From assembly GCF_002920535.1 (NCBI RefSeq), contig NZ_PQSS01000003.1, positions 124,001 through 188,000 on the forward strand: DNA of 64,000 nt, read 5' to 3'. Source of the DNA: Streptomyces sp. Ru71 (GTDB lineage: Bacteria; Actinomycetota; Actinomycetes; Streptomycetales; Streptomycetaceae). The notes below the pieces were generated by a model that worked only from the letters and a program-made list of their open reading frames with translations, was not told where the DNA came from and ran no database searches. The first letter of the stretch is position 1; each line of letters opens with the position of its first letter. A program made the position numbers and the translations under genes. Positions 1-64,000 of this stretch are shown here, piece by piece.

Positions 1-1642
1 AGCCGAAGGACGTGGCGTCCGCCCGGTTGCGCCGCTCGGTGAGTTCGAGGATGTGCCCGTGCTTGTTGCTGTTGCGCGGGTTGGCCTCGTCGGCCGGCGC
101 GTAACCGTTCTTGCCGCGGTTGGAGTTGTTGGTGAGGGCGACGTACACCTTGCCGGTGTGCGGGGAGGGCTGGATGTCCTCGGGCCGGTCCATCTTCGTC
201 GCGCCCACCTTGTCGCCGGCGAGCCGGGTGAAGACGAACACCTCCTCGGCGGTCATCCCCTCCACGTGCGAGATCGCACCGTCGGCGGTGGCGGTGGCCA
301 GCGGGATCCACTCCCCGCTCCCGTCGAACTCGCCATCGGCGGGGAGCTTGCCGCTGCCGTCGATGTCGGCGGCCGGCGAGTCACCGGTGAGCCTGGCGAC
401 GTAGAGGGTGCCCTCGTCGAGCAGCGAGAGATTGTGCTCCCGCGCGGCGCGCGAGCCGCCGTGCCGCATCCGCTTGCTGCCGACGAACTTGTAGAAGTAG
501 TCGAACCGCTCGTCGTCACCGGTGTAGACGACGGGCCGCCCGTCCTCGGTGAGCCGCACGGTGGCGGCCTCGTGCTTGAAGCGCCCGAGCGCGGTGTGCT
601 TGCGCGGCGTGGAGTCGGGGTCGTACGGGTCGAACTCCACCACGTACCCGAACCGGTGCACCTCGTTGGGCTCCTGCGCGAGGTCGAAGCGCTTGTCGAA
701 GCGTTCCCACTTGCGCTCGGTGGCCCCGGTCCCGATGCCGTAGCGCTTGTCGGTGGCGCGGCTGCCGTTCGCGAAGTACTGGTTGAAGTTCTCCTCGCCG
801 TGCAGGGTCGTCCCCCACGGCGTGGTCCCGCCGGAGCAGTTGTTGAGCGTGCCGAGAACGGTACGGCCGGCGGGGTCGGCGGAGGTCTTGAGCAGGTCGG
901 ACCCGGCGGCGGGCCCGGTCAGCCGGAACGGGGTGGTGGCGGTGACGCGCCGGTTGAGGTGATGCCGGGAAACGGCGGTCAGCCTCCCGGTGCCGCGGTC
1001 CTCCTCCACGACGACGGCGGACAGCCCGTGTGCCGCCCAGGCGACCTCGACCTGCTCCCGGGTCGGGTTCTCCGGGTCGTAACCACGGAACATGAGCACC
1101 TCGTCGGTGTACTCGTGGTTGGCGACGAGGAGCTGCCGGTGCCGCTCACCGGGGAGGGGCAGCAGGGCGAGAAAGTCGTTGTTGTACCCGAACTGCCCGG
1201 CCTGAGCCTGCGCGGTCTGCTTCTCCGGGTCGAAGGCGGGCGCCCCGCGCAGAATGGGCTCGCCCCAGCGGATGACGACGTTCTGCCGGTAGCCCTCGGG
1301 GACGGTGACCTGGTCGGCGGTGTTGGGCGCGACGGGGGAGAAGCGCAGCCCGCGAGCGGCGCGGCCGTGCTGCGCGGCGGCGGCCGGCTGGGCGGCGGCC
1401 GGCTGCGGGACCGCGAGCGCGGCACCGCCGGCCGCGGCGGCCACGGTGACGACGGCGGCGGCACGCAGGGCGCTGCGGCGGCTGAGGGCACCGGCGATGA
1501 CATCACCGACGTACTCGTTGCCGCTGGTGTTGGGCACCTCGTGGAAACAGGCGTCGCCACACCGGAACCGGCACGTCAGGGCGGAACGCCCACCCGGGTG
1601 CGAAACGGACGGTGTCCCTATGAGCGGCAGCGGCTTGCGCAC
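1..1642 (-). CDS. phoX: PhoX-family alkaline phosphatase (DUF839), Tat-exported, 3' end beyond the window
   Basis: Secreted phosphatase that would release phosphate from organic esters during phosphate starvation. The window holds 547 codons from a GTG start at 1642, chosen because AGGGGAG lies just upstream and the protein then opens MRKPLPLIGT, the usual beginning of Streptomyces PhoX-like proteins. A cysteine cluster CRFRCGDAC (about residues 24-32) comes before the twin-arginine segment SRRSALR (54-60) and an Ala-rich hydrophobic stretch, so the export signal sits unusually far from the N-terminus, as is normal in this family. The body matches the DUF839/PhoX beta-propeller (EGMTAEEVFVFTRLAG, RPEDIQPSPHTGKVYVA). 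The C-terminal part is outside the window. A PHO box upstream (1712-1733) supports PhoP control. The long plus-strand reading frame over this region is a shadow. Confidence 0.9.
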   Translation of the reverse strand, partial: MRKPLPLIGTPSVSHPGGRSALTCRFRCGDACFHEVPNTSGNEYVGDVIAGALSRRSALRAAAVVTVAAAAGGAALAVPQPAAAQPAAAAQHGRAARGLRFSPVAPNTADQVTVPEGYRQNVVIRWGEPILRGAPAFDPEKQTAQAQAGQFGYNNDFLALLPLPGERHRQLLVANHEYTDEVLMFRGYDPENPTREQVEVAWAAHGLSAVVVEEDRGTGRLTAVSRHHLNRRVTATTPFRLTGPAAGSDLLKTSADPAGRTVLGTLNNCSGGTTPWGTTLHGEENFNQYFANGSRATDKRYGIGTGATERKWERFDKRFDLAQEPNEVHRFGYVVEFDPYDPDSTPRKHTALGRFKHEAATVRLTEDGRPVVYTGDDERFDYFYKFVGSKRMRHGGSRAAREHNLSLLDEGTLYVARLTGDSPAADIDGSGKLPADGEFDGSGEWIPLATATADGAISHVEGMTAEEVFVFTRLAGDKVGATKMDRPEDIQPSPHTGKVYVALTNNSNRGKNGYAPADEANPRNSNKHGHILELTERRNRADATSFG

Positions 1643-1711
1643 TTTACTCTCCCCTTGCGTTCCCTTGGCGTGAACGTGACGGTAGGGGTGTGCGTGTGCG
1701 GAAGCGCTGCG

Positions 1712-1733
1712 ACCGGATGAACGAAGGGTGAAC
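1712..1733 (-). promoter_or_regulatory. PHO box (PhoP binding site) upstream of phoX
   Basis: On the minus strand two 11-bp direct repeats abut: GTTCACCCTTC (1733-1723) and GTTCATCCGGT (1722-1712). This is the direct-repeat unit described for PhoP sites in Streptomyces. It ends about 70 bp before the phoX start, a normal place for an activator. The repeats are seen directly; PhoP binding is inferred from the motif and the target gene. Confidence 0.72.
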
Positions 1734-1874
1734 CCGCGTCGTCCGTCGGGGTGTTGACACGGGGATGTCCGCCCTGCTCACCCCTCCCCAAGATCACCCC
1801 TCGGGGCCGCTAACCTTACGTGTCCGTCCTGGCCAGGGATCGACGGGCACCAACTCACGCGAAGGGTTGCGCAC

Positions 1875-3602
1875 ATGGGCATTCTCACTCTCCTGCGGAA
1901 CGCGTTCGGCCGATCACGCAAGGCACGCACGGCCGAGGCAGAGAGTGCGGAACCGACGGCGACGCGGGAGTCCACGGAGCCGACGAAGACCGCGCCGGAA
2001 CCGGCCCGCCCGGAGCCGGCCACGCAGGAACCGACCACGCCCGAGCCCACGGAAGCGACGGATTCCGGCCACCCGGAACCGACCACCGCGACGGCAAGCG
2101 CGACGCAGGACCCCACCCCCCGCATCCCGGAGCCCCGCCCGGCGCTCCGCGACACCCACGAACTGGTGGTAGCGGCCTTCGACCACGTAACGGTCCCCAG
2201 GCCCACCCGCCCGACGGACCAGCCGGAGGAAGAGCCCCTCACCCAAGAAACGGCGCAGCCGGAGCCGACGCTCACCGAGGAGAAGTCCCCGGAGGAGCCG
2301 CCGGCCGCGGAGGCCGAGCCGGCGAAGGCCCAGGAACCGGCAGAGGAAGAGCCGGCGGCCGCCGAGGAGAAGCCGGCGGAAGAGCCGACGACCGCCGAAG
2401 AGGAGGCCGCGGAAGAGCCCGCGGTCGCCGAAGAGGAGACCGCGGAAGAGCCGACGGCCGCCGAGGCCGCGGAAGAGCCGACGATCGCCGAGGACAAGCC
2501 GACGGAGGCCCACGAACCGGCGGAGCCGGAACCGGCGGCCGCCGTGGAGGAGCCCGCGGAAGGGCCGACGGCCGCCGAGGAGAAGCCTGCGGAAGAGCCC
2601 GCGGTCGACGAAGACGAGACCGCGGAAGAACCCGCGGTCGCCGAAGAGGAGCCGGCGAAGGAAGAGCCGGTCGCGGAGGAGGAGCCGGCGCAGCCGGCTG
2701 ACGCCCCCGAGCCCGCAGCCGCCGACGGCGAGGACACCCCACAGGGGCCACTCGCACCCGACAACGAATCCCGCACGGGTGGTGCGGGTGGGAACGAGAC
2801 GGCCGAAGGCGAAGCCGAGGCCGAGCCCACAGCCCCCGAACCCGCGGCCGCCGACGGCGAGGACGCCCCGCAGGGGAACGACACGGCCGAAGGCGGAGCC
2901 GAGGCCGAAGCCCCCGAAAACGACGACCCCGCCCCCAAGCCCGCCGTCCCCCTCACCCGCGTCAAGGCCACCGCCCCCACCCTGACCACCGCCTACAAGG
3001 CCGCCACCGCCGCCCTCAAGAAGCACGACCTCACCGGCACCCGAGCCAAGGTCTACCTCGTCCTCGACCGCTCCGCGAGCATGCGCCCGTACTACAAGGA
3101 CGGCTCCGCCCAGGCCCTCGCCGAGCAGACCCTCGCTCTCGCCGCCCACCTCGACCCCGAGGCCACGCTCCAGGTCGTCTTCTTCTCCACGGAGGTGGAC
3201 GGCACCGGCGAGCTCACCCTCACCGACCACGAGAACAAGATCGACGAGCTGCACGCCGGCCTCGGCCGCATGGGCCGCACCAGCTACCACGCCGCGGTCC
3301 AGCAGGTGATCGACCTGCACGGCAAGACGCAGGACCCCACCGGCCCCGCCCTCGTCGTCTTCCAGACCGACGGCGCCCCGGACGCGAAGACCCCCGCCAC
3401 CCAGTCCCTCACGGACGCGGCGAAGAACCACCCCGCCCTCTTCTTCTCCTTCGTCGCCTTCGGTGAGCACGACAACAAGGCCTTCGACTACCTCCGCAAG
3501 CTGAAGACCGAGAACACGTCCTTCTTCCATGCCGGCCCCACCCCCCGCGAGCTCACCGACAAGGAGCTCTACGAGGGCGTACTGGCCACCTGGCGCCCGT
3601 GA
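1875..3602 (+). CDS. VWA-domain protein with long Glu/Ala/Pro-rich linker (TerY/TerF-like VWA)
   Basis: 575 residues in three parts. Residues 1-20 form a short basic head (MGILTLLRNAFGRSRKAR). Residues about 20-360 are low complexity, built from variations on AEEEPAEEPTAAEE and ending with two copies of an EPAAADGED-type segment. Residues about 375-575 form a VWA domain with the MIDAS motif D-R-S-A-S at 398-402, a conserved Thr in GRTSYHAAV and the acidic FQTDGAPD. The VWA part resembles the tellurium-resistance-associated TerF/TerY class, which binds divalent metal and protein partners. No signal peptide or membrane span is visible, so it is probably cytoplasmic. No other ter gene lies nearby, so a tellurite role is not supported. 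The ATG start has a modest GAAGGGTTG leader. A strong hairpin follows the stop. Confidence 0.8.
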   Translation: MGILTLLRNAFGRSRKARTAEAESAEPTATRESTEPTKTAPEPARPEPATQEPTTPEPTEATDSGHPEPTTATASATQDPTPRIPEPRPALRDTHELVVAAFDHVTVPRPTRPTDQPEEEPLTQETAQPEPTLTEEKSPEEPPAAEAEPAKAQEPAEEEPAAAEEKPAEEPTTAEEEAAEEPAVAEEETAEEPTAAEAAEEPTIAEDKPTEAHEPAEPEPAAAVEEPAEGPTAAEEKPAEEPAVDEDETAEEPAVAEEEPAKEEPVAEEEPAQPADAPEPAAADGEDTPQGPLAPDNESRTGGAGGNETAEGEAEAEPTAPEPAAADGEDAPQGNDTAEGGAEAEAPENDDPAPKPAVPLTRVKATAPTLTTAYKAATAALKKHDLTGTRAKVYLVLDRSASMRPYYKDGSAQALAEQTLALAAHLDPEATLQVVFFSTEVDGTGELTLTDHENKIDELHAGLGRMGRTSYHAAVQQVIDLHGKTQDPTGPALVVFQTDGAPDAKTPATQSLTDAAKNHPALFFSFVAFGEHDNKAFDYLRKLKTENTSFFHAGPTPRELTDKELYEGVLATWRP

Positions 3603-3609
3603 CGCGACC

Positions 3610-3642
3610 GGGGGGTGGACGGAACCGCTCCGTCCACCCCCC
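3610..3642 (+). terminator. Hairpin terminator after the VWA gene
   Basis: GGGGGGTGGACGG (3610-3622) pairs perfectly with CCGTCCACCCCCC (3630-3642) around a 7-nt loop, 8 bp after the stop codon. No long U-tract follows, as is usual in high-GC actinomycetes. Confidence 0.75.
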
Positions 3643-3675
3643 GAAACGCGTGTGAGTCGATCTTCACCGGGCCAG

Positions 3676-3691
3676 TAGGATTTCGACCATG
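3676..3691 (+). promoter_or_regulatory. Probable leaderless promoter of metG
   Basis: The hexamer TAGGAT (3676-3681) fits an actinomycete -10 box and is followed by exactly 7 nt before the metG ATG at 3689. There is no Shine-Dalgarno sequence in that gap. This spacing puts the transcription start on or beside the A of the start codon. Confidence 0.5.
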
Positions 3692-5305
3692 GCGGCCACT
3701 GGATCCGAGAAGCAGGCGGGGAAGGCGTACTACGTCTCCACGCCCATCTACTACGTCAACGACGCTCCTCACCTGGGCCACGCCTACACGACCGTTGCAG
3801 GGGACGTGCTCACGCGCTGGCACCGTCAGCGCGGCGAGAAGGTGTGGTACCTCACCGGCACGGACGAGCACGGTCAGAAGATCATGCGCACGGCCGAGGC
3901 GAACGGGGTGACGCCCCAGCAGTGGGCGGACAAGCTCGTCACCGAGGCCTGGAAGCCTCTCTGGGAGCACCTGGAGATCGCGAACGACGACTTCATCCGC
4001 ACCACGCAGAAGCGGCACACCGACCGCGTCCAGGAGTTCGTGCAGGACCTGTACGACAAGGGCGAGATCTACAAGGGCGGCTACGAGGGCCCGTACTGCG
4101 TGGGCTGCGAGGAGTACAAGCTCCCTGGTGAGCTGCTCGACGGCGAGGGCGAGTACGCGGGTCAGAAGCTCTGCCCGATCCACAAGAAGCCGGTGGAGAT
4201 CCTCAGCGAGGAGAACTACTTCTTCAAGCTGAGCGAGTACACCGACAAGCTCCTCGCCCACTACGAGGCGAACCCCGGCTTCATCCAGCCGGAGTCCGCG
4301 CGTAACGAGGTGCTGAACTTCGTCCGACAGGGCTTGCAGGACCTGTCGATCTCCCGCTCCACCTTCGACTGGGGCATCCCGATCCCGTGGGATGCCAAGC
4401 ACGTGATCTACGTGTGGGTCGACGCGCTGCTGAACTACGCCACGGCCGTCGGCTACAACGAGAACCCGGAGAAGTTCGAGGCCACCTTCCCGGCCGACGT
4501 GCACCTCGTCGGAAAGGACATCCTCCGCTTCCACGCGGTGATCTGGCCGGCCATGCTGATGGCACAGGGTCTGCCGCTGCCGAAGAAGATCGCCGCGAAC
4601 GGCTGGCTGATGGTCGGCGGCGAGAAGATGTCGAAGTCCAACCTGACCGGCATCAAGCCGCAGGACCTGACCTCGCACTTCGGCGTGGACGCCTACCGCT
4701 GGTACTTCCTGCGCGCGATCGCCTTCGGCCAGGACGGCTCGTTCTCCTGGGAGGACTTCTCCGCCCGGTACACCTCCGAGCTGGCCAACGACTACGGCAA
4801 CCTCGCCTCCCGTGTGGCGGCCATGGTCGGCAAGTACTTCGGCGGCGAGCTGCCCGCGTCCACGGCCGACGGGGACGCCGAGAAGGCGATCCACGACGGC
4901 CTGGCCAAGGCGGTGGCCGAGGCCGACCGCAAGATCGGCGAGGAGCTGGACTTCCAGGGCGGCATCCTGGCGGTCTTCGACTTCGTCAAGCAGGTCAACG
5001 GCTACATCACCGAGCAGGAGCCCTGGAAGGTCGCCAAGGACGACTCCGAGGAGGGCAAGGCCCGCCTCGCGACGATCCTCTACACGGCCGCCGAGGCCCT
5101 GCGCGCCGTCGCCGTGCTGCTCAACCCGGTCATGCCGGAGACCTCGCAGAAGCTGTGGGACTCCCTCGGCGCCGAGGCGTCCCTGGGCGCCCTGGCCGAG
5201 CAGCGGGTGCAGGAGGCCGGCGAGTGGGGCCGCCTGCCCGCCGGCACCACGGTCACCAAGGGCGCGGTGCTCTTCCCCCGCCTGGAGGAGAAGCCCACCG
5301 CGTGA
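3689..5305 (+). CDS. metG: Methionyl-tRNA synthetase
   Basis: Charges tRNA-Met with methionine in the cytoplasm. The 538-residue protein has the class I signature HLGH at residues 28-31 (variant of HIGH) and KMSKS at 313-317. A zinc-knuckle-like insertion with CVGC and a later Cys (KLCPIHKKP) lies between them at about residues 135-165, and the anticodon-binding helices occupy the C-terminal third (NDYGNLASRVAAMV). The C-terminal tRNA-binding/dimerisation domain found in longer MetRS proteins is absent, which is normal for actinobacteria. The ATG at 3689 is preferred because a -10-like hexamer lies 7 nt upstream. A strong hairpin follows the gene. Confidence 0.97.
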   Translation: MAATGSEKQAGKAYYVSTPIYYVNDAPHLGHAYTTVAGDVLTRWHRQRGEKVWYLTGTDEHGQKIMRTAEANGVTPQQWADKLVTEAWKPLWEHLEIANDDFIRTTQKRHTDRVQEFVQDLYDKGEIYKGGYEGPYCVGCEEYKLPGELLDGEGEYAGQKLCPIHKKPVEILSEENYFFKLSEYTDKLLAHYEANPGFIQPESARNEVLNFVRQGLQDLSISRSTFDWGIPIPWDAKHVIYVWVDALLNYATAVGYNENPEKFEATFPADVHLVGKDILRFHAVIWPAMLMAQGLPLPKKIAANGWLMVGGEKMSKSNLTGIKPQDLTSHFGVDAYRWYFLRAIAFGQDGSFSWEDFSARYTSELANDYGNLASRVAAMVGKYFGGELPASTADGDAEKAIHDGLAKAVAEADRKIGEELDFQGGILAVFDFVKQVNGYITEQEPWKVAKDDSEEGKARLATILYTAAEALRAVAVLLNPVMPETSQKLWDSLGAEASLGALAEQRVQEAGEWGRLPAGTTVTKGAVLFPRLEEKPTA

Positions 5306-5340
5306 CGCCGTAAGGCCGTGAGGCCCGCAGGACACGCAGG

Positions 5341-5374
5341 ACCGCCCCCGAGGAGCCCCGCTCCCGGGGGCGGT
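5341..5374 (+). terminator. Terminator hairpin after metG
   Basis: ACCGCCCCCG (5341-5350) pairs with CGGGGGCGGT (5365-5374), and an inner GGAG/CTCC stem extends it, leaving a small CCCCG loop and one bulged A. It starts 35 bp after the metG stop. Confidence 0.78.
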
Positions 5375-5429
5375 CGGCTTTCCGCACCGGCGCGGCTGCC
5401 GGTCCCCCGCCCCCGGCGTCTGACAGCAT

Positions 5430-6128
5430 GTGGCTCCCGTGAACCTCTCCGCACCCCACCAGCGCCTCCTCGGCGACACCGTCACCGCGGGCAGCCCGCA
5501 CGGGCTGGTCCTGGCCGGCGGGTACGCCCTTGAGGCACACGGCCTGCTGACCCGGCCGCACGCGAACGTCGACGTCGCGACTCAGAGCGGTGAGCCCATG
5601 GAGCGCATCGCCGAGGACATCCGTACGGCTCTGGAGGCGCGCGGCCGGCAGGTGCGCACCGCGTCCGTGACCCCGCTGTCGGCGCAGCTGACCGTCACCG
5701 ACCCGCCCACCGGCGAGGAGTGCGCCCTCGCCCTGCACAAAGAGGCGTTCTGGCATCCGCCGGTGCTCACCGAGGCCGGTCCCACGCTGTCCCTGGAGGA
5801 CGCGGTCGGCACGAAGATCCGTGCCCTGTACGACCGGGGCGGTGCCGTCGACCTGATCGACGCGCGGGCCGCCGCCGCCCGCTTCGGTTTCCCCGATCTG
5901 GAGGAGCTGGGCCGCCGCCATGCCCACGACCCCTTCGACCTGCCCACCCTGCAGTCCCGCCTCACCGGCACCGACTGGTACCCGGACGGCGCCTTCACGG
6001 CGTACGGCCTGCCGGCGCAGGAGATCACCGCCCTGCGCGCCTGGGCGCAGCACTGGTCCGACGACATCGCCGAACGTCTTCTGGAGGACGGCGCCTCACC
6101 CGATGACGCCGGTGACGCGGACGGGTAG
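5430..6128 (+). CDS. Nucleotidyltransferase-fold protein (AbiEii-like), function unknown
   Basis: 232 residues. The N-terminal part has the pattern LVLAGGYALEAHGLLTRPHANVDVAT (GG, a basic patch, then D-x-D-like NVDV), which resembles the AbiEii/MNT-type nucleotidyltransferase fold. The later segment LSLEDAVGTKIRALYDRGGAVDLIDA is typical of the same family (K before a R-D pair). No AbiEi-type antitoxin gene is adjacent, so a toxin-antitoxin reading is not supported; a stand-alone nucleotidyltransferase is more likely. The first acidic residue of the motif is Asn here, so catalytic competence is uncertain. There is no clear ribosome site; GTG at 5439 is an equally good start. The next gene follows after 40 bp on the same strand. 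Confidence 0.65.
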   Translation: MAPVNLSAPHQRLLGDTVTAGSPHGLVLAGGYALEAHGLLTRPHANVDVATQSGEPMERIAEDIRTALEARGRQVRTASVTPLSAQLTVTDPPTGEECALALHKEAFWHPPVLTEAGPTLSLEDAVGTKIRALYDRGGAVDLIDARAAAARFGFPDLEELGRRHAHDPFDLPTLQSRLTGTDWYPDGAFTAYGLPAQEITALRAWAQHWSDDIAERLLEDGASPDDAGDADG

Positions 6129-6168
6129 ATTGCCCAAGATCGCTGTCACGTTCATCTGGGGGGACCAC

Positions 6169-6534
6169 ATGGCACTGTTCGGCAACGCGCACACCATCGA
6201 CTCGGGCGAGGCCCAGCAGGAGTACGCCCGGCTGCTGGGCAACGGCGAGCAGGTGCACGCCGCCTACCTGCTGATCCGCGACACCATCCTGTTCACCGAC
6301 CGGCGGCTGATCCTGGTCGACAAGCAGGGCATCACCGGCAAGAAGGTCGAGTACCACTCCATCCCGTACCGCAGCATCACGCACTTCGCGGTGGAGACCG
6401 CCGGCACGTTCGACCTGGACGCCGAGCTGAAGATCTGGGTGTCCGGCACGGCCGCCCCGATCGAGAAGACGTTCACCAAGGGCGTCGACATCTACGAGGT
6501 CCAGGCGATCCTCACGCAGTTCGTCGCCAAGTGA
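6169..6534 (+). CDS. PH-domain protein (bPH-type, YvbH-like)
   Basis: 121 residues forming essentially one bacterial pleckstrin-homology fold: LLIRDTILFTDRRLILVDKQGITGKKVEYHSIPYRSITHFAVETAG and the closing helix DIYEVQAILTQFV. Such small soluble proteins are common in Streptomyces and their ligand is unknown. The ATG at 6169 has a strong GGGGGGA site 5 nt upstream. It ends just before a bidirectional terminator shared with aspS. Confidence 0.82.
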   Translation: MALFGNAHTIDSGEAQQEYARLLGNGEQVHAAYLLIRDTILFTDRRLILVDKQGITGKKVEYHSIPYRSITHFAVETAGTFDLDAELKIWVSGTAAPIEKTFTKGVDIYEVQAILTQFVAK

Positions 6535-6551
6535 CCTCTGCCCGGTGACAC

Positions 6552-6590
6552 CGAAGGCGCCCGGGACCGACGCGGTCCCGGGCGCCTTCG
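6552..6590. terminator. Bidirectional terminator between the PH gene and aspS
   Basis: A perfect 18-bp inverted repeat, CGAAGGCGCCCGGGACCG (6552-6569) against its complement (6573-6590), with a 3-nt loop ACG. It sits between two convergent genes and would work for both. Confidence 0.88.
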
Positions 6591-6604
6591 CGTGGGCGTG
6601 CCGC

Positions 6605-8368
6605 TTACTTCGGCTGCGGCTTGTTCACCGTCAGGTGGAGCTCCTTCAGGCGGGCCGCGTCCAGCTCGGTCGGGGCGCCCATCATCAGGTCCTGGGCGTT
6701 GCCGTTGAGCGGGAAGGCGATGGTCTCGCGGATGTTCGGCTCGTCGGCGAGCAGCATGACGATGCGGTCGACGCCGGGGGCGATGCCGCCGTGCGGCGGG
6801 GCGCCGAAGCGGAACGCGCGCAGCATGCCGGCGAACTCGCGCTCGGTGACCTCACGGTCGTAGCCGGCGATCTCGAACGCCTTGAGCATGATGTCCGGCT
6901 CGTGGTTGCGGATCGCGCCGGAGGACAGCTCGACGCCGTTGCAGACGATGTCGTACTGCCAGGCCAGGATGTCCAGCGGGTCCTGGTTCTCCAAGGCGTC
7001 CATGCCGCCCTGCGGCATCGAGAACGGGTTGTGCGAGAAGTCGATCCGGCCGGTCTCCTCGTCCTTCTCGAACATCGGGAAGTCGACGATCCAGCAGAAG
7101 CGGAAGACGTTCTCCTCGAAGTGGCCGGCGCGCTTGGCGGCCTCGACGCGGACCGCTCCCATGATCTTGGAGACCTCGTCGAACTCGCCCGCGCCGAAGA
7201 ACACGGCGTGGCCGGCCTCCAGGCCGAGGCGCTCGGTGAGGACCTTGACGTTCTCCTCGGTGAGGAACTTCGCGATCGGGCCGGACAGCTGGCCGTCCTC
7301 GCCGACGCGCACCCACGCCAGGCCCTTGGCGCCCTGCGAGACGGCGTAGTCGCCGAGCTGGTCGAAGAACTTGCGGGGCTGGTCCTGGACGGCCGGGACC
7401 GGCAGCGCGCGCACGTGCTTGCCGGCGAACGCCTTGAACTCGCTGCCCTCGAAGACGTCCGTGATGTCGACGAGCTCCAGCTGGGCGCGCAGGTCCGGCT
7501 TGTCGGAGCCGTACTTCAGCATCGCCTCGCGGAACGGGATGCGCGGGAAGGGGGACGTCACATGACGGCCGCCGCCGAACTCCTCGAACAGCTCGGTCAT
7601 CAGCTTCTCGACCGGCTGGAAGACGTCCTCCTGCTCGACGAAGCTCATCTCGATGTCGAGCTGGTAGAACTCGCCCGGCGAGCGGTCGGCGCGGGCGTCC
7701 TCGTCGCGGAAGCACGGCGCGATCTGGAAGTAGCGGTCGAAGCCGGAGATCATCAGCAGCTGCTTGAACTGCTGCGGGGCCTGCGGCAGGGCGTAGAACT
7801 TGCCCGGGTGCAGGCGGGAGGGCACGACGAAGTCGCGGGCGCCCTCGGGGGAGGTGGCCGTCAGGATGGGGGTGGCCATCTCGTTGAAGCCGAGCGCCGT
7901 CATCTTGTGGCGGATGGCGCCGATGACAGCCGTACGCAGCATGATGTTGCGGTGCATGCGCTCGCGGCGCAGGTCCAGGAAGCGGTACTCCAGGCGCCGC
8001 TCCTCGTTGACCCCGTCCTCGGTGTTGATCGTGAAGGGCAGGGGCTGGGCCGCACCGAGCAGCTCGACCTCGCCGACCTCGACCTCGATCTCACCGGTCG
8101 GCAGGTCCGGGTTCACGTTCTCGGTTCCACGTGAAACAACGCGGCCGTCGACGCGGACCGTGGACTCCTTGGAGACCTTGTCCAGGGCCTCGTACGCCTC
8201 GGTGCCGGGGCGGGCCACCAGCTGCGTGATGCCGTAGTGGTCGCGCAGATCGATGAAGAGGATGCCGCCCAGGTCGCGCCGATTGTGCAGCCAGCCACTC
8301 AGCCGGACGTCGGTGCCGACGTCAGAGGCGCGGAGCTCGCCGCAGGTGTGGGACCTGTACCGATGCAT
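6605..8368 (-). CDS. aspS: Aspartyl-tRNA synthetase
   Basis: Class II synthetase that charges tRNA-Asp. The 587-residue protein has an N-terminal OB-fold anticodon-binding domain ([23 protein letters not shown]), class II motif 2 ([12 protein letters not shown]), a bacterial GAD insertion in the middle, and motif 3 at the C-terminus ([21 protein letters not shown]). Length fits bacterial-type AspRS. The ATG at 8368 begins [13 protein letters not shown], the normal start for the family; the ribosome site is weak. A near-parS sequence lies inside the coding region at 8124-8137. Since the enzyme is the long bacterial type, it may also act on tRNA-Asn in species that use the amidotransferase route; sequence alone does not decide this. 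Confidence 0.97.
8124..8137. promoter_or_regulatory. Near-consensus parS site inside aspS
   Basis: GTTCCACGTGAAAC differs from the Streptomyces parS 14-mer GTTTCACGTGAAAC at one position. It lies within the OB-fold part of aspS, where silent changes are possible. Degenerate ParB sites in coding sequence are known near oriC. Binding strength cannot be judged here. Confidence 0.55.
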
Positions 8369-8411
8369 CGTCGTTCATCCAGTCTTCGCGGATCGGGAAT
8401 CTCCGGGGCCC

Positions 8412-8443
8412 GGTGCCCGGACTTTTCAAGGGTACCGGGCACC
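8412..8443. promoter_or_regulatory. Inverted repeat in the aspS upstream region
   Basis: GGTGCCCGG (8412-8420) and CCGGGCACC (8435-8443) are perfect complements separated by 14 nt. The element lies 44-75 bp upstream of the aspS start and 110 bp before the divergent phosphatase gene, so it could be a 5' leader hairpin of aspS or an operator. No T-box or other named element is recognisable. Confidence 0.4.
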
Positions 8444-8553
8444 CCGGGATCGCCTCCCCACCATTACCGCGCGGGCGGTACCGGAGAGCCGCCGGCCGCT
8501 GCGCTCGCCTGCTTCGGTGGCATTATGCGAACAGATCTTCTTAAAGTGGGGCA

Positions 8554-10740
8554 ATGCGTACTGGTGAGCCCCTGCCCGCCGTGGAGGAGGTCCTCGCCGC
8601 CCTCGCGACCGGCCTGTGGCACTGGGACACCGCAGCCGGGCAGGTCACCGTGGACGCGGAGGCGGCGCGGCTGCTCGGGCTGCCCGCCGAGCCGACCCGG
8701 CTGACCGAGGCCCAGGTGCGGGCCCGGCTGCATCCGGTGGACTGGAACGAGATCACCGGCGTGGTCCAGCTCGCGGTCGCCGAGGGCACCCTGGCCGAGG
8801 TGCGCATCCGGATCATGGACGAGACGGGCCGGGTGCTGCGCGTGGTGCGCTCCCGCTCCAAGCCGTCCTTCGACCGGGAGAAGAAGGCCTACGAGCTGAT
8901 CGGCACCCTGCAGGAGGTCACCGAGCCCGCGCCGGGCACCCCGGCCGGCCGCAGCGCGGTCACCGGGGACTGGCGGCGCTCCCGGGAGGCGTTCCTGCTG
9001 GACGCGGGCCGCGCGCTGGCCGAGGCCCGCTCCACGGCCGAGGTGCTGCGGGTGGCGGCGGGACTGTCGATGCCCGGGTTCTCACCAGACGGCCTCGCGG
9101 TGTTCGGGATATCGGGCGACCGGCTGACCATCATCGGCCACCACGGGCAGCAGCCCGGCGACGAGGGACCGTTCGTCCACATGGCGCTGGAGACGGACTA
9201 CCCGGCCGCCGAGGTGGTGCGCACCGGCCGCGCGGTGTACCTCTCCTCCCCGGAGGAGTACAAGGCGCGCTACCCGCTGACCTGGCCGCTCGCCCAGCGC
9301 TTCAACCGGCAGTCGTGGGCCTTCCTGCCGCTGACCGTCGCCGGACGCACCATGGGCGCCTGGATGGCCGCGTTCACCTATCCGGTCGCCTTCACCCCCG
9401 ACGAGCGGTCCGTGCTGACCACGGTGGCGCGGATGCTCGCCCAGGCCCTGTCCCGGGCCGGCGCCGCCGAGACCGAGCGGGAACTGACCGACGGACTGCA
9501 GCGCTCGATGCTGCCGGTGATCGGCCCGAAGATCCCCGGCATGAGCATCGCCGCCCGCTATGTGCCGACCGGCGGTGGGCTCCAGGTCGGCGGCGACTGG
9601 TACGACATGATCCCGCTGCCCGGCGGCTCACCGGCCGGCTCGGACCGGTTCGCGCTGGTCATGGGCGATGTACAGGGCCACGACGTACGCGCCGCCGGGC
9701 TGATGGGCCAGCTGCGCACGGCGCTGCGCGCCTACGCCGCCGAGGGCCACCGGCCCGACGCGGTGCTCTCCCGCGCCTCCCGCTTCCTGCACGGCATCAC
9801 ACACACCGAGGACCCCGGTGAGCTGCGCTTCGCGACCTGTCTGTACGTCGAGGTCGACCCGGCGACCGGGACCGTGGAGGGCGCGCGGGCCGGGCACATG
9901 GACCCGGCGGTGCGCATGCCCGACGGCACGGTGCTGCACCGGCCCACGGCCGGGGGGCTCCCCCTCGGCATCGACCCCGACAGCGACTACCCGACGACCC
10001 GGTTCACCCTGCACCCCGGCGAGACGCTGCTGCTGTGCACCGACGGCCTGATCGAGACCGGCGGCCACGACCTGGACTCCGGCTGGAACCGGGTGCGGGA
10101 GATCATGGAGGCCCACGACGGCGACCTGGACGCCCTCGCCGACGCCCTGGTCCAGGCCGTGCACGGCCCCTCCTCGCACCACACCACCGGCCCGCTCACC
10201 GACCGCCGCGAGGACGACATCGCCCTGGTCCTGCTCGGCCGGCACCCGGCGGGCGCGGACGGCGCCGTCGCCGTACGGCCGCCGGTCAGGCGCTCGGTGC
10301 TCACCGTCGCGCAGGCCGAGCCGGAGCGGATCGCCACGGCCCGGCAGCAGCTGCGCGAGCTCCTGCACGACTGGCCCTCGCCGGACCAGGTCGACTCGGC
10401 GGTGCTGCTGGTCTCCGAGATGCTCACCAACGTCCTGGTGCACACCGACGCCGACGCCCTGCTGATCGCCGAGGTCGCCGGAGCGCCCGGCGAGCGCCGC
10501 ATCCGGGTGGAGGTCGCCGACACCAGCGACGACCTGCCGCACAAGCGCCGCCCCGGCGAGCTGGCGTCCTCCGGGCGCGGCCTGGTGCTGATGGAGCTGC
10601 TCGCCGACACCTGGGGCGTGGCACCGCGCGGGGAGGGCAAGAGCATCTGGTTCGAGCTGGGCGAGAAGAGCGGCGGCGGGGAGGACACCGACACCGACGC
10701 GCTCCTGGACGCGCTGGCGGTGGACGAGGTGATCGACTGA
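8554..10740 (+). CDS. PAS-GAF-SpoIIE phosphatase with HATPase (RsbU/RsbW-like) domain
   Basis: 728-residue soluble signalling protein. Order: PAS fold (about 10-115), GAF domain (about 150-305), PP2C/SpoIIE serine phosphatase (about 325-550, metal-binding VGGDWYDMIPL, MGDVQGHDVRAAGLMGQLR and CTDGLIE), and an anti-sigma-type HATPase (about 590-712, EMLTNVLVHT and GRGLVLMELLADTWGV). The phosphatase would dephosphorylate anti-sigma-factor antagonists and the HATPase could phosphorylate or bind such partners. This layout is frequent in Streptomyces, where these proteins are thought to control SigB-like factors in stress and development. No partner gene lies next to it. TAAAGT (8542-8547) lies 6 nt before the ATG, so the transcript may be leaderless. 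Confidence 0.9.
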   Translation: MRTGEPLPAVEEVLAALATGLWHWDTAAGQVTVDAEAARLLGLPAEPTRLTEAQVRARLHPVDWNEITGVVQLAVAEGTLAEVRIRIMDETGRVLRVVRSRSKPSFDREKKAYELIGTLQEVTEPAPGTPAGRSAVTGDWRRSREAFLLDAGRALAEARSTAEVLRVAAGLSMPGFSPDGLAVFGISGDRLTIIGHHGQQPGDEGPFVHMALETDYPAAEVVRTGRAVYLSSPEEYKARYPLTWPLAQRFNRQSWAFLPLTVAGRTMGAWMAAFTYPVAFTPDERSVLTTVARMLAQALSRAGAAETERELTDGLQRSMLPVIGPKIPGMSIAARYVPTGGGLQVGGDWYDMIPLPGGSPAGSDRFALVMGDVQGHDVRAAGLMGQLRTALRAYAAEGHRPDAVLSRASRFLHGITHTEDPGELRFATCLYVEVDPATGTVEGARAGHMDPAVRMPDGTVLHRPTAGGLPLGIDPDSDYPTTRFTLHPGETLLLCTDGLIETGGHDLDSGWNRVREIMEAHDGDLDALADALVQAVHGPSSHHTTGPLTDRREDDIALVLLGRHPAGADGAVAVRPPVRRSVLTVAQAEPERIATARQQLRELLHDWPSPDQVDSAVLLVSEMLTNVLVHTDADALLIAEVAGAPGERRIRVEVADTSDDLPHKRRPGELASSGRGLVLMELLADTWGVAPRGEGKSIWFELGEKSGGGEDTDTDALLDALAVDEVID

Positions 10741-10836
10741 GGTACGGCCGGGCCCGGCAACCTCGGCCGACATCGACTGAAGGCGCGGCCGGCCCCGGAA
10801 ACCACACCCGGGAACCGCCCCGCGCGGCTCGCTCCT

Positions 10837-10908
10837 CAGCGCCCGGCACTCCCGATGGGTCAGCGCCCCGGCACCCCCGATGGTCAGCGCCCCGGCACAT
10901 CCGATCGC
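10837..10908. repeat. Three tandem 24-bp units over the 3' end of the MFS gene
   Basis: Three consecutive copies of a 24-bp unit of the type CAGCGCCCCGGCACCCCCGA+TGGT start at 10837, 10861 and 10885. The third copy overlaps the last codons and stop of the minus-strand MFS gene, and the two others lie just downstream and re-create the same ending in the same frame. It looks like a recent tandem duplication around a stop codon. Confidence 0.8.
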
Positions 10909-12512
10909 TCCGCCTCGGACCGCTCGGGTCCGGACTCGGTCGCCGGTGCCCGTCCGCCCGGATGGCGCAGGGCGCAGAGCCAGCCGATGCCGAGGGCGAC
11001 CGCCATGCCGTAGAACACCCACTGGTTGGCCTCGGCGAAGTCCCCGCGGATCGCGGACATCGCGGCGCGCATGGTCGTGGCGAGCGGCCCGCCGCCGGTC
11101 GGGGCGGAGGAGTCCGGGTTGCCGGTGACCGCCTCCGCCACGTCCCCGGCCGCCGAGCGTGCCGCGTCCGGCGGCATCCCGCGTCCGCGCAGGGTGTCGG
11201 TGACGTGGTCGGTCATGGCGTGGGTCAGCAGGGTGCCGTAGACCGCCAGTCCGATGCTCGCCGCGTAGTTGCGCACGGTCTGGGTGATGCCGGTGACCTC
11301 ACCGTAGGACGCGCCGATCGCGCGGTTGACGGCGTCCGTCGAGGCCGGCGCCAGGATGAAGCCGATGCCGGCACCCGCGAGCGCGGCGTAGGGCCACTGG
11401 TCGTGCATGGACAGGTCGGTCAGCTTCCCCGCCCACAGCGCGAAGCCGACGGCGCCGACCACACACCCCGTCTTCATCGCCGGGCGCGCTCCCCGCCGGT
11501 CCAGGATGCGGCCGCCCCACTGGGAGGCGATGGCGAAGCCGGCGAAGAAGTACAGCAGGTACAGCGCGGCCTGCTGCGGGGAGGCGCTCAGCGAGACCTG
11601 GGCGTAGACGGAGGCGAAGAAGAACACCGGGACGAACGCCAGCATCGCGAAGAACAGCACCAGCGTGTCGACGGTGAAGGCACGGTCGCGGAAGACCGCG
11701 AGGTTGATCAGCGGGTGGCGGGTCCGCAGCTGGAGGCGGCAGAAGACCGCCAGCACCACCAGGCCGCCGACGATGCAGGCCCAGGTCGCCCCGGAGTCCC
11801 AGCCCCAGGTGGCGGCCTGCTGGAAGCCGAGCACGCTCAGTCCCATGCCGACGGCGATCAGCACCGCACCGGGCACGTCCAGCCGCTCGTCGCGGCGGTG
11901 CGCCGGGATGCGGGCGAGCGCGGTCAGGGCGAGCGCCACGACGGCGACGGGCACGTTGACCCAGAAGATGGCCCGCCAGGTCCAGGCGGTCAGCCAGCCG
12001 CCGAGCAGCGGCCCGAGCGCGGTCAGGGCGCCGGTGAGGCCGAAGAACAGGGCGAGGGCCCGCCCGCGCCGCTCGACGGGGAAGACGGCCACGACCACGG
12101 CGAGCGCCGCCGGGAACAGCAGTGCCGCCCCCAGCCCCTGGGTGGCCCGGAAGACGACGAGCCAGGCCAGCGGGGAGCCGCCGGAGGGCACACAGCCGCA
12201 CAGCACCGAGGAGACGACGAAGACGAGCGTGCCCACGACCACGATCCGGCGCGGCCCGAACAGGTCGGCGAGGCGCCCGCCGAGGGCGAAGAAGGCCGCG
12301 AGGGCGAGCAGATAGGCGTTGACCACCCACTGCATTCCCGAGCTGGTCAGATGGAGTTCGGAGACGATGTTCGGGGCGGCGATCGACACGATCGTCTGGT
12401 CGATGAACGTCATCGCCACGGCACACATCATGGCCGCGAGCGCCAGCGGCTGGGAGGCCGCACGCCCGGCGCCGACCGCGCCCTGGTCCCGTCTCGTGCG
12501 CGTTCCGCTCAT
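10884..12512 (-). CDS. MFS drug exporter, DHA2 (EmrB/QacA) family, 14 TM
   Basis: 542-residue membrane protein, probably a proton-coupled exporter of lipophilic compounds. It begins with MMCAVAMTFIDQTIVSIAAPNI, the typical first helix of DHA2 exporters, contains the loop GGRLADLFGPRRIVVVGTLVF (motif A) and WRAIFWVNVPVAVVALALT (motif C region), and its length fits 14 helices. It starts 24 bp after the AI-2E family gene on the same strand, so the two probably form an operon. The C-terminal tail (about 30 residues, charged) ends inside a 24-bp tandem repeat. Substrate cannot be predicted. Confidence 0.9.
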   Translation of the reverse strand: MSGTRTRRDQGAVGAGRAASQPLALAAMMCAVAMTFIDQTIVSIAAPNIVSELHLTSSGMQWVVNAYLLALAAFFALGGRLADLFGPRRIVVVGTLVFVVSSVLCGCVPSGGSPLAWLVVFRATQGLGAALLFPAALAVVVAVFPVERRGRALALFFGLTGALTALGPLLGGWLTAWTWRAIFWVNVPVAVVALALTALARIPAHRRDERLDVPGAVLIAVGMGLSVLGFQQAATWGWDSGATWACIVGGLVVLAVFCRLQLRTRHPLINLAVFRDRAFTVDTLVLFFAMLAFVPVFFFASVYAQVSLSASPQQAALYLLYFFAGFAIASQWGGRILDRRGARPAMKTGCVVGAVGFALWAGKLTDLSMHDQWPYAALAGAGIGFILAPASTDAVNRAIGASYGEVTGITQTVRNYAASIGLAVYGTLLTHAMTDHVTDTLRGRGMPPDAARSAAGDVAEAVTGNPDSSAPTGGGPLATTMRAAMSAIRGDFAEANQWVFYGMAVALGIGWLCALRHPGGRAPATESGPERSEAERSDVPGR

Positions 12513-12536
12513 CCGATCAGTCTGCGCCGGGACCGA

Positions 12537-13571
12537 TCATGTCGCATCCGCGGACCGTTCCCGCAGTTCCTGTACGACGCCGAAGACGGCGGCCGTGATC
12601 GGTACGGACAGCAGCATGCCGAGGATGCCGGCCACGGAGGCGCCCGCGGTGATCGCGAGCATCACCACCGCGGGATGCATCTGCACGGTCCTGCTCTGGA
12701 TCGCCGGCTGGAGCACGTGCCCCTCCAGCACCTGCACGGCGAGCACCACGCCGAGCGCCCACAGCGCGATGACGAACCCCCGGTCGGCGAGCGCGACGAG
12801 CACGGCGACGGCACCGGAGATGAACGCGCCGAGATAGGGGATGTACGCCCCGACGAACACCAGCGCGCCGAGGCCGACGGCGCCGGGTACGCGCAGGATC
12901 AGCAGGCCGACGGTGATGCACAGGGCGTCGATGAGCGCGATGAACGTGGTGCCGCGCATGAACCCCTCGACGGCCCGGTAGGCCCGCCGGGACACCGCCT
13001 CGACGGTGTCGGCGGTGCCGCGCGGCGCGAGCGCCCGCAGACCGGCGGCGGCCCGGTCGGAGTCGCGCAGGAAGAAGAAGACGAGCAGCAGCGCGAGGAC
13101 GGCCATGGCGATGGTCTCGCCGACCACGCTGACCCCGCTGATCACGTTGTGGGCCGCGGTCCCGCCGAACTTGCGCAGCAGCTCCCCGGAGTTGCGCGCG
13201 AGGTCGTCCAGCGAGGTCCCGGCCGCCCCGAAGTGGTCGGCGACGCCGCGCGCCGCGTCCTTGAGGGAGGCCGTGATCTGGTCGCCGGTGTCGATCAGCG
13301 CGGCCACCACGATGTACACCGCCCCGCCGACCACGGCGACGACGGCGACACAGGTCAGCCCGGCGGCCAGGGACGGGTTGACGCGTGCCTTGACCAGCCG
13401 CCGGTACAGCGGGCCGAGCAGCGCGGTCCCGAGCAGCGCCAGCAACACCGGCGTCACGGCGGTGCGCAGCTCGGCGAGGAGCCGGACGACCACCCAGCCG
13501 ACCCCGGCGACGAGCAGGGCGAGCGCGCACCACGCGGCGAGACGGCGGGCGGACTCGGGAAGCAGCTGCAC
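12537..13571 (-). CDS. AI-2E family (PerM-like) membrane transporter
   Basis: 344 residues with about eight hydrophobic segments. The C-terminal half carries the family core: VVGETIAMAVLALLLVFFFLRD, GALVFVGAYIPYLGAFISG and VLEGHVLQPAIQSRTVQMHPAVVMLAI. Members are permease-like; some export the AI-2 signal, others are Na+/H+ antiporters, and the substrate here is unknown. The ATG at 13571 was chosen so that the first helix (RRLAAWCALALLVAGVGWVVVRL) is intact. It is the first gene of a pair with the MFS exporter downstream (24-bp gap). Confidence 0.88.
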   Translation of the reverse strand: MQLLPESARRLAAWCALALLVAGVGWVVVRLLAELRTAVTPVLLALLGTALLGPLYRRLVKARVNPSLAAGLTCVAVVAVVGGAVYIVVAALIDTGDQITASLKDAARGVADHFGAAGTSLDDLARNSGELLRKFGGTAAHNVISGVSVVGETIAMAVLALLLVFFFLRDSDRAAAGLRALAPRGTADTVEAVSRRAYRAVEGFMRGTTFIALIDALCITVGLLILRVPGAVGLGALVFVGAYIPYLGAFISGAVAVLVALADRGFVIALWALGVVLAVQVLEGHVLQPAIQSRTVQMHPAVVMLAITAGASVAGILGMLLSVPITAAVFGVVQELRERSADAT

Positions 13572-13653
13572 CCCTCAAGCGCAGCACGGGCCGGGCGGGC
13601 TGTCCCGTCGGGACGGCCCGCCCGGGTGACAGGGCGTCAGAGCTGTCGGCGCG

Positions 13654-14631
13654 TCAGGCCTGCGGGCCCGCCTCGGTCATGCCGTGCACGGCCGGGACCG
13701 TGCCCAGGCGGCCCTTCTGGAAGTCCTCGAAGGCCTGCATCAGCTCGTCCTTGGTGTTCATCACGAACGGGCCGTAGTGGGCCATGGGTTCGCGGATCGG
13801 CTGCCCGCCGAGCAGCACGACCTCCAGGTCCGGGGTGTGGGAGTCCTGCTTCTCGTCCGCGCGGACGGTCAGCGAGCCGCCCGTGCCGAAGACCGCGGTC
13901 TGGCCCATCCGGATCGGCCGGCGCTCGGCGCCGACGCTACCGCGGCCGGCGAGCACGTAGGCCAGGCCGTTGAACTCCTCCCGCCAGGGCAGGGTGATCT
14001 CGGCGCCCGGCGCGAGGGTGGCGTGGACCATCGTGATCGGCGTGTGCGTGATGCCCGGACCGGCGTGCCCGTCCAGCTCACCGGCGATGACGCGGAGCAG
14101 CGCGCCGCCGTCGGGGGAGGTGAGCAGCTGGACGGAGCCGGCGCGGATGTCCTGGTAGCGCGGCGCCATCATCTTGTCCTTGGCGGGGAGGTTCACCCAC
14201 AGCTGCAGTCCGTGGAAGAGACCGCCGGACACGACCAGGTGCTCCGGCGGAGCCTCGATGTGCAGCAGGCCGGAACCCGCCGTCATCCACTGGGTGTCAC
14301 CGTTGGTGATGGTGCCGCCACCGCCGTGGGAGTCCTGGTGGTCGAAGATCCCGTCGATGATGTAGGTGACGGTCTCGAAGCCGCGGTGGGGGTGCCAGGG
14401 GGTGCCCTTCGGCTCGCCCGGCGCGTACTCCACCTCGCCCATCTGGTCCATCATGATGAACGGGTCGAGGTAGCGGTAGTTGATCCCGGCGAACGCCCGG
14501 CGCACCGGGAAGCCCTCGCCCTCGAATCCGGTCGGCGCGGTGGTGACCGCGAGCACGGGCCGCGCCACGGCGTCGGCGGGGGCGGTCACGCGGGGGAGCA
14601 TCAGCGGGTTCTCGACGGTCACTGCAGGCAT
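13654..14631 (-). CDS. Pirin-family protein (cupin, possible quercetinase)
   Basis: 325 residues with the bicupin pirin fold. The N-terminal cupin has the metal-site segment TPWHPHRGFETVTYIIDGIFDHQDS followed by TAGSGLLHIEAPPEH, and the C-terminal cupin domain includes LPWREEFNGLAYVLAGRG. Pirins bind a single Fe(II)/metal; some oxidise quercetin and others modulate central-metabolism enzymes or transcription. It is probably monocistronic: the next minus-strand gene upstream is a separate, broken membrane gene. The ribosome site is GGAGGT 6 nt before the ATG. A partial palindrome (14661-14676) overlaps its promoter region and resembles a MarR-type operator. Confidence 0.92.
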   Translation of the reverse strand: MPAVTVENPLMLPRVTAPADAVARPVLAVTTAPTGFEGEGFPVRRAFAGINYRYLDPFIMMDQMGEVEYAPGEPKGTPWHPHRGFETVTYIIDGIFDHQDSHGGGGTITNGDTQWMTAGSGLLHIEAPPEHLVVSGGLFHGLQLWVNLPAKDKMMAPRYQDIRAGSVQLLTSPDGGALLRVIAGELDGHAGPGITHTPITMVHATLAPGAEITLPWREEFNGLAYVLAGRGSVGAERRPIRMGQTAVFGTGGSLTVRADEKQDSHTPDLEVVLLGGQPIREPMAHYGPFVMNTKDELMQAFEDFQKGRLGTVPAVHGMTEAGPQA

Positions 14632-14660
14632 GGTCGGTACCTCCTTGGTACGCCCACTTT

Positions 14661-14676
14661 AGTTGAGCGTTGAACT
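14661..14676. promoter_or_regulatory. Possible MarR-type operator upstream of the pirin gene
   Basis: AGTTGAGCGTTGAACT is an imperfect 16-bp inverted repeat with arms AGTT/AACT and central TTGA/TCAA-type half sites, 30-45 bp before the pirin ATG. Redox-sensing MarR proteins often bind such sites in front of pirin and quinone-reductase genes. No MarR gene lies in the window. Confidence 0.35.
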
Positions 14677-14722
14677 TTCTGCCACCCCCAACAGCAGAAT
14701 CCGCAAACCCATTCCCCGGGCC

Positions 14723-15543
14723 TCACCCCCTCAGCGCCCGCACCACCGGTGCGAGGACCATCGCCGCGAGGAAGAGCAGCAGGCCGCCCACGCCCAGCGC
14801 GAGGGCGCCGGTGCCGGTCAGGCGGGCCGTCGTGGAGCGGCCAGGCCGGGCCACCTCGGGGTCTTCGGGGTCGTAGAGGATCTCCACCTGTTCGGCGGCG
14901 CCGGCGCGGCCCCGCCACTCGCGCGCGAGGCCGCGGTCGTCGACGTAGACGTAGACGCATCCCTCGCCGGTGTCCTCGCCGTGCAGCGCGTACGTGCGCA
15001 CCAGCCGGGCGGGCGCCACCGCGCCACGCGCCCGCAGGGCCCAGCCCTGCCGCACCAGCTCCGCCCCGCCGAGGACGGCGACGGCGGCGGGGCCGAGCAA
15101 CAGGGGACAGGCCAGCCAGCCGAGGACGGCCCCACCGCCCGCCCCGCCTGCACCCAGCCCGACGGCACCGCCCGCGGAGCAGACCAGCGGCACCCACCAC
15201 CAGCGCGGCCACGGCCGCCGCCCCCGGCTCCCGCGCGGTTCCTCCCGCACGGGGCCCACGCGCCGGCACCGGCATCAGCCACGGCGCGGCCCAGCGCCTC
15301 CGCGAACGCCGCGGCCTCGGCGGCACCGCGCGCGGTGAGGGAGAGTGCCGGGGGTGGCGCCGGACCGTCCGGATGCAGGACGACGGTGAGCACCCGCCCG
15401 CCCGTCTGCACCCGGTCGATCGCGGCCAGGGGTATCCGGCGCCGCAGCCCGTCCCCGTCCAGCAGCAGCTCGTCGCCGGACAGCCGGGCGGCCCGGCGCC
15501 GCCGTCCGTACAGGACCGACGGCGCAGTGTCGTTCGAGGTCAC
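14723..15543 (-). pseudogene. Frameshifted DUF3592-like membrane protein gene
   Basis: Two minus-strand frames join into one plausible protein. The first (start 15543) gives MTSNDTAPSVLYGRRRRAAR and continues with a PH-like segment (DGDGLRRRIPLAAIDRVQTGG) up to about residue 95. After position about 15260 the sense continues in another frame down to 14723: two hydrophobic helices (WWWVPLVCSAGGAVGLGAGG, LACPLLLGPAAVAVLGG), a DUF3592-like domain (VYVYVDDRGLAREWRG, EQVEILYDPEDPEVARPGR) and a last helix. Homologous Streptomyces proteins that I recall are one continuous chain of similar total length. A one-base loss or two-base gain near 15255-15275 would explain it; a sequencing error in this GC-rich spot is equally possible. 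Confidence 0.6.
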
Positions 15544-15589
15544 GCCCGCACAGTAGGCACCCCCACGCCCGGAGGGAGCGATTCAGCCG

Positions 15590-16290
15590 ACGCCGACCGC
15601 GAAGACGCCAGCCACGTGAAGCAATCAGGCCAACCGCCCGCGAGGCGATCGCGTCCGCCGACCGCGAGGCGATCCCGGTCAGCCGACCCCGAGACGAAGG
15701 CGCCAGCCCACCGCGAGACGATCACAGCAGCCGATCGCCAGGCGATCCGGTCAGCCGTCCGCGAGACGCGAAGGCTCCAACCAATCGGGAGACGATCACG
15801 GCAGCCGACCGCCAGGCGATCCAGTCAGCCGCCCCCGAGGCGAAGGCGCCAGCCGACAGCCGACAGCCGACAGCCGACAGCCGACAGCCGACAGCCGACA
15901 GCCGACAGCCAGACGATCGCCCCAGCCGCCCGCCGGTCCACCGCCAGGCGAAGGTGCCAGCCCGCCGCCAGACGCTCGCACCAACCGCCCGCGCGGCGAA
16001 GACGCCAACCGACCACCAGGCGATCACGGCAGCCGCCCGCGCGGCGAAGGCGCCAGCCCAACGCCAGACATCCCGGCAGCCGACCGCGAGACGCGAAGGC
16101 GCCAGCCGACCGCGAGGCGAGGCGTCAGCCGACGGCAAGGTGATCACCGCAGCCGACCGCCCGTCGATCGCGCCGGCCCACCGCCAGAGGATCACGGCAG
16201 CGCCCGCGCCGCGAAGGCGCCACCCGCCCGCGCCGCGAAGCCGTCAGCCCGCCGCCAGACGATCAGGCCAGCCGCCGGCCAGGCGATCGC
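15590..16290. repeat. Degenerate interspersed repeat array (about 700 bp)
   Basis: This gene-free stretch between the broken DUF3592-like gene and the SseB-like gene is built from short recurring words: GAAGGCGCCAGCC-type motifs start at 15601, 15696, 15770, 15842, 15950, 15998, 16046, 16094 and 16212, alternating with AGACGATCACGGCAGCC and CAGGCGATC-type words. Four consecutive motif starts (15950-16094) are exactly 48 bp apart. Open frames run through it on both strands because the repeats lack stops, but their products are repetitive and no ribosome site stands out. I regard it as non-coding or decayed repeat sequence. Confidence 0.7.
15851..15906. repeat. Heptanucleotide tandem repeat (AGCCGAC)x8
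   Basis: Eight perfect head-to-tail copies of AGCCGAC, followed by a degenerate AGCCAGAC. A perfect 7-bp microsatellite is prone to slippage, so copy number may vary between isolates. It sits inside the larger degenerate repeat array. Confidence 0.95.
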
Positions 16291-16315
16291 GCCAACCACC
16301 CGCCGAACAACAGCC

Positions 16316-16780
16316 TCAGCCGTACATCCGGCGCATCGCGAAGTCGACCATCTGCTCCACCGCCTTCGCGTCGAACACCATCCGGTGCTCGCCCTCCATG
16401 TCCAGGACGAAGCCGTACCCGGTCGGCAGCAGGTCGATCACCTCCGCGCCGGTGATCACGAAGTACTTGGACTCCTTGCCGGCGTAGCGGCGCAGCTCCT
16501 TGAGCGAGGTGAACATCGGGATCACCGGCTGCTGGGTGTTGTGCAGCGCCAGGAACCCCGGGGTGTCGCCACGCGGGCAGTACACCTTCGACGTGGCGAA
16601 GATCTGCTGGAAGTCCTCGGCCGGCATCTGCCCCGTGGTGAAGGCGCGCACGGCGTCGGCGAGGGAGGGCGGGGACGGCTCGGGGTACAGCGGCGGCTGC
16701 TGCCCGTACCCGCCGGCCATCGGCTGCTGCGGCGGGGGGTACCCCTGCTGGCCGCCCACGTTCTGGTCGTAGCCGTACAT
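16316..16780 (-). CDS. SseB-family protein with Gly/Pro/Gln-rich N-terminus
   Basis: 154 residues. Residues 1-40 are a flexible Y/G/Q/P-rich tail (MYGYDQNVGGQQGYPPPQQP). Residues 45-150 match the SseB N-terminal domain (FLALHNTQQPVIPMFTSLKELRRYAGKE, LLPTGYGFVLDMEGEHRMVFD). In enterics SseB is linked to serine-sensitivity phenotypes, but in actinomycetes the domain is of unknown function and often sits near secretion genes, none of which is here. It is separated from the next minus-strand gene by the repeat array. Confidence 0.8.
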   Translation of the reverse strand: MYGYDQNVGGQQGYPPPQQPMAGGYGQQPPLYPEPSPPSLADAVRAFTTGQMPAEDFQQIFATSKVYCPRGDTPGFLALHNTQQPVIPMFTSLKELRRYAGKESKYFVITGAEVIDLLPTGYGFVLDMEGEHRMVFDAKAVEQMVDFAMRRMYG

Positions 16781-16941
16781 GACCGTAAGCGTACTGACAC
16801 CACCGGGAGGGGTGGGTCACAGATCCCCGGATCGGGGTTGCGAGATATTACCGACGGGTAGCATCATCGTAGCTACTTGCTGGTACGTGTATGAGTGTGC
16901 GAGGAGACAGTGCCTCGCCGTCCCTCTAGGGAGCCGTCGCC

Positions 16942-18768
16942 ATGGGGCACTACAAGTCGAATCTCCGCGACATCGAGTTCAACCTCTTCGAAGTACTCGG
17001 GCGCGACAAGGTGTACGGCACCGGCCCGTTCGAGGAGATGGACGTCGAGACCGCCAAGAGCGTCCTGGAGGAGCTGACCCGCCTCTCCGAGAACGAGCTG
17101 GCCGAGTCCTTCGCGGACGCCGACCGCAACCCGCCGGTCTTCGACCCGGAGACCAACACCGCGCCCGTCCCCGCGTCCTTCAAGAAGAGCTACCAGGCCT
17201 TCATGGACTCCGAGTACTGGCGGCTCGGCCTGCCCGAGGAGATCGGCGGCACCACCTCGCCGCGCTCCCTGATCTGGGCGTACGCCGAGCTGATCCTGGG
17301 CGCCAACCCGGCCGTGTGGATGTACTCCTCGGGCCCGGCGTTCGCCGGCATCCTCTTCGAGGAGGGCAACGAGGTCCAGAAGCACATCGCCAAGATCGCC
17401 GTCGAGAAGCAGTGGGGCTCCACCATGGTCCTCACCGAGCCGGACGCCGGCTCGGACGTCGGCGCCGGCCGCACCAAGGCCGTGCAGCAGGAGGACGGCT
17501 CCTGGCACATCGAGGGCGTGAAGCGCTTCATCACCTCCGGTGAGCACGACATGTCGGAGAACATCCTCCACTACGTGCTCGCGCGCCCCGAGGGCGCCGG
17601 CCCCGGCACCAAGGGCCTGTCCCTCTTCCTCGTCCCGAAGTACCTCTTCGACTTCGAGACCGGCGAGCTGGGCGAGCGCAACGGCGTCTACGCCACCAAC
17701 GTCGAGCACAAGATGGGCCTGAAGGCGTCCAACACGTGCGAGATGACCTTCGGCGACAAGCACCCCGCCAAGGGCTGGCTGATCGGCGACAAGCACGACG
17801 GCATCCGCCAGATGTTCCGCATCATCGAGTTCGCCCGCATGATGGTCGGCACGAAGGCGATCTCCACGCTCTCCACCGGCTACCTCAACGCGCTGGAGTA
17901 CGCCAAGGAGCGCGTCCAGGGCCCCGACCTCGCGCAGTTCATGGACAAGACCGCGCCCAAGGTCACCATCACCCACCACCCCGACGTGCGCCGCTCGCTG
18001 ATGACGCAGAAGGCGTACGCCGAGGGCATGCGCGCCCTGGTGATGTACACCGCCTCCGTGCAGGACGCCATCCAGCTCAAGGAGGCCGCCGGCGAGGACG
18101 CCTCCGCCGAGCACGCCCTGAACGACCTGCTCCTGCCCATCGTCAAGGGCTACGGCTCCGAGAAGGCCTACGAGCAGCTCGCCCAGTCGCTGCAGACCTT
18201 CGGCGGCTCCGGCTTCCTGCAGGAGTACCCGATCGAGCAGTACATCCGGGACTCCAAGATCGACACCCTGTACGAGGGCACCACCGCGATCCAGGGCCAG
18301 GACTACTTCTTCCGGAAGATCGTCCGCAACCAGGGCGCCGCGCTGAACTCCCTCGCCGAGGACATCAAGAAGTTCCTGGCGCTCGGCACCGGCGGCGAGG
18401 AGCTGGCCGGCGCCCGCGAGCACCTGGCCAAGGCGGCCGTCGAGCTGGAGGCCATCGTCGGCCTGATGCTGACCGACCTCGCCGCCACCGAGCAGGACAC
18501 CCGCAACATCTACAAGGTGGGCCTGAACACCACCCGCCTGCTGCTCGCCTCCGGTGACGTCGTCGTCGGCTACCTGCTGCTCAAGGGCGCCGCCATCGCC
18601 GCCGAGAAGCTGGCCACGGCCACCGCCAAGGACAAGGCGTTCTACACCGGCAAGATCGCCGCCGCGAAGTTCTTCGCCGCCAACGTCCTGCCCGGCGTCA
18701 CCTGCGCCCGCAAGGTCGCCGAGGGTGTCGACCTGGACCTGATGGACCTGGACGAGGCCGCGTTCTAG
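16942..18768 (+). CDS. Acyl-CoA dehydrogenase (long form, 608 aa)
   Basis: FAD enzyme of beta-oxidation. Substrate and flavin segments are clear: [62 protein letters not shown]. The catalytic base lies in the [17 protein letters not shown] stretch (about residue 445). The chain is about 200 residues longer than classical short-chain enzymes: an N-terminal AcdhN region and a C-terminal helical extension (from about 460) mark it as the long bacterial FadE-like class related to very-long-chain enzymes. AGGGAG lies 9 nt before the ATG. A stable hairpin follows the gene. The first substrate cannot be read from the sequence. Confidence 0.93.
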
Positions 18769-18783
18769 TACGGGACAGTCCTC

Positions 18784-18823
18784 ACGAGGGCCCGCCCCCG
18801 CTTGACGGGGAGCGGGCCCTCGT
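18784..18823 (+). terminator. Hairpin terminator after the acyl-CoA dehydrogenase
   Basis: ACGAGGGCCCGC (18784-18795) pairs with GCGGGCCCTCGT (18812-18823); the inner CCCCG/CGGGG pair extends the stem to about 17 bp around a CTTGA loop. Confidence 0.82.
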
Positions 18824-18843
18824 CCGTCGTTAAGGTGAACCCC

Positions 18844-20163
18844 ATGAGCGAACCCTCACGCCCTGCTGCCTCCGGCGCGACCGCGCCCTTCGACCGCGGC
18901 CACACCGACGACCTGATGACCTTCCTGACGGCCAGCCCGACGCCGTACCACGCCGTGGCGAGCGCCGCCGAGCGGCTGGAGAAGGCCGGCTTCCGCCAGG
19001 TCGCCGAGACGGACGCCTGGGACGGCACCAGCGGCGGCAAGTACGTACTGCGCGGCGGCGCCATCGTCGCCTGGTACGTCCCCGAGGGCGCCGCACCCCA
19101 CACGCCGTTCCGCATCGTCGGCGCGCACACCGACTCCCCGAACCTGCGGGTCAAGCCGCTGCCCGACGCCGGCGCGCACGGCTGGCGGCAGGTCGCCGTG
19201 GAGATCTACGGCGGCCCCCTGCTGAACTCCTGGCTCGACCGCGACCTGGGCCTGGCCGGCCGGCTCACCCTGCGCGACGGCTCCAGCCACCTGGTGAACA
19301 TCGACCGCCCCCTGCTGCGGGTCCCCCAACTCGCCATCCACCTGGACCGGTCGGTGACCGCCGAGGGCCTCAAGCTGGACAAGCAGCGGCACATGCAGCC
19401 GATCTGGGGCCTGGGCAACGATGTGCGCGAGGGCGACCTGATCGCCTTCCTGGAGGAGGAGGCCGACCTGCCGGCCGGCTCGGTCACCGGCTGGGACCTC
19501 ATGGTCCACTCCGTCGAACGGCCCGCCTACCTGGGCCGCGACCGGGAACTGGTCGCCGGCCCCCGTATGGACAACCTGCTGTCCGTGCACTCCGGCGTGG
19601 CGGCGCTGACCGCGGCCGCCGGGCGCGACGTGTCGTCCATCCCGGTCCTGGCCGCCTTCGACCACGAGGAGAACGGCTCCCAGTCCGACACCGGCGCCGA
19701 CGGACCGCTGCTCGGATCGGTGCTGGAGCGCTCGGTGTTCGCGCGCGGCGGGTCGTACGAGGACCGGGCGCGCGCCTTCGCCGGCACCGTCTGCCTCTCC
19801 TCCGACACCGGCCACGCCGTGCACCCCAACTACGCCGAACGCCACGACCCCACGCACCACCCGCGGGTCAACGGCGGCCCCATCCTCAAGGTCAACGTCA
19901 ACAACCGGTACGCCACGGACGGTTCGGGCCGCGCGGTGTTCGCCGCCGCCTGCGAGCGGGCGGATGTGCCCTTCCAGTCGTTCGTCTCCAACAACTCCAT
20001 GCCGTGCGGCACCACCATCGGCCCCATCACCGCCGCCCGGCACGGCATCCGCACCGTCGACATCGGCGTGGCGATCCTGTCCATGCACAGCGCACGGGAG
20101 CTGTGCGGTGCCGACGACCCGTATCTGCTGGCCAACGCGCTGGTGGCGTTTCTGGAGGGCTGA
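18844..20163 (+). CDS. apeB: M18-family aminopeptidase
   Basis: Cytoplasmic zinc aminopeptidase removing acidic or other N-terminal residues. The 439-residue protein has all M18 metal motifs: H95-T-D97 in GAHTDSPNLRVKP, D273-H-E275-E276 in DHEENGSQSDTGADG, and a C-terminal His in VAILSMHSARELCG. The M18 dimer/dodecamer signature SNNSMPCGTTIGPITAARHG is also present. The ATG at 18844 (MSEPSRPAAS) is preferred over an earlier frame-open ATG at 18802, which lies inside the preceding terminator. AAGGTGA is 4 nt upstream; TAAGGT 7 nt before the ATG could instead be a -10 box of a leaderless transcript. Confidence 0.95.
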   Translation: MSEPSRPAASGATAPFDRGHTDDLMTFLTASPTPYHAVASAAERLEKAGFRQVAETDAWDGTSGGKYVLRGGAIVAWYVPEGAAPHTPFRIVGAHTDSPNLRVKPLPDAGAHGWRQVAVEIYGGPLLNSWLDRDLGLAGRLTLRDGSSHLVNIDRPLLRVPQLAIHLDRSVTAEGLKLDKQRHMQPIWGLGNDVREGDLIAFLEEEADLPAGSVTGWDLMVHSVERPAYLGRDRELVAGPRMDNLLSVHSGVAALTAAAGRDVSSIPVLAAFDHEENGSQSDTGADGPLLGSVLERSVFARGGSYEDRARAFAGTVCLSSDTGHAVHPNYAERHDPTHHPRVNGGPILKVNVNNRYATDGSGRAVFAAACERADVPFQSFVSNNSMPCGTTIGPITAARHGIRTVDIGVAILSMHSARELCGADDPYLLANALVAFLEG

Positions 20164-20251
20164 CAACCGCCGGGCGCCGCATGGGGGTTGACAACGCGGG
20201 TACCCGTGTGTCCGGACCGGAGGTACCGGCCCGGACAGGGAGGCGACACTC

Positions 20252-20506
20252 ATGGGCCTCGGCGGATGCATCATCCTCATCGCCGTGGGAGCCATCCTCA
20301 CGTTCGCGACCGACTGGGACATGCAGGGGGTCAACCTCGACCTGGTCGGCATCATCCTGATGATCGTCGGCCTGATCGGCGTCTCGACCTTCAGCAGCAT
20401 CGCCCGCCGCCGGCGTGTGATGGTGCCGCCGGCGACGACCACGGTCGTCGAGGAGGAACGGCACCACCACACGCGGGACGGCTACAGCGACGGGTACGGC
20501 GTCTGA
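20252..20506 (+). CDS. Small two-helix membrane protein (DUF6458-like)
   Basis: 84 residues: a first membrane helix (CIILIAVGAILTFATDW), a short outer loop (DMQGVNLD), a second helix (LVGIILMIVGLIGVSTF), then a basic patch RRRR and a polar, His-rich tail. This small protein is widespread in actinomycetes with unknown function. GGGAGGCG is a good ribosome site 7 nt before the ATG. Confidence 0.8.
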   Translation: MGLGGCIILIAVGAILTFATDWDMQGVNLDLVGIILMIVGLIGVSTFSSIARRRRVMVPPATTTVVEEERHHHTRDGYSDGYGV

Positions 20507-20576
20507 GCGGCTCCTGCGGCTTCCGCGGCTTTCCGCTGGTGGACGCGGCGGGCGGGGTGCTCGCGCGCACCGTGGG

Positions 20577-20969
20577 TCAGGTAAGCGCGTGCCCCGTCGT
20601 CGCGTCCACGTGGGCCGGGACCTCGTCGTGGCGGTCGCCGACCGTGAGGGTGCCGGCGGGTTCGAGAAGCAGGATCTCCGTCGGCACGGGGGCGTACGGC
20701 TTGTGCTCCGTGCCGCGCGGGACCGTGAAGAGCGAGCCCCGCGGGAGGACCACCGTGCGTTCCCCGGCCGGCTCGCGCAGGGCGATGCGCAGTTCACCGG
20801 ACAGGACCAGGAAGAACTCGTCGGTGTGGTCGTGGACGTGCCAGACGTGCTCCCCCTCCACCTTGGCGACGCGGACGTCGTAGTCGTTCACCGTGGTGAC
20901 GATGCGCGGACTCCACTGCTCGGTGAACGAGGCGAGGGCGGTGGCCAGGGAGATCGGTTCGCTGCTCAT
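20577..20969 (-). CDS. Cupin-domain protein
   Basis: 130 residues forming one small cupin barrel: HVWHVHDHTDEFFLVLSGELRIAL (metal motif with three His and a Glu) and PRGSLFTVPRGTEHKPYAPVPTEILLLEP (second motif with His). Such proteins bind a metal and are often lyases, isomerases or sensors; the reaction is unknown. It is divergent from the GlxA regulator (52-bp gap), so the pair may share a control region. Confidence 0.87.
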   Translation of the reverse strand: MSSEPISLATALASFTEQWSPRIVTTVNDYDVRVAKVEGEHVWHVHDHTDEFFLVLSGELRIALREPAGERTVVLPRGSLFTVPRGTEHKPYAPVPTEILLLEPAGTLTVGDRHDEVPAHVDATTGHALT

Positions 20970-21009
20970 GGCCTCATCCTGCGCCTGGCCCCACGCGGCC
21001 CGCGAGTGC

Positions 21010-21024
21010 TAGGAATCGCACATG
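21010..21024 (+). promoter_or_regulatory. Probable leaderless promoter of the GlxA-type regulator
   Basis: TAGGAA (21010-21015) is followed by 6 nt before the ATG at 21022, without a ribosome site. Confidence 0.42.
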
Positions 21025-22005
21025 CCGCAAGGATCCTCGCACCGCGTCGTCCTGATCGTCGACGAGAACTCCAACCCGTTCGAGATGAGCTGCGCCATCG
21101 AGGTCTTCGGCCTGCGCCGCCCCGAACTGGGCCGTGAGCTCTACGACTTCCGGCTGTGCGCCGCGGACCCGGCGACCCGGATGCGGGACGGGTTCTTCAC
21201 GCTCACCGGGATCGCGGGGCTGGAGGCGGCGGACGAGGCGGACACGCTGATCGTGCCGAACCGGCCGGACACCGACACCCCGCGCGCCCCGCGTGTCCTG
21301 GACGCCGTGCGCCGGGCGCACGCGCGGGGCGCCCGGCTCATCGGCTTCTGCTCCGGCGCGTTCACGCTCGCGGAGGCCGGTCTGCTCGACGGGCGCCGCG
21401 CCGCCTGCCACTGGATGTGGGCGGACTCCTTCCGCGCCCGCTTCCCGCGGGTTCTGCTGGAGCCGGACGTGCTGTTCGTGGACGACGGCGACATCCTCAC
21501 CGCGTCCGGCAGCGCCTCGGCGCTCGACCTCGGCCTGCACGTCGTCCGGCGCGACCACGGCGCCGAGATCGCCAACCATGTCTCCCGGCGCCTGGTGTTC
21601 GCCGCCCACCGCGACGGCGGTCAGCGCCAGTTCGTGGAGCGCCCGGTGCCGGCCGTCCGCGACGAGTCCCTCGCACCGCTGCTGGCCTGGGCGCAGGAAC
21701 GGCTGGGAGAACCCCTGACGGTCGCCGACCTCGCGGCACAGGCGCGGGTCAGCCCCGCCACGCTGCACCGTCGCTTCCGCTCCCAGCTCGGCACGACACC
21801 GCTGGCGTGGCTGACAGCCGAGCGGGTGACGCTGGCCCGGCGGCTCATCGAACGTGGTGAGGAACGGCTCGACGTGGTCGCCGCCCGCAGCGGCCTGGGC
21901 ACCGCCGCCAACCTGCGGGCACGGCTGCGGCGGGAGACCGGACTCAGCCCGTCGGCCTACCGCCGGCGTTTCGGACGGGCGCCCGGGGAAGCGCTCACAG
22001 CATGA
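21022..22005 (+). CDS. GlxA-family transcriptional regulator (DJ-1/PfpI + AraC HTH)
   Basis: 327 residues. Residues about 5-190 form a DJ-1/PfpI-like amidotransferase domain with the nucleophile-elbow segment LIGFCSGAFTLAEAGLLDGR (Cys in the usual place). Residues about 215-325 form the two-helix-turn-helix AraC domain (EPLTVADLAAQARVSPATLHRRF and LDVVAARSGLGTAANLRARLRRETGLSPSAYRRRF). Proteins of this type sense small metabolites; arginine-catabolism regulators and the Streptomyces AdpA family share the layout, but this one is shorter than AdpA and no bldA-type TTA codon or conserved neighbour points to that role. Stop and the next ATG overlap (ATGA at 22002). Confidence 0.9.
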   Translation: MPQGSSHRVVLIVDENSNPFEMSCAIEVFGLRRPELGRELYDFRLCAADPATRMRDGFFTLTGIAGLEAADEADTLIVPNRPDTDTPRAPRVLDAVRRAHARGARLIGFCSGAFTLAEAGLLDGRRAACHWMWADSFRARFPRVLLEPDVLFVDDGDILTASGSASALDLGLHVVRRDHGAEIANHVSRRLVFAAHRDGGQRQFVERPVPAVRDESLAPLLAWAQERLGEPLTVADLAAQARVSPATLHRRFRSQLGTTPLAWLTAERVTLARRLIERGEERLDVVAARSGLGTAANLRARLRRETGLSPSAYRRRFGRAPGEALTA

Positions 22006-22496
22006 GATTCCTCGTGTACGACCGGCTCCTCGGCATCGGCGACGACTACTGGATCGAGGACGACCGCGGCAACAAGGTCTACCTCGTCGACGGCAAGGCC
22101 ATGCGCCTGCGGGACACCTGGGAACTGAAGGACACCCAGGGCCGCGTCCTGATCGACATCCACCAGAAGATGTTCGCGCTGCGCGACACCATGGTGATCG
22201 AACGGGCGGGCGAGCCCCTGGCGACGATCAAGCGCCGGCGGCTGTCCCTGCTGCGCAACCACTACCGGGTGTCCCTGGCCGACGGCACGGAACTGGACGT
22301 CAGCGGCAAGATCCTGGACCGGGAGTTCGCCGTCGAGTACGACGGGGAACTGCTCGCCGTGATCTCCCGCCGCTGGCTGACCGTCCGCGACACCTACGGC
22401 ATCGACGTCGTCCGCGACGACGCCGACCCGGCGCTGCTCATCGCGGTGGCGGTGTGCGTGATCCACCTGGCCGAGAAGGAACGGGAGGACGACTGA
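22002..22496 (+). CDS. LURP-one-related (tubby-like C2) protein
   Basis: 164 residues covering one LOR/tubby-like beta barrel with repeated strands: FLVYDRLLGIGDDYWIEDDRGNKVYLVDGKAMRLRDTWEL, GRVLIDIHQKMFALRDTMVIE and LDVSGKILDREFAVEYDGELLAVISRRW. The fold is related to plant LURP-one and phospholipid scramblases; bacterial roles are unknown. It overlaps the GlxA regulator gene by four bases, so the two are translationally coupled. It also runs to within 13 bp of the convergent nitrilase gene. Confidence 0.87.
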   Translation: MRFLVYDRLLGIGDDYWIEDDRGNKVYLVDGKAMRLRDTWELKDTQGRVLIDIHQKMFALRDTMVIERAGEPLATIKRRRLSLLRNHYRVSLADGTELDVSGKILDREFAVEYDGELLAVISRRWLTVRDTYGIDVVRDDADPALLIAVAVCVIHLAEKEREDD

Positions 22497-22509
22497 GCCG
22501 GGGCGGTGG

Positions 22510-23307
22510 TCAGTGCCGGGGCGGTTCCAGGCCCAGTACCCGGTCCTTCAGCGCCGGGAACTGCTCGCGGGTCGCGGCGACCTTCGCCGGGTCGAAGTCC
22601 ACGCTGAGCACCTCCTCCCCGGGGCCCGCCTCGGCGAGCACCTCGCCCCACGGATCGACCACGATCGAGTGACCGGCCTGCGGAACTCCCGCATGCGTCC
22701 CGGCCGTTCCACAGGCGAGCACGAACGCCTGGTTCTCGACCGCCCGCGCCTGAGCCAGCAGCGTCCAGTGCGCCCGGCGGCGCTCCGGCCAGCCCGCCGG
22801 GACCACCAGGGTCTCGGCGCCGGCGTCGACGAGACCGCGGAAGAGTTCGGGGAAACGGAGGTCGTAACAGGTGGCCACGCCCAGCGTGGTCCACGGCAGA
22901 CGGGCCGTCACCAGCTCGCGCCCGGCGCCCATGAGCACCGCCTCGCCCTTGTCGAAGCCGAAGCGGTGGATCTTGCGGTAGGCGGCGGCCAGGTCGCCGG
23001 AAGGGGAGAAGAGGAGAGAGGTGTTGTACAGAGGGCCCTCGGGGTCGCGCTCGGGGATGGAGCCGGCGTGCAGCCACACGCCCGCGTCGCTCGCGGCCTT
23101 GGCCATCGCCTCGAAGGTCGGCCCGTCCAGCGGCTCGGCCTCGCCGGAGAACTGCTCGTAGGCGAAGGCGCCGCACGTCCACAGCTCGGGCAGGACGACG
23201 AGGTCCGCGGACCCGGCCTGCTCCCGCACCAGCGACGCGGCGCGAACTCGCCGGTCAGCCACCGATTCGCCCTCGTTCACGGCGATCTGGATCAATGAGG
23301 CGCGCAC
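22510..23307 (-). CDS. Carbon-nitrogen hydrolase (nitrilase superfamily, omega-amidase-like)
   Basis: 265 residues with the Glu-Lys-Cys triad of the superfamily: E41 (LVVLPELW), the Lys in AAYRKIHRFGFDKGE, and C147 (GVATCYDLRFPELFR). Proteins of this branch hydrolyse omega-amides such as 2-oxoglutaramate or deaminated glutathione. The GTG at 23307 (VRASLIQIAVNEGES) is chosen because the family fold starts there; a longer open frame to 23424 adds an unrelated leader. It is divergent from the mycothiol-dependent isomerase-like gene. Confidence 0.9.
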   Translation of the reverse strand: MRASLIQIAVNEGESVADRRVRAASLVREQAGSADLVVLPELWTCGAFAYEQFSGEAEPLDGPTFEAMAKAASDAGVWLHAGSIPERDPEGPLYNTSLLFSPSGDLAAAYRKIHRFGFDKGEAVLMGAGRELVTARLPWTTLGVATCYDLRFPELFRGLVDAGAETLVVPAGWPERRRAHWTLLAQARAVENQAFVLACGTAGTHAGVPQAGHSIVVDPWGEVLAEAGPGEEVLSVDFDPAKVAATREQFPALKDRVLGLEPPRH

Positions 23308-23501
23308 ACTACCACCGTCCTGGCCATCGAGCCGTCCACACGGGCGCCCCCACGGGCCTACGATCGTCACACGAAAGCACTGCCGGGGTGCCTCGGAGCA
23401 GCGTAACTTAGCCATTCCAGACACCGCCGAGTGAAGCCGCCTCCCACTGGCACCGCCGCCACAACCTGCCCGTGTACCGACCGCCGAGGGGTCCCGTTTC
23501 C

Positions 23502-24326
23502 GTGAGTCTGCATCCCACTCTCCAGCCCTACGCCGATGCCTGGACCCACTCCATCGAGGCGATATCCGAGCTGGTGCAGCCGCTGGCGGACGCCGACTGG
23601 AACCGTCGTACCCCGTGCCCGGGCTGGTCGGTGCGCGACATCGTCTCGCACGTCATCGGCCTGGACTGCGAGATGCTCGGCGACCCGCGCCCCATCCACA
23701 CGCTGCCGCGCGACCTGTTCCACGTCACCAACGACCACCAGCGGTACATGGAGATACAGGTCGACGTCCGCCGCCACCACACGGCGCCGGAGATGACGGC
23801 GGAGCTGGAGTACACCGTCATCCGCCGCAACCGCCAGCTGCGCAACGACTCCCGCGACCCCGGCGCCAAGGTGCGCGGCCCCCTCGGCGCCGAGCTCACC
23901 CTGGAGGAGTCGATGCGGCGCCACGCCTTCGACGTCTGGGTGCACGAACAGGACCTGCGCACGGCCCTGGGCCGCCCCGGCAACCTGGACTCCCCGGGCG
24001 CGCACATCGCCCGCGACGTCCTGCTGGACGCGCTGCCGCAGGTCGTCGCGGATCGCGCCGAGGCCCCGCGCAGCTCGGCGGTGGTCTTCGACGTGCACGG
24101 ACCGGTCGAGTTCCTGCGCACGATCCGCGTGGACATCCAGGGCCGCGGCACCCTGGAGACGGCCCCCGCCCTGGGCCCCGCCGCCACCCTCACCCTCGAC
24201 TGGGAGACCTACGTCCGACTGGCCTGCGGCCGGGTGACGCCGGAAGCGGCGGCGGACCGCGTCAAGACCGAGGGCGACCTGGACCTGGCGGCGGCCATCC
24301 TGCGCCACTTCCCGGTGACGCCGTAA
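23502..24326 (+). CDS. Maleylpyruvate isomerase family mycothiol-dependent protein
   Basis: 274 residues. The N-terminal DinB-like four-helix domain (MDMPI_N) has the pattern WNRRTPCPGWSVRDIVSHVIGLDCEMLG, typical of proteins that use mycothiol or related thiols, and a second motif RRHAFDVWVHEQDLRTALGRPG. The C-terminal SCP2-like part (from about 190) includes VVFDVHGPVEFLRTIRVDIQ. The exact reaction is unknown; family members isomerise, transfer or modify thiols. The GTG at 23502 follows GAGGGG by 10 nt; a longer frame begins at 23472 but lacks a ribosome site. Confidence 0.85.
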   Translation: MSLHPTLQPYADAWTHSIEAISELVQPLADADWNRRTPCPGWSVRDIVSHVIGLDCEMLGDPRPIHTLPRDLFHVTNDHQRYMEIQVDVRRHHTAPEMTAELEYTVIRRNRQLRNDSRDPGAKVRGPLGAELTLEESMRRHAFDVWVHEQDLRTALGRPGNLDSPGAHIARDVLLDALPQVVADRAEAPRSSAVVFDVHGPVEFLRTIRVDIQGRGTLETAPALGPAATLTLDWETYVRLACGRVTPEAAADRVKTEGDLDLAAAILRHFPVTP

Positions 24327-24404
24327 CCCGGCTGCCGCGCCCTGCGGCACCCCGCGAGCGCCGGGCGGCACGACCCGCCCCCGCCCGGCACCGGCGCTGT
24401 GCGC

Positions 24405-25754
24405 CTACGCGGGAACGTGCACCGTCTCCACCCTGCTCGCGACCAGCCGCTCCCGCTCTCTGCGCGCCGCCCGCCTGCGCAACCGCAGGATCTGCGAGAC
24501 ACCCAGCGCCTGGAGCACGAACACGGCCGAGAACGCCACGGTGTAGTCGTCCCCGGTCGCGTCCAGCAGCACGCCCACCGCGAACAGCGTCGTCATGGAG
24601 GCGACGAAACCCCCCATGTTCGTGATCCCCGACGCCGTCCCCTGGCGCTCGGGCGGGTTCGCGGGGCGCGCGAAGTCGAAGCCGATCATCGACGCGGGCC
24701 CGCACGCCCCCAGCACCGCGCACAGCACGATCAGCAGCCACATCGGAGCGTGCGCGCCAGGGTACGCCAGCGTCGCCGCCCACAGCAGCGCCGTCGCCCC
24801 GACCGTACCCAGCGCCAGCGGCAGCCGCGCCTCGTGGCGCCGGGCGACGATCTGCCCGTACACGAGCCCGATGACCATGTTGGACAGCACGACCAGGGTC
24901 AGCAGCTCCCCCGCCGTGGCCCGGCCGAGCCCCTGGTCCTCGACCAGGAACGGCAGCCCCCACAGCAGCAGGAACACCATCGCCGGGAACTGCGTCGTGA
25001 AGTGCACCCACAGCCCCAGCCGGGTCCCCGGCTCCCGCCAGGACGCGGCGATCTGCCGGCGCACATACGCCGCCCCCTGGTGCGGCACGGGCTCCGGCTC
25101 GTGCCCCTCGGGGTGGTCCTTCAGGAACAGCAGCAGCAGGACGAACACCACGGCACCGGCGACCGCGCTGCCGCCGAACGCCGCGGTCCAGCCGACCCCG
25201 TGCAGCAGCCGGGCCAGCACCAGGGTCGAGACGAGGTTGCCCGCCATGCCCACCAGACCGGCGAGCTGCGCGACGAGCGGCCCGCGCCGGGCCGGGAACC
25301 AGCGCCCGCCGAGCCGCAGCACGCTGATGAACGTCATGGCGTCCCCGCAGCCCAGCAGCGCGCGCGAGGCGAGGGCCATGCCGTACGACGGCGAGAAGGC
25401 GAAGCCGAGCTGTCCGATCGTGAACAGCACGACGCCCAGGCCCAGCACCTTCTTGGTGCCGAGCCGGTCGACCAGCAGGCCGACGGGTATCTGCATGCCC
25501 GCGTAGACCAGCAGCTGGAGGATGGAGAAGGTGGACAGCGCCGAGGCGTTCACATGGAAGCGGTCGACGGCGTCGAGACCGGCCACGCCCAGGGACGTAC
25601 GGAAGATGACGGCGACGAAGTAGACGGCGACGCCGATGGACCACACGGCGACGGCCCGCCGCCCGCCCGGCGGGTCACCCGGCAGGGTGACCCGCGCGGA
25701 GGAGGAAGAGGAGGAAGACGAGGAGGAAGACGCGGAGGAGGACGAGGAGCTCAT
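24405..25754 (-). CDS. MFS transporter with N-terminal poly-serine tract
   Basis: 449-residue, 12-helix carrier. Motif-A-like LVDRLGTKKVLGLGVVLF and CGDAMTFISVLRLGGRWFPARRGPLVAQLAG place it near the nitrate/sugar-phosphate type MFS carriers. The first 20 residues are almost all serine, encoded by TCC/TCT-rich repeats, before a short linker and the first helix. It starts inside the last codon of the GntR gene (ATGA overlap, 25751-25754), so it is the second gene of a regulator-transporter operon; the GntR protein probably controls uptake or export of the same small acid. Confidence 0.88.
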   Translation of the reverse strand: MSSSSSSASSSSSSSSSSSARVTLPGDPPGGRRAVAVWSIGVAVYFVAVIFRTSLGVAGLDAVDRFHVNASALSTFSILQLLVYAGMQIPVGLLVDRLGTKKVLGLGVVLFTIGQLGFAFSPSYGMALASRALLGCGDAMTFISVLRLGGRWFPARRGPLVAQLAGLVGMAGNLVSTLVLARLLHGVGWTAAFGGSAVAGAVVFVLLLLFLKDHPEGHEPEPVPHQGAAYVRRQIAASWREPGTRLGLWVHFTTQFPAMVFLLLWGLPFLVEDQGLGRATAGELLTLVVLSNMVIGLVYGQIVARRHEARLPLALGTVGATALLWAATLAYPGAHAPMWLLIVLCAVLGACGPASMIGFDFARPANPPERQGTASGITNMGGFVASMTTLFAVGVLLDATGDDYTVAFSAVFVLQALGVSQILRLRRRAARRERERLVASRVETVHVPA

Positions 25755-26419
25755 CGGACCTCACCCCGGGCCAGGTTCGAGAACCACCCGACGTGCCGGT
25801 GGACGATCCCGACGGCCCCCTCCGCGTCCCCCGCACGCAGCGCGGCGAGGATCTCCTCGTGCTCGGCGAGGGTCTTGGCGATCCGGTCGGGGTGGGAGTG
25901 CATGACCGCGACGCCCATCCGCAGCTGCCGGTCCCGGAGCTGGTCGTACAGCCGCGAAAGGATCTCGTTCCCGCCGCTGCGCACGATCTCGGCGTGGAAA
26001 CAGCGGTCGGTGACGGCGGCCGCGGCCAGGTCGCCGGCGGCGGCCTGGGCCTTCTGCCTCTTGAGCAGTTCCTCCAGCCGCTCGATGAGTCCCGCCGGGG
26101 CGGGCACGGCCTTGCGGGCCGCGTGCTCCTCCACCAGCAGCCGGGTCTCGACGACGTCGGCGATCTCCTGGGCGGAGACCGGCAGGACCAGGGCTCCCTT
26201 CTTCGGGTAGAGCTTGATCAGCCCCTCCACCTCCAGCCGCAGCAGCGCCTCGCGCACCGGGGTGCGGGAGACCCCGACGGCCTCGGCGAGCTCGCCCTCG
26301 GTGAGGAGGGTGCCGCCTTCGTAGCGGCGGTCCAGAACGCCCTGCTTGACGTGGGTGTAGACGCGGTCGGCGGCGGGTGGTTGCTTCACGGGTGCGGACG
26401 GGGCGGTTGGCATGCCCAC
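25751..26419 (-). CDS. GntR-family regulator, FadR subfamily
   Basis: 222 residues. The winged helix (about 20-85) has VYTHVKQGVLDRRYEGGTLLTEGELAEAVGVSRTPVREALLRLEVEGLIKLYPKKGALV. The C-terminal FCD helical domain (about 90-215) ends in the metal-binding His pattern (RCFHAEIVRSGGN, MHSHPDRIAKTLAEHEEILAALRAGD). FCD regulators bind carboxylic acids through a divalent metal. It is co-transcribed with the downstream MFS gene, so it is likely autoregulatory and the transporter is its target. Confidence 0.92.
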   Translation of the reverse strand: MGMPTAPSAPVKQPPAADRVYTHVKQGVLDRRYEGGTLLTEGELAEAVGVSRTPVREALLRLEVEGLIKLYPKKGALVLPVSAQEIADVVETRLLVEEHAARKAVPAPAGLIERLEELLKRQKAQAAAGDLAAAAVTDRCFHAEIVRSGGNEILSRLYDQLRDRQLRMGVAVMHSHPDRIAKTLAEHEEILAALRAGDAEGAVGIVHRHVGWFSNLARGEVR

Positions 26420-26614
26420 AGGATAGATACATCACGTACGCAATCGGGTGCCGTTTCAGCATCCGGACAGCGTCACCCCTCCCCGGCCAACTTCCCCCCA
26501 GTGGGCGCACAACCATCTGTGCTAGGTACGAGTCCACACACGTGCGGCCCCATCCCCTTTCCCCTCAACTCGGCCGCACCCTAGGGGCATTCACACATAA
26601 TCGGGGTAACTCAG

Positions 26615-27523
26615 TTGATTACCGCCATCTCCGGCATCAAGGGCAGCCGACTGCGCCGTGCCGTCGTGGTCACCGCCACCACCGGCGCCGTACTGACCAC
26701 CGGCGCCCTGACCGCGGTCCCGGCCCAGGCCGTCACGACGCCCTCCATCGTGGCCAAGGGCGGCTACGTGATGAACGACGCCAGCGGCAAGGACCTCTAC
26801 AACAAGGCCGCCGACACCCGGCGTTCCACCGGCTCCACGACCAAGATCATGACCGCCAAGGTCGTGCTCTCGCAGCCGAACCTCAACCTGGACGCCAAGG
26901 TCACCATCCAGAAGGCCTACAGCGACTACGTCGTCTCCAAGGGCGCCTCGCAGGCCCACCTCATCGTGGGCGACAAGGTGACCGTGCGTCAGCTGCTCTA
27001 CGGCCTGATGCTGCCGTCGGGTTGCGACGCCGCCTACGCGCTGGCCGACAAGTTCGGCACCGGCACCACCCGTGACGCGCGCGTGAAGTCCTTCATCGGC
27101 AAGATGAACGCCAGCGCCAAGAGCCTCGGACTGAAGAACACCCACTTCGATTCCTTCGACGGCATCGGCAACGGCGCCAACTACTCGACGCCGCGCGACC
27201 TGACCAAGCTCGCGAGCAGCGCGATGAAGAGCTCCACGTTCCGCACGATCGTGAAGACGAAGTCGTACACGGCGAAGACCATCACCAAGACGGGCAGCAC
27301 CCGCACCATGGGCGCCTGGACCAACACCAACACGCTGCTGAGCAGCTACAGCGGCACCATCGGCGTCAAGACCGGCTCCGGCAAGGAGGCCGGCTACTGC
27401 CTGGTCTTCGCCGCGACCCGGGCCGGCAAGACGGTCATCGGCACGGTCCTGTCCTCCACGAACGCGTCCACCCGAGCATCGGACGCGACGAAGCTGCTGA
27501 ACTACGGCTTCTCGAAGGCCTGA
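26615..27523 (+). CDS. dacA: D-alanyl-D-alanine carboxypeptidase (S11 family, DacA-like)
   Basis: 302-residue secreted penicillin-binding protein that trims stem pentapeptides. A signal peptide (about 12-39, RRAVVVTATTGAVLTTGALT and cleavage near AQA) is followed by the transpeptidase-like fold. Active-site motifs: S74-T-T-K77 (SxxK), S135-G-C137 where SxN is usual, and K252-T-G (KTGSG). The third-residue Cys in place of Asn is a departure from the classic SxN; I recall the same SGC in related Streptomyces proteins, so the enzyme may still be active. The TTG start at 26615 fits the GGGGTAA site and the signal peptide. It ends at a hairpin. Confidence 0.88.
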   Translation: MITAISGIKGSRLRRAVVVTATTGAVLTTGALTAVPAQAVTTPSIVAKGGYVMNDASGKDLYNKAADTRRSTGSTTKIMTAKVVLSQPNLNLDAKVTIQKAYSDYVVSKGASQAHLIVGDKVTVRQLLYGLMLPSGCDAAYALADKFGTGTTRDARVKSFIGKMNASAKSLGLKNTHFDSFDGIGNGANYSTPRDLTKLASSAMKSSTFRTIVKTKSYTAKTITKTGSTRTMGAWTNTNTLLSSYSGTIGVKTGSGKEAGYCLVFAATRAGKTVIGTVLSSTNASTRASDATKLLNYGFSKA

Positions 27524-27542
27524 CGCTCACCCCTCTCTGCCC

Positions 27543-27574
27543 ACGGGCCCGCCGCTGCACAGCGACGGGCCCGT
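27543..27574 (+). terminator. Terminator hairpin after dacA
   Basis: ACGGGCCCGCCGCTG (27543-27557) and CAGCGACGGGCCCGT (27560-27574) pair over 15 bp with one mismatch around a 2-nt loop, 20 bp after the stop. Confidence 0.75.
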
Positions 27575-27683
27575 TGCCTGTCCAGCCGCTTTCCGTTGCG
27601 TTCACTCGCAATCGTGAACATCATCCTTTGGGCTGGCATATTCGATTTTCTCCGCCCTACGTTCCGCGGCGGAGGTGGTTCAC

Positions 27684-28664
27684 ATGAACGAACCCAGCAA
27701 GCGGCCCGACCGCACCGAGCGGCACGAGGCCATCGACATCAGCGACTTCGTCTACGCGGCGACCGGAGCCCGCGTACGACGGCTGACCATGCCGGACGGG
27801 AGTCACTGGTTCCCGGCGGTGGATGTGTGCAAGGAGCTTGGGCACAGCAACACCCAGAAGGCGCTCTCCGACCACGTGCCGGAGGCTCACCGAGAGATTC
27901 TTGAGACCCTAACTGGAGGTTACGGTCTCAGCGTTCCCGCAGGTAGGGAGTGGCGTCGAGACCTGAACGTCATCTCTCTGCAGGGTCTCATCCTCCTCGT
28001 CAACGCCTGCACCAAGCCCTCCTGCGCCCCCTTCAAACAGTGGGCCGCGGAAGTGATCGAGACAGTTCAGCGGGAGGGTTCCTACACCCTCGAAGAGGCC
28101 GAGGTGCAGCCCACCGAACCGGGCGCCCCCATCGCCTACGCCATGCCCGAACAGGTCGCCGAGGCCATCGTCCGGCTGGAGGCGCACAACCTTCAGGTGG
28201 ACGAGGAGCTTGCGTCCGCACAGCGTGAATCGCTCGCCGTGCAGAAGGAGATCCTGGCCACCCAGCAGGCCACCCTCGCCATGGGACAGGCCGCCCTCGT
28301 CGCGCAGCAGGCCATGGCCCGCGCCATGGAACGCATCGCCGACCGGCTGGACCTCCTGGCCCTGGGCCGCCCCGCACCGCCGAGTGATGTGCCGGAGGCC
28401 CACGTCACCACGGCCTCCCTGCTGGCCGACTGGCGGCAGCGCCTGTCGGTCACGGAGGACGTCTGGGCCGTGGCCGTGGTCATCGCGCCCGTTCTCGTCG
28501 AGAAGGGCGAGCTGCGCGAGACCCTCGAATCCATCGCGGCCCGCACGGGACTGTCCGTGCGGCGGGTCAATGAATGTCTCCGTCTGCTGCGACAGCACGC
28601 CTGCATCCGTTCCCGGGGCGGCGCGGAGGACGGGGCACCGGTGTATGTGCTCAACCAGAACTGA
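27684..28664 (+). CDS. BRO-N domain protein (phage antirepressor type) with C-terminal winged helix
   Basis: 326 residues. The N-terminal half is a BRO-N domain as in phage antirepressors: GSHWFPAVDVCKELGHSNTQKALSDHVPEAHRE, GLILLVNACTKPSCAPFKQWAAEVIETVQREG. The middle (about 165-235) is a helical, Gln/Ala-rich coiled-coil-like region (SLAVQKEILATQQATLAMGQ). The C-terminus (about 245-320) looks like a winged helix (AARTGLSVRRVNECLRLLRQ). There is no integrase, capsid gene or attachment-like repeat nearby, so it is a stand-alone domesticated or cargo antirepressor. The ATG at 27684 has GGAGGT 6 nt upstream. The upstream intergenic sequence is more A/T-rich than the rest of the window. Confidence 0.85.
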   Translation: MNEPSKRPDRTERHEAIDISDFVYAATGARVRRLTMPDGSHWFPAVDVCKELGHSNTQKALSDHVPEAHREILETLTGGYGLSVPAGREWRRDLNVISLQGLILLVNACTKPSCAPFKQWAAEVIETVQREGSYTLEEAEVQPTEPGAPIAYAMPEQVAEAIVRLEAHNLQVDEELASAQRESLAVQKEILATQQATLAMGQAALVAQQAMARAMERIADRLDLLALGRPAPPSDVPEAHVTTASLLADWRQRLSVTEDVWAVAVVIAPVLVEKGELRETLESIAARTGLSVRRVNECLRLLRQHACIRSRGGAEDGAPVYVLNQN

Positions 28665-28689
28665 GATCAACCGGCGCTGAGAGGAGGAA

Positions 28690-28720
28690 GGGCGGTCGCA
28701 AGACGAAGTTGCGACCGCCC
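28690..28720. terminator. Terminator between the BRO-N gene and bkdC1
   Basis: GGGCGGTCGCAA (28690-28701) pairs perfectly with TTGCGACCGCCC (28709-28720) around a 7-nt loop, between two convergent genes. Confidence 0.82.
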
Positions 28721-28756
28721 CGCCTCGTTTCCGACGTTACCCGTCGGAGGCGGTTC

Positions 28757-30172
28757 TCATGCCCAGGTGATCAGCCGCTTCGGCTGTTCCAGGATCGCCG
28801 CCACGTCGGCCAGGACCTTGGAGCCCAGTTCGCCGTCGACCAGGCGGTGGTCGAAGCTGAGGGCCAGGGTGGTGACCTGGCGCGGCTTGACCTTGCCCTT
28901 GTGGACCCACGGCTGCAGCTTGATCGCGCCGACCGCGAGGATCGCCGACTCACCGGGGTTGAGGATCGGCGTGCCGGTGTCGACGCCGAAGACGCCGACA
29001 TTGGTGATCGTCACCGTGCCGCCCTGCATGGCCGCCGGGGACGTCTTGCCCTCGCGGGCCGTCGAGACGAGGTCGGAGAGCGCGTCGGACAGCTCCGGCA
29101 GCGTCTTGGCGTGCGCGTCCTTGATGTTCGGGACGATCAGGCCACGCGGGGTGGCCGCCGCGATACCGAGGTTGACGTAGTGCTTGACCACGATCTCCTG
29201 GGCCGCCTCGTCCCAGGACGCGTTGATGTCCGGGTTGCGGCGGATGGCGATCAACAGGGCCTTGGCGATCAGCAGGAGGGGGTTCACGCGTCGGCCGGCG
29301 AACTCCTTGTCCTGCTTCAGCTCCTCGACCAGCTTCATCGTGCGGGTCACGTCGACCGTCACGAACTCCGTGACATGCGGCGCGGTGAACGCCGAGCCCA
29401 CCATCGCCGCGGCCGTCGCCTTGCGGACGCCCTTGATCGGGATACGGGTCTCACGGACCGTGTCGTACGACACCGGCGCGGACGGGGCCGCCGACGGGGC
29501 CGGCGCGGCGGTCGGCGTCTCCACCACGGGCTCCGTCACCGGCTCGGTGACCTGCTGCGGGGCCGCCGCCGCGTGGACGTCCTCGCGGGTGATGATGCCG
29601 TCCGGGCCGGTCGGCACCACCGTGGCGAGGTCGACGCCCAGGTCCTTGGCCAGCTTGCGCACCGGCGGCTTGGCCAGCGGGCGGGGCCGGTCCACGACCT
29701 CGGCGTGGCCGTGGCCGTTCAGCTCCGCCTGCACCGCCGCCGCGGCGGGTTCGGGCGCGGCCGACGGCGCCTTGCGCGGGCGGCGCTTGGTGGAGGAGGT
29801 CGCCACGCCGTAGCCGACGAGGACGGGCTGGCGGCCCGAGCCGGCCGGTTCGGCCTCCTGCGGTTCCTCGGCCTTCACAGCTTCCTGCTGGGGCTCCGCC
29901 GCCGGGGCGCCGCCCGCCACGTCCACCGCGATGATGGCCGTGCCCACGTCGACCGTGGTGCCCTCGGGGAAGTGCAGCGCGCGCACCACACCGTCGTAGG
30001 GGATGGGCAGTTCGACGGCCGCCTTGGCGGTCTCGACCTCGCACACCACCTGGCCGTCGGTGACCGTGTCGCCCGGCTGGACGTACCACTTGAGGATCTC
30101 GGCCTCGGTGAGCCCCTCGCCCACGTCGGGCATCTTGAACTCGCGTACGGACCCTTCAGTCATCGTCGTCAC
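28757..30172 (-). CDS. bkdC1: Branched-chain 2-oxoacid dehydrogenase E2 (dihydrolipoamide acyltransferase), cluster 1
   Basis: Transfers the acyl group from E1 to CoA. 471 residues: one lipoyl domain (1-85) with the modified Lys at K50 in VCEVETAKAAVELP, a long Ala/Pro/Glu linker (85-155), a peripheral-subunit-binding domain (about 160-200, PPVRKLAKDLGVDLATVVPTGPDGIITREDV), another Ala/Pro/Thr linker, then the catalytic domain (about 240-471) with SFDHRLVDGE near residue 440. GTG 30172 is used because GAGGAG lies 6 nt upstream; an ATG at 30163 is possible. It follows bkdB1 by 10 bp and is the last gene of the bkdA1-B1-C1 operon. No dedicated E3 gene is present, so E3 would come from elsewhere. 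Confidence 0.95.
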   Translation of the reverse strand: MTTMTEGSVREFKMPDVGEGLTEAEILKWYVQPGDTVTDGQVVCEVETAKAAVELPIPYDGVVRALHFPEGTTVDVGTAIIAVDVAGGAPAAEPQQEAVKAEEPQEAEPAGSGRQPVLVGYGVATSSTKRRPRKAPSAAPEPAAAAVQAELNGHGHAEVVDRPRPLAKPPVRKLAKDLGVDLATVVPTGPDGIITREDVHAAAAPQQVTEPVTEPVVETPTAAPAPSAAPSAPVSYDTVRETRIPIKGVRKATAAAMVGSAFTAPHVTEFVTVDVTRTMKLVEELKQDKEFAGRRVNPLLLIAKALLIAIRRNPDINASWDEAAQEIVVKHYVNLGIAAATPRGLIVPNIKDAHAKTLPELSDALSDLVSTAREGKTSPAAMQGGTVTITNVGVFGVDTGTPILNPGESAILAVGAIKLQPWVHKGKVKPRQVTTLALSFDHRLVDGELGSKVLADVAAILEQPKRLITWA

Positions 30173-30182
30173 GACCCTCTCC

Positions 30183-31163
30183 TCAGTACGCCAGGGCACG
30201 GTCGACGGCGTCGAGCACCCGGTCCAGGTCCGGCAGGTACTCCTCCTCCAGGCGGGCCGGCGGGTACGGGGCGTGATAACCGCCCACGCGCAGCACCGGC
30301 GCCTCCAGGTGGTAGAAGCAGCGCTCCGTGATCCGGGCGGCGATCTCCGCGCCCGAGCCGAAGAACACCGGCGCCTCGTGGACCACGATCAGGCGGCGGG
30401 TCTTCTCCACGGACGCCTGGATGGAGTCGAAGTCCAGCGGGGAGACCGAGCGCAGGTCCAGGACCTCCAGGTTGCGGCCCTCCTCGGCGGCCGCGTCGGC
30501 GACCTCCTGGCAGAGCTTCACCATCGGACCGTACGCGGCGAGGGTCAGGTCGGTGCCCGAACGGACCACCTGGGCCTTGTGCAGCGGGCCGGGGATGGCC
30601 TCGGTGTTGACCTCGCCCTTGTCCCAGTAACGGCGCTTGGGCTCGAAGAAGATCACCGGGTCGTCGCTCTGGATGGCCTGCTGCATCATCCAGTACGCGT
30701 CGGAGGCGTTCGACGGGGAGACGATCTTCAGGCCCGCCACGTGCGCGAAGAGCGCCTCGGGGGACTCGGAGTGGTGCTCGACGGCGCCGATGCCACCGCC
30801 GTAGGGGATGCGGACGACGACCGGGAGCTTGACCTTGCCCAGCGAGCGGGCGTGCATCTTGGCCAGCTGGGTGACGATCTGGTCGTAGGCCGGGAAGACG
30901 AAGCCGTCGAACTGGATCTCGACGACGGGGCGGTAGCCGCGCAGGGCGAGGCCGATCGCCGTGCCGACGATGCCCGACTCGGCGAGGGGGGTGTCGATGA
31001 CGCGGCTCTCGCCGAAGTCCTTCTGCAGGCCGTCGGTGACACGGAAGACGCCGCCGAGCTTGCCGACGTCCTCGCCCATGATCAGGACCTTGGGGTCGGC
31101 CTCCAGGGCGCGGCGCAGCGACTCGTTGATCGCCTTGGCCAGGGCCATCTTCTCCGCTGCCAT
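30183..31163 (-). CDS. bkdB1: Branched-chain 2-oxoacid dehydrogenase E1 beta, cluster 1
   Basis: Beta subunit of the thiamine-dependent decarboxylase. 326 residues with the family pattern: MGEDVGKLGGVFRVTDGLQKDFGESRVIDTPLAESGIVGTAIGLALRG, PVVVRIPYGGGIGAVEHHSESPEALFAH and FFEPKRRYW. The ATG at 31163 (MAAEKMALAKAINESL) is two bases past the bkdA1 stop (TGACATG); an open frame continues 44 codons upstream but is only a shadow of bkdA1. Together with bkdA1 it oxidises the 2-oxoacids of Val, Leu and Ile. Confidence 0.96.
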   Translation of the reverse strand: MAAEKMALAKAINESLRRALEADPKVLIMGEDVGKLGGVFRVTDGLQKDFGESRVIDTPLAESGIVGTAIGLALRGYRPVVEIQFDGFVFPAYDQIVTQLAKMHARSLGKVKLPVVVRIPYGGGIGAVEHHSESPEALFAHVAGLKIVSPSNASDAYWMMQQAIQSDDPVIFFEPKRRYWDKGEVNTEAIPGPLHKAQVVRSGTDLTLAAYGPMVKLCQEVADAAAEEGRNLEVLDLRSVSPLDFDSIQASVEKTRRLIVVHEAPVFFGSGAEIAARITERCFYHLEAPVLRVGGYHAPYPPARLEEEYLPDLDRVLDAVDRALAY

Positions 31164-31164
31164 G

Positions 31165-32403
31165 TCAGACCCCCTCTGCGTCCGCGAACGACGCCTGGTA
31201 GGCGGCGAACTGGGCGCGCTCCTCGTCGACGAGCGCGTGCCCGTCCGCGTACACGTTCTCGAAGATGGCGAAGTGGTCCGGGTCCTGCATGGCACGGACC
31301 GCTTCGCGCACTCGTTTGCCCAACGCCTCGGACTCGGTGTCGAGTTCCGCGAAGAATCCCTCGTCCGCGTGGTTTGAGGCCTCCAGATAGCGGCGAAGGC
31401 GCAGGATCGGGTCCTTGGCCTCCCAGGCCAGGCGCTCCTCGTCGCCGCGGTAGCGGCTGGGGTCGTCGGAGGTGGTGTGGGCGCCCATGCGGTAGGTCCA
31501 CGCCTCGATCAGCGCCGGGCCCTCACCGCGCCGGGCGCGCTCCAGCGCCCACCGGGTGACGGCGAGGGAGGCCAGCACATCGTTGCCGTCGACGCGGACG
31601 CCGGGGAAGCCGAAGCCCTGGGCGCGCTGGTAGAGCGGGACGCGGGTCTGCTTCTCGTTGGACTCGGAGATCGCCCACTGGTTGTTCTGGCAGAAGAACA
31701 CGACCGGCGCGTTGTAGACCGCGGCGAAGTTGAACGCCTCGTTCACGTCGCCCTGGCTGGAGGCGCCGTCGCCGAAGTAGGCGATGACCGCGCTGTCGGC
31801 GCCGTCCTTGGCGATGCCCATGGCGTAGCCGGTGGCGTGCAGCGCCTGGGAGCCGATGACGATCGTGTAGAGGTGGAAGTTGTTGCTGTTGGGGTCCCAG
31901 CCGCCGTTGTTCACGCCGCGGAACATGCCGAGCAGGTTGGTCGGGTCGACGCCGCGGCACCAGGCGACGCCGTGCTCGCGGTAGGTCGGGAAGACGTAGT
32001 CGTCCTCCCGGGTGGCGCGGCCGGAGCCGATCTGGGCGGCCTCCTGGCCGAGCAGCGAGGCCCACAGGCCCAGCTCGCCCTGGCGCTGCAGGGAGGTGGC
32101 CTCGGCGTCGAAGCGGCGGGTGAGCACCATGTCGCGGTAGAGGCCGCGCAGCTCTTCCGGGGTGATGCCGGCGACGTAGGCGTCGTACTCGGCGTTCTTG
32201 ACGCGCTTGCCCTCGGGCGTGAGCAGCTGTACGAGCTCGGGCTCGGTGCTCTTGGCAGCGCGGGTGCTACGGGTGGTGCGCTTGGTACCGGTGGTTCCGG
32301 CCGTCTTGCTGCCGGTGGTACCGGACGTGTTGCTGCCGTCGGTCCCGGCCTTGCTTGCGGCGCTGCGTCGCGGCTTGCGCGGGGCAGTGCTCTCCACGGT
32401 CAC
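31165..32403 (-). CDS. bkdA1: Branched-chain 2-oxoacid dehydrogenase E1 alpha, cluster 1
   Basis: Thiamine-diphosphate-binding alpha subunit. 412 residues from GTG 32403, chosen for the GGAGGAG site 5 nt upstream. Residues 5-50 are a low-complexity S/T/G/K/R-rich extension (SNTSGTTGSKTAGTTGTKRT) absent from the second copy. The core has the TPP motif AYFGDGASSQGDVNEAFNFA-AVYNAPVVFFCQNNQW (about 205-240) and the phosphorylation-loop region YRMGAHTTSDDPSRYR. First gene of the operon, with a perfect 13-bp inverted repeat about 200 bp upstream. The same complex can supply isobutyryl-, 2-methylbutyryl- and isovaleryl-CoA for branched fatty acids and polyketide starters. Confidence 0.95.
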   Translation of the reverse strand: MTVESTAPRKPRRSAASKAGTDGSNTSGTTGSKTAGTTGTKRTTRSTRAAKSTEPELVQLLTPEGKRVKNAEYDAYVAGITPEELRGLYRDMVLTRRFDAEATSLQRQGELGLWASLLGQEAAQIGSGRATREDDYVFPTYREHGVAWCRGVDPTNLLGMFRGVNNGGWDPNSNNFHLYTIVIGSQALHATGYAMGIAKDGADSAVIAYFGDGASSQGDVNEAFNFAAVYNAPVVFFCQNNQWAISESNEKQTRVPLYQRAQGFGFPGVRVDGNDVLASLAVTRWALERARRGEGPALIEAWTYRMGAHTTSDDPSRYRGDEERLAWEAKDPILRLRRYLEASNHADEGFFAELDTESEALGKRVREAVRAMQDPDHFAIFENVYADGHALVDEERAQFAAYQASFADAEGV

Positions 32404-33009
32404 GTGTGCTCCTCCGTCGGTCCGGCCCCCGGGGTTGCCGGTAGGCCAGTGCGGCTCACCTGTATCCGACCACCGGGCACGGGGTGGGTGCCACTCGGCC
32501 GGGAACAGGCGTGACAGGTGCCCCGGCGAGCGCCCTGCAGCAATCACGTTACCCAGTGCTCCACATTTCTGTGAAACCCCTCCTGACCTGCGTTTTTACT
32601 CGGATTTCCAAGTAGTTTTGATCGGAAATCCGAGTACTTTCGCCGAGCATTCGGGGACGCCGCTGGTCACGGCCGTGCAGGGGGCCGGAACAGGGGGCAC
32701 GTTATCCCGGCCACCCCGCACACGGGAAGAGCCCGCTGTGACACTGATCGCGTACCCGAAGACTGAAAAGTCACCGTATTCCCCCGCGACGACCACGAGC
32801 CGGTCCGGTGGCCGGCCGTGCGGTCGCGCACGCGGCGGGGAAGGCCGCCGGGAAGAAGTGAACGGAATTGCATTTCCCGGCGGCGGCGAGGCCGAACATT
32901 CCGGCGCTTTCGCACCGCCGTATCACTTCGGGTACGGGGTGTGATCGGAACCGACTGTCTGTGACAACGCCCAGCTCACCGCCCCGCTGGCTGCCCTAGC
33001 ATCGGGCGC
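32404..33009. other. Intergenic region upstream of bkdA1 and the APH-fold gene (606 bp)
   Basis: No convincing gene. A possible small plus-strand frame (GTG 32738 to 32944, about 68 codons, product VTLIAYPKTEKSPYSPATTT...) has a weak GAAGAG site but no recognisable family. The stretch is less GC-rich than the rest, carries the bkdA1 promoter side with a 13-bp inverted repeat (32597-32636), and ends in a TAGCAT box in front of the next gene. Confidence 0.5.
32597..32636. promoter_or_regulatory. Perfect 13-bp inverted repeat upstream of bkdA1
   Basis: TACTCGGATTTCC (32597-32609) and GGAAATCCGAGTA (32624-32636) are exact complements separated by 14 bp, about 200 bp before the bkdA1 start, in a locally A/T-rich patch. 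It could be an operator for a dimeric regulator such as the Lrp-type BkdR encoded at 49515, or a structured 5' leader. Confidence 0.55.
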
Positions 33010-33012
33010 GTG
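32997..33012 (+). promoter_or_regulatory. Probable leaderless promoter of the APH-fold gene
   Basis: TAGCAT (32997-33002) is followed by 7 nt before the GTG at 33010. No ribosome site is visible. Confidence 0.42.
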
Positions 33013-34053
33013 CCGCGCCCGTGTGTACCACCCCCCGCGCCCCAGGCGCCCCCGTTACGCGCCCTGTTGAGCCGCTACGCGGCCGGTTCCGTGCTGGCCT
33101 GTGAACCCGTCGCACAGGGTCTGCTGAACCGCGGCTACCGCCTGTGCACCACCCGTGGGCACTACTTCCTCAAGCACCACTCGGACCCCGACACCGCCGA
33201 CCCGGCCGCCATCGAGCGCCGGCACCGCGCCACCCAGCGCCTGGCCGACCTCGGCGTCCCCGTGGTCCCGCCGCTGACCGGCCGCGACGGCCGTACCGTC
33301 GCCGTGATCGGCGGCCACAGCTACGCCCTGCACCCTTGGATCGACGGCCGCCACCGCCACGGCGGCCAGCTCACCCGCGGCGAGTCCGCGCGCCTGGGCG
33401 CCCTCCTGGGCGCCGTGCACGCCTGCCTGGAGCGTGTGATGCCGCCCAAGGGCCGCACCCGCCCGTCCGCGAGCCCTCACCCCGTGGAGAGCGCCGACCC
33501 GGCGGCCACGTTCACGCTCATCGACGATCTCCTCGCGCGCGTGCGCCGCCACCGCCCCGCGGACTCCTTCGACGAGCTCGCCCGCCACCGTCTCCTGGAG
33601 CGCCGCGCCCTGCTGGAGCGGCACGCCGACCGCCGGCCGCCGCGCGGCGGGCCGGTGGGCTGGGTGCACGGCGACTTCCACCCGTTCAACCTGCTCTACC
33701 GGGACGAGGCGCCCGCCGCGATCGTCGACTGGGACCGCCTCGGTGTGCAGCCCCGCGCGGAGGAGGCCGTGCGCGCCGCCGTGATCTTCTTCGTGCAGCC
33801 CGCGGGCACGCTCGACCTGCCGAAGGTGCGGGCGTACGCGTGCGCGTACCGGCGTGCCGCCGGCGCCACGCCCGCGGAGCTGGCGGCGGCCGTGCACCGG
33901 GTGTGGTGGGAGCGGCTGAACGACTTCTGGATGCTGCGCTGGCACTACGAGCGCGACGACCGGCGGGCGGACCCGCAGTTCCCGGCCGCGTCGGCGCTGG
34001 TGGTGTGGTGGACGCGCCGGTACGAGGAGGTGTGCGACGCGTTCACGCGGTGA
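33010..34053 (+). CDS. Aminoglycoside phosphotransferase-fold (APH/CHK-like) kinase
   Basis: 347 residues. The APH catalytic site is clear: VGWVHGDFHPFNLLYRDEAP with the HGD-xx-x-N brace, and AAIVDWDRLGVQPRAEEAVRA with the DWD metal motif. The N-lobe has NRGYRLCTTRGHYFLKHHS with the ATP-binding Lys. Members phosphorylate small molecules (aminoglycosides, choline, homoserine) and the substrate here is unknown; nothing suggests resistance. It stands alone between the bkd1 operon and a Ser/Thr kinase gene and ends at a long terminator. Confidence 0.87.
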   Translation: MPRPCVPPPAPQAPPLRALLSRYAAGSVLACEPVAQGLLNRGYRLCTTRGHYFLKHHSDPDTADPAAIERRHRATQRLADLGVPVVPPLTGRDGRTVAVIGGHSYALHPWIDGRHRHGGQLTRGESARLGALLGAVHACLERVMPPKGRTRPSASPHPVESADPAATFTLIDDLLARVRRHRPADSFDELARHRLLERRALLERHADRRPPRGGPVGWVHGDFHPFNLLYRDEAPAAIVDWDRLGVQPRAEEAVRAAVIFFVQPAGTLDLPKVRAYACAYRRAAGATPAELAAAVHRVWWERLNDFWMLRWHYERDDRRADPQFPAASALVVWWTRRYEEVCDAFTR

Positions 34054-34085
34054 GGGAGGCCGGTGAGCGGGCCGGCGTGAAACAG

Positions 34086-34126
34086 CACGCGCGCGTGGCG
34101 CCCTGAGAGGGCGTCACGCGCGCGTG
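34086..34126. terminator. Bidirectional terminator between convergent kinase genes
   Basis: CACGCGCGCGTGGCGCCCT (34086-34104) pairs with the reverse repeat at 34108-34126 over 19 bp with one mismatch and a 3-nt GAG loop. Confidence 0.85.
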
Positions 34127-34147
34127 ACGGGACGTCGGGGAGGTCCG

Positions 34148-35818
<1,671 letters not shown>

Positions 35819-36157
35819 CAGTCCTCGCCGTCGTTTCTGCCCGCGGTGCGCGCGGTGTTGTTACGGTCTCCGTCGGCCACGCTACAGCCTCGGCGCAAGC
35901 CGCCGGTCCGGGATGCGTGCCGTGGCCGGTACGAGACGGACCGGCCATCAAACCCCGCATCCGTCCGCTCGTGCAAATTCTGTGTACCGGCCGTACGACG
36001 CCTGTAACGCTTCCGCGACGCTTCTTTCGCGTACGGTCACGGAACGGGCACCGAACTTGACGTGTCAGTGCCCTGGGGCAGACTTGGCCCGGAATAGCAC
36101 ATTGGATCAACGAACTTCCATGATCGTCGGCGCTGGAAGGGCTGTGGGGGACGCGAG
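35819..36157. promoter_or_regulatory. Divergent promoter region of the two Ser/Thr kinase genes (339 bp)
   Basis: No gene seen. It must carry promoters for both kinases. TTGACG (36057-36062) with AGACTT 17 bp later is a fair -35/-10 pair for the plus-strand kinase. The region is A/T-richer than its neighbours around 35960-36120. Confidence 0.45.
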
Positions 36158-37813
36158 ATGAGCCAGGACGGCGCACAGGGCCGCTACATGGGGCAAGCAC
36201 TCGCGAACGGCCGCTACCAGCTGCGCGATCTGCTCGGCGAGGGCGGCATGGCCTCGGTGCACCTGGCGTACGACGCCGTGCTCGACCGCCAGGTCGCGAT
36301 CAAGACGCTGCACACCGAACTCGGCCGCGAACAGGCCTTCCGGGAGCGGTTCCGCCGCGAGGCCCAGGCCGTGGCGAAGCTCACGCACACCAACATCGTC
36401 TCCGTCTTCGACACCGGCGAGGACGACCTGGACGGCGCGACCATGCCGTACATCGTCATGGAGTACGTCGAGGGCCGCCCGCTCGGCTCGGTGCTCTCCG
36501 ACGACATCCGGCAGTACGGCGCGATGCCCGCCGACAAGGCGCTGAAGATCACCGCCGATGTGCTCGCCGCGCTGGAGATCAGCCACGAGATGGGGCTGGT
36601 CCACCGCGACATCAAGCCGGGCAACGTGATGATGACCAAGCGCGGCGTGGTCAAGGTGATGGACTTCGGCATCGCGCGTGCCATGCAGTCCGGTGTCACC
36701 TCGATGACGCAGACCGGCATGGTCGTCGGCACCCCGCAGTACCTGTCGCCCGAGCAGGCCCTGGGCCGCGGCGTGGACGCCCGCTCCGACCTGTACTCGG
36801 TCGGCATCATGCTGTTCCAGCTGGTCACCGGGCGGCTGCCGTTCGACGCCGACTCTCCGCTGGCGATCGCGTACGCACATGTGCAGGAGGAGCCGCCGCT
36901 CGCCTCCTCGATCAACCGTTCCCTGCCGCCGGCCGTGGACGCGCTGATCTCCCGCGCGCTGAAGAAGAACCCGAACGAGCGGTTCCCGACGGCCGAGTCG
37001 ATGCGCGACGAGTGCCTGCGGGTGGCGGCGTCCTTCCAGCCGGCCGCGCCGAGCATCGTGCCGGGCACGCAGGCGCCGAGCGGCGCGGGCGTCGGCTCCG
37101 CGGTGTTCCCGCCGCTCGACCAGACCGGCCCGGGCCCGCAGGGCAGCGTCCAGACGCCGTACCAGCCGGCTCCGAGCCCGACCCCGGCCCCGAACCCGTA
37201 CGGCACCCCGCCCCCGGCGACGCCCGCCCCGGCCTACGGCTACCCGCAGCAGAGCGGCTATCAGACGCCGTACGCCGGGCAGCCGCAGTCCGCGTCGACG
37301 CCGCCGCCGTACAACATCACGCCGCAGACCACGACCCCGTCGAGCGGGGGCGGCGGCAAGAGCAACAAGCCGGTGATCATCGGGTCGATCGTCGTCGCCG
37401 TGCTCGCCGTCGGCGGCCTCCTCGTCGCCCTGCTGGCCAACGGCGGCGGCGAGGGCAACGAGGGCCAGGGCGGCGAGACCACCACCCCCTCGGCATCGGC
37501 GTCGGCGTCCAAGGCGGCCGGCTACCGCGGCCCGGACCTCACGCGCACCGTCGAGAAGGACGAGTGCACGGAACCGCAGAAGTCCTGGAACGACGAGACC
37601 AAGATCCAGCTGCCGGACTTCCGCTACAAGAACATCGACTCGGTGAAGGCCTGCACCCAGGCCGCCGGCTGGAAGGTCGACATCAAGAAGGTCGACGAGA
37701 ACACCTACGGCGACGGCTCGGTCCTGCTGCAGTTCCCCGCACCGGGCACGGACATCGACCCCAAGGACGTCGAGATCCAGCTGAACGTCTCCACGGGCAA
37801 CCCGGCGTCCTGA
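36158..37813 (+). CDS. Membrane-anchored Ser/Thr protein kinase with one PASTA domain
   Basis: 551 residues. Kinase domain about 20-285: LGEGGMASV glycine loop, K49, H149-R-D151, VMDFGIARAM, and TSMTQTGMVVGTPQYLSPEQALG. A long Pro/Tyr/Gln-rich stretch (about 290-400) precedes a single membrane helix (about 405-427, VIIGSIVVAVLAVGGLLVALL). A Ser/Ala linker and one PASTA-like domain follow (about 460-548, LPDFRYKNIDSVKACTQAAGW, QFPAPGTDIDPKDVEIQLNVST). PASTA domains bind peptidoglycan fragments, so the kinase may monitor cell-wall growth. It forms a divergent pair with the kinase at 34148 and is the closer match to mycobacterial PknB-type kinases. Confidence 0.93.
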   Translation: MSQDGAQGRYMGQALANGRYQLRDLLGEGGMASVHLAYDAVLDRQVAIKTLHTELGREQAFRERFRREAQAVAKLTHTNIVSVFDTGEDDLDGATMPYIVMEYVEGRPLGSVLSDDIRQYGAMPADKALKITADVLAALEISHEMGLVHRDIKPGNVMMTKRGVVKVMDFGIARAMQSGVTSMTQTGMVVGTPQYLSPEQALGRGVDARSDLYSVGIMLFQLVTGRLPFDADSPLAIAYAHVQEEPPLASSINRSLPPAVDALISRALKKNPNERFPTAESMRDECLRVAASFQPAAPSIVPGTQAPSGAGVGSAVFPPLDQTGPGPQGSVQTPYQPAPSPTPAPNPYGTPPPATPAPAYGYPQQSGYQTPYAGQPQSASTPPPYNITPQTTTPSSGGGGKSNKPVIIGSIVVAVLAVGGLLVALLANGGGEGNEGQGGETTTPSASASASKAAGYRGPDLTRTVEKDECTEPQKSWNDETKIQLPDFRYKNIDSVKACTQAAGWKVDIKKVDENTYGDGSVLLQFPAPGTDIDPKDVEIQLNVSTGNPAS

Positions 37814-37875
37814 TCCGGCGGGCGCGGGAAGCCAGGCCGGCGCGCGCGGGAAGACAAGCAGGAACACAAAAAAGG

Positions 37876-37898
37876 GGCCGGGCGCGTGACGCCCGGCC
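37876..37898. terminator. Bidirectional terminator between the PASTA kinase and bpa
   Basis: GGCCGGGCG (37876-37884) pairs with CGCCCGGCC (37890-37898) around CGTGA. An A-run (37867-37873) before it serves as a U-tract for the minus strand, and TCTTTCC follows for the plus strand. Confidence 0.85.
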
Positions 37899-37918
37899 TC
37901 TTTCCTTCCGCGGTGGCC

Positions 37919-38464
37919 CTACAGGTACGGCCCGCCCGAGCGGCCGCCCGCGCGCACGTCCTCCTGGCCGTCGTGCATCGCGCCCGGCGGGAGGGCGCGG
38001 CGCATCTGCTCCAACTGGGCCCGCGCGGCCATCTGCTGGGCGAACAGCGTCGTCTGGATCCCGTGGAAGAGACCCTCCAGCCAGCCGACCAACTGCGCCT
38101 GCGCGATGCGCAGTTCCGCGTCGGAGGGGGTCACGTCGTCCGTGAACGGCAGGGAGAGCCGCTCCAGTTCCTCGACGAGCTCCGGAGCCAGGCCGTCCTC
38201 CAGCTCCTTCACCGAGCTGTGGTGGATCTCCTTCAGCCGGACCCGGCTCGCCTCGTCCAGAGGAGCCGCGCGCACCTCCTCCAGCAGCTGCTTGATCATG
38301 CTGCCGATCCGCATGACCTTCGCCGGCTGCTCGACCTGCTCGGTCACCGGGATCTCGCGGGGCTCGTCGTCTGAGTCGACGCCGCCGAGCGCCATGCCGT
38401 CCTGACCCACGACCAGGATCTTCTGGGCGTTCTCCGGCGACCTATCGTTCCTCGGCATCTCCAT
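37919..38464 (-). CDS. bpa: Bacterial proteasome activator Bpa (PafE-like)
   Basis: 181-residue ATP-independent ring activator that opens the 20S proteasome gate. The core is the four-helix DUF2587 fold (AKVMRIGSMIKQLLEEVRAAPLDEASRVRLKEIHHSSVKELEDGLAPELVEELERLSLPF, ...RIAQAQLVGWLEGLFHGIQTTLFAQQMAARAQLEQMRR). The C-terminus GGPYL has the hydrophobic-Tyr-X shape of the HbYX/GQYL motif that docks into the proteasome alpha ring. ATG 38464 (MEMPRNDRS) with a GAGAGA site 8 nt upstream is favoured over an upstream in-frame ATG. The proteasome genes are not in the window. Confidence 0.9.
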   Translation of the reverse strand: MEMPRNDRSPENAQKILVVGQDGMALGGVDSDDEPREIPVTEQVEQPAKVMRIGSMIKQLLEEVRAAPLDEASRVRLKEIHHSSVKELEDGLAPELVEELERLSLPFTDDVTPSDAELRIAQAQLVGWLEGLFHGIQTTLFAQQMAARAQLEQMRRALPPGAMHDGQEDVRAGGRSGGPYL

Positions 38465-38629
38465 ACCGTCATTCTCTCGCACCCCTGTACCTCACCACGG
38501 TGGTGCCCCTCACACGCCTTGATCCACCGTTTCCGCCCGACGGGGCAATCCGGAATGCCGGGTTTGTTGGGCCGTGCCAGTCTTATTCCATCGATCTTGG
38601 CGGCCTCTCTCCGGGAGGGGGTCACCGAC

Positions 38630-39589
38630 GTGACTCCGCACGCGGCTCCATATGTGACTCCATACCCGACTCGGCGCACGTCCGCGTGGCGCCGTACGGC
38701 GCACGCGGCGGGGGTGTGCGGGGTGCTCGCGGGGGTCGCGGCGGGCGCGCTGGCCGGCGGGGCGGCCGTGCCGGCCTCCGCGGCCCTGCTGTCCGCCGAG
38801 GCCAGGCCGTCCGCGGCGGCCCCGGCAGCGTCCCAAGGCTGGTCCGCGCCCGCGCCGTCCGGAGCCGCGGCGACGCCCGGCACCGCCGGCGACTCGAACG
38901 ACTCAAGCGATTCGGACGGTTCCGGCGGTGCCGGGGGTTTCGGGGGTGCCGGTGACTCCGGGGGCCGGGACGACTCCGAGGGCCACGCAGACTCCGACGG
39001 CTCGGAAGACACGGGCGGCTCGGGCGGCTCGGACGGTGCCGGGGACTCGGACGGCGCCGGGGGCTCGGACAGTTCTGGAGGCTCCGTTGCCCGTCCCTCC
39101 CACCACGCGCACTCCCCCTCCCCGTCGCATGACGCGACCCGGGCGCCCACCAAGCGGCCCTCGCACTCCTCCCCCGCGCCCTTCTCCGCGCGGCCCGGCC
39201 CTTCCGCGTCCGCGGACCCGTCGCCCTCCGCCGAGGAATCGCGGCGGGCCGGCAGCCGGGCCGGTGAGGGCCGTCAGCGGCCGGGGCGCGCGGACGAGCC
39301 GCTGTGGGACGGCGACGAGGACGAGGGGACGGGAGAGGAAGAGGACGCCGAGCAGGGCCTGGACGACGGGGTCACCGCCGCACCGGAGACCGCGCAGGGG
39401 GCCCGGCTCGCTCCGTCGGCGTCCGCACGGCAGTCGGCTCTGCGGGAGCAGACGGCCGACCCGGTGCTGCGGATTCTGCCGCTGGGCAGCGGCCTGGTCC
39501 TCATCGGACTGGGGCTGGCGCTCGGTCTGCTCGCGCTGAAGCTCCGCCGTGATCCGAGGCTGTTCCGTCCCGGGGCCGGAGGCCGCTAG
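38630..39589 (+). CDS. Putative wall-spanning membrane protein with SDG-rich region
   Basis: 319 residues from GTG 38630, chosen for GGGAGGGGG upstream and for an intact signal peptide (about 22-52, HAAGVCGVLAGVAAGALAGGAAVPASA). The mature part is low complexity: Ser/Asp/Gly-rich (DSNDSSDSDGSGGAGGFGGAG...), then Ser/Pro/His-rich and acidic. Near the end LRILPLGSGLVLIGLGLALGLLALKL forms a membrane helix followed by basic residues, so the protein is anchored from the C-terminus with most of the chain outside. No enzyme domain and no LPXTG-type sorting signal were found; it may be a stalk or adhesin-like surface protein. Confidence 0.65.
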   Translation: MTPHAAPYVTPYPTRRTSAWRRTAHAAGVCGVLAGVAAGALAGGAAVPASAALLSAEARPSAAAPAASQGWSAPAPSGAAATPGTAGDSNDSSDSDGSGGAGGFGGAGDSGGRDDSEGHADSDGSEDTGGSGGSDGAGDSDGAGGSDSSGGSVARPSHHAHSPSPSHDATRAPTKRPSHSSPAPFSARPGPSASADPSPSAEESRRAGSRAGEGRQRPGRADEPLWDGDEDEGTGEEEDAEQGLDDGVTAAPETAQGARLAPSASARQSALREQTADPVLRILPLGSGLVLIGLGLALGLLALKLRRDPRLFRPGAGGR

Positions 39590-39607
39590 ATCCTGCCGCT
39601 CAGCCCC

Positions 39608-39645
39608 TTGTGGTGACACCACGGGCGAGTAATGTGAATTACATG
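39608..39645 (+). promoter_or_regulatory. Probable leaderless sigma-70-type promoter
   Basis: TTGTGG (39608-39613), 16 bp, then TAATGT (39630-39635) gives a good -35/-10 pair. Seven nt later is the ATG at 39643, with no ribosome site between, so the transcript is probably leaderless. Confidence 0.55.
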
Positions 39646-40248
39646 ATTACAACGGATCAGCATGAGCGATTGCGCGGCTGGTTCGCCGGCCGGCTGCCGG
39701 ACGGCCTCTTCGAGAGGCTGGTGGACGTGACGGTGGACCGTGAGGAGATCACCGTCATCGGTGAGATCGCGGAACCCCGGCTGCCCGAGGACGCCTCGGC
39801 CGTCGAGCGGGAGGCCGCGGTGCAGGGCCGGGTGCAGGAGTTCCGGGAGCGGACCCGTGAGGAGCGCATCGGCGTGGCCCGCGAGGCCGAGCACCGGTTC
39901 CGCAAGAAGGTGTCGTGGGGCGTCGAGTGCGGCGGCGAGCGGGTGTTGTTCACCCACATCGCGGCCCCGGTGATGACCCGGCTGCGGCAGCCCGAGCGGC
40001 AGGTGCTCGACACCCTGGTGGCGGGCGGCGTGGCCCGCAGCCGCAGCGACGCGCTCGCCTGGTGCGTACGGCTGGTACGGCGGCACGCCGACGACTGGCT
40101 GACCGAACTGCGCGACTCCCTGGAGCAGGTCCAGCGCGTCCGCGCCCAGGGCCCCGACGCGGAGCCCGCACAGGCTCCCGACGCCGAGCCCGCGCAAGGG
40201 CCCGACGCCGAGCCCGCGAAGGGGCCCGGCGACGGGAGCGATTCCTAG
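39643..40248 (+). CDS. Conserved actinobacterial protein of unknown function with C-terminal PDAEPAQ repeats
   Basis: 201 residues, soluble and strongly charged. The core (1-165) has HERLRGWFAGRLPDGLFERLVDVTVDREEITVIGEI and a helical end GGVARSRSDALAWCVRLVRRHADDWLTELRDSL that looks like a small helix-turn-helix-like bundle. The last 40 residues are four short copies of the type GPDAEPAQ. I do not recognise the family. It stands between a surface-protein gene and a convergent oxidoreductase gene. ATG 39643 is preferred because of the leaderless promoter; a GTG at 39610 is less likely. Confidence 0.72.
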   Translation: MITTDQHERLRGWFAGRLPDGLFERLVDVTVDREEITVIGEIAEPRLPEDASAVEREAAVQGRVQEFRERTREERIGVAREAEHRFRKKVSWGVECGGERVLFTHIAAPVMTRLRQPERQVLDTLVAGGVARSRSDALAWCVRLVRRHADDWLTELRDSLEQVQRVRAQGPDAEPAQAPDAEPAQGPDAEPAKGPGDGSDS

Positions 40249-40261
40249 GCGGCCCTTCCGG

Positions 40262-41242
40262 TCACGGCGTGACCAGCAGCACCTTCCCGATGTGCCCGCT
40301 GTCCTCGACGACCCGGTGCGCGGCGGCCGCGTCGCTCATGGGCAGTTCGCGGTCGACGACGGGACGCACATGCCCGGCGTCCAGCAGCGGCCACACGTGC
40401 TCGCGTACGGCGGCGACGATGGCCGCCTTCTCGCCCAGCGGCCGCGCCCGCAGCGAGGTCGCGCTGATCGCACCGCGCTTGCCGAGCAGGGCGCCGATGT
40501 TCAGCTCGCCCTTGACGCCACCCTGCATGCCGATGATCGCCAGCCGGCCGTTGACGGCGAGCGCGCGGACATTGCGGTCGAGGTACTTGGCGCCCATGTT
40601 GTCGAGGATGACGTCCGCGCCGGCGCCGTCGGTGGCCCGCCGGATCTCCTCGACGAAGTCCTGCTCCCGGTAGTTGATCAGGATGTCCGCGCCCAGCTCG
40701 GCGCAGTACTCCAGCTTCTCCTTGGTGCCCGCGGTGACCGCGACCTTCGCGCCGACCGCCTTGGCCAGTTGGATCGCCATCGTGCCGATGCCGCTGGAGC
40801 CGCCGTGCACGAGCAGGGTCTCGCCGGGACGCAGGTGCGCCACCATGAAGACGTTGGACCACACCGTGCAGACGACCTCCGGCAGGGCGGCGGCCTGCTT
40901 CAGCTCCACGCCCTGCGGCAACGGCAGCAACTGCCCGGCCGGCACGGCGACCTTCTCCGCGTACCCGCCGCCCGACAGCAGCGCGCACACCTCGTCGCCG
41001 ACGCTCCAGCCGGACACACCGGGGCCGAGCGCGGCGATCCGGCCGGCGCACTCCAGACCGGGGTACGGCGACGCGCCGGGCGGCGGGTCGTAGAAGCCCT
41101 GCCGCTGCAGGATGTCGGCGCGGTTGACGGCGCTGGCCGCCACCTCGACCAGGACCTCGCCCTCGCCCGGCACCGGGTCCGGGACCTCGTTCCACACCAG
41201 TGCCTCGGGACCACCAGGTTCGGGAATCGTGATCGCATGCAT
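40262..41242 (-). CDS. NAD(P)H:quinone oxidoreductase, zinc-free MDR family (PIG3-like)
   Basis: 326-residue medium-chain reductase. The N-terminal GroES-like part has ASAVNRADILQRQGFYDPPPGASPYPGLECAGRI, and the Rossmann part HGGSSGIGTMAIQLAKAVGAKVAVTAGTKEKLEYC with a further G-x-x-x-x-x-YREQDFVEEI. The classic zinc ligands of alcohol dehydrogenases are absent. Members reduce quinones with NADPH. It follows the RCK-only gene on the same strand after 46 bp, so the pair may be one operon, perhaps because RCK domains also bind NAD(H). Confidence 0.92.
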   Translation of the reverse strand: MHAITIPEPGGPEALVWNEVPDPVPGEGEVLVEVAASAVNRADILQRQGFYDPPPGASPYPGLECAGRIAALGPGVSGWSVGDEVCALLSGGGYAEKVAVPAGQLLPLPQGVELKQAAALPEVVCTVWSNVFMVAHLRPGETLLVHGGSSGIGTMAIQLAKAVGAKVAVTAGTKEKLEYCAELGADILINYREQDFVEEIRRATDGAGADVILDNMGAKYLDRNVRALAVNGRLAIIGMQGGVKGELNIGALLGKRGAISATSLRARPLGEKAAIVAAVREHVWPLLDAGHVRPVVDRELPMSDAAAAHRVVEDSGHIGKVLLVTP

Positions 41243-41288
41243 GAGGGCGACGCTACTCCTGCGTCCTGACGCACGCGGGAGACGCTCC

Positions 41289-41945
41289 TCACCGCGTGGG
41301 GTCGTCCTGCGGCTCCGGCACCCGCACGATCGTGATGACCCGGTCCGTCAACTGCAGCACGCCCACGGACGGATCGTCGTAGCCGAGCACCCGGTGCCCG
41401 CGTACGACGCTCACCACCAGGTCCTGCGTCTCGCGCGGGCTGCGGCCCGCCTCGGCCCTGGTGACCGGCCGCTCCACCAGGTCCAGCCCGCTGCCCTGCT
41501 GGATTAGGTCCTCCATGACCAGTCCCGCCGAGGGGCTGAGCACGGACAGCCCGAGCAGCCGGCCCGCCGCGCCCGCGCTGGTGATGACCTCGTCGGCGCC
41601 CGACTGCTTCAGCAGCGGCGCGTTCTCCTCCTCCCGCACCGCGGCCACGATCGTCGCCTCCGGGTTGAGCTGGCGGGCCGTCAGCGCCACCAGGACGGCC
41701 GTGTCGTCGCGCTGGGTGGCGATGATGATCCGCCCGGCCCGCTGCACTTCCGCCCGGCGCAGCACATCGCTACGGGTGCCGTCGCCGACCACGCCGGTGT
41801 AGCCCTCGGCGGTGGCGGCGTCGACCACCTTCGCCGACGGGTCGATCACGACGACCCGGTCCTTCTTCAGCCCTGTGGCGCACACGGTCCGGATGGCGGA
41901 CCGCCCCTTGGTGCCGAAGCCGACGACAACGGTGTGGTCGCGCAC
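41289..41945 (-). CDS. RCK/TrkA-type NAD-binding protein lacking a channel domain
   Basis: 218 residues from GTG 41945 (MRDHTVVVGFGTKGRSAIRT). TrkA-N Rossmann domain with GFGTKG (9-14) and the acidic VVVIDPSAK strand, then TrkA-C (about 140-215, LVERPVTRAEAGRSPRE...). It is about 50% identical by eye to the C-terminal part of the full K+ channel encoded divergently at 42073, including ATIVAAVREEENAPLLKQSGAD, so the two are paralogues. No pore or membrane helix can be found upstream: only 127 bp separates it from that channel gene, and frames there do not encode TGYGD. Either a true stand-alone regulator or a 5'-deleted remnant. Confidence 0.85.
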   Translation of the reverse strand: MRDHTVVVGFGTKGRSAIRTVCATGLKKDRVVVIDPSAKVVDAATAEGYTGVVGDGTRSDVLRRAEVQRAGRIIIATQRDDTAVLVALTARQLNPEATIVAAVREEENAPLLKQSGADEVITSAGAAGRLLGLSVLSPSAGLVMEDLIQQGSGLDLVERPVTRAEAGRSPRETQDLVVSVVRGHRVLGYDDPSVGVLQLTDRVITIVRVPEPQDDPTR

Positions 41946-42072
41946 GGTGGGCCTCCCGGCTCATGTCGGATCCCGGCGGATCCGGCTCGTGTCTCGTGTT
42001 GGGCCTGACGGGCGGGATCCCGTCCGCAACCATGGTGCCGTCCGAACGGATCACCGAGGCAGGGGGCACACG

Positions 42073-43191
42073 ATGAAGGCCGAGCACCAGCAGAGGCGGG
42101 ACACGGGCAAGCCGTCCCTGCTGCGGTCCGTCTGGTACCGCACGCGCACCGAGGCACGCGACGACGCCGAGGCCGGCCGGACCATCACCATGCCGACCCA
42201 GACCGCCCTGCCCCCGCTGCAGCAGGTGCTGCGCCGCCTCGCCATGGCCCTGCTGGTCCTGCTCGTCACCACCCTGATCGTCTACGCCGACCACGACGGC
42301 TACCGCGACGGCTCGGACAACTCCGTGAGCCTGCTGGACGCGGCCTACTACGCCACCGTCACCCTCTCCACCACCGGCTACGGCGACATCACCCCGGTCA
42401 GCGACACCGCCCGGTTGGTGAACATCCTGGTCATCACGCCCCTGCGCGTGCTGTTCCTGATCATCCTGGTCGGCACCACCCTGGAGGTCCTCACCGAGCG
42501 CACCCGCCAGCAGGTCCGCATCCACCGCTGGCGTGCCCGCACCCGCGACCACGTGGTGGTCATCGGATACGGCACGAAGGGCCGCCACGCCGTGCGGACA
42601 CTCGTCGGGCAGGGCATCGCCAGGCACCGGATCGTCGTGGTGGACGCCCAGCGCAAGGCGGCGAACGCGGCCGCGGACGACGGGCTGGTCTCGGTCACCG
42701 GTGACGCCACCCGGTCCGAGACGCTGCTGAAGGCCGAGGTGCAGCGGGCCGGACGGATCATCGTCGCCCCGCAGCGCGACGACACCGCGACCCTCGTGAC
42801 GCTCACCGCCCGCCAGCTCAACCGGCGCGCGACGATCGTCGCGGCGGTACGGGAGGACGAGAACGCGCCGCTGCTCAAGCAGTCCGGTGCCGACACGGTG
42901 ATCACCACGTCCAGTTCCGCCGGGCGCCTGCTCGGGGTGTCCATGGTGAGTCCGTCCGTGGCCCGGACGCTGGAGGATCTGATGACCCTGGGCAGCGGCC
43001 TGGACCTCGTGGAGCGGCCGGTGACGGCGGAGGAGACCGGGAAGGCGACGAGGGCCTGCCCCGATGTCGTGGTGGCCGTCGTGCGCGGCAAGCAGCTGCT
43101 GGACTACACCGACCCCCGGCTGACCGAACTGCAGGCCGGGGACCGGGTGATCACAGTGACCCGAGCGGTGCCGGTCCCGGAGGAGGACTGA
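42073..43191 (+). CDS. Two-TM potassium channel with RCK domain
   Basis: 372 residues. An N-terminal charged part is followed by TM1 (about 55-74, RLAMALLVLLVTTLIVYADH), the pore helix and selectivity filter T100-T-G-Y-G-D105, and TM2 (about 118-138, LVNILVITPLRVLFLIILVG). The RCK Rossmann domain starts near 158 (RDHVVVIGYGTKGRHAV) and the TrkA-C part follows. K+ or Ca2+/nucleotide binding in the RCK ring would gate the pore, as in MthK-like channels. ATG 42073 with AGGGGG 6 nt upstream is chosen. It is divergent from the RCK-only paralogue and ends 22 bp before the first parS site. Confidence 0.95.
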   Translation: MKAEHQQRRDTGKPSLLRSVWYRTRTEARDDAEAGRTITMPTQTALPPLQQVLRRLAMALLVLLVTTLIVYADHDGYRDGSDNSVSLLDAAYYATVTLSTTGYGDITPVSDTARLVNILVITPLRVLFLIILVGTTLEVLTERTRQQVRIHRWRARTRDHVVVIGYGTKGRHAVRTLVGQGIARHRIVVVDAQRKAANAAADDGLVSVTGDATRSETLLKAEVQRAGRIIVAPQRDDTATLVTLTARQLNRRATIVAAVREDENAPLLKQSGADTVITTSSSAGRLLGVSMVSPSVARTLEDLMTLGSGLDLVERPVTAEETGKATRACPDVVVAVVRGKQLLDYTDPRLTELQAGDRVITVTRAVPVPEED

Positions 43192-43213
43192 GACGGCTCG
43201 GGCCTTGGGCCAT

Positions 43214-43227
43214 GTTTCACGTGAAAC
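43214..43227. promoter_or_regulatory. parS site 1
   Basis: Perfect 14-bp palindrome GTTTCACGTGAAAC, the Streptomyces ParB-binding consensus, in the gap between the convergent channel and moeA genes. Confidence 0.93.
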
Positions 43228-43260
43228 GGGCCAGTCTCCGAAACGGGCCGGATGGGCGAT

Positions 43261-43274
43261 GTTTCACGTGAAAC
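43261..43274. promoter_or_regulatory. parS site 2, overlapping the end of moeA
   Basis: Second perfect GTTTCACGTGAAAC, 47 bp after the first, flanked by T and A to give the full 16-bp form. Read on the minus strand it encodes the last residues (Cys-Phe-Thr) and the TGA stop of moeA, so the gene end and the partition site share sequence. Confidence 0.93.
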
Positions 43275-44664
43275 AGACACCGATCCCCGCCGTCGCCCAC
43301 GGCAGGTCCAGCATCTCCGTCTCCTGCCCCTGATCGGCTCCGCCCGGCGGGACGACGGCGAGGGCATCGGCCGCCGCGATGCCGCGCAGCATCGCCGGGC
43401 CGTTGTAGTGCAGCGGCACGGCCTGATCGCCCCGCAGCACGACGGGCACGAGCCGTGTGTCGTTCGGATGTCCCTGCACCTGGTCCCGCAGCGGCAGCGT
43501 GTACCGCTCGGGGACCGGGTGGGCCGCGAGCGCCCGCAGCAGCGGCTCGGCGAGCGTGAGCAGGCCTGACACGGCGGCCAGCGGGTTGCCGGGCAGTCCG
43601 ACGAGGTACCGCCCGTCCGTGAGTCGGGCGAGCAGCATCGGGTGCCCGGGGCGCACCCTGACACCGTCCACCAGCAGCTCGGCGTCGATCCGGCGCAGCG
43701 TGGGGTGGACATGGTCGACGGGTCCGGCGGCGGTTCCGCCGGTGGTGACGATCAGGTCGGCCTCGGACGTCGTGACGGCCGTGTACAGCGCCTCGGCGTC
43801 GTCGCCGAGCCGGCGCACCGAGGTGACCTCGGCGCCCAGTGCGCGCAGCCACGGCGGCAGCAGCGGGCCGAGGGCGTCCCGGATCAGACCGTCGTGCGGC
43901 AGCCCTTCGGTGAGCAGTTCGTCCCCGAGGACGAGGAGTTCGGCGCGCGGCCGGCGTACGGCGGTGAGGGCGTCGTATCCGGCGGCGGCGGCCAGGCCGA
44001 GCACCGCCGGAGTGACGAGGGCGCCGGCCGGGAGCAGCTGGTCCCCGCTGCGGCACTCCTGGCCCCGTGGGCGGATGTCCTGGCCGGGGATGATCTCCCG
44101 GGTGGCGTGCAGCCGGTCCTTGTCGTCGGTGCGGCCGTGTTCGCTGCGCAGCACGGCCGTGGTGTCCGCGGGCACACGGGCGCCGGTGGCGATGCGCACG
44201 GCCTCGCCGTCGGCGAGGGGTGCGGGTTCGGCGTGCCCGGCGAGCGCTCCGGTCGCGCGCACGTCCCACGGGCCCGGTCCGGCGACGGCCCAGCCGTCCA
44301 TCGCGGAGGTGTCGAAGGAGGGCAGGTCGGTCAGGGCGGTGAGCGGGGCGGCCAGGGCCAGGCCGAGAGCGTCGGCCAGGGGGACGGAGACCGTGCGGTC
44401 ACGCGTGTCACGTAGCCGTCCGGCACGGGCGGCGACGGCCCGGGCCTCGGGCCAGGGGGTGGCCCTGTGGCGGGCGTGCGGGTCGGGGCGGCCGTGCCGG
44501 CCGGGCGGCTCGGTCCGGGAGGCGGGAGCGGGCACCTGGTCGCCGCGCTCTCCCCGGCCGGTCCCGGGGGAGTCCGTACCGGCCGGTTCCTTCACCAGGG
44601 CGAGCGCCTCCTCGACGTCGAGGTCGTCGGCGTCCCGCTCGTTCCGGACACCACGGGCGGTCAT
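43264..44664 (-). CDS. moeA: Molybdopterin molybdenumtransferase
   Basis: Inserts molybdate into molybdopterin-AMP to form molybdenum cofactor. 466 residues, with a charged N-terminal tail (about 1-75) not usual in E. coli MoeA. The family parts are MoeA domain 1/2 (SFDTSAMDGWAVAGPG), TGARVPADTTAVLRSEH, the MPT-binding site DLIVTTGGTAAGPVDHVHPTLRRI and SGLLTLAEPLLRALAAHPVPERYTL. The start overlaps the mobA stop (ATGA), so it is the last gene of a cofactor pair. Its stop codon lies inside parS site 2. Confidence 0.92.
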   Translation of the reverse strand: MTARGVRNERDADDLDVEEALALVKEPAGTDSPGTGRGERGDQVPAPASRTEPPGRHGRPDPHARHRATPWPEARAVAARAGRLRDTRDRTVSVPLADALGLALAAPLTALTDLPSFDTSAMDGWAVAGPGPWDVRATGALAGHAEPAPLADGEAVRIATGARVPADTTAVLRSEHGRTDDKDRLHATREIIPGQDIRPRGQECRSGDQLLPAGALVTPAVLGLAAAAGYDALTAVRRPRAELLVLGDELLTEGLPHDGLIRDALGPLLPPWLRALGAEVTSVRRLGDDAEALYTAVTTSEADLIVTTGGTAAGPVDHVHPTLRRIDAELLVDGVRVRPGHPMLLARLTDGRYLVGLPGNPLAAVSGLLTLAEPLLRALAAHPVPERYTLPLRDQVQGHPNDTRLVPVVLRGDQAVPLHYNGPAMLRGIAAADALAVVPPGGADQGQETEMLDLPWATAGIGVCFT

Positions 44665-45578
44665 CCGGCGTCCGGGCGGGTGTCGGGCGTGGCGTCGGGG
44701 GCCACGTCGGGCTTGTCGTCGCCTTCGCCGGCCCAGCGCTGGGCCAGGGCGGCGGCCTTGCGGGCGGCGTCGGCGACGGCCTCCGGGCCGCCTCCGGCAC
44801 GGGCGGCGGCGTAGCCGACGAGGAAGGTGGTCAGCGGGGCGGCGGGCCGGGCGACGCCGTGCGCGGCGTCACGGGCGAGGTCGAGCAGGACGCCGGTGTC
44901 GACGTCGAGGTCGATGCCCAGCTCGTCCTTGACCGTGGAGATCCATTCATCCAACACGTGCCCATGCTCCCTGATGCGTGCTCTGGCGGTGGCGATGTCG
45001 TCCCAGGTGTCGCAGTCGAAGGACGCGACCGGGTCGGTGATGCGAGTGAGGTCGAGGCGGGCGGTGAGCCGCCGCAGGGGCAGGCCGGTGAGGGCGCCGT
45101 GCTCGGTGTGGAGGCGCGTGAGGGCGCCGCGCAGGCGGTCGGCGCGGTAGGCGGCGACGAGGGGCTGGTCACGGCCGTCGGGGTCGGTGAGCAGCACGCC
45201 GTCGGCCGGGGTGTCGCGCAGCGCGGCCAGCAGGCGGGTCACGGTGTGCCGGTCGAGGAAGGGCAGGTCGGCGGAGAGCAGCAGCACCCGGTCGGCGGCG
45301 GTGTGCCGCAGTCCGGCGCCGAGTGCGGCGAGCGGTCCGCCGCCGGGTGGTTCCTCCCGTGCCCAGGTGACGGGCCGGGAGGTGGGCCGGGGGTCGGCGA
45401 CCACGACGGTGGTGCCTGCGCCGGCGCAGGCCGCCAGGACCCGGTCGAGGAGGGCGCGGGCGCCCACGCGTACCCCGGGTTTGTCCGCGCCGCCGAGCCG
45501 GCGGGCGGCACCCCCGGCCAGGACGACGGCGTCGTAGGCGCTGCCGTCGCCGGGGTCGGGGGACTCGTAGGCGGTCAC
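44661..45578 (-). CDS. mobA: MobA-like molybdenum cofactor guanylyltransferase fused to a DUF6457-like domain
   Basis: 305 residues. N-terminal (about 1-195) nucleotidyltransferase with the GTP motif VVLAGGAARRLGGADKPGVRVG and the metal-binding ADLPFLDRHTVTRL. C-terminal (about 205-305) helical domain (HVLDEWISTVKDELGIDLDVDTGVLLDLARDAAHGVARPAAPLTTFLVGYAAARAGG) that matches the small actinobacterial DUF6457 protein, normally found separately or fused in this way. It would attach GMP to molybdopterin. It follows bkdC2 by 127 bp and overlaps moeA by four bases. Confidence 0.88.
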   Translation of the reverse strand: MTAYESPDPGDGSAYDAVVLAGGAARRLGGADKPGVRVGARALLDRVLAACAGAGTTVVVADPRPTSRPVTWAREEPPGGGPLAALGAGLRHTAADRVLLLSADLPFLDRHTVTRLLAALRDTPADGVLLTDPDGRDQPLVAAYRADRLRGALTRLHTEHGALTGLPLRRLTARLDLTRITDPVASFDCDTWDDIATARARIREHGHVLDEWISTVKDELGIDLDVDTGVLLDLARDAAHGVARPAAPLTTFLVGYAAARAGGGPEAVADAARKAAALAQRWAGEGDDKPDVAPDATPDTRPDAG

Positions 45579-45705
45579 CCCCCGAGTATGCGCGCCCCCG
45601 CGATCACAGGGAACGCGGGAGCGCCGCGGCGCTCACGGCGCGCGCCGGGTGCCACCCCTCGGCGGGGACGCCCGGCGCCCCCACCGGGAAGGCCGGCCCG
45701 CCGCC

Positions 45706-47193
45706 TCACAGGGTGCGCAGCAGTACCGCCGGCTGTTCCACGCAGTCGGCGACGTAGCGCAGGAAGCCGCCCGCCGTGCCGCCGTCGCACACCCGGTGGT
45801 CGAAGGTGAGCGAGAGCTGGACGACCTGGCGGACGGCCAGTTCGCCCTCGTGCACCCACGGCTTGGGCACGATGCGGCCGACGCCGAGCATGGCCGCCTC
45901 GGGGTGGTTGATGATCGGTGTGGAGCCGTCGACGCCGAACACCCCGTAGTTGTTCAACGTGAAGGTCCCGCCGGTCAGTTCGGCCGGTGTCAGCGTCCCG
46001 GTCCGGGCGGCGTCCGTCAGCCGGGCGAACTCCGCGGTCAGCGACTCGGCGTCGCGGGTGTGGGCGTCGCGGACGACGGGCACGACCAGTCCGCGCTCGG
46101 TCTGCGCGGCGAACCCGAGGTGCACCTGGTCGAGCTGGACGACCTCCCTGGCCTCCATGTCGACGGTGGAGTTCAGCTCGGGGAAACGGGCCAGGGCGGC
46201 CGTGCAGATGCGGGCCAGCAGGGCGATCAGGGAGATCTTCGGTCCGCCGGCGGCGTTCATGGCGGCGCGGGCGCGCATCAGCTCGGTCGCGTCGGCGTCC
46301 ACCCAGCAGGTCGCGTCGGGGATCTCCCGGCGGCTGCGGGACAGCTTGTCGGCGACGGCCCCGCGCACGCCCTTGAGGGGGGTGCGGATGCCGCCGACGG
46401 GAGAGGAGGGGACGCGGGGCGCGGCGGACGTGGCAGGGGCCGTGGGGCGTGCGTGCGGCGCCGTGGCCGGCTGTGCGGTGCGGGTCTGTGCGGCGCGCAG
46501 TGCGCCTTCGACGTCGGCGCGCAGGATCAGCCCGTCGGGGCCGGAGCCGTGCAGCTCCCGCAGGTCCAGGCCGTTCTCCCGGGCGAGCCGGCGCACCAGC
46601 GGGGAGATGACCGGCACGGGGCCCTCGCCGGGGCCCGCCGCGCGCGAGGTGTCGGGCTGCACCACGCCGGGTTCCCGGAATCCGGCCATGCCCGGCTCGA
46701 CCCGGGCCGCGCCGGACGCCCGGTCCGCGGCGCCCGGCGTCCCCCGGCCCGGCGCGGACGTGCCGCCCCGCCCGGTGAGCCCGCTCGGCCGGACCCGGCG
46801 GCGGCGTGCCGGAGGCGCTCCGGTGCCGTAGCCGACGAGGACGTTCCCCGACCCCTCCGCGGTGCCCGCGCCGGCCGGGGAGCCCTCGGCCGTGCCCTGC
46901 CCGGAGAATCCGGCGGCCGCGTGGCCGGGCCCGCCGCCGGAGGCCGGCGCACCGACCGCCACGGTCAGCAGCGGCGCCCCGACGGGCAGCTCCTGGCCCT
47001 CCTCGCCGAAGCGGGCGGTGACCACACCGCCGTAGGGGCAGGGCACCTCGACCATCGCCTTGGCCGTCTCGACCTCGACGACGGGCTGGTCGACGGCGAC
47101 GACGTCGCCGACCTGGACCAGCCAGCGCACGATCTCCGCCTCGGTGAGCCCCTCCCCGAGGTCGGGAAGCTTGAACTCCAGCACCTGTGCCAT
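45706..47193 (-). CDS. bkdC2: Branched-chain 2-oxoacid dehydrogenase E2, cluster 2
   Basis: 495 residues. Lipoyl domain with K45 in VVEVETAKAMVEVP, a very long Gly/Pro/Ala-rich linker (about 85-165), subunit-binding domain (about 170-215, SPLVRRLARENGLDLRELHGSGPDGLILRADV), second linker and a catalytic domain with TFDHRVCDGG near residue 465. The linker is longer than in bkdC1. The ATG at 47193 shares its final base region with the bkdB2 stop (TGATG). Last gene of bkdA2-B2-C2. Confidence 0.94.
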   Translation of the reverse strand: MAQVLEFKLPDLGEGLTEAEIVRWLVQVGDVVAVDQPVVEVETAKAMVEVPCPYGGVVTARFGEEGQELPVGAPLLTVAVGAPASGGGPGHAAAGFSGQGTAEGSPAGAGTAEGSGNVLVGYGTGAPPARRRRVRPSGLTGRGGTSAPGRGTPGAADRASGAARVEPGMAGFREPGVVQPDTSRAAGPGEGPVPVISPLVRRLARENGLDLRELHGSGPDGLILRADVEGALRAAQTRTAQPATAPHARPTAPATSAAPRVPSSPVGGIRTPLKGVRGAVADKLSRSRREIPDATCWVDADATELMRARAAMNAAGGPKISLIALLARICTAALARFPELNSTVDMEAREVVQLDQVHLGFAAQTERGLVVPVVRDAHTRDAESLTAEFARLTDAARTGTLTPAELTGGTFTLNNYGVFGVDGSTPIINHPEAAMLGVGRIVPKPWVHEGELAVRQVVQLSLTFDHRVCDGGTAGGFLRYVADCVEQPAVLLRTL

Positions 47194-48197
47194 CAGCCCT
47201 CGGCCTCCCACTGCAGACGCGCCACGGCGTCCAGGATCCGGTCGACGCCGGGAAGGTGGTGCCGCTCCAGCATGGGCGGCGGGTAGGGGATGTCGAAACC
47301 GGCCACGCGCAGCACCGGCGCCTCCAGGTGGTGGAAGCAGCGCTCGGTGATCCGGGCCGCGATCTCGCCGCCGGGGCCGCCGAACGAGCCGGACTCGTGC
47401 ACCACGACCGCGCGCCCGGTGCGCCGCACCGACGCGCAGACCGTCTCGTCGTCGAACGGCACCAGCGAGCGCAGGTCGACCACCTCCAGGTCCCAGCCCT
47501 CGGCGCGGGCGGCCTCGGCGGCCTCCAGGCAGACGGGGACCGACGGGCCGTAGGTGATCAGCGTGGCGCTGCGGCCGGTGCGGCGCACCACCGCACGGCC
47601 GATCGGCTCCACGGGCGTCGGCTCCTCGGGGTTCCAGGAGTCCTTCGACCAGTACAGCCGCTTGGGTTCGAGGAAGACGACCGGGTCGTCGGAGGCGATG
47701 GCCGCGCGCAGCAGCCCGTAGGCGTCGGCGACGGTGGCGGGCGTGACGACATGGAGCCCCGGAGTCGCCATGTAGTACGCCTCGGAGGAGTCGCTGTGGT
47801 GCTCCACGCCGCCGATGCCGCCGCCGTAGGGCACGCGGATGGTGATCGGCAGGGGCATCCTGCCGCGGGTGCGGTTGCGCATGCGGGCGACATGGCTGAT
47901 CAGCTGCTCGAACGCCGGGTAGGCGAAGGCGTCGAACTGCATCTCGACGACCGGGCGCAGGCCGTACATGGCCATGCCGACGGCGGTGCCGAGGATGCCG
48001 GCCTCGGCGAGCGGGGTGTCGGTGCAGCGGTCCTCGCCGAACTCCTTGGCCAGGCCGTCGGTGATGCGGAAGACTCCGCCGAGGGTGCCGACGTCCTCGC
48101 CCATGACGTGCACGTCGGGGTCGGCCGCCAGCGCGTCACGCAACGCGCGCGTGAGGGCCTGCGCCATGGTGGCGGGCTTGACGGCGACGGTCGTCAT
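47193..48197 (-). CDS. bkdB2: Branched-chain 2-oxoacid dehydrogenase E1 beta, cluster 2
   Basis: 334 residues: MGEDVGTLGGVFRITDGLAKEFGEDRCTDTPLAEAGILGTAVGMAMYG, ITIRVPYGGGIGGVEHHSDSSEAYY and FLEPKRLYWSKDSW. Start ATG 48197 overlaps the bkdA2 stop by one base (TGATG); a longer apparent fusion with the upstream frame is not real. The cluster-1 copy differs moderately by eye, so the two complexes diverged long ago or have distinct substrate ranges. Confidence 0.95.
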   Translation of the reverse strand: MTTVAVKPATMAQALTRALRDALAADPDVHVMGEDVGTLGGVFRITDGLAKEFGEDRCTDTPLAEAGILGTAVGMAMYGLRPVVEMQFDAFAYPAFEQLISHVARMRNRTRGRMPLPITIRVPYGGGIGGVEHHSDSSEAYYMATPGLHVVTPATVADAYGLLRAAIASDDPVVFLEPKRLYWSKDSWNPEEPTPVEPIGRAVVRRTGRSATLITYGPSVPVCLEAAEAARAEGWDLEVVDLRSLVPFDDETVCASVRRTGRAVVVHESGSFGGPGGEIAARITERCFHHLEAPVLRVAGFDIPYPPPMLERHHLPGVDRILDAVARLQWEAEG

Positions 48198-49342
48198 CAG
48201 TGCGTCCCTTCCTGGCCAAAGCCCTGCTCGGCGGCCAGCTCGGCTTCCAACAGCGCCTGCTGTTCGCGCAGTTGCGGCGTGGGCTCGGCGAAGACGTGGG
48301 CGAACAGGTCGGCCGGGTCGAGCCGCGGGTCGCGGTTCATGCGCTCGCGCAGGTCGGCGGCGAGTGCCTCGGCGTCCTGGCGGGCCGCCTCGATGCCGGC
48401 GTCGTCGATCAGGCCGCGCTCGGTCAGCTCGTGCTCCAGCAGCTGGATCGGGTCGTGCGCGCGCCAGGCCTCGACCTCGCCCTCGCCGCGGTAGCGGGTG
48501 GCGTCGTCGGCGTTGGTGTGGGCGTCGACGCGGTAGGTGATCGCCTCGACGAGGGTGGGGCCGCCGCCCGTGCGGGCACGCTGGACCGCCTCGCTGAGGA
48601 CCTCGTGCACGGCGGCCGCGTCGTTGCCGTCGACGAGGCGGCCGGGCATGCCGTAGCCGACGGCCTTGTGTGCCAGGGAGGGCGCGGCGGTCTGCTTGGC
48701 GAGCGGGACGGAGATGGCGAAGCCGTTGTTCTGCACCAGGAAGACGACCGGGGCCTGCCAGACGGCGGCGAAGTTCAGCGCCTCGTGGAAGTCGCCCTCG
48801 CTGGTGCCGCCGTCGCCGACCAGGGCGAGGGCGACCACGTCGTCGCCCTTGAGGCGGGCGGCGTGCGCGAGGCCGACGGCGTGCGGGAGCTGGGTGGCCA
48901 GCGGGGTGCACAGGGGGGCGACGCGGTGCTCGTGGGGGTCGTAGCCGGTGTGCCAGTCGCCGCGCAGCAGGGTCAGCGCCTCGACCGGGTCGACGCCGCG
49001 GGCGACGGCGGCGAGGGTGTCGCGGTAGCTGGGGAAGAGCCAGTCCTGTTCCTGCAGCACGAGCGCGGCGGCGACCTCGCACGCCTCCTGCCCGGTGCTG
49101 GAGGGGTAGACGGCGAGCCGGCCCTGCTTGGTGAGGGCGGTGGCCTGGGCGTTGTAGCGGCGGCCGCGCACCAGGTGCGCGTACAGGCGGCGCAGCAGGT
49201 CGGGGTCGGCCTTGGCGGCGGCCTCGGTGCCGAGGACCCGGTAGGGCTCGGTGTCGGGCAGCAGCGGCGCGGGGTCCGTGCGGGGCTGCCAGGCGGGCGG
49301 CGGCGAGGGCTTGTACGCGCCTCGCTGCTCCATGACCGTCAT
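48197..49342 (-). CDS. bkdA2: Branched-chain 2-oxoacid dehydrogenase E1 alpha, cluster 2
   Basis: 381 residues without the S/T/G-rich extension of bkdA1. TPP motif GDGGTSEGDFHEALNFAAVW...VFLVQNNGFA at about 175-205 and the loop YRVDAHTNADDATRYRGEGE. The ATG at 49342 (MTVMEQRGAYKP) has GGAGGTG 6 nt upstream. First gene of the second operon, divergent from the Lrp-type regulator at 49515. A TetR-type operator (49400-49413) lies 58 bp before the start. Confidence 0.95.
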   Translation of the reverse strand: MTVMEQRGAYKPSPPPAWQPRTDPAPLLPDTEPYRVLGTEAAAKADPDLLRRLYAHLVRGRRYNAQATALTKQGRLAVYPSSTGQEACEVAAALVLQEQDWLFPSYRDTLAAVARGVDPVEALTLLRGDWHTGYDPHEHRVAPLCTPLATQLPHAVGLAHAARLKGDDVVALALVGDGGTSEGDFHEALNFAAVWQAPVVFLVQNNGFAISVPLAKQTAAPSLAHKAVGYGMPGRLVDGNDAAAVHEVLSEAVQRARTGGGPTLVEAITYRVDAHTNADDATRYRGEGEVEAWRAHDPIQLLEHELTERGLIDDAGIEAARQDAEALAADLRERMNRDPRLDPADLFAHVFAEPTPQLREQQALLEAELAAEQGFGQEGTH

Positions 49343-49399
49343 GACGGCACCTCCTCGTGGGAGCGGCTGTAGGCGCAGCCTCAGTGATGCGCCTCACCT

Positions 49400-49413
49400 A
49401 CCGATTGTTCGGT
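49400..49413. promoter_or_regulatory. PaaR-type TetR operator copy A, upstream of bkdA2
   Basis: ACCGATTGTTCGGT, matching ACCG-N6-CGGT. The two sites in the paa region have CG at the centre (ACCGNNCGNNCGGT); this copy has TG there. Confidence 0.55.
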
Positions 49414-49440
49414 CGTCGGCACATTTTGGCTACGGGTGCC

Positions 49441-49476
49441 CTCAGGCTGTGGACAAACGGTTCTGCACAGCCTGAG
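49441..49476. promoter_or_regulatory. Perfect 11-bp inverted repeat between bkdA2 and bkdR
   Basis: CTCAGGCTGTG (49441-49451) and CACAGCCTGAG (49466-49476) are exact complements separated by 14 bp. The spacing equals the one in the bkdA1 upstream repeat, but the arm sequences differ. Confidence 0.5.
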
Positions 49477-49514
49477 ATGAAGCCAGTACGTCCATGGTAG
49501 GAAGGTGGGGGGAC

Positions 49515-50051
49515 ATGGCATCTGAACAAATGGCCGATCCCGCGGACTCCGCGGCGACCCCGCCGCCCGTGGCGGGCCCGGCCGGCGGCGCCGCCCCGCC
49601 GCCCGCGCGGCCGCTGGACGCCATCGACCACGACATCCTCAAGATGCTCCAGGCCGACGGCCGCGCCTCGATACGGTCGGTCGCCGAGCGCGTCCATGTC
49701 TCGCGCGCCAACGCCTACGCCCGCATCAACCGCCTCGTCGAGGACGGCGTCATCCGCGGTTTCGGCGCCCGGGTCGACCACGAACGGGCCGGGCAGGGCA
49801 CCTCGGCGTACATCACGCTGAAGATCGTGCAGAACTCCTGGCGGACGGTGCGCGAGCAGTTGCGCAGGCTGCCCGGCGCCTCCCACATCGCCCTGGTGGG
49901 CGGCGACTTCGACGTCCTGCTGCTCGTGCACACCCCCGACAACCGGGCGCTGCGGGAGCTGGTGCTCACCCGGCTGCAGGCGATCCCCGAGGTGCTCAGC
50001 ACGCGCACGCTGCTGGTGTTCGAGGAGGAGGACCTGGAGCCGCAGGGCTGA
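49515..50051 (+). CDS. bkdR: Lrp/AsnC-family regulator (BkdR-type)
   Basis: 178 residues: an extra Ala/Pro-rich head (about 1-30), the Lrp helix-turn-helix (about 33-85, LDAIDHDILKMLQADGRASIRSVAERVHVSRANAYARINRLVEDGVIRGFGARVD) and the RAM ligand-binding domain (about 95-170, AYITLKIVQNSWRTVREQLRRLPGASHIALVGGDFDVLLLVHT). Lrp proteins sense branched-chain amino acids, and bkd operons of actinomycetes are commonly next to such a gene. ATG 49515 follows GGGGGGA by 1-2 nt; an in-frame ATG at 49494 is possible. Probably controls bkdA2B2C2 and itself. Confidence 0.9.
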   Translation: MASEQMADPADSAATPPPVAGPAGGAAPPPARPLDAIDHDILKMLQADGRASIRSVAERVHVSRANAYARINRLVEDGVIRGFGARVDHERAGQGTSAYITLKIVQNSWRTVREQLRRLPGASHIALVGGDFDVLLLVHTPDNRALRELVLTRLQAIPEVLSTRTLLVFEEEDLEPQG

Positions 50052-50164
50052 GTGCGCCTGCCGGGCCGTCAGAACCCGGCCACAGGAGAGCAGAAGCGGG
50101 CCGGCCGACCACTGGAACACTCCCCCGAAGGCGCCGAGGGGGGCATGCACCACCGCCGGGGCGG

Positions 50165-50190
50165 GGGCGTGAGTTCGCCTGCTCACGCCC
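50165..50190. terminator. Hairpin between bkdR and the convergent tetR gene
   Basis: GGGCGTGAG (50165-50173) and CTCACGCCC (50182-50190) pair perfectly with an 8-nt loop, between two convergent genes. Confidence 0.65.
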
Positions 50191-50220
50191 GCACGCGCGC
50201 GTACTCAGGGCCCTCGGCGG

Positions 50221-50811
50221 TCAGTCCGCCTTCCGCAGCCCCCCGAAGACCAGGAGCACCACCGCGTCGGCGACCTCCCGCTCGCCCATGCCGCGGCCGT
50301 CGGGCCGGTACCACTCCACGATGGAGTTGATCATCCCGAAGACCAGCCGGGTCGCGAGCCGCACCTCCACGTCGCCGCGCACGTCCCCGTCGGCGGCCGC
50401 CGCCTTGAGCAGCTCGGCCACCCGGTGGTCGAACTCCCGGCGCCGCTCCAGCGCCCACCGCTCGGTCCCGGTGTTCCCGCGCACCCGCAGCAGCAGCGTC
50501 ACGTACGGCAGTTCGGCTATGAGCACCTCGACCATGCGCCGCACGACGTACTCCAGCCGGTCCGCGGAGCGCCCCACGCGCGCGTGCTCCTCGTCGAGGA
50601 TCGCGAACAGCCCGTCCAGCGCCCGGCTCACCGCCCGCCGCAGCAGTTCCTCCTTGCCGGCGACGTGGTGGTAGATCGACGACTTGGAGATGCCGGCCGC
50701 TTTGGACAGGTGCTCCATGGAGGTGCCGTCGTAACCGCGCTCGTTGAAGACGCGCACGGCCACGGACAGCAGCGTCTGAGGGGTGTACGTGTCGCGCTTG
50801 GCGGTGGTCAT
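50221..50811 (-). CDS. paaR: TetR-family regulator, candidate PaaR
   Basis: 196 residues. Helix-turn-helix (about 10-55): TLLSVAVRVFNERGYDGTSMEHLSKAAGISKSSIYHHVAGKEELLRRAVSRAL. The rest is the TetR ligand domain ending with GMINSIVEWYRPDGRGMGEREVADAVVLLVFGGL. The ATG at 50811 overlaps the paaH stop (ATGA), so it is the second gene of a paaH-tetR operon; the apparent upstream fusion is a shadow. The ACCG-N6-CGGT sites before paaH/paaN, before paaA and before bkdA2 are its likely targets. In Corynebacterium, a TetR protein PaaR represses phenylacetate genes through a similar motif, with phenylacetyl-CoA as inducer. Confidence 0.85.
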   Translation of the reverse strand: MTTAKRDTYTPQTLLSVAVRVFNERGYDGTSMEHLSKAAGISKSSIYHHVAGKEELLRRAVSRALDGLFAILDEEHARVGRSADRLEYVVRRMVEVLIAELPYVTLLLRVRGNTGTERWALERRREFDHRVAELLKAAAADGDVRGDVEVRLATRLVFGMINSIVEWYRPDGRGMGEREVADAVVLLVFGGLRKAD

Positions 50812-52322
50812 GGCGTGCCCTCCCGCGAGTCGGCGGCGTGCGCGTGGCGGTACAGCGCGAGCGAGGGCGCGTGACGTCCCGACGGCTCGCGCAGGTTCAG
50901 CTCCTCCAGCAGGTCGTGCACCCAGGCGGGGCCCAGCAGGCGGCTCCACTCGAAGGGACCGAGGGGGTAGTTGACGCCCAGCCGCATGGCGGTGTCGATG
51001 TCCTCCTCGGTGGCCACGCCCTTGGCGACGGCGTCGTGCGCGAGGTCGACGATCCGGGCGACCGTACGGGCGACGATCATGCCGGGGACGTCGCCGATGA
51101 CGCTGACCTTCTTGCCGAGCGCCTGGAAGAGGCCGATGGCCTCGCTCAGGGTCTGGGCGGGGGTGTCCTGGGAGGCGGACAGGGCGATGCGGCCGGCCCT
51201 GCGGTAGTCCAGGGCGAGGTCGAAGTAGACGACGTCGCTGAACTCCACGGAGGTCTGGCCGTCGGCCAGGACGAGCTGTCCGCCGCTGGGCAGCACCAGG
51301 CGGGTGCCGTTGTCCTCGTCCTCCTCGCGCACCGGGATGCCCGCCTCCCGGATCAGCGCGAGCAGCTCGCGTGCCGGGCCCAGGTCGCCCTCGGCGACGA
51401 CGTGGGCGGGAGCCTTGTGCGGCTCGGCGGTGTGCGGTTCGGGCCGCTCGGCGCCCTCCCGGTAGTCGTACCAGCCCTGGCCGCTCTTGCGGCCCAGCCG
51501 GCCGGACTCGACCAGGCGCCGCTGGGCGAGGGACGGGGTGAAGCGCACGTCCTGGAAGAAGGACTGCCACACCGAGTGGGTGACCGACTCGTTGACGTCC
51601 TGCCCGATCAGGTCGGTCAGTTCGAAGGCGCCCATCTTGAAGCCGCCCGACTCGCGCAGCACGGCGTCGATGGTGGCCGGGTCCGCGCCCTGGGCCTCCA
51701 GGACGGCGAACGCCTCGGCGTAGAACGGCCGCGCGATGCGGTTGACGATGAAGCCGGGGGTGTCCGCGCAGGCCACCGGCGTCTTGCCCCAGGCGCGGGC
51801 GGTCTCGTACGCGCGCGTGGCCGAGGTGACGTCGGTGGCGTACCCGGAGACCACCTCGACCAGCGGCAGCAGCGGCGCCGGGTTGAAGAAGTGCAGGCCG
51901 ACGAAGCGGCCGGGCCGGCGCAGGGCGCCGCCGATCGCGGTGACGGAGAGCGAGGAAGTGTTGGTGGCGAGCAGGCAGTCCTCGCCGACGATGTCCTCCA
52001 GCCGGCCGAACAGCTCCTGTTTGACGTCCAGCCGCTCCAGGACCGCCTCGACGACGAGCGCGCAGTCGGCGAGGTCGTCGAGGGTGTCGGCGGGCATGAG
52101 CCGGGCGCGGGCCGCGTCGCGGGCGGCGGCGGTGAGCCGGTCCTTCTCGACGAGCCGGTCGAGGCGGGCGCCGATCGCTTCGGCCGCTTCACGGGCGCGT
52201 CCGGGCGCGGCGTCGTACAGCCGCACCGGATGGCCGGCGACCAGCGCGACCTGGGCGATGCCCTGGCCCATGGTGCCGGTGCCGACGACGGCCACGGGGC
52301 TGCTGAGGTCGAGTGCTGTCAT
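50808..52322 (-). CDS. paaH: 3-hydroxyacyl-CoA dehydrogenase (PaaH-like)
   Basis: NAD enzyme oxidising 3-hydroxyadipyl-CoA in the lower phenylacetate pathway, or other 3-hydroxyacyl-CoAs. 504 residues: N-terminal Rossmann domain (VAVVGTGTMGQGIAQVALVAGHPVRLYD), the substrate-binding FVGLHFFNPAPLLPLVEVVSG, and two HCDH C-terminal domains (GFIVNRIARPFYAEAFAVLEA-GADPATID and GMIVARTVARIVDLAHDAVAKGVATEEDID). The double C-domain is the long PaaH/FadB2 type. It is divergent from paaN and upstream of tetR. Confidence 0.92.
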   Translation of the reverse strand: MTALDLSSPVAVVGTGTMGQGIAQVALVAGHPVRLYDAAPGRAREAAEAIGARLDRLVEKDRLTAAARDAARARLMPADTLDDLADCALVVEAVLERLDVKQELFGRLEDIVGEDCLLATNTSSLSVTAIGGALRRPGRFVGLHFFNPAPLLPLVEVVSGYATDVTSATRAYETARAWGKTPVACADTPGFIVNRIARPFYAEAFAVLEAQGADPATIDAVLRESGGFKMGAFELTDLIGQDVNESVTHSVWQSFFQDVRFTPSLAQRRLVESGRLGRKSGQGWYDYREGAERPEPHTAEPHKAPAHVVAEGDLGPARELLALIREAGIPVREEDEDNGTRLVLPSGGQLVLADGQTSVEFSDVVYFDLALDYRRAGRIALSASQDTPAQTLSEAIGLFQALGKKVSVIGDVPGMIVARTVARIVDLAHDAVAKGVATEEDIDTAMRLGVNYPLGPFEWSRLLGPAWVHDLLEELNLREPSGRHAPSLALYRHAHAADSREGTP

Positions 52323-52370
52323 GTGCGCGATCCTCCCGCACGGGGTTTTCCACAGATGCGGCAGGCCCCC

Positions 52371-52398
52371 TTGTCCCGACCGATCGTTCGGTTACTCT
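52371..52398 (+). promoter_or_regulatory. paaN promoter with PaaR-type operator in the spacer (copy B)
   Basis: A -35-like TTGTCC (52371-52376) and a -10-like TACTCT (52393-52398) are 16 bp apart. The palindrome ACCGATCGTTCGGT (52379-52392) fills the spacer, the ideal position for a repressor. It lies between the divergent paaH and paaN genes, so it can control both. Confidence 0.65.
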
Positions 52399-52482
52399 AA
52401 CTCTGTCCTGCTGTTCCCGCCCATGGTTTCGCCCAGGTCATGAACTCGACGAAGAGTTCTTGAGACGAGGAGTTGGTCCCGC

Positions 52483-54174
52483 ATGGCCGCCGAACTGACC
52501 GCGCACGACCTGATCGCCAGGCACCGGCCCACTCTCGACCAGGCGCTTGAGGCGATCCGCACACGCGCGTACTGGTCTCCGCACCCCGAGCACCCCAAGG
52601 CCTACGGCGAGCACGGCAGCCTGGACATGGCGGCCGGCAAGGCCGCCTTCGACGCCCTGCTGGGCACCCGTCTCGACCTGGACCAGCCCGGCACCGACGA
52701 CTGGGTCGGCGGCGAGGTCTCCCCGTACGGCATCGAGCTCGGCGTGACGTACCCGCACGCGGACGCGGACGTGCTGCTGCCCGCGATGAAGGCCGGACAG
52801 CGGGCGTGGCGGGACGCCGGCGCCGAGACGCGGGCCGTGGTCTGCCTGGAGATCCTCAAGCGGATCAGCGACCGCACGCACGAGTTCGCGCACGCGGTCA
52901 TGCACACCTCCGGCCAGGCGTTCATGATGGCCTTCCAGGCGGGCGGCCCGCACGCGCAGGACCGCGGCCTGGAGGCGGTGGCGTACGCGTACGCGGAGCA
53001 GGTCCGCACGCCCGGCACGGCCGAGTGGAGCAAGCCGCAGGGCAAGCGCGACCCGCTGGAGCTCACCAAGCAGTTCACGCCGGTCCCGCGCGGCATCGCC
53101 CTGGTCATCGGCTGCAACACCTTCCCGACCTGGAACGGCTACCCGGGCCTGTTCGCCTCCCTGGCCACCGGCAACGCCGTGCTGGTCAAGCCGCACCCGC
53201 GCGCGGTGCTGCCGCTCGCGCTCACCGTGCAGGTCGCACGCCAGGTCCTCGCCGAGGCCGGCTTCGACGCGAACCTGGTGGCGCTGGCCGCCGAGCGGCC
53301 CGGCGAGGGCATCGCCAAGACCCTCGCCACCCGCCCGGAGATCCGGATCATCGACTACACCGGCTCGACGTCCTTCGGCGACTGGCTGGAGGCCAACGCC
53401 CGCCAGGCGCAGGTCTACACCGAGAAGGCCGGCGTCAACACGGTGATCGTGGAGTCGACCGACGACTACAAGGGAATGCTGTCCAACCTGGCGTTCTCGC
53501 TGTCGCTGTACAGCGGCCAGATGTGCACCACCCCGCAGAACCTGCTAATCCCGCGCGAGGGCATCCGCACCGACGCCGGCCCGAAGTCGTACGACGAGGT
53601 GGTCGCCGACCTGGCCCGCGCGGTCGACGGCCTGCTCGGCGACGACGCCCGCGCCAACGCCCTGCTCGGCGCGATCGTGAACCCGGACGTCAAGGCCCGA
53701 CTGGAGGCCGCGGCCGGTCTCGGCGAGGTCGCGCTCGCCTCCCGCGAGGTCGCCAACCCCGAGTTCCCGGGCGCGGTCGTGCGCACCCCGGTGATCGTCA
53801 AGCTGGACGGCGCCAAGCCCGACGACGAGGCCGCCTACATGAGCGAGTGCTTCGGTCCGGTGGCCTTCGCCGTCGCCGTGGACTCCGCCGCGGACGCGGT
53901 CGAGCTGCTGCGGCGCACGGTCCGCGAGAAGGGCGCGATGACGGTCGGCGCGTACACCACCGACAGCGAGGTCGAGCAGCAGATCCAGGAGGTCTGCCTG
54001 GAGGAGGCCGCCCAGCTGTCGTTCAACCTCACCGGCGGGGTGTACGTGAACCAGACGGCCGCCTTCTCCGACTTCCACGGCTCGGGCGGCAACCCGGCGG
54101 CGAACGCCGCGCTGACCGACGGGGCGTTCGTGGCGAACCGCTTCCGGGTCGTCGAGGTGCGCCGGCAGGCGTAG
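52483..54174 (+). CDS. paaN: Phenylacetic acid degradation protein PaaN (aldehyde dehydrogenase family)
   Basis: 563-residue stand-alone PaaN. ALDH fold with the cofactor region IALVIGCNTFPTWNGYPGLFASLATGNAVLVKPHPRAVLPLALTVQ, the Glu-bearing YTGSTSFGDWLEANARQAQVYTEKAGVN, and the nucleophile C348 in YSGQMCTTPQNLLIP. It lacks the MaoC hydratase part of the bifunctional PaaZ, so ring opening of oxepin-CoA would need another hydrolase not seen here. The ATG at 52483 follows GAGGAG by about 10 nt. Proposed role: oxidation of the ring-opened semialdehyde in the paa pathway. Confidence 0.93.
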   Translation: MAAELTAHDLIARHRPTLDQALEAIRTRAYWSPHPEHPKAYGEHGSLDMAAGKAAFDALLGTRLDLDQPGTDDWVGGEVSPYGIELGVTYPHADADVLLPAMKAGQRAWRDAGAETRAVVCLEILKRISDRTHEFAHAVMHTSGQAFMMAFQAGGPHAQDRGLEAVAYAYAEQVRTPGTAEWSKPQGKRDPLELTKQFTPVPRGIALVIGCNTFPTWNGYPGLFASLATGNAVLVKPHPRAVLPLALTVQVARQVLAEAGFDANLVALAAERPGEGIAKTLATRPEIRIIDYTGSTSFGDWLEANARQAQVYTEKAGVNTVIVESTDDYKGMLSNLAFSLSLYSGQMCTTPQNLLIPREGIRTDAGPKSYDEVVADLARAVDGLLGDDARANALLGAIVNPDVKARLEAAAGLGEVALASREVANPEFPGAVVRTPVIVKLDGAKPDDEAAYMSECFGPVAFAVAVDSAADAVELLRRTVREKGAMTVGAYTTDSEVEQQIQEVCLEEAAQLSFNLTGGVYVNQTAAFSDFHGSGGNPAANAALTDGAFVANRFRVVEVRRQA

Positions 54175-54180
54175 CCCTGG

Positions 54181-54214
54181 CCGGGGGCGTGCCCCTAGCG
54201 GGGTGCGCCCCCGG
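54181..54214. terminator. Terminator between paaN and trmH
   Basis: CCGGGGGCGTGCCCC (54181-54195) pairs with GGGGTGCGCCCCCGG (54200-54214) with two wobble or mismatched positions and a TAGC loop. It overlaps the trmH stop (54195). Confidence 0.75.
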
Positions 54215-54950
54215 TCCCGGTGGCGCTCCAGTGGTACAGCGTCATGGCCACGCTGGTGGCCAGGTTGTAGCTGGAGACCTGGGGGCGCATCGGCAGCGCC
54301 AGCAGCTGGTCGGCACGCGCGCGCAGGGCCGGGGACAGCCCACTGCGCTCGGAACCGAAGGCGAGGACGGCGTCGTCGGGCAGCTTCACGCCTCTGAGGT
54401 CCTCGCCCTCGGGGTCCAGCGCGAACACCGGGCCCGGCGGCAGCTCCGCCACGTCCAGCCGCTCCACGGCGGTCGCGAAGTGCAGCCCCGCTCCGCCGCG
54501 CACGACCGTGGGATGCCAGGGGTCGAGGGTGCCGGTGGTGACCACACCGGTCGCCCCGAACCCGGCGGCCAGCCGGATCACGGCGCCGGCGTTGCCCAGG
54601 TTGCGCGGGTTGTCGAGGACCACCACGGGCGCCGGGCGGGGCATGCGGGCCAGCGCGCTCAGCTGCGCCTCGCGGGAGGGCCGCACGGCGAGGGCGGCCA
54701 CGGCGGTGGGGTGCGGGCGCGGCACCAGCGAGGCGTACGTCGCCTCGGGCACCTCGCTCAGCAGCTCCTCCAGCGCCGGCCGCACGTCCGGGGCCAGCTC
54801 GTCGGCGAGAGCGAGCGCGGCGCCCCGGTCAGCGGTGACCGCCACCGGGACCTCGGCGCCGAAACGCACGGCGTGCTTGAGGGCGTGGAAGCCGTCGAGC
54901 AGCACCGCGGAGCCGGCGAGGCGCCGCCAGGCGGCCAAGGGGTCGGTCAT
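54195..54950 (-). CDS. TrmH/SpoU-family RNA methyltransferase
   Basis: 251 residues. The N-terminal substrate-binding part has LLDGFHALKHAVRFGAEVPVAVT, and the C-terminal knotted SPOUT domain has PVVVLDNPRNLGNAGAVIRLAAGFGATGVVTTG, FALDPEGEDLRGVKLPDDAVLAFGSERSGLSPALRARADQLLALPMRPQVSSYNLATSVAMTLYHW with the conserved N-x-x-x-S-x-N-A/L knot motif. It should 2'-O-methylate rRNA or tRNA using S-adenosylmethionine. The ATG at 54950 overlaps the HTTM stop; the longer frame to 55994 is a shadow. It is the last gene of the operon and its placement there may be accidental. Confidence 0.9.
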   Translation of the reverse strand: MTDPLAAWRRLAGSAVLLDGFHALKHAVRFGAEVPVAVTADRGAALALADELAPDVRPALEELLSEVPEATYASLVPRPHPTAVAALAVRPSREAQLSALARMPRPAPVVVLDNPRNLGNAGAVIRLAAGFGATGVVTTGTLDPWHPTVVRGGAGLHFATAVERLDVAELPPGPVFALDPEGEDLRGVKLPDDAVLAFGSERSGLSPALRARADQLLALPMRPQVSSYNLATSVAMTLYHWSATGTGGAPR

Positions 54951-56161
54951 GCCGTAGAGCCTACGTGCGACCGCTCGGCGGTCTCCGGGACGCGCTGACC
55001 CGGCAGCTCGGCCCGCCCGCCGCCGGGAGACAGCCGTCCACGCGCGCGTGCGGCCGCGTCCCCGAGACGGCGCAGGAAGGACGTCGGCAGGAACACCGAG
55101 TCCGCGACGATCATCGCCAGCGAGAAGAACGGCAGCCCGAGCACGACGGCGATCACGGCGTGCTCGGTCATCATGGCGGCCAGCAGGACGTTCTTCACCC
55201 GCCGGTTGAACAGGGTGAACGGGAAGGCGACCTGCACGATCACGGTCCCGTAGGTCACGATCAGCATCATCGTGCCGCTGGAGGACATCAGGTCGGCGAG
55301 GCCCGGCCAGGGGGTGAAGTAGTCCAGGTGCAGCGGGTAGTAGACGGCGGTGCCGTCCTGCCAGCGCGAGCCCTGGATCTTGTACCAGCCGGCCGTGGCG
55401 TAGATCAGACACGCCTCGGCCATGATCACCAACAGGGCCCCGTTGTGCACCAGGTTGCCGATCACGTCGAGCAGGACGCGCGGGTCCGCGCCGTGTGCGC
55501 GCCGCCCCACGAGCCACCACAGGCCCTGCGACAGCCATACGGCCCACAGCAGGGCCGGTATCAGCCACTCCTGCGCGTCGAAGCGGCCGCCCGCACTCGC
55601 CGCGATCAGTACCAGACCGAGCACCGCCCACAGCGCGGGCCCCACCCGGTCCGGCACCCGCTCGCCACGCGCGTGTGCGCCCTCGGCCCGTCGCGCCCGC
55701 CGCGCGTCCAGCGACCACACCTGGCCGCAGCGCGTGAACACGAGGTAGATCGCCATCAGGTGCAGGACGTTGTCGCCGCCGTCGCCCATGAAGACACTGC
55801 GGTTCTGCAGCGACAGCACACCGACCATGAACAGGACGGACATGGTCCGGGTGCGCCAGCCCAGGGCCAGCAGCGCGGAGGCGACCACGGCGAGCGCGTA
55901 GACGATCTCGAACCACACCCGGCTGTCGGACCACATCAGCACCGAGAAGGCACCGTTGGCGCCGATCAGCTGCTGGGCCAGGTCCCAGCTCCACGGGCCG
56001 TCGGGCCCGTACAGCTCCGCGCGGTGCGGGAACTCCCGCAGCAGGAACAGCAGCCAGGTGGTGGCGAAGCCGATCCGGACGACGGCGGTCTGGTAGGGGC
56101 CGAGGGCGGCCTCGGTGACACGGGCGATCCCACGGGAGACCGTCAGGGCGAAGCGGTTCAC
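54947..56161 (-). CDS. HTTM-domain membrane protein (vitamin K-dependent gamma-carboxylase-like)
   Basis: 404 residues with about nine hydrophobic segments and the HTTM (horizontally transferred transmembrane) domain: AALGPYQTAVVRIGFATTWLLFLLREFPHRAELYGPDGPW, GDGGDNVLHLMAIYLVFTRCGQVWSLDARR, and LIYATAGWYKIQGSRWQDGTAVYYPLHLDYFTPWPGL, the part shared with gamma-glutamyl carboxylase membrane helices. Function in bacteria is unknown. The GTG at 56161 has GGAGGT 6 nt upstream and overlaps the DUF5819 stop (GTGA). The partner DUF5819 gene and this one occur together in many actinomycetes. Confidence 0.85.
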   Translation of the reverse strand: MNRFALTVSRGIARVTEAALGPYQTAVVRIGFATTWLLFLLREFPHRAELYGPDGPWSWDLAQQLIGANGAFSVLMWSDSRVWFEIVYALAVVASALLALGWRTRTMSVLFMVGVLSLQNRSVFMGDGGDNVLHLMAIYLVFTRCGQVWSLDARRARRAEGAHARGERVPDRVGPALWAVLGLVLIAASAGGRFDAQEWLIPALLWAVWLSQGLWWLVGRRAHGADPRVLLDVIGNLVHNGALLVIMAEACLIYATAGWYKIQGSRWQDGTAVYYPLHLDYFTPWPGLADLMSSSGTMMLIVTYGTVIVQVAFPFTLFNRRVKNVLLAAMMTEHAVIAVVLGLPFFSLAMIVADSVFLPTSFLRRLGDAAARARGRLSPGGGRAELPGQRVPETAERSHVGSTA

Positions 56162-57201
56162 CGGGTACCTCCGTGGTTGTCGTCCTGCTCCACGGTCCAC
56201 CACGGCAGCACCCGGAACATCGGCTTCAGCGAGACCTGCTCCCTGCTCCAGCGCGGCGCGGGCACCGCGGTGGTGCGGGAGCGGAACTGGACGCGTTCGA
56301 GCGTGCCGCCGTCACCGATCACGCCGGCGCGGTCCAGCCGCAGCTCCCCGATGCGGCGCAGATACGTCTCGGCGAGCGTGCCGCGCAGACCCAGCGGGCG
56401 GTTGTCCGCGGTGTGGGACGCGGTGAAGAAGTCCCAGGCGCGGCGCAGCTCGTTCTGCTGGGTGTGGCTGGGCAGCGGGTTGCCCTCGATGTCCCGGCCG
56501 TCCTGCGCGGACAGCCCGTACCAGGCGGTGGTGCGCACCTCGCCGCCCGCGGTCCTGATCTCGGCGCGGGCCTCGACGGCGATGTTCTGCTGCAGCGGGT
56601 TCGGGGCGAACAGCTTCCAGTTCTGCTCGAACTCCGGGTAGACCCATTCGTCGACCGCTGTGCCGTGCTCGCGGCTGACCGTGTTGGCGGGCGCGACGTG
56701 CAGGAACACCATGCCCAGGTGCACGCACACCGCCACCGCGACGACCGCCAGCGCCAGCGCGGCACCGACCTGGTAGCGGGGGGAGAGCGCGGCGACACCG
56801 GTACGTGGGGGCACGGGCGGCACGGCGTCGGCGGGGGAGGCGGGCTCAGAAGACGCCGGGCCGGAAGACCCGGGGGCGATGGACGCGGGGCCGGAGGACC
56901 TGGGGGCGCCGGACGCGGGGCCGGAAGACCCGGGGGCGCCGGACGCGGGGCCGGAAGACGCGGAGGCGATGGACGCGGGGTCGGAAGACCCGGGGGCGGT
57001 GCCGGAGGCCGGCTCGGCGGGGACTGCCGGGGTGCCGGCGGACGCGGGCCCGCCGGGCGCGGCCACGGCCCCCGGTGCCACGCCCGCCTGCGGCTCTTCC
57101 GGCACGTGCGGCGTCGCCTCCCCGTCCGCCGGGCGGCCGTCCGATCCCGGCGGGGCGCTCGCGCCACCGCCGTACGCGTCGTTACCGCCGTACGTGTCCA
57201 T
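56158..57201 (-). CDS. DUF5819-family single-pass membrane protein with 10-residue repeats
   Basis: 347 residues. Residues 1-145 are low complexity, with five copies of a ten-residue unit of the type GAPGSSGPAS. A membrane helix (about 157-179, YQVGAALALAVVAVAVCVHLGMVF) is followed by a conserved exterior domain (about 180-347: AVDEWVYPEFEQNWKLFAPNPLQQNIAVEARAEI, LRRIGELRLDRAGVI) of unknown function. First gene of the DUF5819-HTTM-TrmH operon. The ATG at 57201 is used because of the GGGGCGGA site; an upstream in-frame ATG exists at 57252. Confidence 0.82.
   Translation of the reverse strand: MDTYGGNDAYGGGASAPPGSDGRPADGEATPHVPEEPQAGVAPGAVAAPGGPASAGTPAVPAEPASGTAPGSSDPASIASASSGPASGAPGSSGPASGAPRSSGPASIAPGSSGPASSEPASPADAVPPVPPRTGVAALSPRYQVGAALALAVVAVAVCVHLGMVFLHVAPANTVSREHGTAVDEWVYPEFEQNWKLFAPNPLQQNIAVEARAEIRTAGGEVRTTAWYGLSAQDGRDIEGNPLPSHTQQNELRRAWDFFTASHTADNRPLGLRGTLAETYLRRIGELRLDRAGVIGDGGTLERVQFRSRTTAVPAPRWSREQVSLKPMFRVLPWWTVEQDDNHGGTR
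56851..57000. repeat. Five tandem 30-bp units in the DUF5819 gene
   Basis: Units of the type GGACGCGGGGCCGGAAGACC+CGGGGGCGCC begin at 56851, 56881, 56911, 56941 and 56971. Exactly 10 codons each, so unit gain or loss keeps the frame. Confidence 0.9.
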
Positions 57202-57554
57202 TCCGCCCCGTCTCCGATGTCTGATGTCCGGCTCCACGGTCCCCGCGTCCACGGACCGCGCGGCGCCCGCACGGAACGGTACTCAGCCCCACCGGCCCGG
57301 CACAGCCCCACCCTGCACGGCGGTCCCAGGGGCCCGGTGCCTCACCGGCACGTCGCCCCGAAACGGCACCGTCGGCCCGAAACGGCGGGTCCCGCCGGGA
57401 ACGGCGTGCACGTGCACGCGCTCATCCACAGGCCGGACCCCAGGTTGTCCACAGCAGTTGACACCTTACGACGCCGGTCCCACCATGGAATCGCACGGAC
57501 CGAACGATCGGTCGGGAGCATGCCGGGCCAGAACCCAAGGTCGAGGGGGACCGC
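57202..57554. promoter_or_regulatory. Divergent region of the DUF5819 operon and paaA (353 bp), with PaaR-type operator copy C
   Basis: No gene seen. TTGACA (57458-57463), 17 bp, then CACCAT (57481-57486) is a good promoter for paaA. The palindrome ACCGAACGATCGGT (57499-57512) lies just downstream of the likely start point, where a bound repressor would block elongation. Its 17-bp extended form is the exact reverse complement of the site before paaN. Confidence 0.65.
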
Positions 57555-58582
<1,028 letters not shown>

Positions 58583-58586
<4 letters not shown>

Positions 58587-58870
58587 CGAACACCGACTGG
58601 CCGCTGTGGGAGGTCTTCGTGCGCTCGCGCCGCGGCCTCGCCCACACCCACGCCGGCAGTCTGCACGCACCCGACGCGGAGCTGGCCCTGCGCAACGCCC
58701 GCGACCTGTACACGCGGCGCGGTGAGGGCGTGTCCATCTGGGTGGTGCCCTCCGCGGCGATCACCGCGTCCTCGCCCGACGAGAAGGACCCCTTCTTCGA
58801 ACCGGCGGCTGACAAGCCGTACCGGCACCCGACGTTCTACGCGATCCCGGAGGGGGTGAAGCACCTGTGA
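58583..58870 (+). CDS. paaB: Phenylacetyl-CoA epoxidase subunit PaaB
   Basis: Small 95-residue subunit needed for complex assembly ([51 protein letters not shown]). Overlaps paaA (ATGA) and paaC (GTGA). Confidence 0.95.
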
Positions 58871-59589
58871 CGACGACGGTTCCCGCCACGGCCGCCCTCG
58901 CGCTGGGCGACGACGCGCTGGTGCTCTCCCACCGCCTCGGCGAGTGGATGGGTCACGCGCCCGTCCTGGAGGAGGAGGTCGCCCTCGCCAACATCGCCCT
59001 CGACCTGCTCGGCCAGGCCCGCGTGCTGCTCTCCATGGCCGGCGACGAGGACGAACTGGCCTATCTGCGCGAGGAGCGCGCCTTCACCAACCTGCAGCTG
59101 GTGGAGCAGCCGAACGGCGACTTCGCCCACACCATCGCCCGGCAGCTGTACTTCTCCACCTACCAGCACCTGCTGCACACCGAACTGGCCGGCGGCGACG
59201 GCCCCTTCGCCCCGCTCGCCGCGAAGGCGGTCAAGGAGACCGCCTACCACCGCGACCACGCCGAGCAGTGGACCCTGCGCCTCGGCGACGGCACCGAGGA
59301 GAGCCACACCCGCATGCAGCGCGCCTGCACGGCCCTGTGGCGGTTCACCGGCGAGATGTTCCAGCCGGTCGAGGGCCTGGACGGCGTGGACTGGGAGCGG
59401 CTGCGTGGAAGCTGGCAGACCTCGGTCGAGGAGGTACTGGACCGGGCGACGCTGAGCGTGCCCGAGGGTCCGCAGTCCGGGGCGTGGACGGCCGGCGCGG
59501 GCCGGCAGGGCCTGCACACCGAGTCGTTCGGGCGGATGCTCGCCGAGATGCAGCACCTGCACCGCAGCCACCCGGGGGCGTCATGGTGA
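58867..59589 (+). CDS. paaC: Phenylacetyl-CoA epoxidase subunit PaaC
   Basis: 240-residue structural partner of PaaA with the same helical bundle: LSHRLGEWMGHAPVLEEEVALANIALDLLGQARVLLSMAG, ETAYHRDHAEQWTLRLGDGTEES. In other species it pairs with PaaA in an A2C2 core but lacks a working iron site. GTG 58867 overlaps the paaB stop. Confidence 0.95.
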   Translation: MTTTVPATAALALGDDALVLSHRLGEWMGHAPVLEEEVALANIALDLLGQARVLLSMAGDEDELAYLREERAFTNLQLVEQPNGDFAHTIARQLYFSTYQHLLHTELAGGDGPFAPLAAKAVKETAYHRDHAEQWTLRLGDGTEESHTRMQRACTALWRFTGEMFQPVEGLDGVDWERLRGSWQTSVEEVLDRATLSVPEGPQSGAWTAGAGRQGLHTESFGRMLAEMQHLHRSHPGASW

Positions 59590-60113
59590 CGACCACCCCG
59601 CTGGAGGCGGAGCTGCTCAGGATCGCCGGTGCGGTGCCCGACCCCGAGCTGCCCGTGCTCACCCTTCAGGAACTGGGCGTGGTGCGCGCGGTGCGGGTGC
59701 GCGGCGCGGACGCGGTCGAGGTCGACCTGACCCCGACGTACACGGGCTGCCCGGCGCTGGAGACGATGAGCACCGACATACAGCGGGCGCTGCACGAGCA
59801 CGGGGTGCGCGAGGTCACGGTCCGCACGGTGCTCGCGCCCGCCTGGTCCACGGACGACATCAGCGACGAAGGCCGGCGCAAGCTGCGGGAGTTCGGCATA
59901 GCGCCGCCCCGCGCACGGCGGGAGGCCGGACCGGTGCCGCTCGCCCTGGGCCCCACCCGCACCGCGGACGGCGAGGAGGCCGACCCCGTCCGCTGCCCGC
60001 ACTGCGGCTCCCCCGACACCGAGCTGCTCAGCCGTTTCTCGTCCACGGCCTGCAAGGCGCTGCGCCGCTGCCTCGCCTGCCGGGAGCCCTTCGACCACTT
60101 CAAGGAGTTGTGA
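59583..60113 (+). CDS. paaD: PaaD (DUF59/MIP18-type Fe-S maturation protein)
   Basis: 176 residues: DUF59 domain (1-105, AVPDPELPVLTLQELGVVRAVRV, DLTPTYTGCPALETM) followed by a C-terminal zinc-ribbon-like part (VRCPHCGSPDTELLSRFSSTACKALRRCLACREPFDHFKEL) with four Cys pairs. It is thought to help build the Fe-S cluster of PaaE. ATG 59583 overlaps paaC by 7 bases. Confidence 0.93.
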   Translation: MVTTTPLEAELLRIAGAVPDPELPVLTLQELGVVRAVRVRGADAVEVDLTPTYTGCPALETMSTDIQRALHEHGVREVTVRTVLAPAWSTDDISDEGRRKLREFGIAPPRARREAGPVPLALGPTRTADGEEADPVRCPHCGSPDTELLSRFSSTACKALRRCLACREPFDHFKEL

Positions 60114-61174
60114 TGGCCCGCTTCCACCGGCTCCCCGTGGCCGGGGTCGACCGGATCACCGACGACTCCGTCGCGCTCACCCTCGCCGTCCCCGAGGAGC
60201 TGCGCGAGGAGTACCGGCACGCGCCGGGGCAGCACCTCGCCCTGCGCCGGGTGGCCGACGGCACCGAGATACGGCGGACGTACTCCATCTGCTCCCCGGC
60301 GCCCGCGCCGGACGGGCCGGGACCGCGCACGCTGCGGGTGGGGGTGCGGCTGGTGGAGGGCGGGGCGTTCTCCACGTACGCGCTGAAGGAGATCAACGTC
60401 GGGGACGAGCTGGAGGTGATGACCCCGGCGGGACGGTTCACCCTCGACCCGGCGCCCAGCCTGTACGCGGCGGTCGTCGGCGGCAGCGGCATCACGCCGG
60501 TGCTGTCGATCGTGGCCACGCTGCTGGAGCGGGCGCCCGAGGCCCGGTTCTGCCTGATACGCAGCGACCGGACGTCCGCCTCGACGATGTTCCTGGAGGA
60601 GGTCGCCGACCTGAAGGACCGCTACCCCGAGCGGTTCCAGCTGGTGACCGTGCTCTCCCGGGAGGAGCAGCAGGCGGGGCTGCCGTCCGGGCGGCTCGAC
60701 GAGGAGCGGCTGACCGGGCTGCTGCCGGCGCTGCTGCCGGTCGCCGAGGTGGCGGGGTGGTTCCTGTGCGGGCCGTTCGGGCTGGTGCAGGGGGCGGAGC
60801 GGGCGCTGCGCGGACTGGGTGTGGCCCGGTCCCGGATCCACGAGGAGATCTTCCACGTGGACGCGGTCTCCCCCGCCGCCTCCGCCCCGGCGCCGGCGCA
60901 CAGCACGGTCACCGCCCGCCTCGACGGACGCGGCGGCTCCTGGCCGGTGCGGGACGGCGAGACGGTGCTGGAGACGGTGCTGCGCAACCGTCCCGACGCG
61001 CCCTACGCCTGCAAGGGCGGCGTGTGCGGCACCTGCCGGGCCTTCCTGGTCGAAGGTGAGGTGCGCATGGACCGCAACTTCGCGCTGGAGCCGGAGGAGA
61101 CGGAGGCCGGCTATGTGCTGGCCTGCCAGTCGCATCCGCTGACGGAGCGGGTGGAGGTCGACTTCGACCGCTGA
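60113..61174 (+). CDS. paaE: Phenylacetyl-CoA epoxidase reductase PaaE
   Basis: 353 residues, three domains: FAD-binding barrel (about 5-105, GADGT-type RRTYSICSP), NAD(P)H-binding domain (about 110-235, VVGGSGITPVLSIVATLLERAP, FLCGPFGLVQGAERALRGLG), and a plant-type 2Fe-2S domain with C300-x4-C305-x2-C308 ... C338. It feeds electrons from NADPH to PaaA. The ATG at 60113 overlaps the paaD stop (TGATG); GTG at 60110 is an alternative. Confidence 0.95.
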   Translation: MARFHRLPVAGVDRITDDSVALTLAVPEELREEYRHAPGQHLALRRVADGTEIRRTYSICSPAPAPDGPGPRTLRVGVRLVEGGAFSTYALKEINVGDELEVMTPAGRFTLDPAPSLYAAVVGGSGITPVLSIVATLLERAPEARFCLIRSDRTSASTMFLEEVADLKDRYPERFQLVTVLSREEQQAGLPSGRLDEERLTGLLPALLPVAEVAGWFLCGPFGLVQGAERALRGLGVARSRIHEEIFHVDAVSPAASAPAPAHSTVTARLDGRGGSWPVRDGETVLETVLRNRPDAPYACKGGVCGTCRAFLVEGEVRMDRNFALEPEETEAGYVLACQSHPLTERVEVDFDR

Positions 61175-61223
61175 CCCGGCGATCGACGTTCCCGCGACGG
61201 CCGTTCCCTTCTTCGGAAAGCTG

Positions 61224-61251
61224 CCCTATTTTGACGGACCGTCAGATAGGG
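61224..61251. promoter_or_regulatory. Palindromic operator upstream of the second acyl-CoA dehydrogenase
   Basis: CCCTATTTTGACGG and CCGTCAGATAGGG face each other with one central A and a one-base offset. The core TGACGG-A-CCGTCA looks like a TetR or similar operator, 24 bp before the GTG at 61275. Confidence 0.5.
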
Positions 61252-61274
61252 CGAGCCGTCGGAGGGCAGCGACC

Positions 61275-62411
61275 GTGGACTTCACCTTCACCGAGGAGCA
61301 GCAGGCGGCGGCCGAGGCGGCGTGCGGGGTGTTCGCCGGTGTCGCACCGGACCAGGTCCCCTCGCCCGCCGTCACCCGGGGCGCCGTCGCCGAGGGCCTG
61401 GACCGGGCGCTGTGGGCGCGGCTGGCCGGCGCCGACCTGCTCGGCCTGCTGCTGGACACCGAGCACGGCGGGGCGGGCCTGGACGCGGTCGCGCTGTGCC
61501 TGGTGCTGCGCGAGGCGGCGAGGGTGCTGGCACGGGTACCGCTGCTGGAGCACAACGCGGCCACCTGGGCCGTACAGGCCCACGCCGCACCGGAGGTGAA
61601 GGCGGACCTGCTCGCCCGGGCGGGGCGGGGCGAGCTGGTGCTCACCGTCGCCGCGCACGGCCGCACCGGACACGACCCGGCCGAACTCGCCGTGACCGCG
61701 CGTCACGAGGACGGCGCCGACTGGGTGCTGGACGGGGTGCAGACGGCGGTGCCGTGGGCGTACGACGCCGAGGTGACCGTGGTGCCCGCGCACACGGACG
61801 CCGGGCGTGCCGTTCTCGCCCTGCTGCCCCGTGGACAGGCGGGCGCCGAGCTCGCCGAGCAGGTCTCCACGACCGGCGAGCGCCTCGCGGAGCTGCGGCT
61901 GCGCTCGGTACGGCTCCCGGCCCGGCACGTGATCGACGCCGACGGCGCGTGGGAGCGGCTGCGGCTGCTGCTGGCCACCGGCACCTGCGCGCTGGCGCTC
62001 GGTCTCGGTGAGCGCGTGCTGCGCATGACGGCCGACTACACCGGCAAGCGGGAGCAGTTCGGGCATCCGATCGCCACGTTCCAGGCCGTCGCCGTGCAGG
62101 CCGCCGACCGCTACATGGATCTGCGCGCGATGGAGGCCACGCTGTGGCAGGCCGCGTGGCGGTTCGACTCGGGCGTGCCGGGCGCGCTGCCGCTGTCCGG
62201 TGACGTGGCCGTCGCCAAGATCTGGGCGGCGGAGGGCGTACGCCGGGTGGTGCAGACGGCGCAGCATCTGCACGGCGGCTTCGGTGCCGACGTCGACTAC
62301 CCGCTGCACCGCTACCACGCCTGGGCCAAGCACCTGGAGCTGTCCCTGGGCCCGGCCGCGGCCCACGAGGAGACGCTGGCCGAGATGCTGGCGACCCACC
62401 CGCTCGGCTGA
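61275..62411 (+). CDS. Acyl-CoA dehydrogenase
   Basis: 378-residue FAD enzyme: ALWARLAGADLLGLLLDTEHGGAGLDAVALCLVLREAARVLARVPLLEHNAATWA, LLATGTCALALGLGERVLRMTADYTGKREQFGHPIATFQAVAVQAADRYMDLRAMEATLWQAAW, and VRRVVQTAQHLHGGFGADVDYPLHRYH. The last motif holds the usual Gly-rich FAD-binding turn. This type is often linked to CoA-ester catabolism with atypical substrates; no catalytic Glu at the classic position is obvious, so activity is uncertain. The GTG at 61275 has GGAGGG 8 nt upstream. It lies 100 bp after paaE but has its own likely operator. Confidence 0.87.
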   Translation: MDFTFTEEQQAAAEAACGVFAGVAPDQVPSPAVTRGAVAEGLDRALWARLAGADLLGLLLDTEHGGAGLDAVALCLVLREAARVLARVPLLEHNAATWAVQAHAAPEVKADLLARAGRGELVLTVAAHGRTGHDPAELAVTARHEDGADWVLDGVQTAVPWAYDAEVTVVPAHTDAGRAVLALLPRGQAGAELAEQVSTTGERLAELRLRSVRLPARHVIDADGAWERLRLLLATGTCALALGLGERVLRMTADYTGKREQFGHPIATFQAVAVQAADRYMDLRAMEATLWQAAWRFDSGVPGALPLSGDVAVAKIWAAEGVRRVVQTAQHLHGGFGADVDYPLHRYHAWAKHLELSLGPAAAHEETLAEMLATHPLG

Positions 62412-62443
62412 CGCGCGCCGCGCGGGCCCCCACGCGTCCAGGC

Positions 62444-62791
62444 CTACAGCACGTGTCCGGGCTTGCCCTCGTCCGTGATCACCGGGCGGCCGGCGGCAGC
62501 CCAGACCTGCATGCCGCCGTCGACGTTCACCGCGTCGATGCCCTGCTGGACCAGATACATCGTGACCTGCGCGGACCGGCCGCCCGAGCGGCAGATCACA
62601 TGGACGCGGCCGTCCTGCGGCACGGCCTCGGTCAGCTCGCCGTAGCGGGCCACGAACTCGCTGATCGGGATGTGCAGGGCAGCCGCGGCATGGCCCGCCT
62701 GCCACTCGTCGTCCTCACGGACGTCCAGCAGGAAGTCGCCGTCCTTGACGTCCCCGACCTCGACCGTGGGCACTCCAGCTCCGAAACTCAT
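62444..62791 (-). CDS. Rhodanese-like protein
   Basis: 115 residues, one rhodanese domain with the active-site loop VICRSGGRSAQVTMYLV (Cys present) and the strand FLLDVREDDEWQAGHAAAALHIPISEF. Single-domain rhodaneses move sulfane sulfur, for instance to thiolation pathways. ATG 62791 is chosen; a longer frame upstream is a shadow of the J-domain gene. It follows that gene by 29 bp, so the two are probably co-transcribed. Confidence 0.9.
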   Translation of the reverse strand: MSFGAGVPTVEVGDVKDGDFLLDVREDDEWQAGHAAAALHIPISEFVARYGELTEAVPQDGRVHVICRSGGRSAQVTMYLVQQGIDAVNVDGGMQVWAAAGRPVITDEGKPGHVL

Positions 62792-62820
62792 GCCCCCGAC
62801 GCTACCGGACGCGCCCGGCG

Positions 62821-63624
62821 CTACTCCGGTCCGACCAGCGTCGCCAGCTCCGCCTCGCGCACGGCGATGTCCTTCTCCAGCTGCCCGGCGATCTCCACCA
62901 GCAGGGCGTCGGGGTCGTCCGGCGCGAGCCGCAGCATGGACCCGATCGCGCCCTCCTCCAGCTCCCGCTGGAGCACGGTGAGCAGTTCCTTGCGCTGGGA
63001 GAGCCACTCCAGGCGGGCGTACAGCTCCTCGCTGCGGCTGGGCCGGCGCTCCGCGGGCACCGGGCCCGCGGCCCACTCGGCGGCCAGCTCCCGCAGCTCG
63101 GCCTCGTCGCCACGGGCGTAGGCGGCGTTGACGCGGGTGATGAAGTCCTCGCGCCGCACCCGCTCGTCCTCCTCCTGCGCCAGGTCCGGGTGGGCCTTGC
63201 GGGCGAGCTCCCGGTACAGCCGGCGGGCCTCCTCGCTGGGCCGCACCCGCTGCGGCGGCCGGACCGGCTGATCGGTGAGCATCGCCACCGCCTCCGGGAA
63301 CAGCCCGGAGTCGTCCATCCAGCCGTGCATCAGCTCCTCGACGCCGGGGATCGGCTCCAGCCGGGCCCGCAGCTCCCGCGCCCGGCGCAGGTCCTCGGGG
63401 TCGCCGGTGCGGGCGGCCCGCGCCTCGGCGATCCGGGCGTCCAGTTCCTCGATGCGGGCGTACATCGGGCCGAGGCGCTGATGGTGCAGCCGGGAGAAGT
63501 TCTCGACCTCCACACGGAAGGTCTCCACGGCGATCTCGTACTCGATCAGCGCCTGCTCGGCGGCCCACACGGCCTGCTCCAGGCGCTCCTCGGGGCGGGA
63601 CTGCTCGGCTTCCGGGGTCGTCAC
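62821..63624 (-). CDS. J-domain protein with coiled-coil N-terminus
   Basis: 267 residues. A long helical N-terminus (about 10-95, RLEQAVWAAEQALIEYEIAVETFRVEVENFSRLHHQRLGPMYARIEELDARIAEAR) is followed by a J-like segment with EARRLYRELARKAHPDLAQEEDERVRREDFITRVNAAYARGD (HPD present, so Hsp70 binding is possible), and a helical end. It would recruit DnaK to a client bound by the coiled coil. Known only as a Streptomyces-type J protein; no client is apparent. Confidence 0.8.
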   Translation of the reverse strand: MTTPEAEQSRPEERLEQAVWAAEQALIEYEIAVETFRVEVENFSRLHHQRLGPMYARIEELDARIAEARAARTGDPEDLRRARELRARLEPIPGVEELMHGWMDDSGLFPEAVAMLTDQPVRPPQRVRPSEEARRLYRELARKAHPDLAQEEDERVRREDFITRVNAAYARGDEAELRELAAEWAAGPVPAERRPSRSEELYARLEWLSQRKELLTVLQRELEEGAIGSMLRLAPDDPDALLVEIAGQLEKDIAVREAELATLVGPE

Positions 63625-63718
63625 CCGTCCAGCCTAGGCGCTGCGGGCGCCCGGCACCGGGGCGGGTGCTGCGATGCCGCTCCCTCCCCCGCGCCGCGGG
63701 GTACGGCCGGCCCCACCC

Positions 63719-63809
63719 GGCCGGTCACGCCCCAGGCCGGTCACACTCCAGGCCGGTCACGCCCCAGGCCGGTCACGCCCGAGGCCGGTCACACTCCGGG
63801 CCGGTCACA
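63719..63809. repeat. Tandem 16-bp repeats at the end of the DUF2252 gene
   Basis: Copies of GGCCGGTCACGCCCCA or a variant start at 63719, 63735, 63751, 63767 and 63783, with a partial copy at 63799 that contains the DUF2252 stop codon (63805-63807). Since 16 is not a multiple of three, it lies outside the coding frame. It resembles the stop-proximal tandem repeat at 10837. Confidence 0.9.
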
Positions 63810-64000
63810 CCCCCAGCTCCGCCGCGACCCTCCCCGCCCGTACCGCCGCCACCAGATCCGCGTGGTCCGCCTCCGTGCGGTCGGCGTAGGCGACGGCGAA
63901 GGCCGCTATCGCCTCGTCCAGTTCCTCGTTCTTGCCGCAGTAGCCGGCGATCAGGCGCGGGTCGGCGCTGTGGGAGTGGGCGCGGGCCAGCAGCGCGCCG
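63805..64000 (-). CDS. DUF2252-family protein, C-terminal end only
   Basis: The last 64 codons before the TGA at 63805. The product ends LLARAHSHSADPRLIAGYCG-KNEELDEAIAAFAVAYADRTEADHADLVAAVRAGRVAAELGV, the typical C-terminus of DUF2252 proteins (kinase-fold-like, often in actinomycetes, role unknown). The 5' part lies beyond the right edge. Confidence 0.75.
   Translation of the reverse strand, partial: GALLARAHSHSADPRLIAGYCGKNEELDEAIAAFAVAYADRTEADHADLVAAVRAGRVAAELGV

Follow-up and report, generated by a model that had tools for sequence, protein, structure and literature searches.

A conserved parS site that ends moeA in Streptomyces and apparently starts the next gene in most relatives

Overlaps of the ATGA and GTGA type, in which a stop and a start codon share four nucleotides, are a form of translational coupling, and parS, the site to which ParB binds, can lie within coding sequence, as does the intragenic parS of Bacillus subtilis spo0J. 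In Streptomyces venezuelae, ParB ChIP-seq is reported to show 16–17 bound parS sites (PMC4852455, PMC12511625), and a figure legend states that two parS pairs lie too close together to be resolved (PMC4852455). In Pseudomonas aeruginosa, parS3 and parS4 adjoin promoters and are described in connection with promoter repression (PMC5521831), while corynebacterial Glp, a MoeA paralogue, is described as acting in cell division (PMC10522489). No report of parS serving as a start or stop codon was found in the literature searched, mostly titles and the openings of abstracts, and the supplementary parS tables of PMC8743542 may imply such positions. Here, we describe a known element, parS, in a conserved and multiply coded setting at the end of moeA.

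The window is a stretch of 64,000 nucleotides from Streptomyces sp. Ru71, equivalent to positions 124001-188000 of contig C3 of the source genome (G000). It contains two exact copies of the 14-mer GTTTCACGTGAAAC, assigned to neither strand, at 43214-43227 and 43261-43274, where the earlier note had placed two perfect parS sites; they are spaced 47 bp start to start, with a gap of 33 bp. The copy at 43261 coincides with the 3′ end of moeA (43264-44664, minus strand; MoeA_N, MoCF_biosynth and MoeA_C domains). The minus strand reads (T)GT TTC ACG TGA, with the TGA of moeA inside the site and a GTG that begins one base earlier (GTGA), and the register read from the sequence bears out the claim that this parS supplies the last codons and the stop of moeA, which ends in Cys-Phe-Thr (CFT*). 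The other copy lies in the space separating moeA from a channel gene, whose 3′ ends converge there. Upstream, a gene for a MobA-like NTP transferase with DUF6457 (44661-45578, minus strand) meets moeA in a 4-nt ATGA stop/start overlap, as read from the ORF coordinates. A one-mismatch copy, GTTCCACGTGAAAC, which had been reported in aspS, was found at 8124-8137 (neither strand assigned), where it encodes VVSRGTE in the frame of a minus-strand ORF (6605-8368) that we take, by eye, to be aspS.

With up to three mismatches allowed, the window holds three matches to the 14-mer (two exact and one with a single mismatch), the shuffle mean being 0.85, and three or more were reached by 6 of 100 window shuffles; chance is excluded by the exactness of the sites and their genome-wide clustering, not by this loose-match count. 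The whole genome contains 19 exact and six one-mismatch copies, and the reversed pattern, used as a control, gave none. Rather than being scattered evenly, all 19 exact copies fall on two of the 192 contigs, 14 on C3 (121731-264849) and five on C34 (50493-77183), the latter all within the last 29 kb of a contig that probably adjoins C3. Four of the six one-mismatch copies are on these two contigs and two on others (G000:C1:20241 and G000:C42:10555). A strict DnaA-box scan gave no oriC mark; with one mismatch allowed, a DnaA-box-like cluster appears at about C3:224500 (eight matches in bin C3:224500-224999) and, judged by this cluster alone, suggests that oriC lies about 57 kb from the moeA parS. 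A cognate ParB is encoded, with ParB_N, HTH_ParB and ParB_C in one ORF of L022, and parB of the source genome itself contains a parS. Exact parS is present in all 101 genomes of the genus, in 6-36 copies each, with the reversed control at zero in every one. The two 14-mers of the window are thus most probably chromosomal parS sites near oriC, at which ParB would be expected to load. Among 61 genomes of the family, three from one other genus (g3: G138, G141 and G148) are without any exact parS.

The C-terminal 200 residues of MoeA served as the query against 101 genomes of the genus, including its own, of which 99 matched; the match in G048 is a weak paralogue only, and the resulting genus set comprises 98 loci, the regions of 97 relatives and the window. 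A named set of 80 loci consists of the best matches to the window MoeA (79 from Streptomyces and one from an ‘Actinobacteria bacterium’); it leans to near kin and overlaps the genus set (L216 and L072, for instance), and the two are not independent because some species are common to both. A family set of 45 loci combines five from Streptomyces with 40 from 16 other genera (40 of 51 other-genus genomes). An exact parS stands at -8 relative to the moeA TGA in 72/98 genus loci and 77/80 named loci, and in 0/40 loci from other genera, a chromosomal position conserved in Streptomyces relatives; in the genus and the named set alike, one more locus carries a one-mismatch site at the stop. Of the 29 loci lacking the exact stop site, two are these one-mismatch cases, seven have an exact parS elsewhere, 42-97 nt downstream, and 20, all in the genus set of 98, are without any parS, exact or one-mismatch, in the interval that extends from 300 nt before the moeA stop to 250 nt after it. 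The one-mismatch copy of L193 is accompanied by an exact copy at +13, and that of L060 is a decayed stop copy with no exact copy nearby. L060 and the 20 loci without parS mean that the site is neither universal at moeA nor always replaced.

In most relatives, the site has the layout GTTTCAC-GTG-AAAC, where the GTG is the apparent start of the next gene. This gene encodes a K+ channel with Ion_trans_2 and TrkA_N domains (one representative) and an N-terminus that mostly reads MKLPG[HQ]DA. By BLAST, the channel start falls in the GTGA of an exact parS in 61/98 genus and 61/80 named loci, and this rule undercounts slightly, as L080 starts in the GTGA with a divergent N-terminus. The 11 of 72 exact genus loci without a BLAST-placed GTGA channel start include L080 and also L076, whose frame soon breaks. 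Conversely, nine genus loci, all belonging to the 20 without any nearby parS, keep the GTGA channel start, and eight of them read GTGAAGC there. Either use, as ParB site or as GTGA start, therefore occurs without the other. The earlier note was right about the stop codon; what it missed is this apparent start-codon role in most relatives, and a second junction, at cydCD, described below. Both the channel and the cydCD starts are assigned from conservation.

The GTGA-coupled downstream start is absent from the window, where a K+ channel-like gene (Ion_trans_2 and TrkA_N; 41812-43191, plus strand, with a true start probably downstream of 41812) is convergent with moeA, and parS is consequently used as a stop only. 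This channel is 64% identical to the channel found after moeA in the relative L070. A TrkA_N-only ORF on the minus strand (41289-41945), which shares 80% identity with residues 128-348 of the L070 channel, may be what is left of a channel formerly downstream of moeA, and the convergent layout of the window would then be derived. This layout could also be old, since convergent channels exist without parS (in L122 and L135, and in outgroups that include L168 and L277-L279). Across 41289-43191, the full channel gene stands head to head with the TrkA_N-only ORF, a layout shared by L060, L064, L072, L186, L191, L196, L206, L213, L216, L219, L227, L252 and L157, by L122, which has no parS there, and by L266 from another genus; a convergent channel alone is found in L135, L147, L168, L269 and L277-L279.

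The start of cydCD is the other recurrent case, seen in seven of nine surveyed genomes, and there, too, parS appears to provide the GTG start. The gene was identified by two ABC transporter halves beside a Cyt_bd_oxida_II gene. A parS followed by MKP[IV]DPR is present in 85/101 genus genomes (control 0). Three of the 16 genomes without this pattern were inspected: G059 keeps the site exact but differs in a residue that follows it (L349), the site of G080 has two mismatches (L351) and G088 has no such site (L364). Among cydCD loci, 32/35 from Streptomyces and 5/20 from other genera are exact, and five more of these 20 carry GTTCCACGTGAAAC, shares that lean upward because the loci are the best 30 matches per search. 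Where there is no parS-like site (at least six mismatches), 9/11 loci start with [GTG/ATG]-AA[AG]-C at the same residue. A parallel role of parS in the stop of cydB was considered and rejected, as 0/55 cydB ends have parS at -8. In the cydB-cydCD gap, at least two exact parS are found in 24/35 Streptomyces loci (L322-L355 and L364), and L329 has four.

The gene context of parS was surveyed for 110 exact sites, comprising the 19 of the source genome, all those of G013, G036, G093, G096 and G081 and, outside the genus, all of G104 and G114 and four of the five of G106. By a rough gene call, 79 lie between genes (34 convergent, 42 codirectional and three divergent), 28 within genes and three at edges; background gaps on the origin contigs of the source genome, a single genome, are 32 convergent, 74 codirectional and 33 divergent. 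This suggests that parS avoids divergent promoter regions, with the qualification that homologous sites do not count independently. The moeA and cydCD junctions both sit inside gene strings, not at divergent promoters. Some sites are centred in long inverted repeats whose arms differ from site to site: arms of at least 6 bp flank 20/110 sites (for example, G000:C3:246470 and 246511, L299:9097, L308:5949, L310:2047 and L317:3147), compared with a mean of 2.1 and a maximum of 7 in 200 shuffles that re-paired the flanks. With 20-nt flanks, 20 sites pass again, 11 of them between convergent genes (rough gene call). These resemble terminator hairpins that carry parS at their tip, again with homologous sites that are not independent.

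A MoeA tree with 138 rows explains the presence of the site (exact or with one mismatch) by three changes at the fewest; many of its deep branches are weak, 46 of 135 being open. The change count by itself does not distinguish gain from loss; as the site is missing from 40 outgroup rows and from 20 Streptomyces loci, mostly basal, the simplest reading is one gain and few losses. Because nine of the 20 loci without a nearby parS keep the GTGA, parS at this junction was probably gained later than the overlap. We consider it highly probable, from sequence comparison, that the moeA parS is a ParB site that was born on a GTGA stop/start junction and then kept. The overlap of the channel GTG with the moeA TGA would be the older feature, as in basal Streptomyces that have it without parS, and parS would have arisen there through a few substitutions: its right half, GTGAAAC, reads as a GTG start with a Lys codon behind it, and its left half, GTTTCAC, fills the 7 nt that separate this start from a G-rich ribosome-binding stretch further upstream. 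The new site would then have been retained for ParB, and the Cys-Phe-Thr end of MoeA would be its by-product. The window, with its channel convergent to moeA, lacks the start role, and parS persists there as a doublet; the cydCD start apparently shows the same dual use. Upstream of the site, ribosome-binding complementarity is only slightly stronger where the start is used: in the genus set the medians are -9.6 kcal/mol for the 61 loci that use it and -9.2 kcal/mol for the 11 that do not (p = 0.012), or -11.1 and -9.0 with the named set added, and so small a difference in the genus set weighs against this account.

A weaker form of this explanation keeps the same ParB site and holds that an ordinary gene-end parS was inherited by common descent, its overlap with codons being a neutral accident. 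A single gain does account for most of the distribution, and most surveyed parS (79/110 by the rough gene call) lie between genes; the constancy of the register while the length of the upstream linker changes, and the conserved start-codon use at the unrelated cydCD locus, speak against an accident, and we regard this version as possible and rather doubtful. Far less probable is that the 14-mer is mainly a conserved translation signal, a coupled stop/start with a small hairpin, whose identity with parS is incidental. The exact placement on the GTGA junction in most relatives would suit such a signal, and the RNA can form a weak 5-bp hairpin (-2.3 kcal/mol). However, the GTGA start does without the 14-mer in nine genus loci, the 14-mer does without a BLAST-placed GTGA channel start in 11/72 (L080 and L076 being qualified as above), and the loss of the stop copy in seven loci coincides with another exact parS 42-97 nt downstream.

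That MoeA itself requires a Cys-Phe-Thr C-terminus, from which the DNA match would follow, is scarcely credible even with CFT in 146 of the 149 tails that carry the exact site, since the match extends past the stop codon and includes a Lys AAA (12/373 Lys codons in moeA bodies and 171/1406 in channel bodies), the residues ahead of CFT vary in length and sequence with the parS register kept regardless, and the tail (GIGVCFT*) falls beyond the part of the protein that matches MoeA_C (residues 390-452 of 466). The other codons forced by parS are not rare (Cys TGT 8/24 and Thr ACG 507/1866). The suggestion that selection on parS fixes the MoeA C-terminus agrees well with the 178 genus and named loci: the 149 with an exact site end in CFT (146) or RFT (3), two have one mismatch, and just one of the 27 others ends in CFT. 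The seven loci whose parS now lies downstream have the tails CFT (L074, now TGC), CFV, ACF, GSR, GAS, GIA and GNA. The MoeA tail mostly drifts once the stop parS is gone, and it is therefore parS, not MoeA function, that fixes Cys-Phe-Thr; conservation of this end for the protein's sake was rejected.

Where several parS lie together, short frames can connect them. In the window, a putative frame of 16 codons (43217-43267, minus strand) opens at the GTG inside the moeA parS, closes at the TGA inside the neighbouring copy and would encode VKHRPSGPFRRLARFT*. Among 15 distinct moeA ends with multiple exact parS, the frame opened by the first GTG closes at a TGA lying within a later exact parS in 11, the window included and L136, where it ends in a one-mismatch site, scored as a miss; the same holds in 5/5 loci where a later exact parS contains the BLAST-placed channel start. 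As the probability of chance is not small with several sites, and sister species are not independent, these mini-frames are a lead only. The moeA end of L072 (the same locus as L216) has five exact parS in 115 bp, with spacings of 23, 23, 32 and 23, all of which keep the GTG-to-TGA frame. A helical-phase rule for doublets was unsupported: 18 spacings below 100 bp span 21-57 bp, with no clear phasing by eye. A broader conjecture, which we think improbable, is that parS is recruited to translation junctions, with GTG-Lys starts as a recurrent birthplace, that ParB loading at the moeA/channel and cydB/cydCD junctions links expression of a K+ channel and a cytochrome bd assembly transporter to assembly of the segregation complex, and that, where parS has multiplied, short ‘VK...FT*’ frames between the GTG of one copy and the TGA of a later one relay the coupling.

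The bases of a bacterial centromere can thus end one gene and, by the signs in the sequence, start the next, an arrangement that held across most Streptomyces loci examined. It offers a natural system in which to ask whether ParB loading alters the expression of genes at operon junctions and by what route new parS sites arise, and it calls for caution, as protein termini near parS may be conserved for DNA reasons alone.

Compared with known systems, the sites described here resemble the chromosomal parS of Streptomyces coelicolor and S. venezuelae, which, as far as the available descriptions go, are palindromes of the same kind, numerous in each genome and clustered near oriC, with some close pairs; they differ in that those descriptions, in the parts covered, contain no statement of a site as a stop or start codon. 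The meeting of parS with gene-expression signals recalls parS3 and parS4 of P. aeruginosa as outlined there, the signal being a promoter in that case and a translation start or stop in this one. Like the parS of B. subtilis spo0J and that in the parB of the source genome, the moeA site is a ParB site within coding sequence; those encode internal peptide, whereas the moeA parS provides the codons at the edge of one gene or of two. Finally, the junction shares the 4-nt overlap of ATGA/GTGA coupling and departs from it in that these four bases double as the core of a centromere site.
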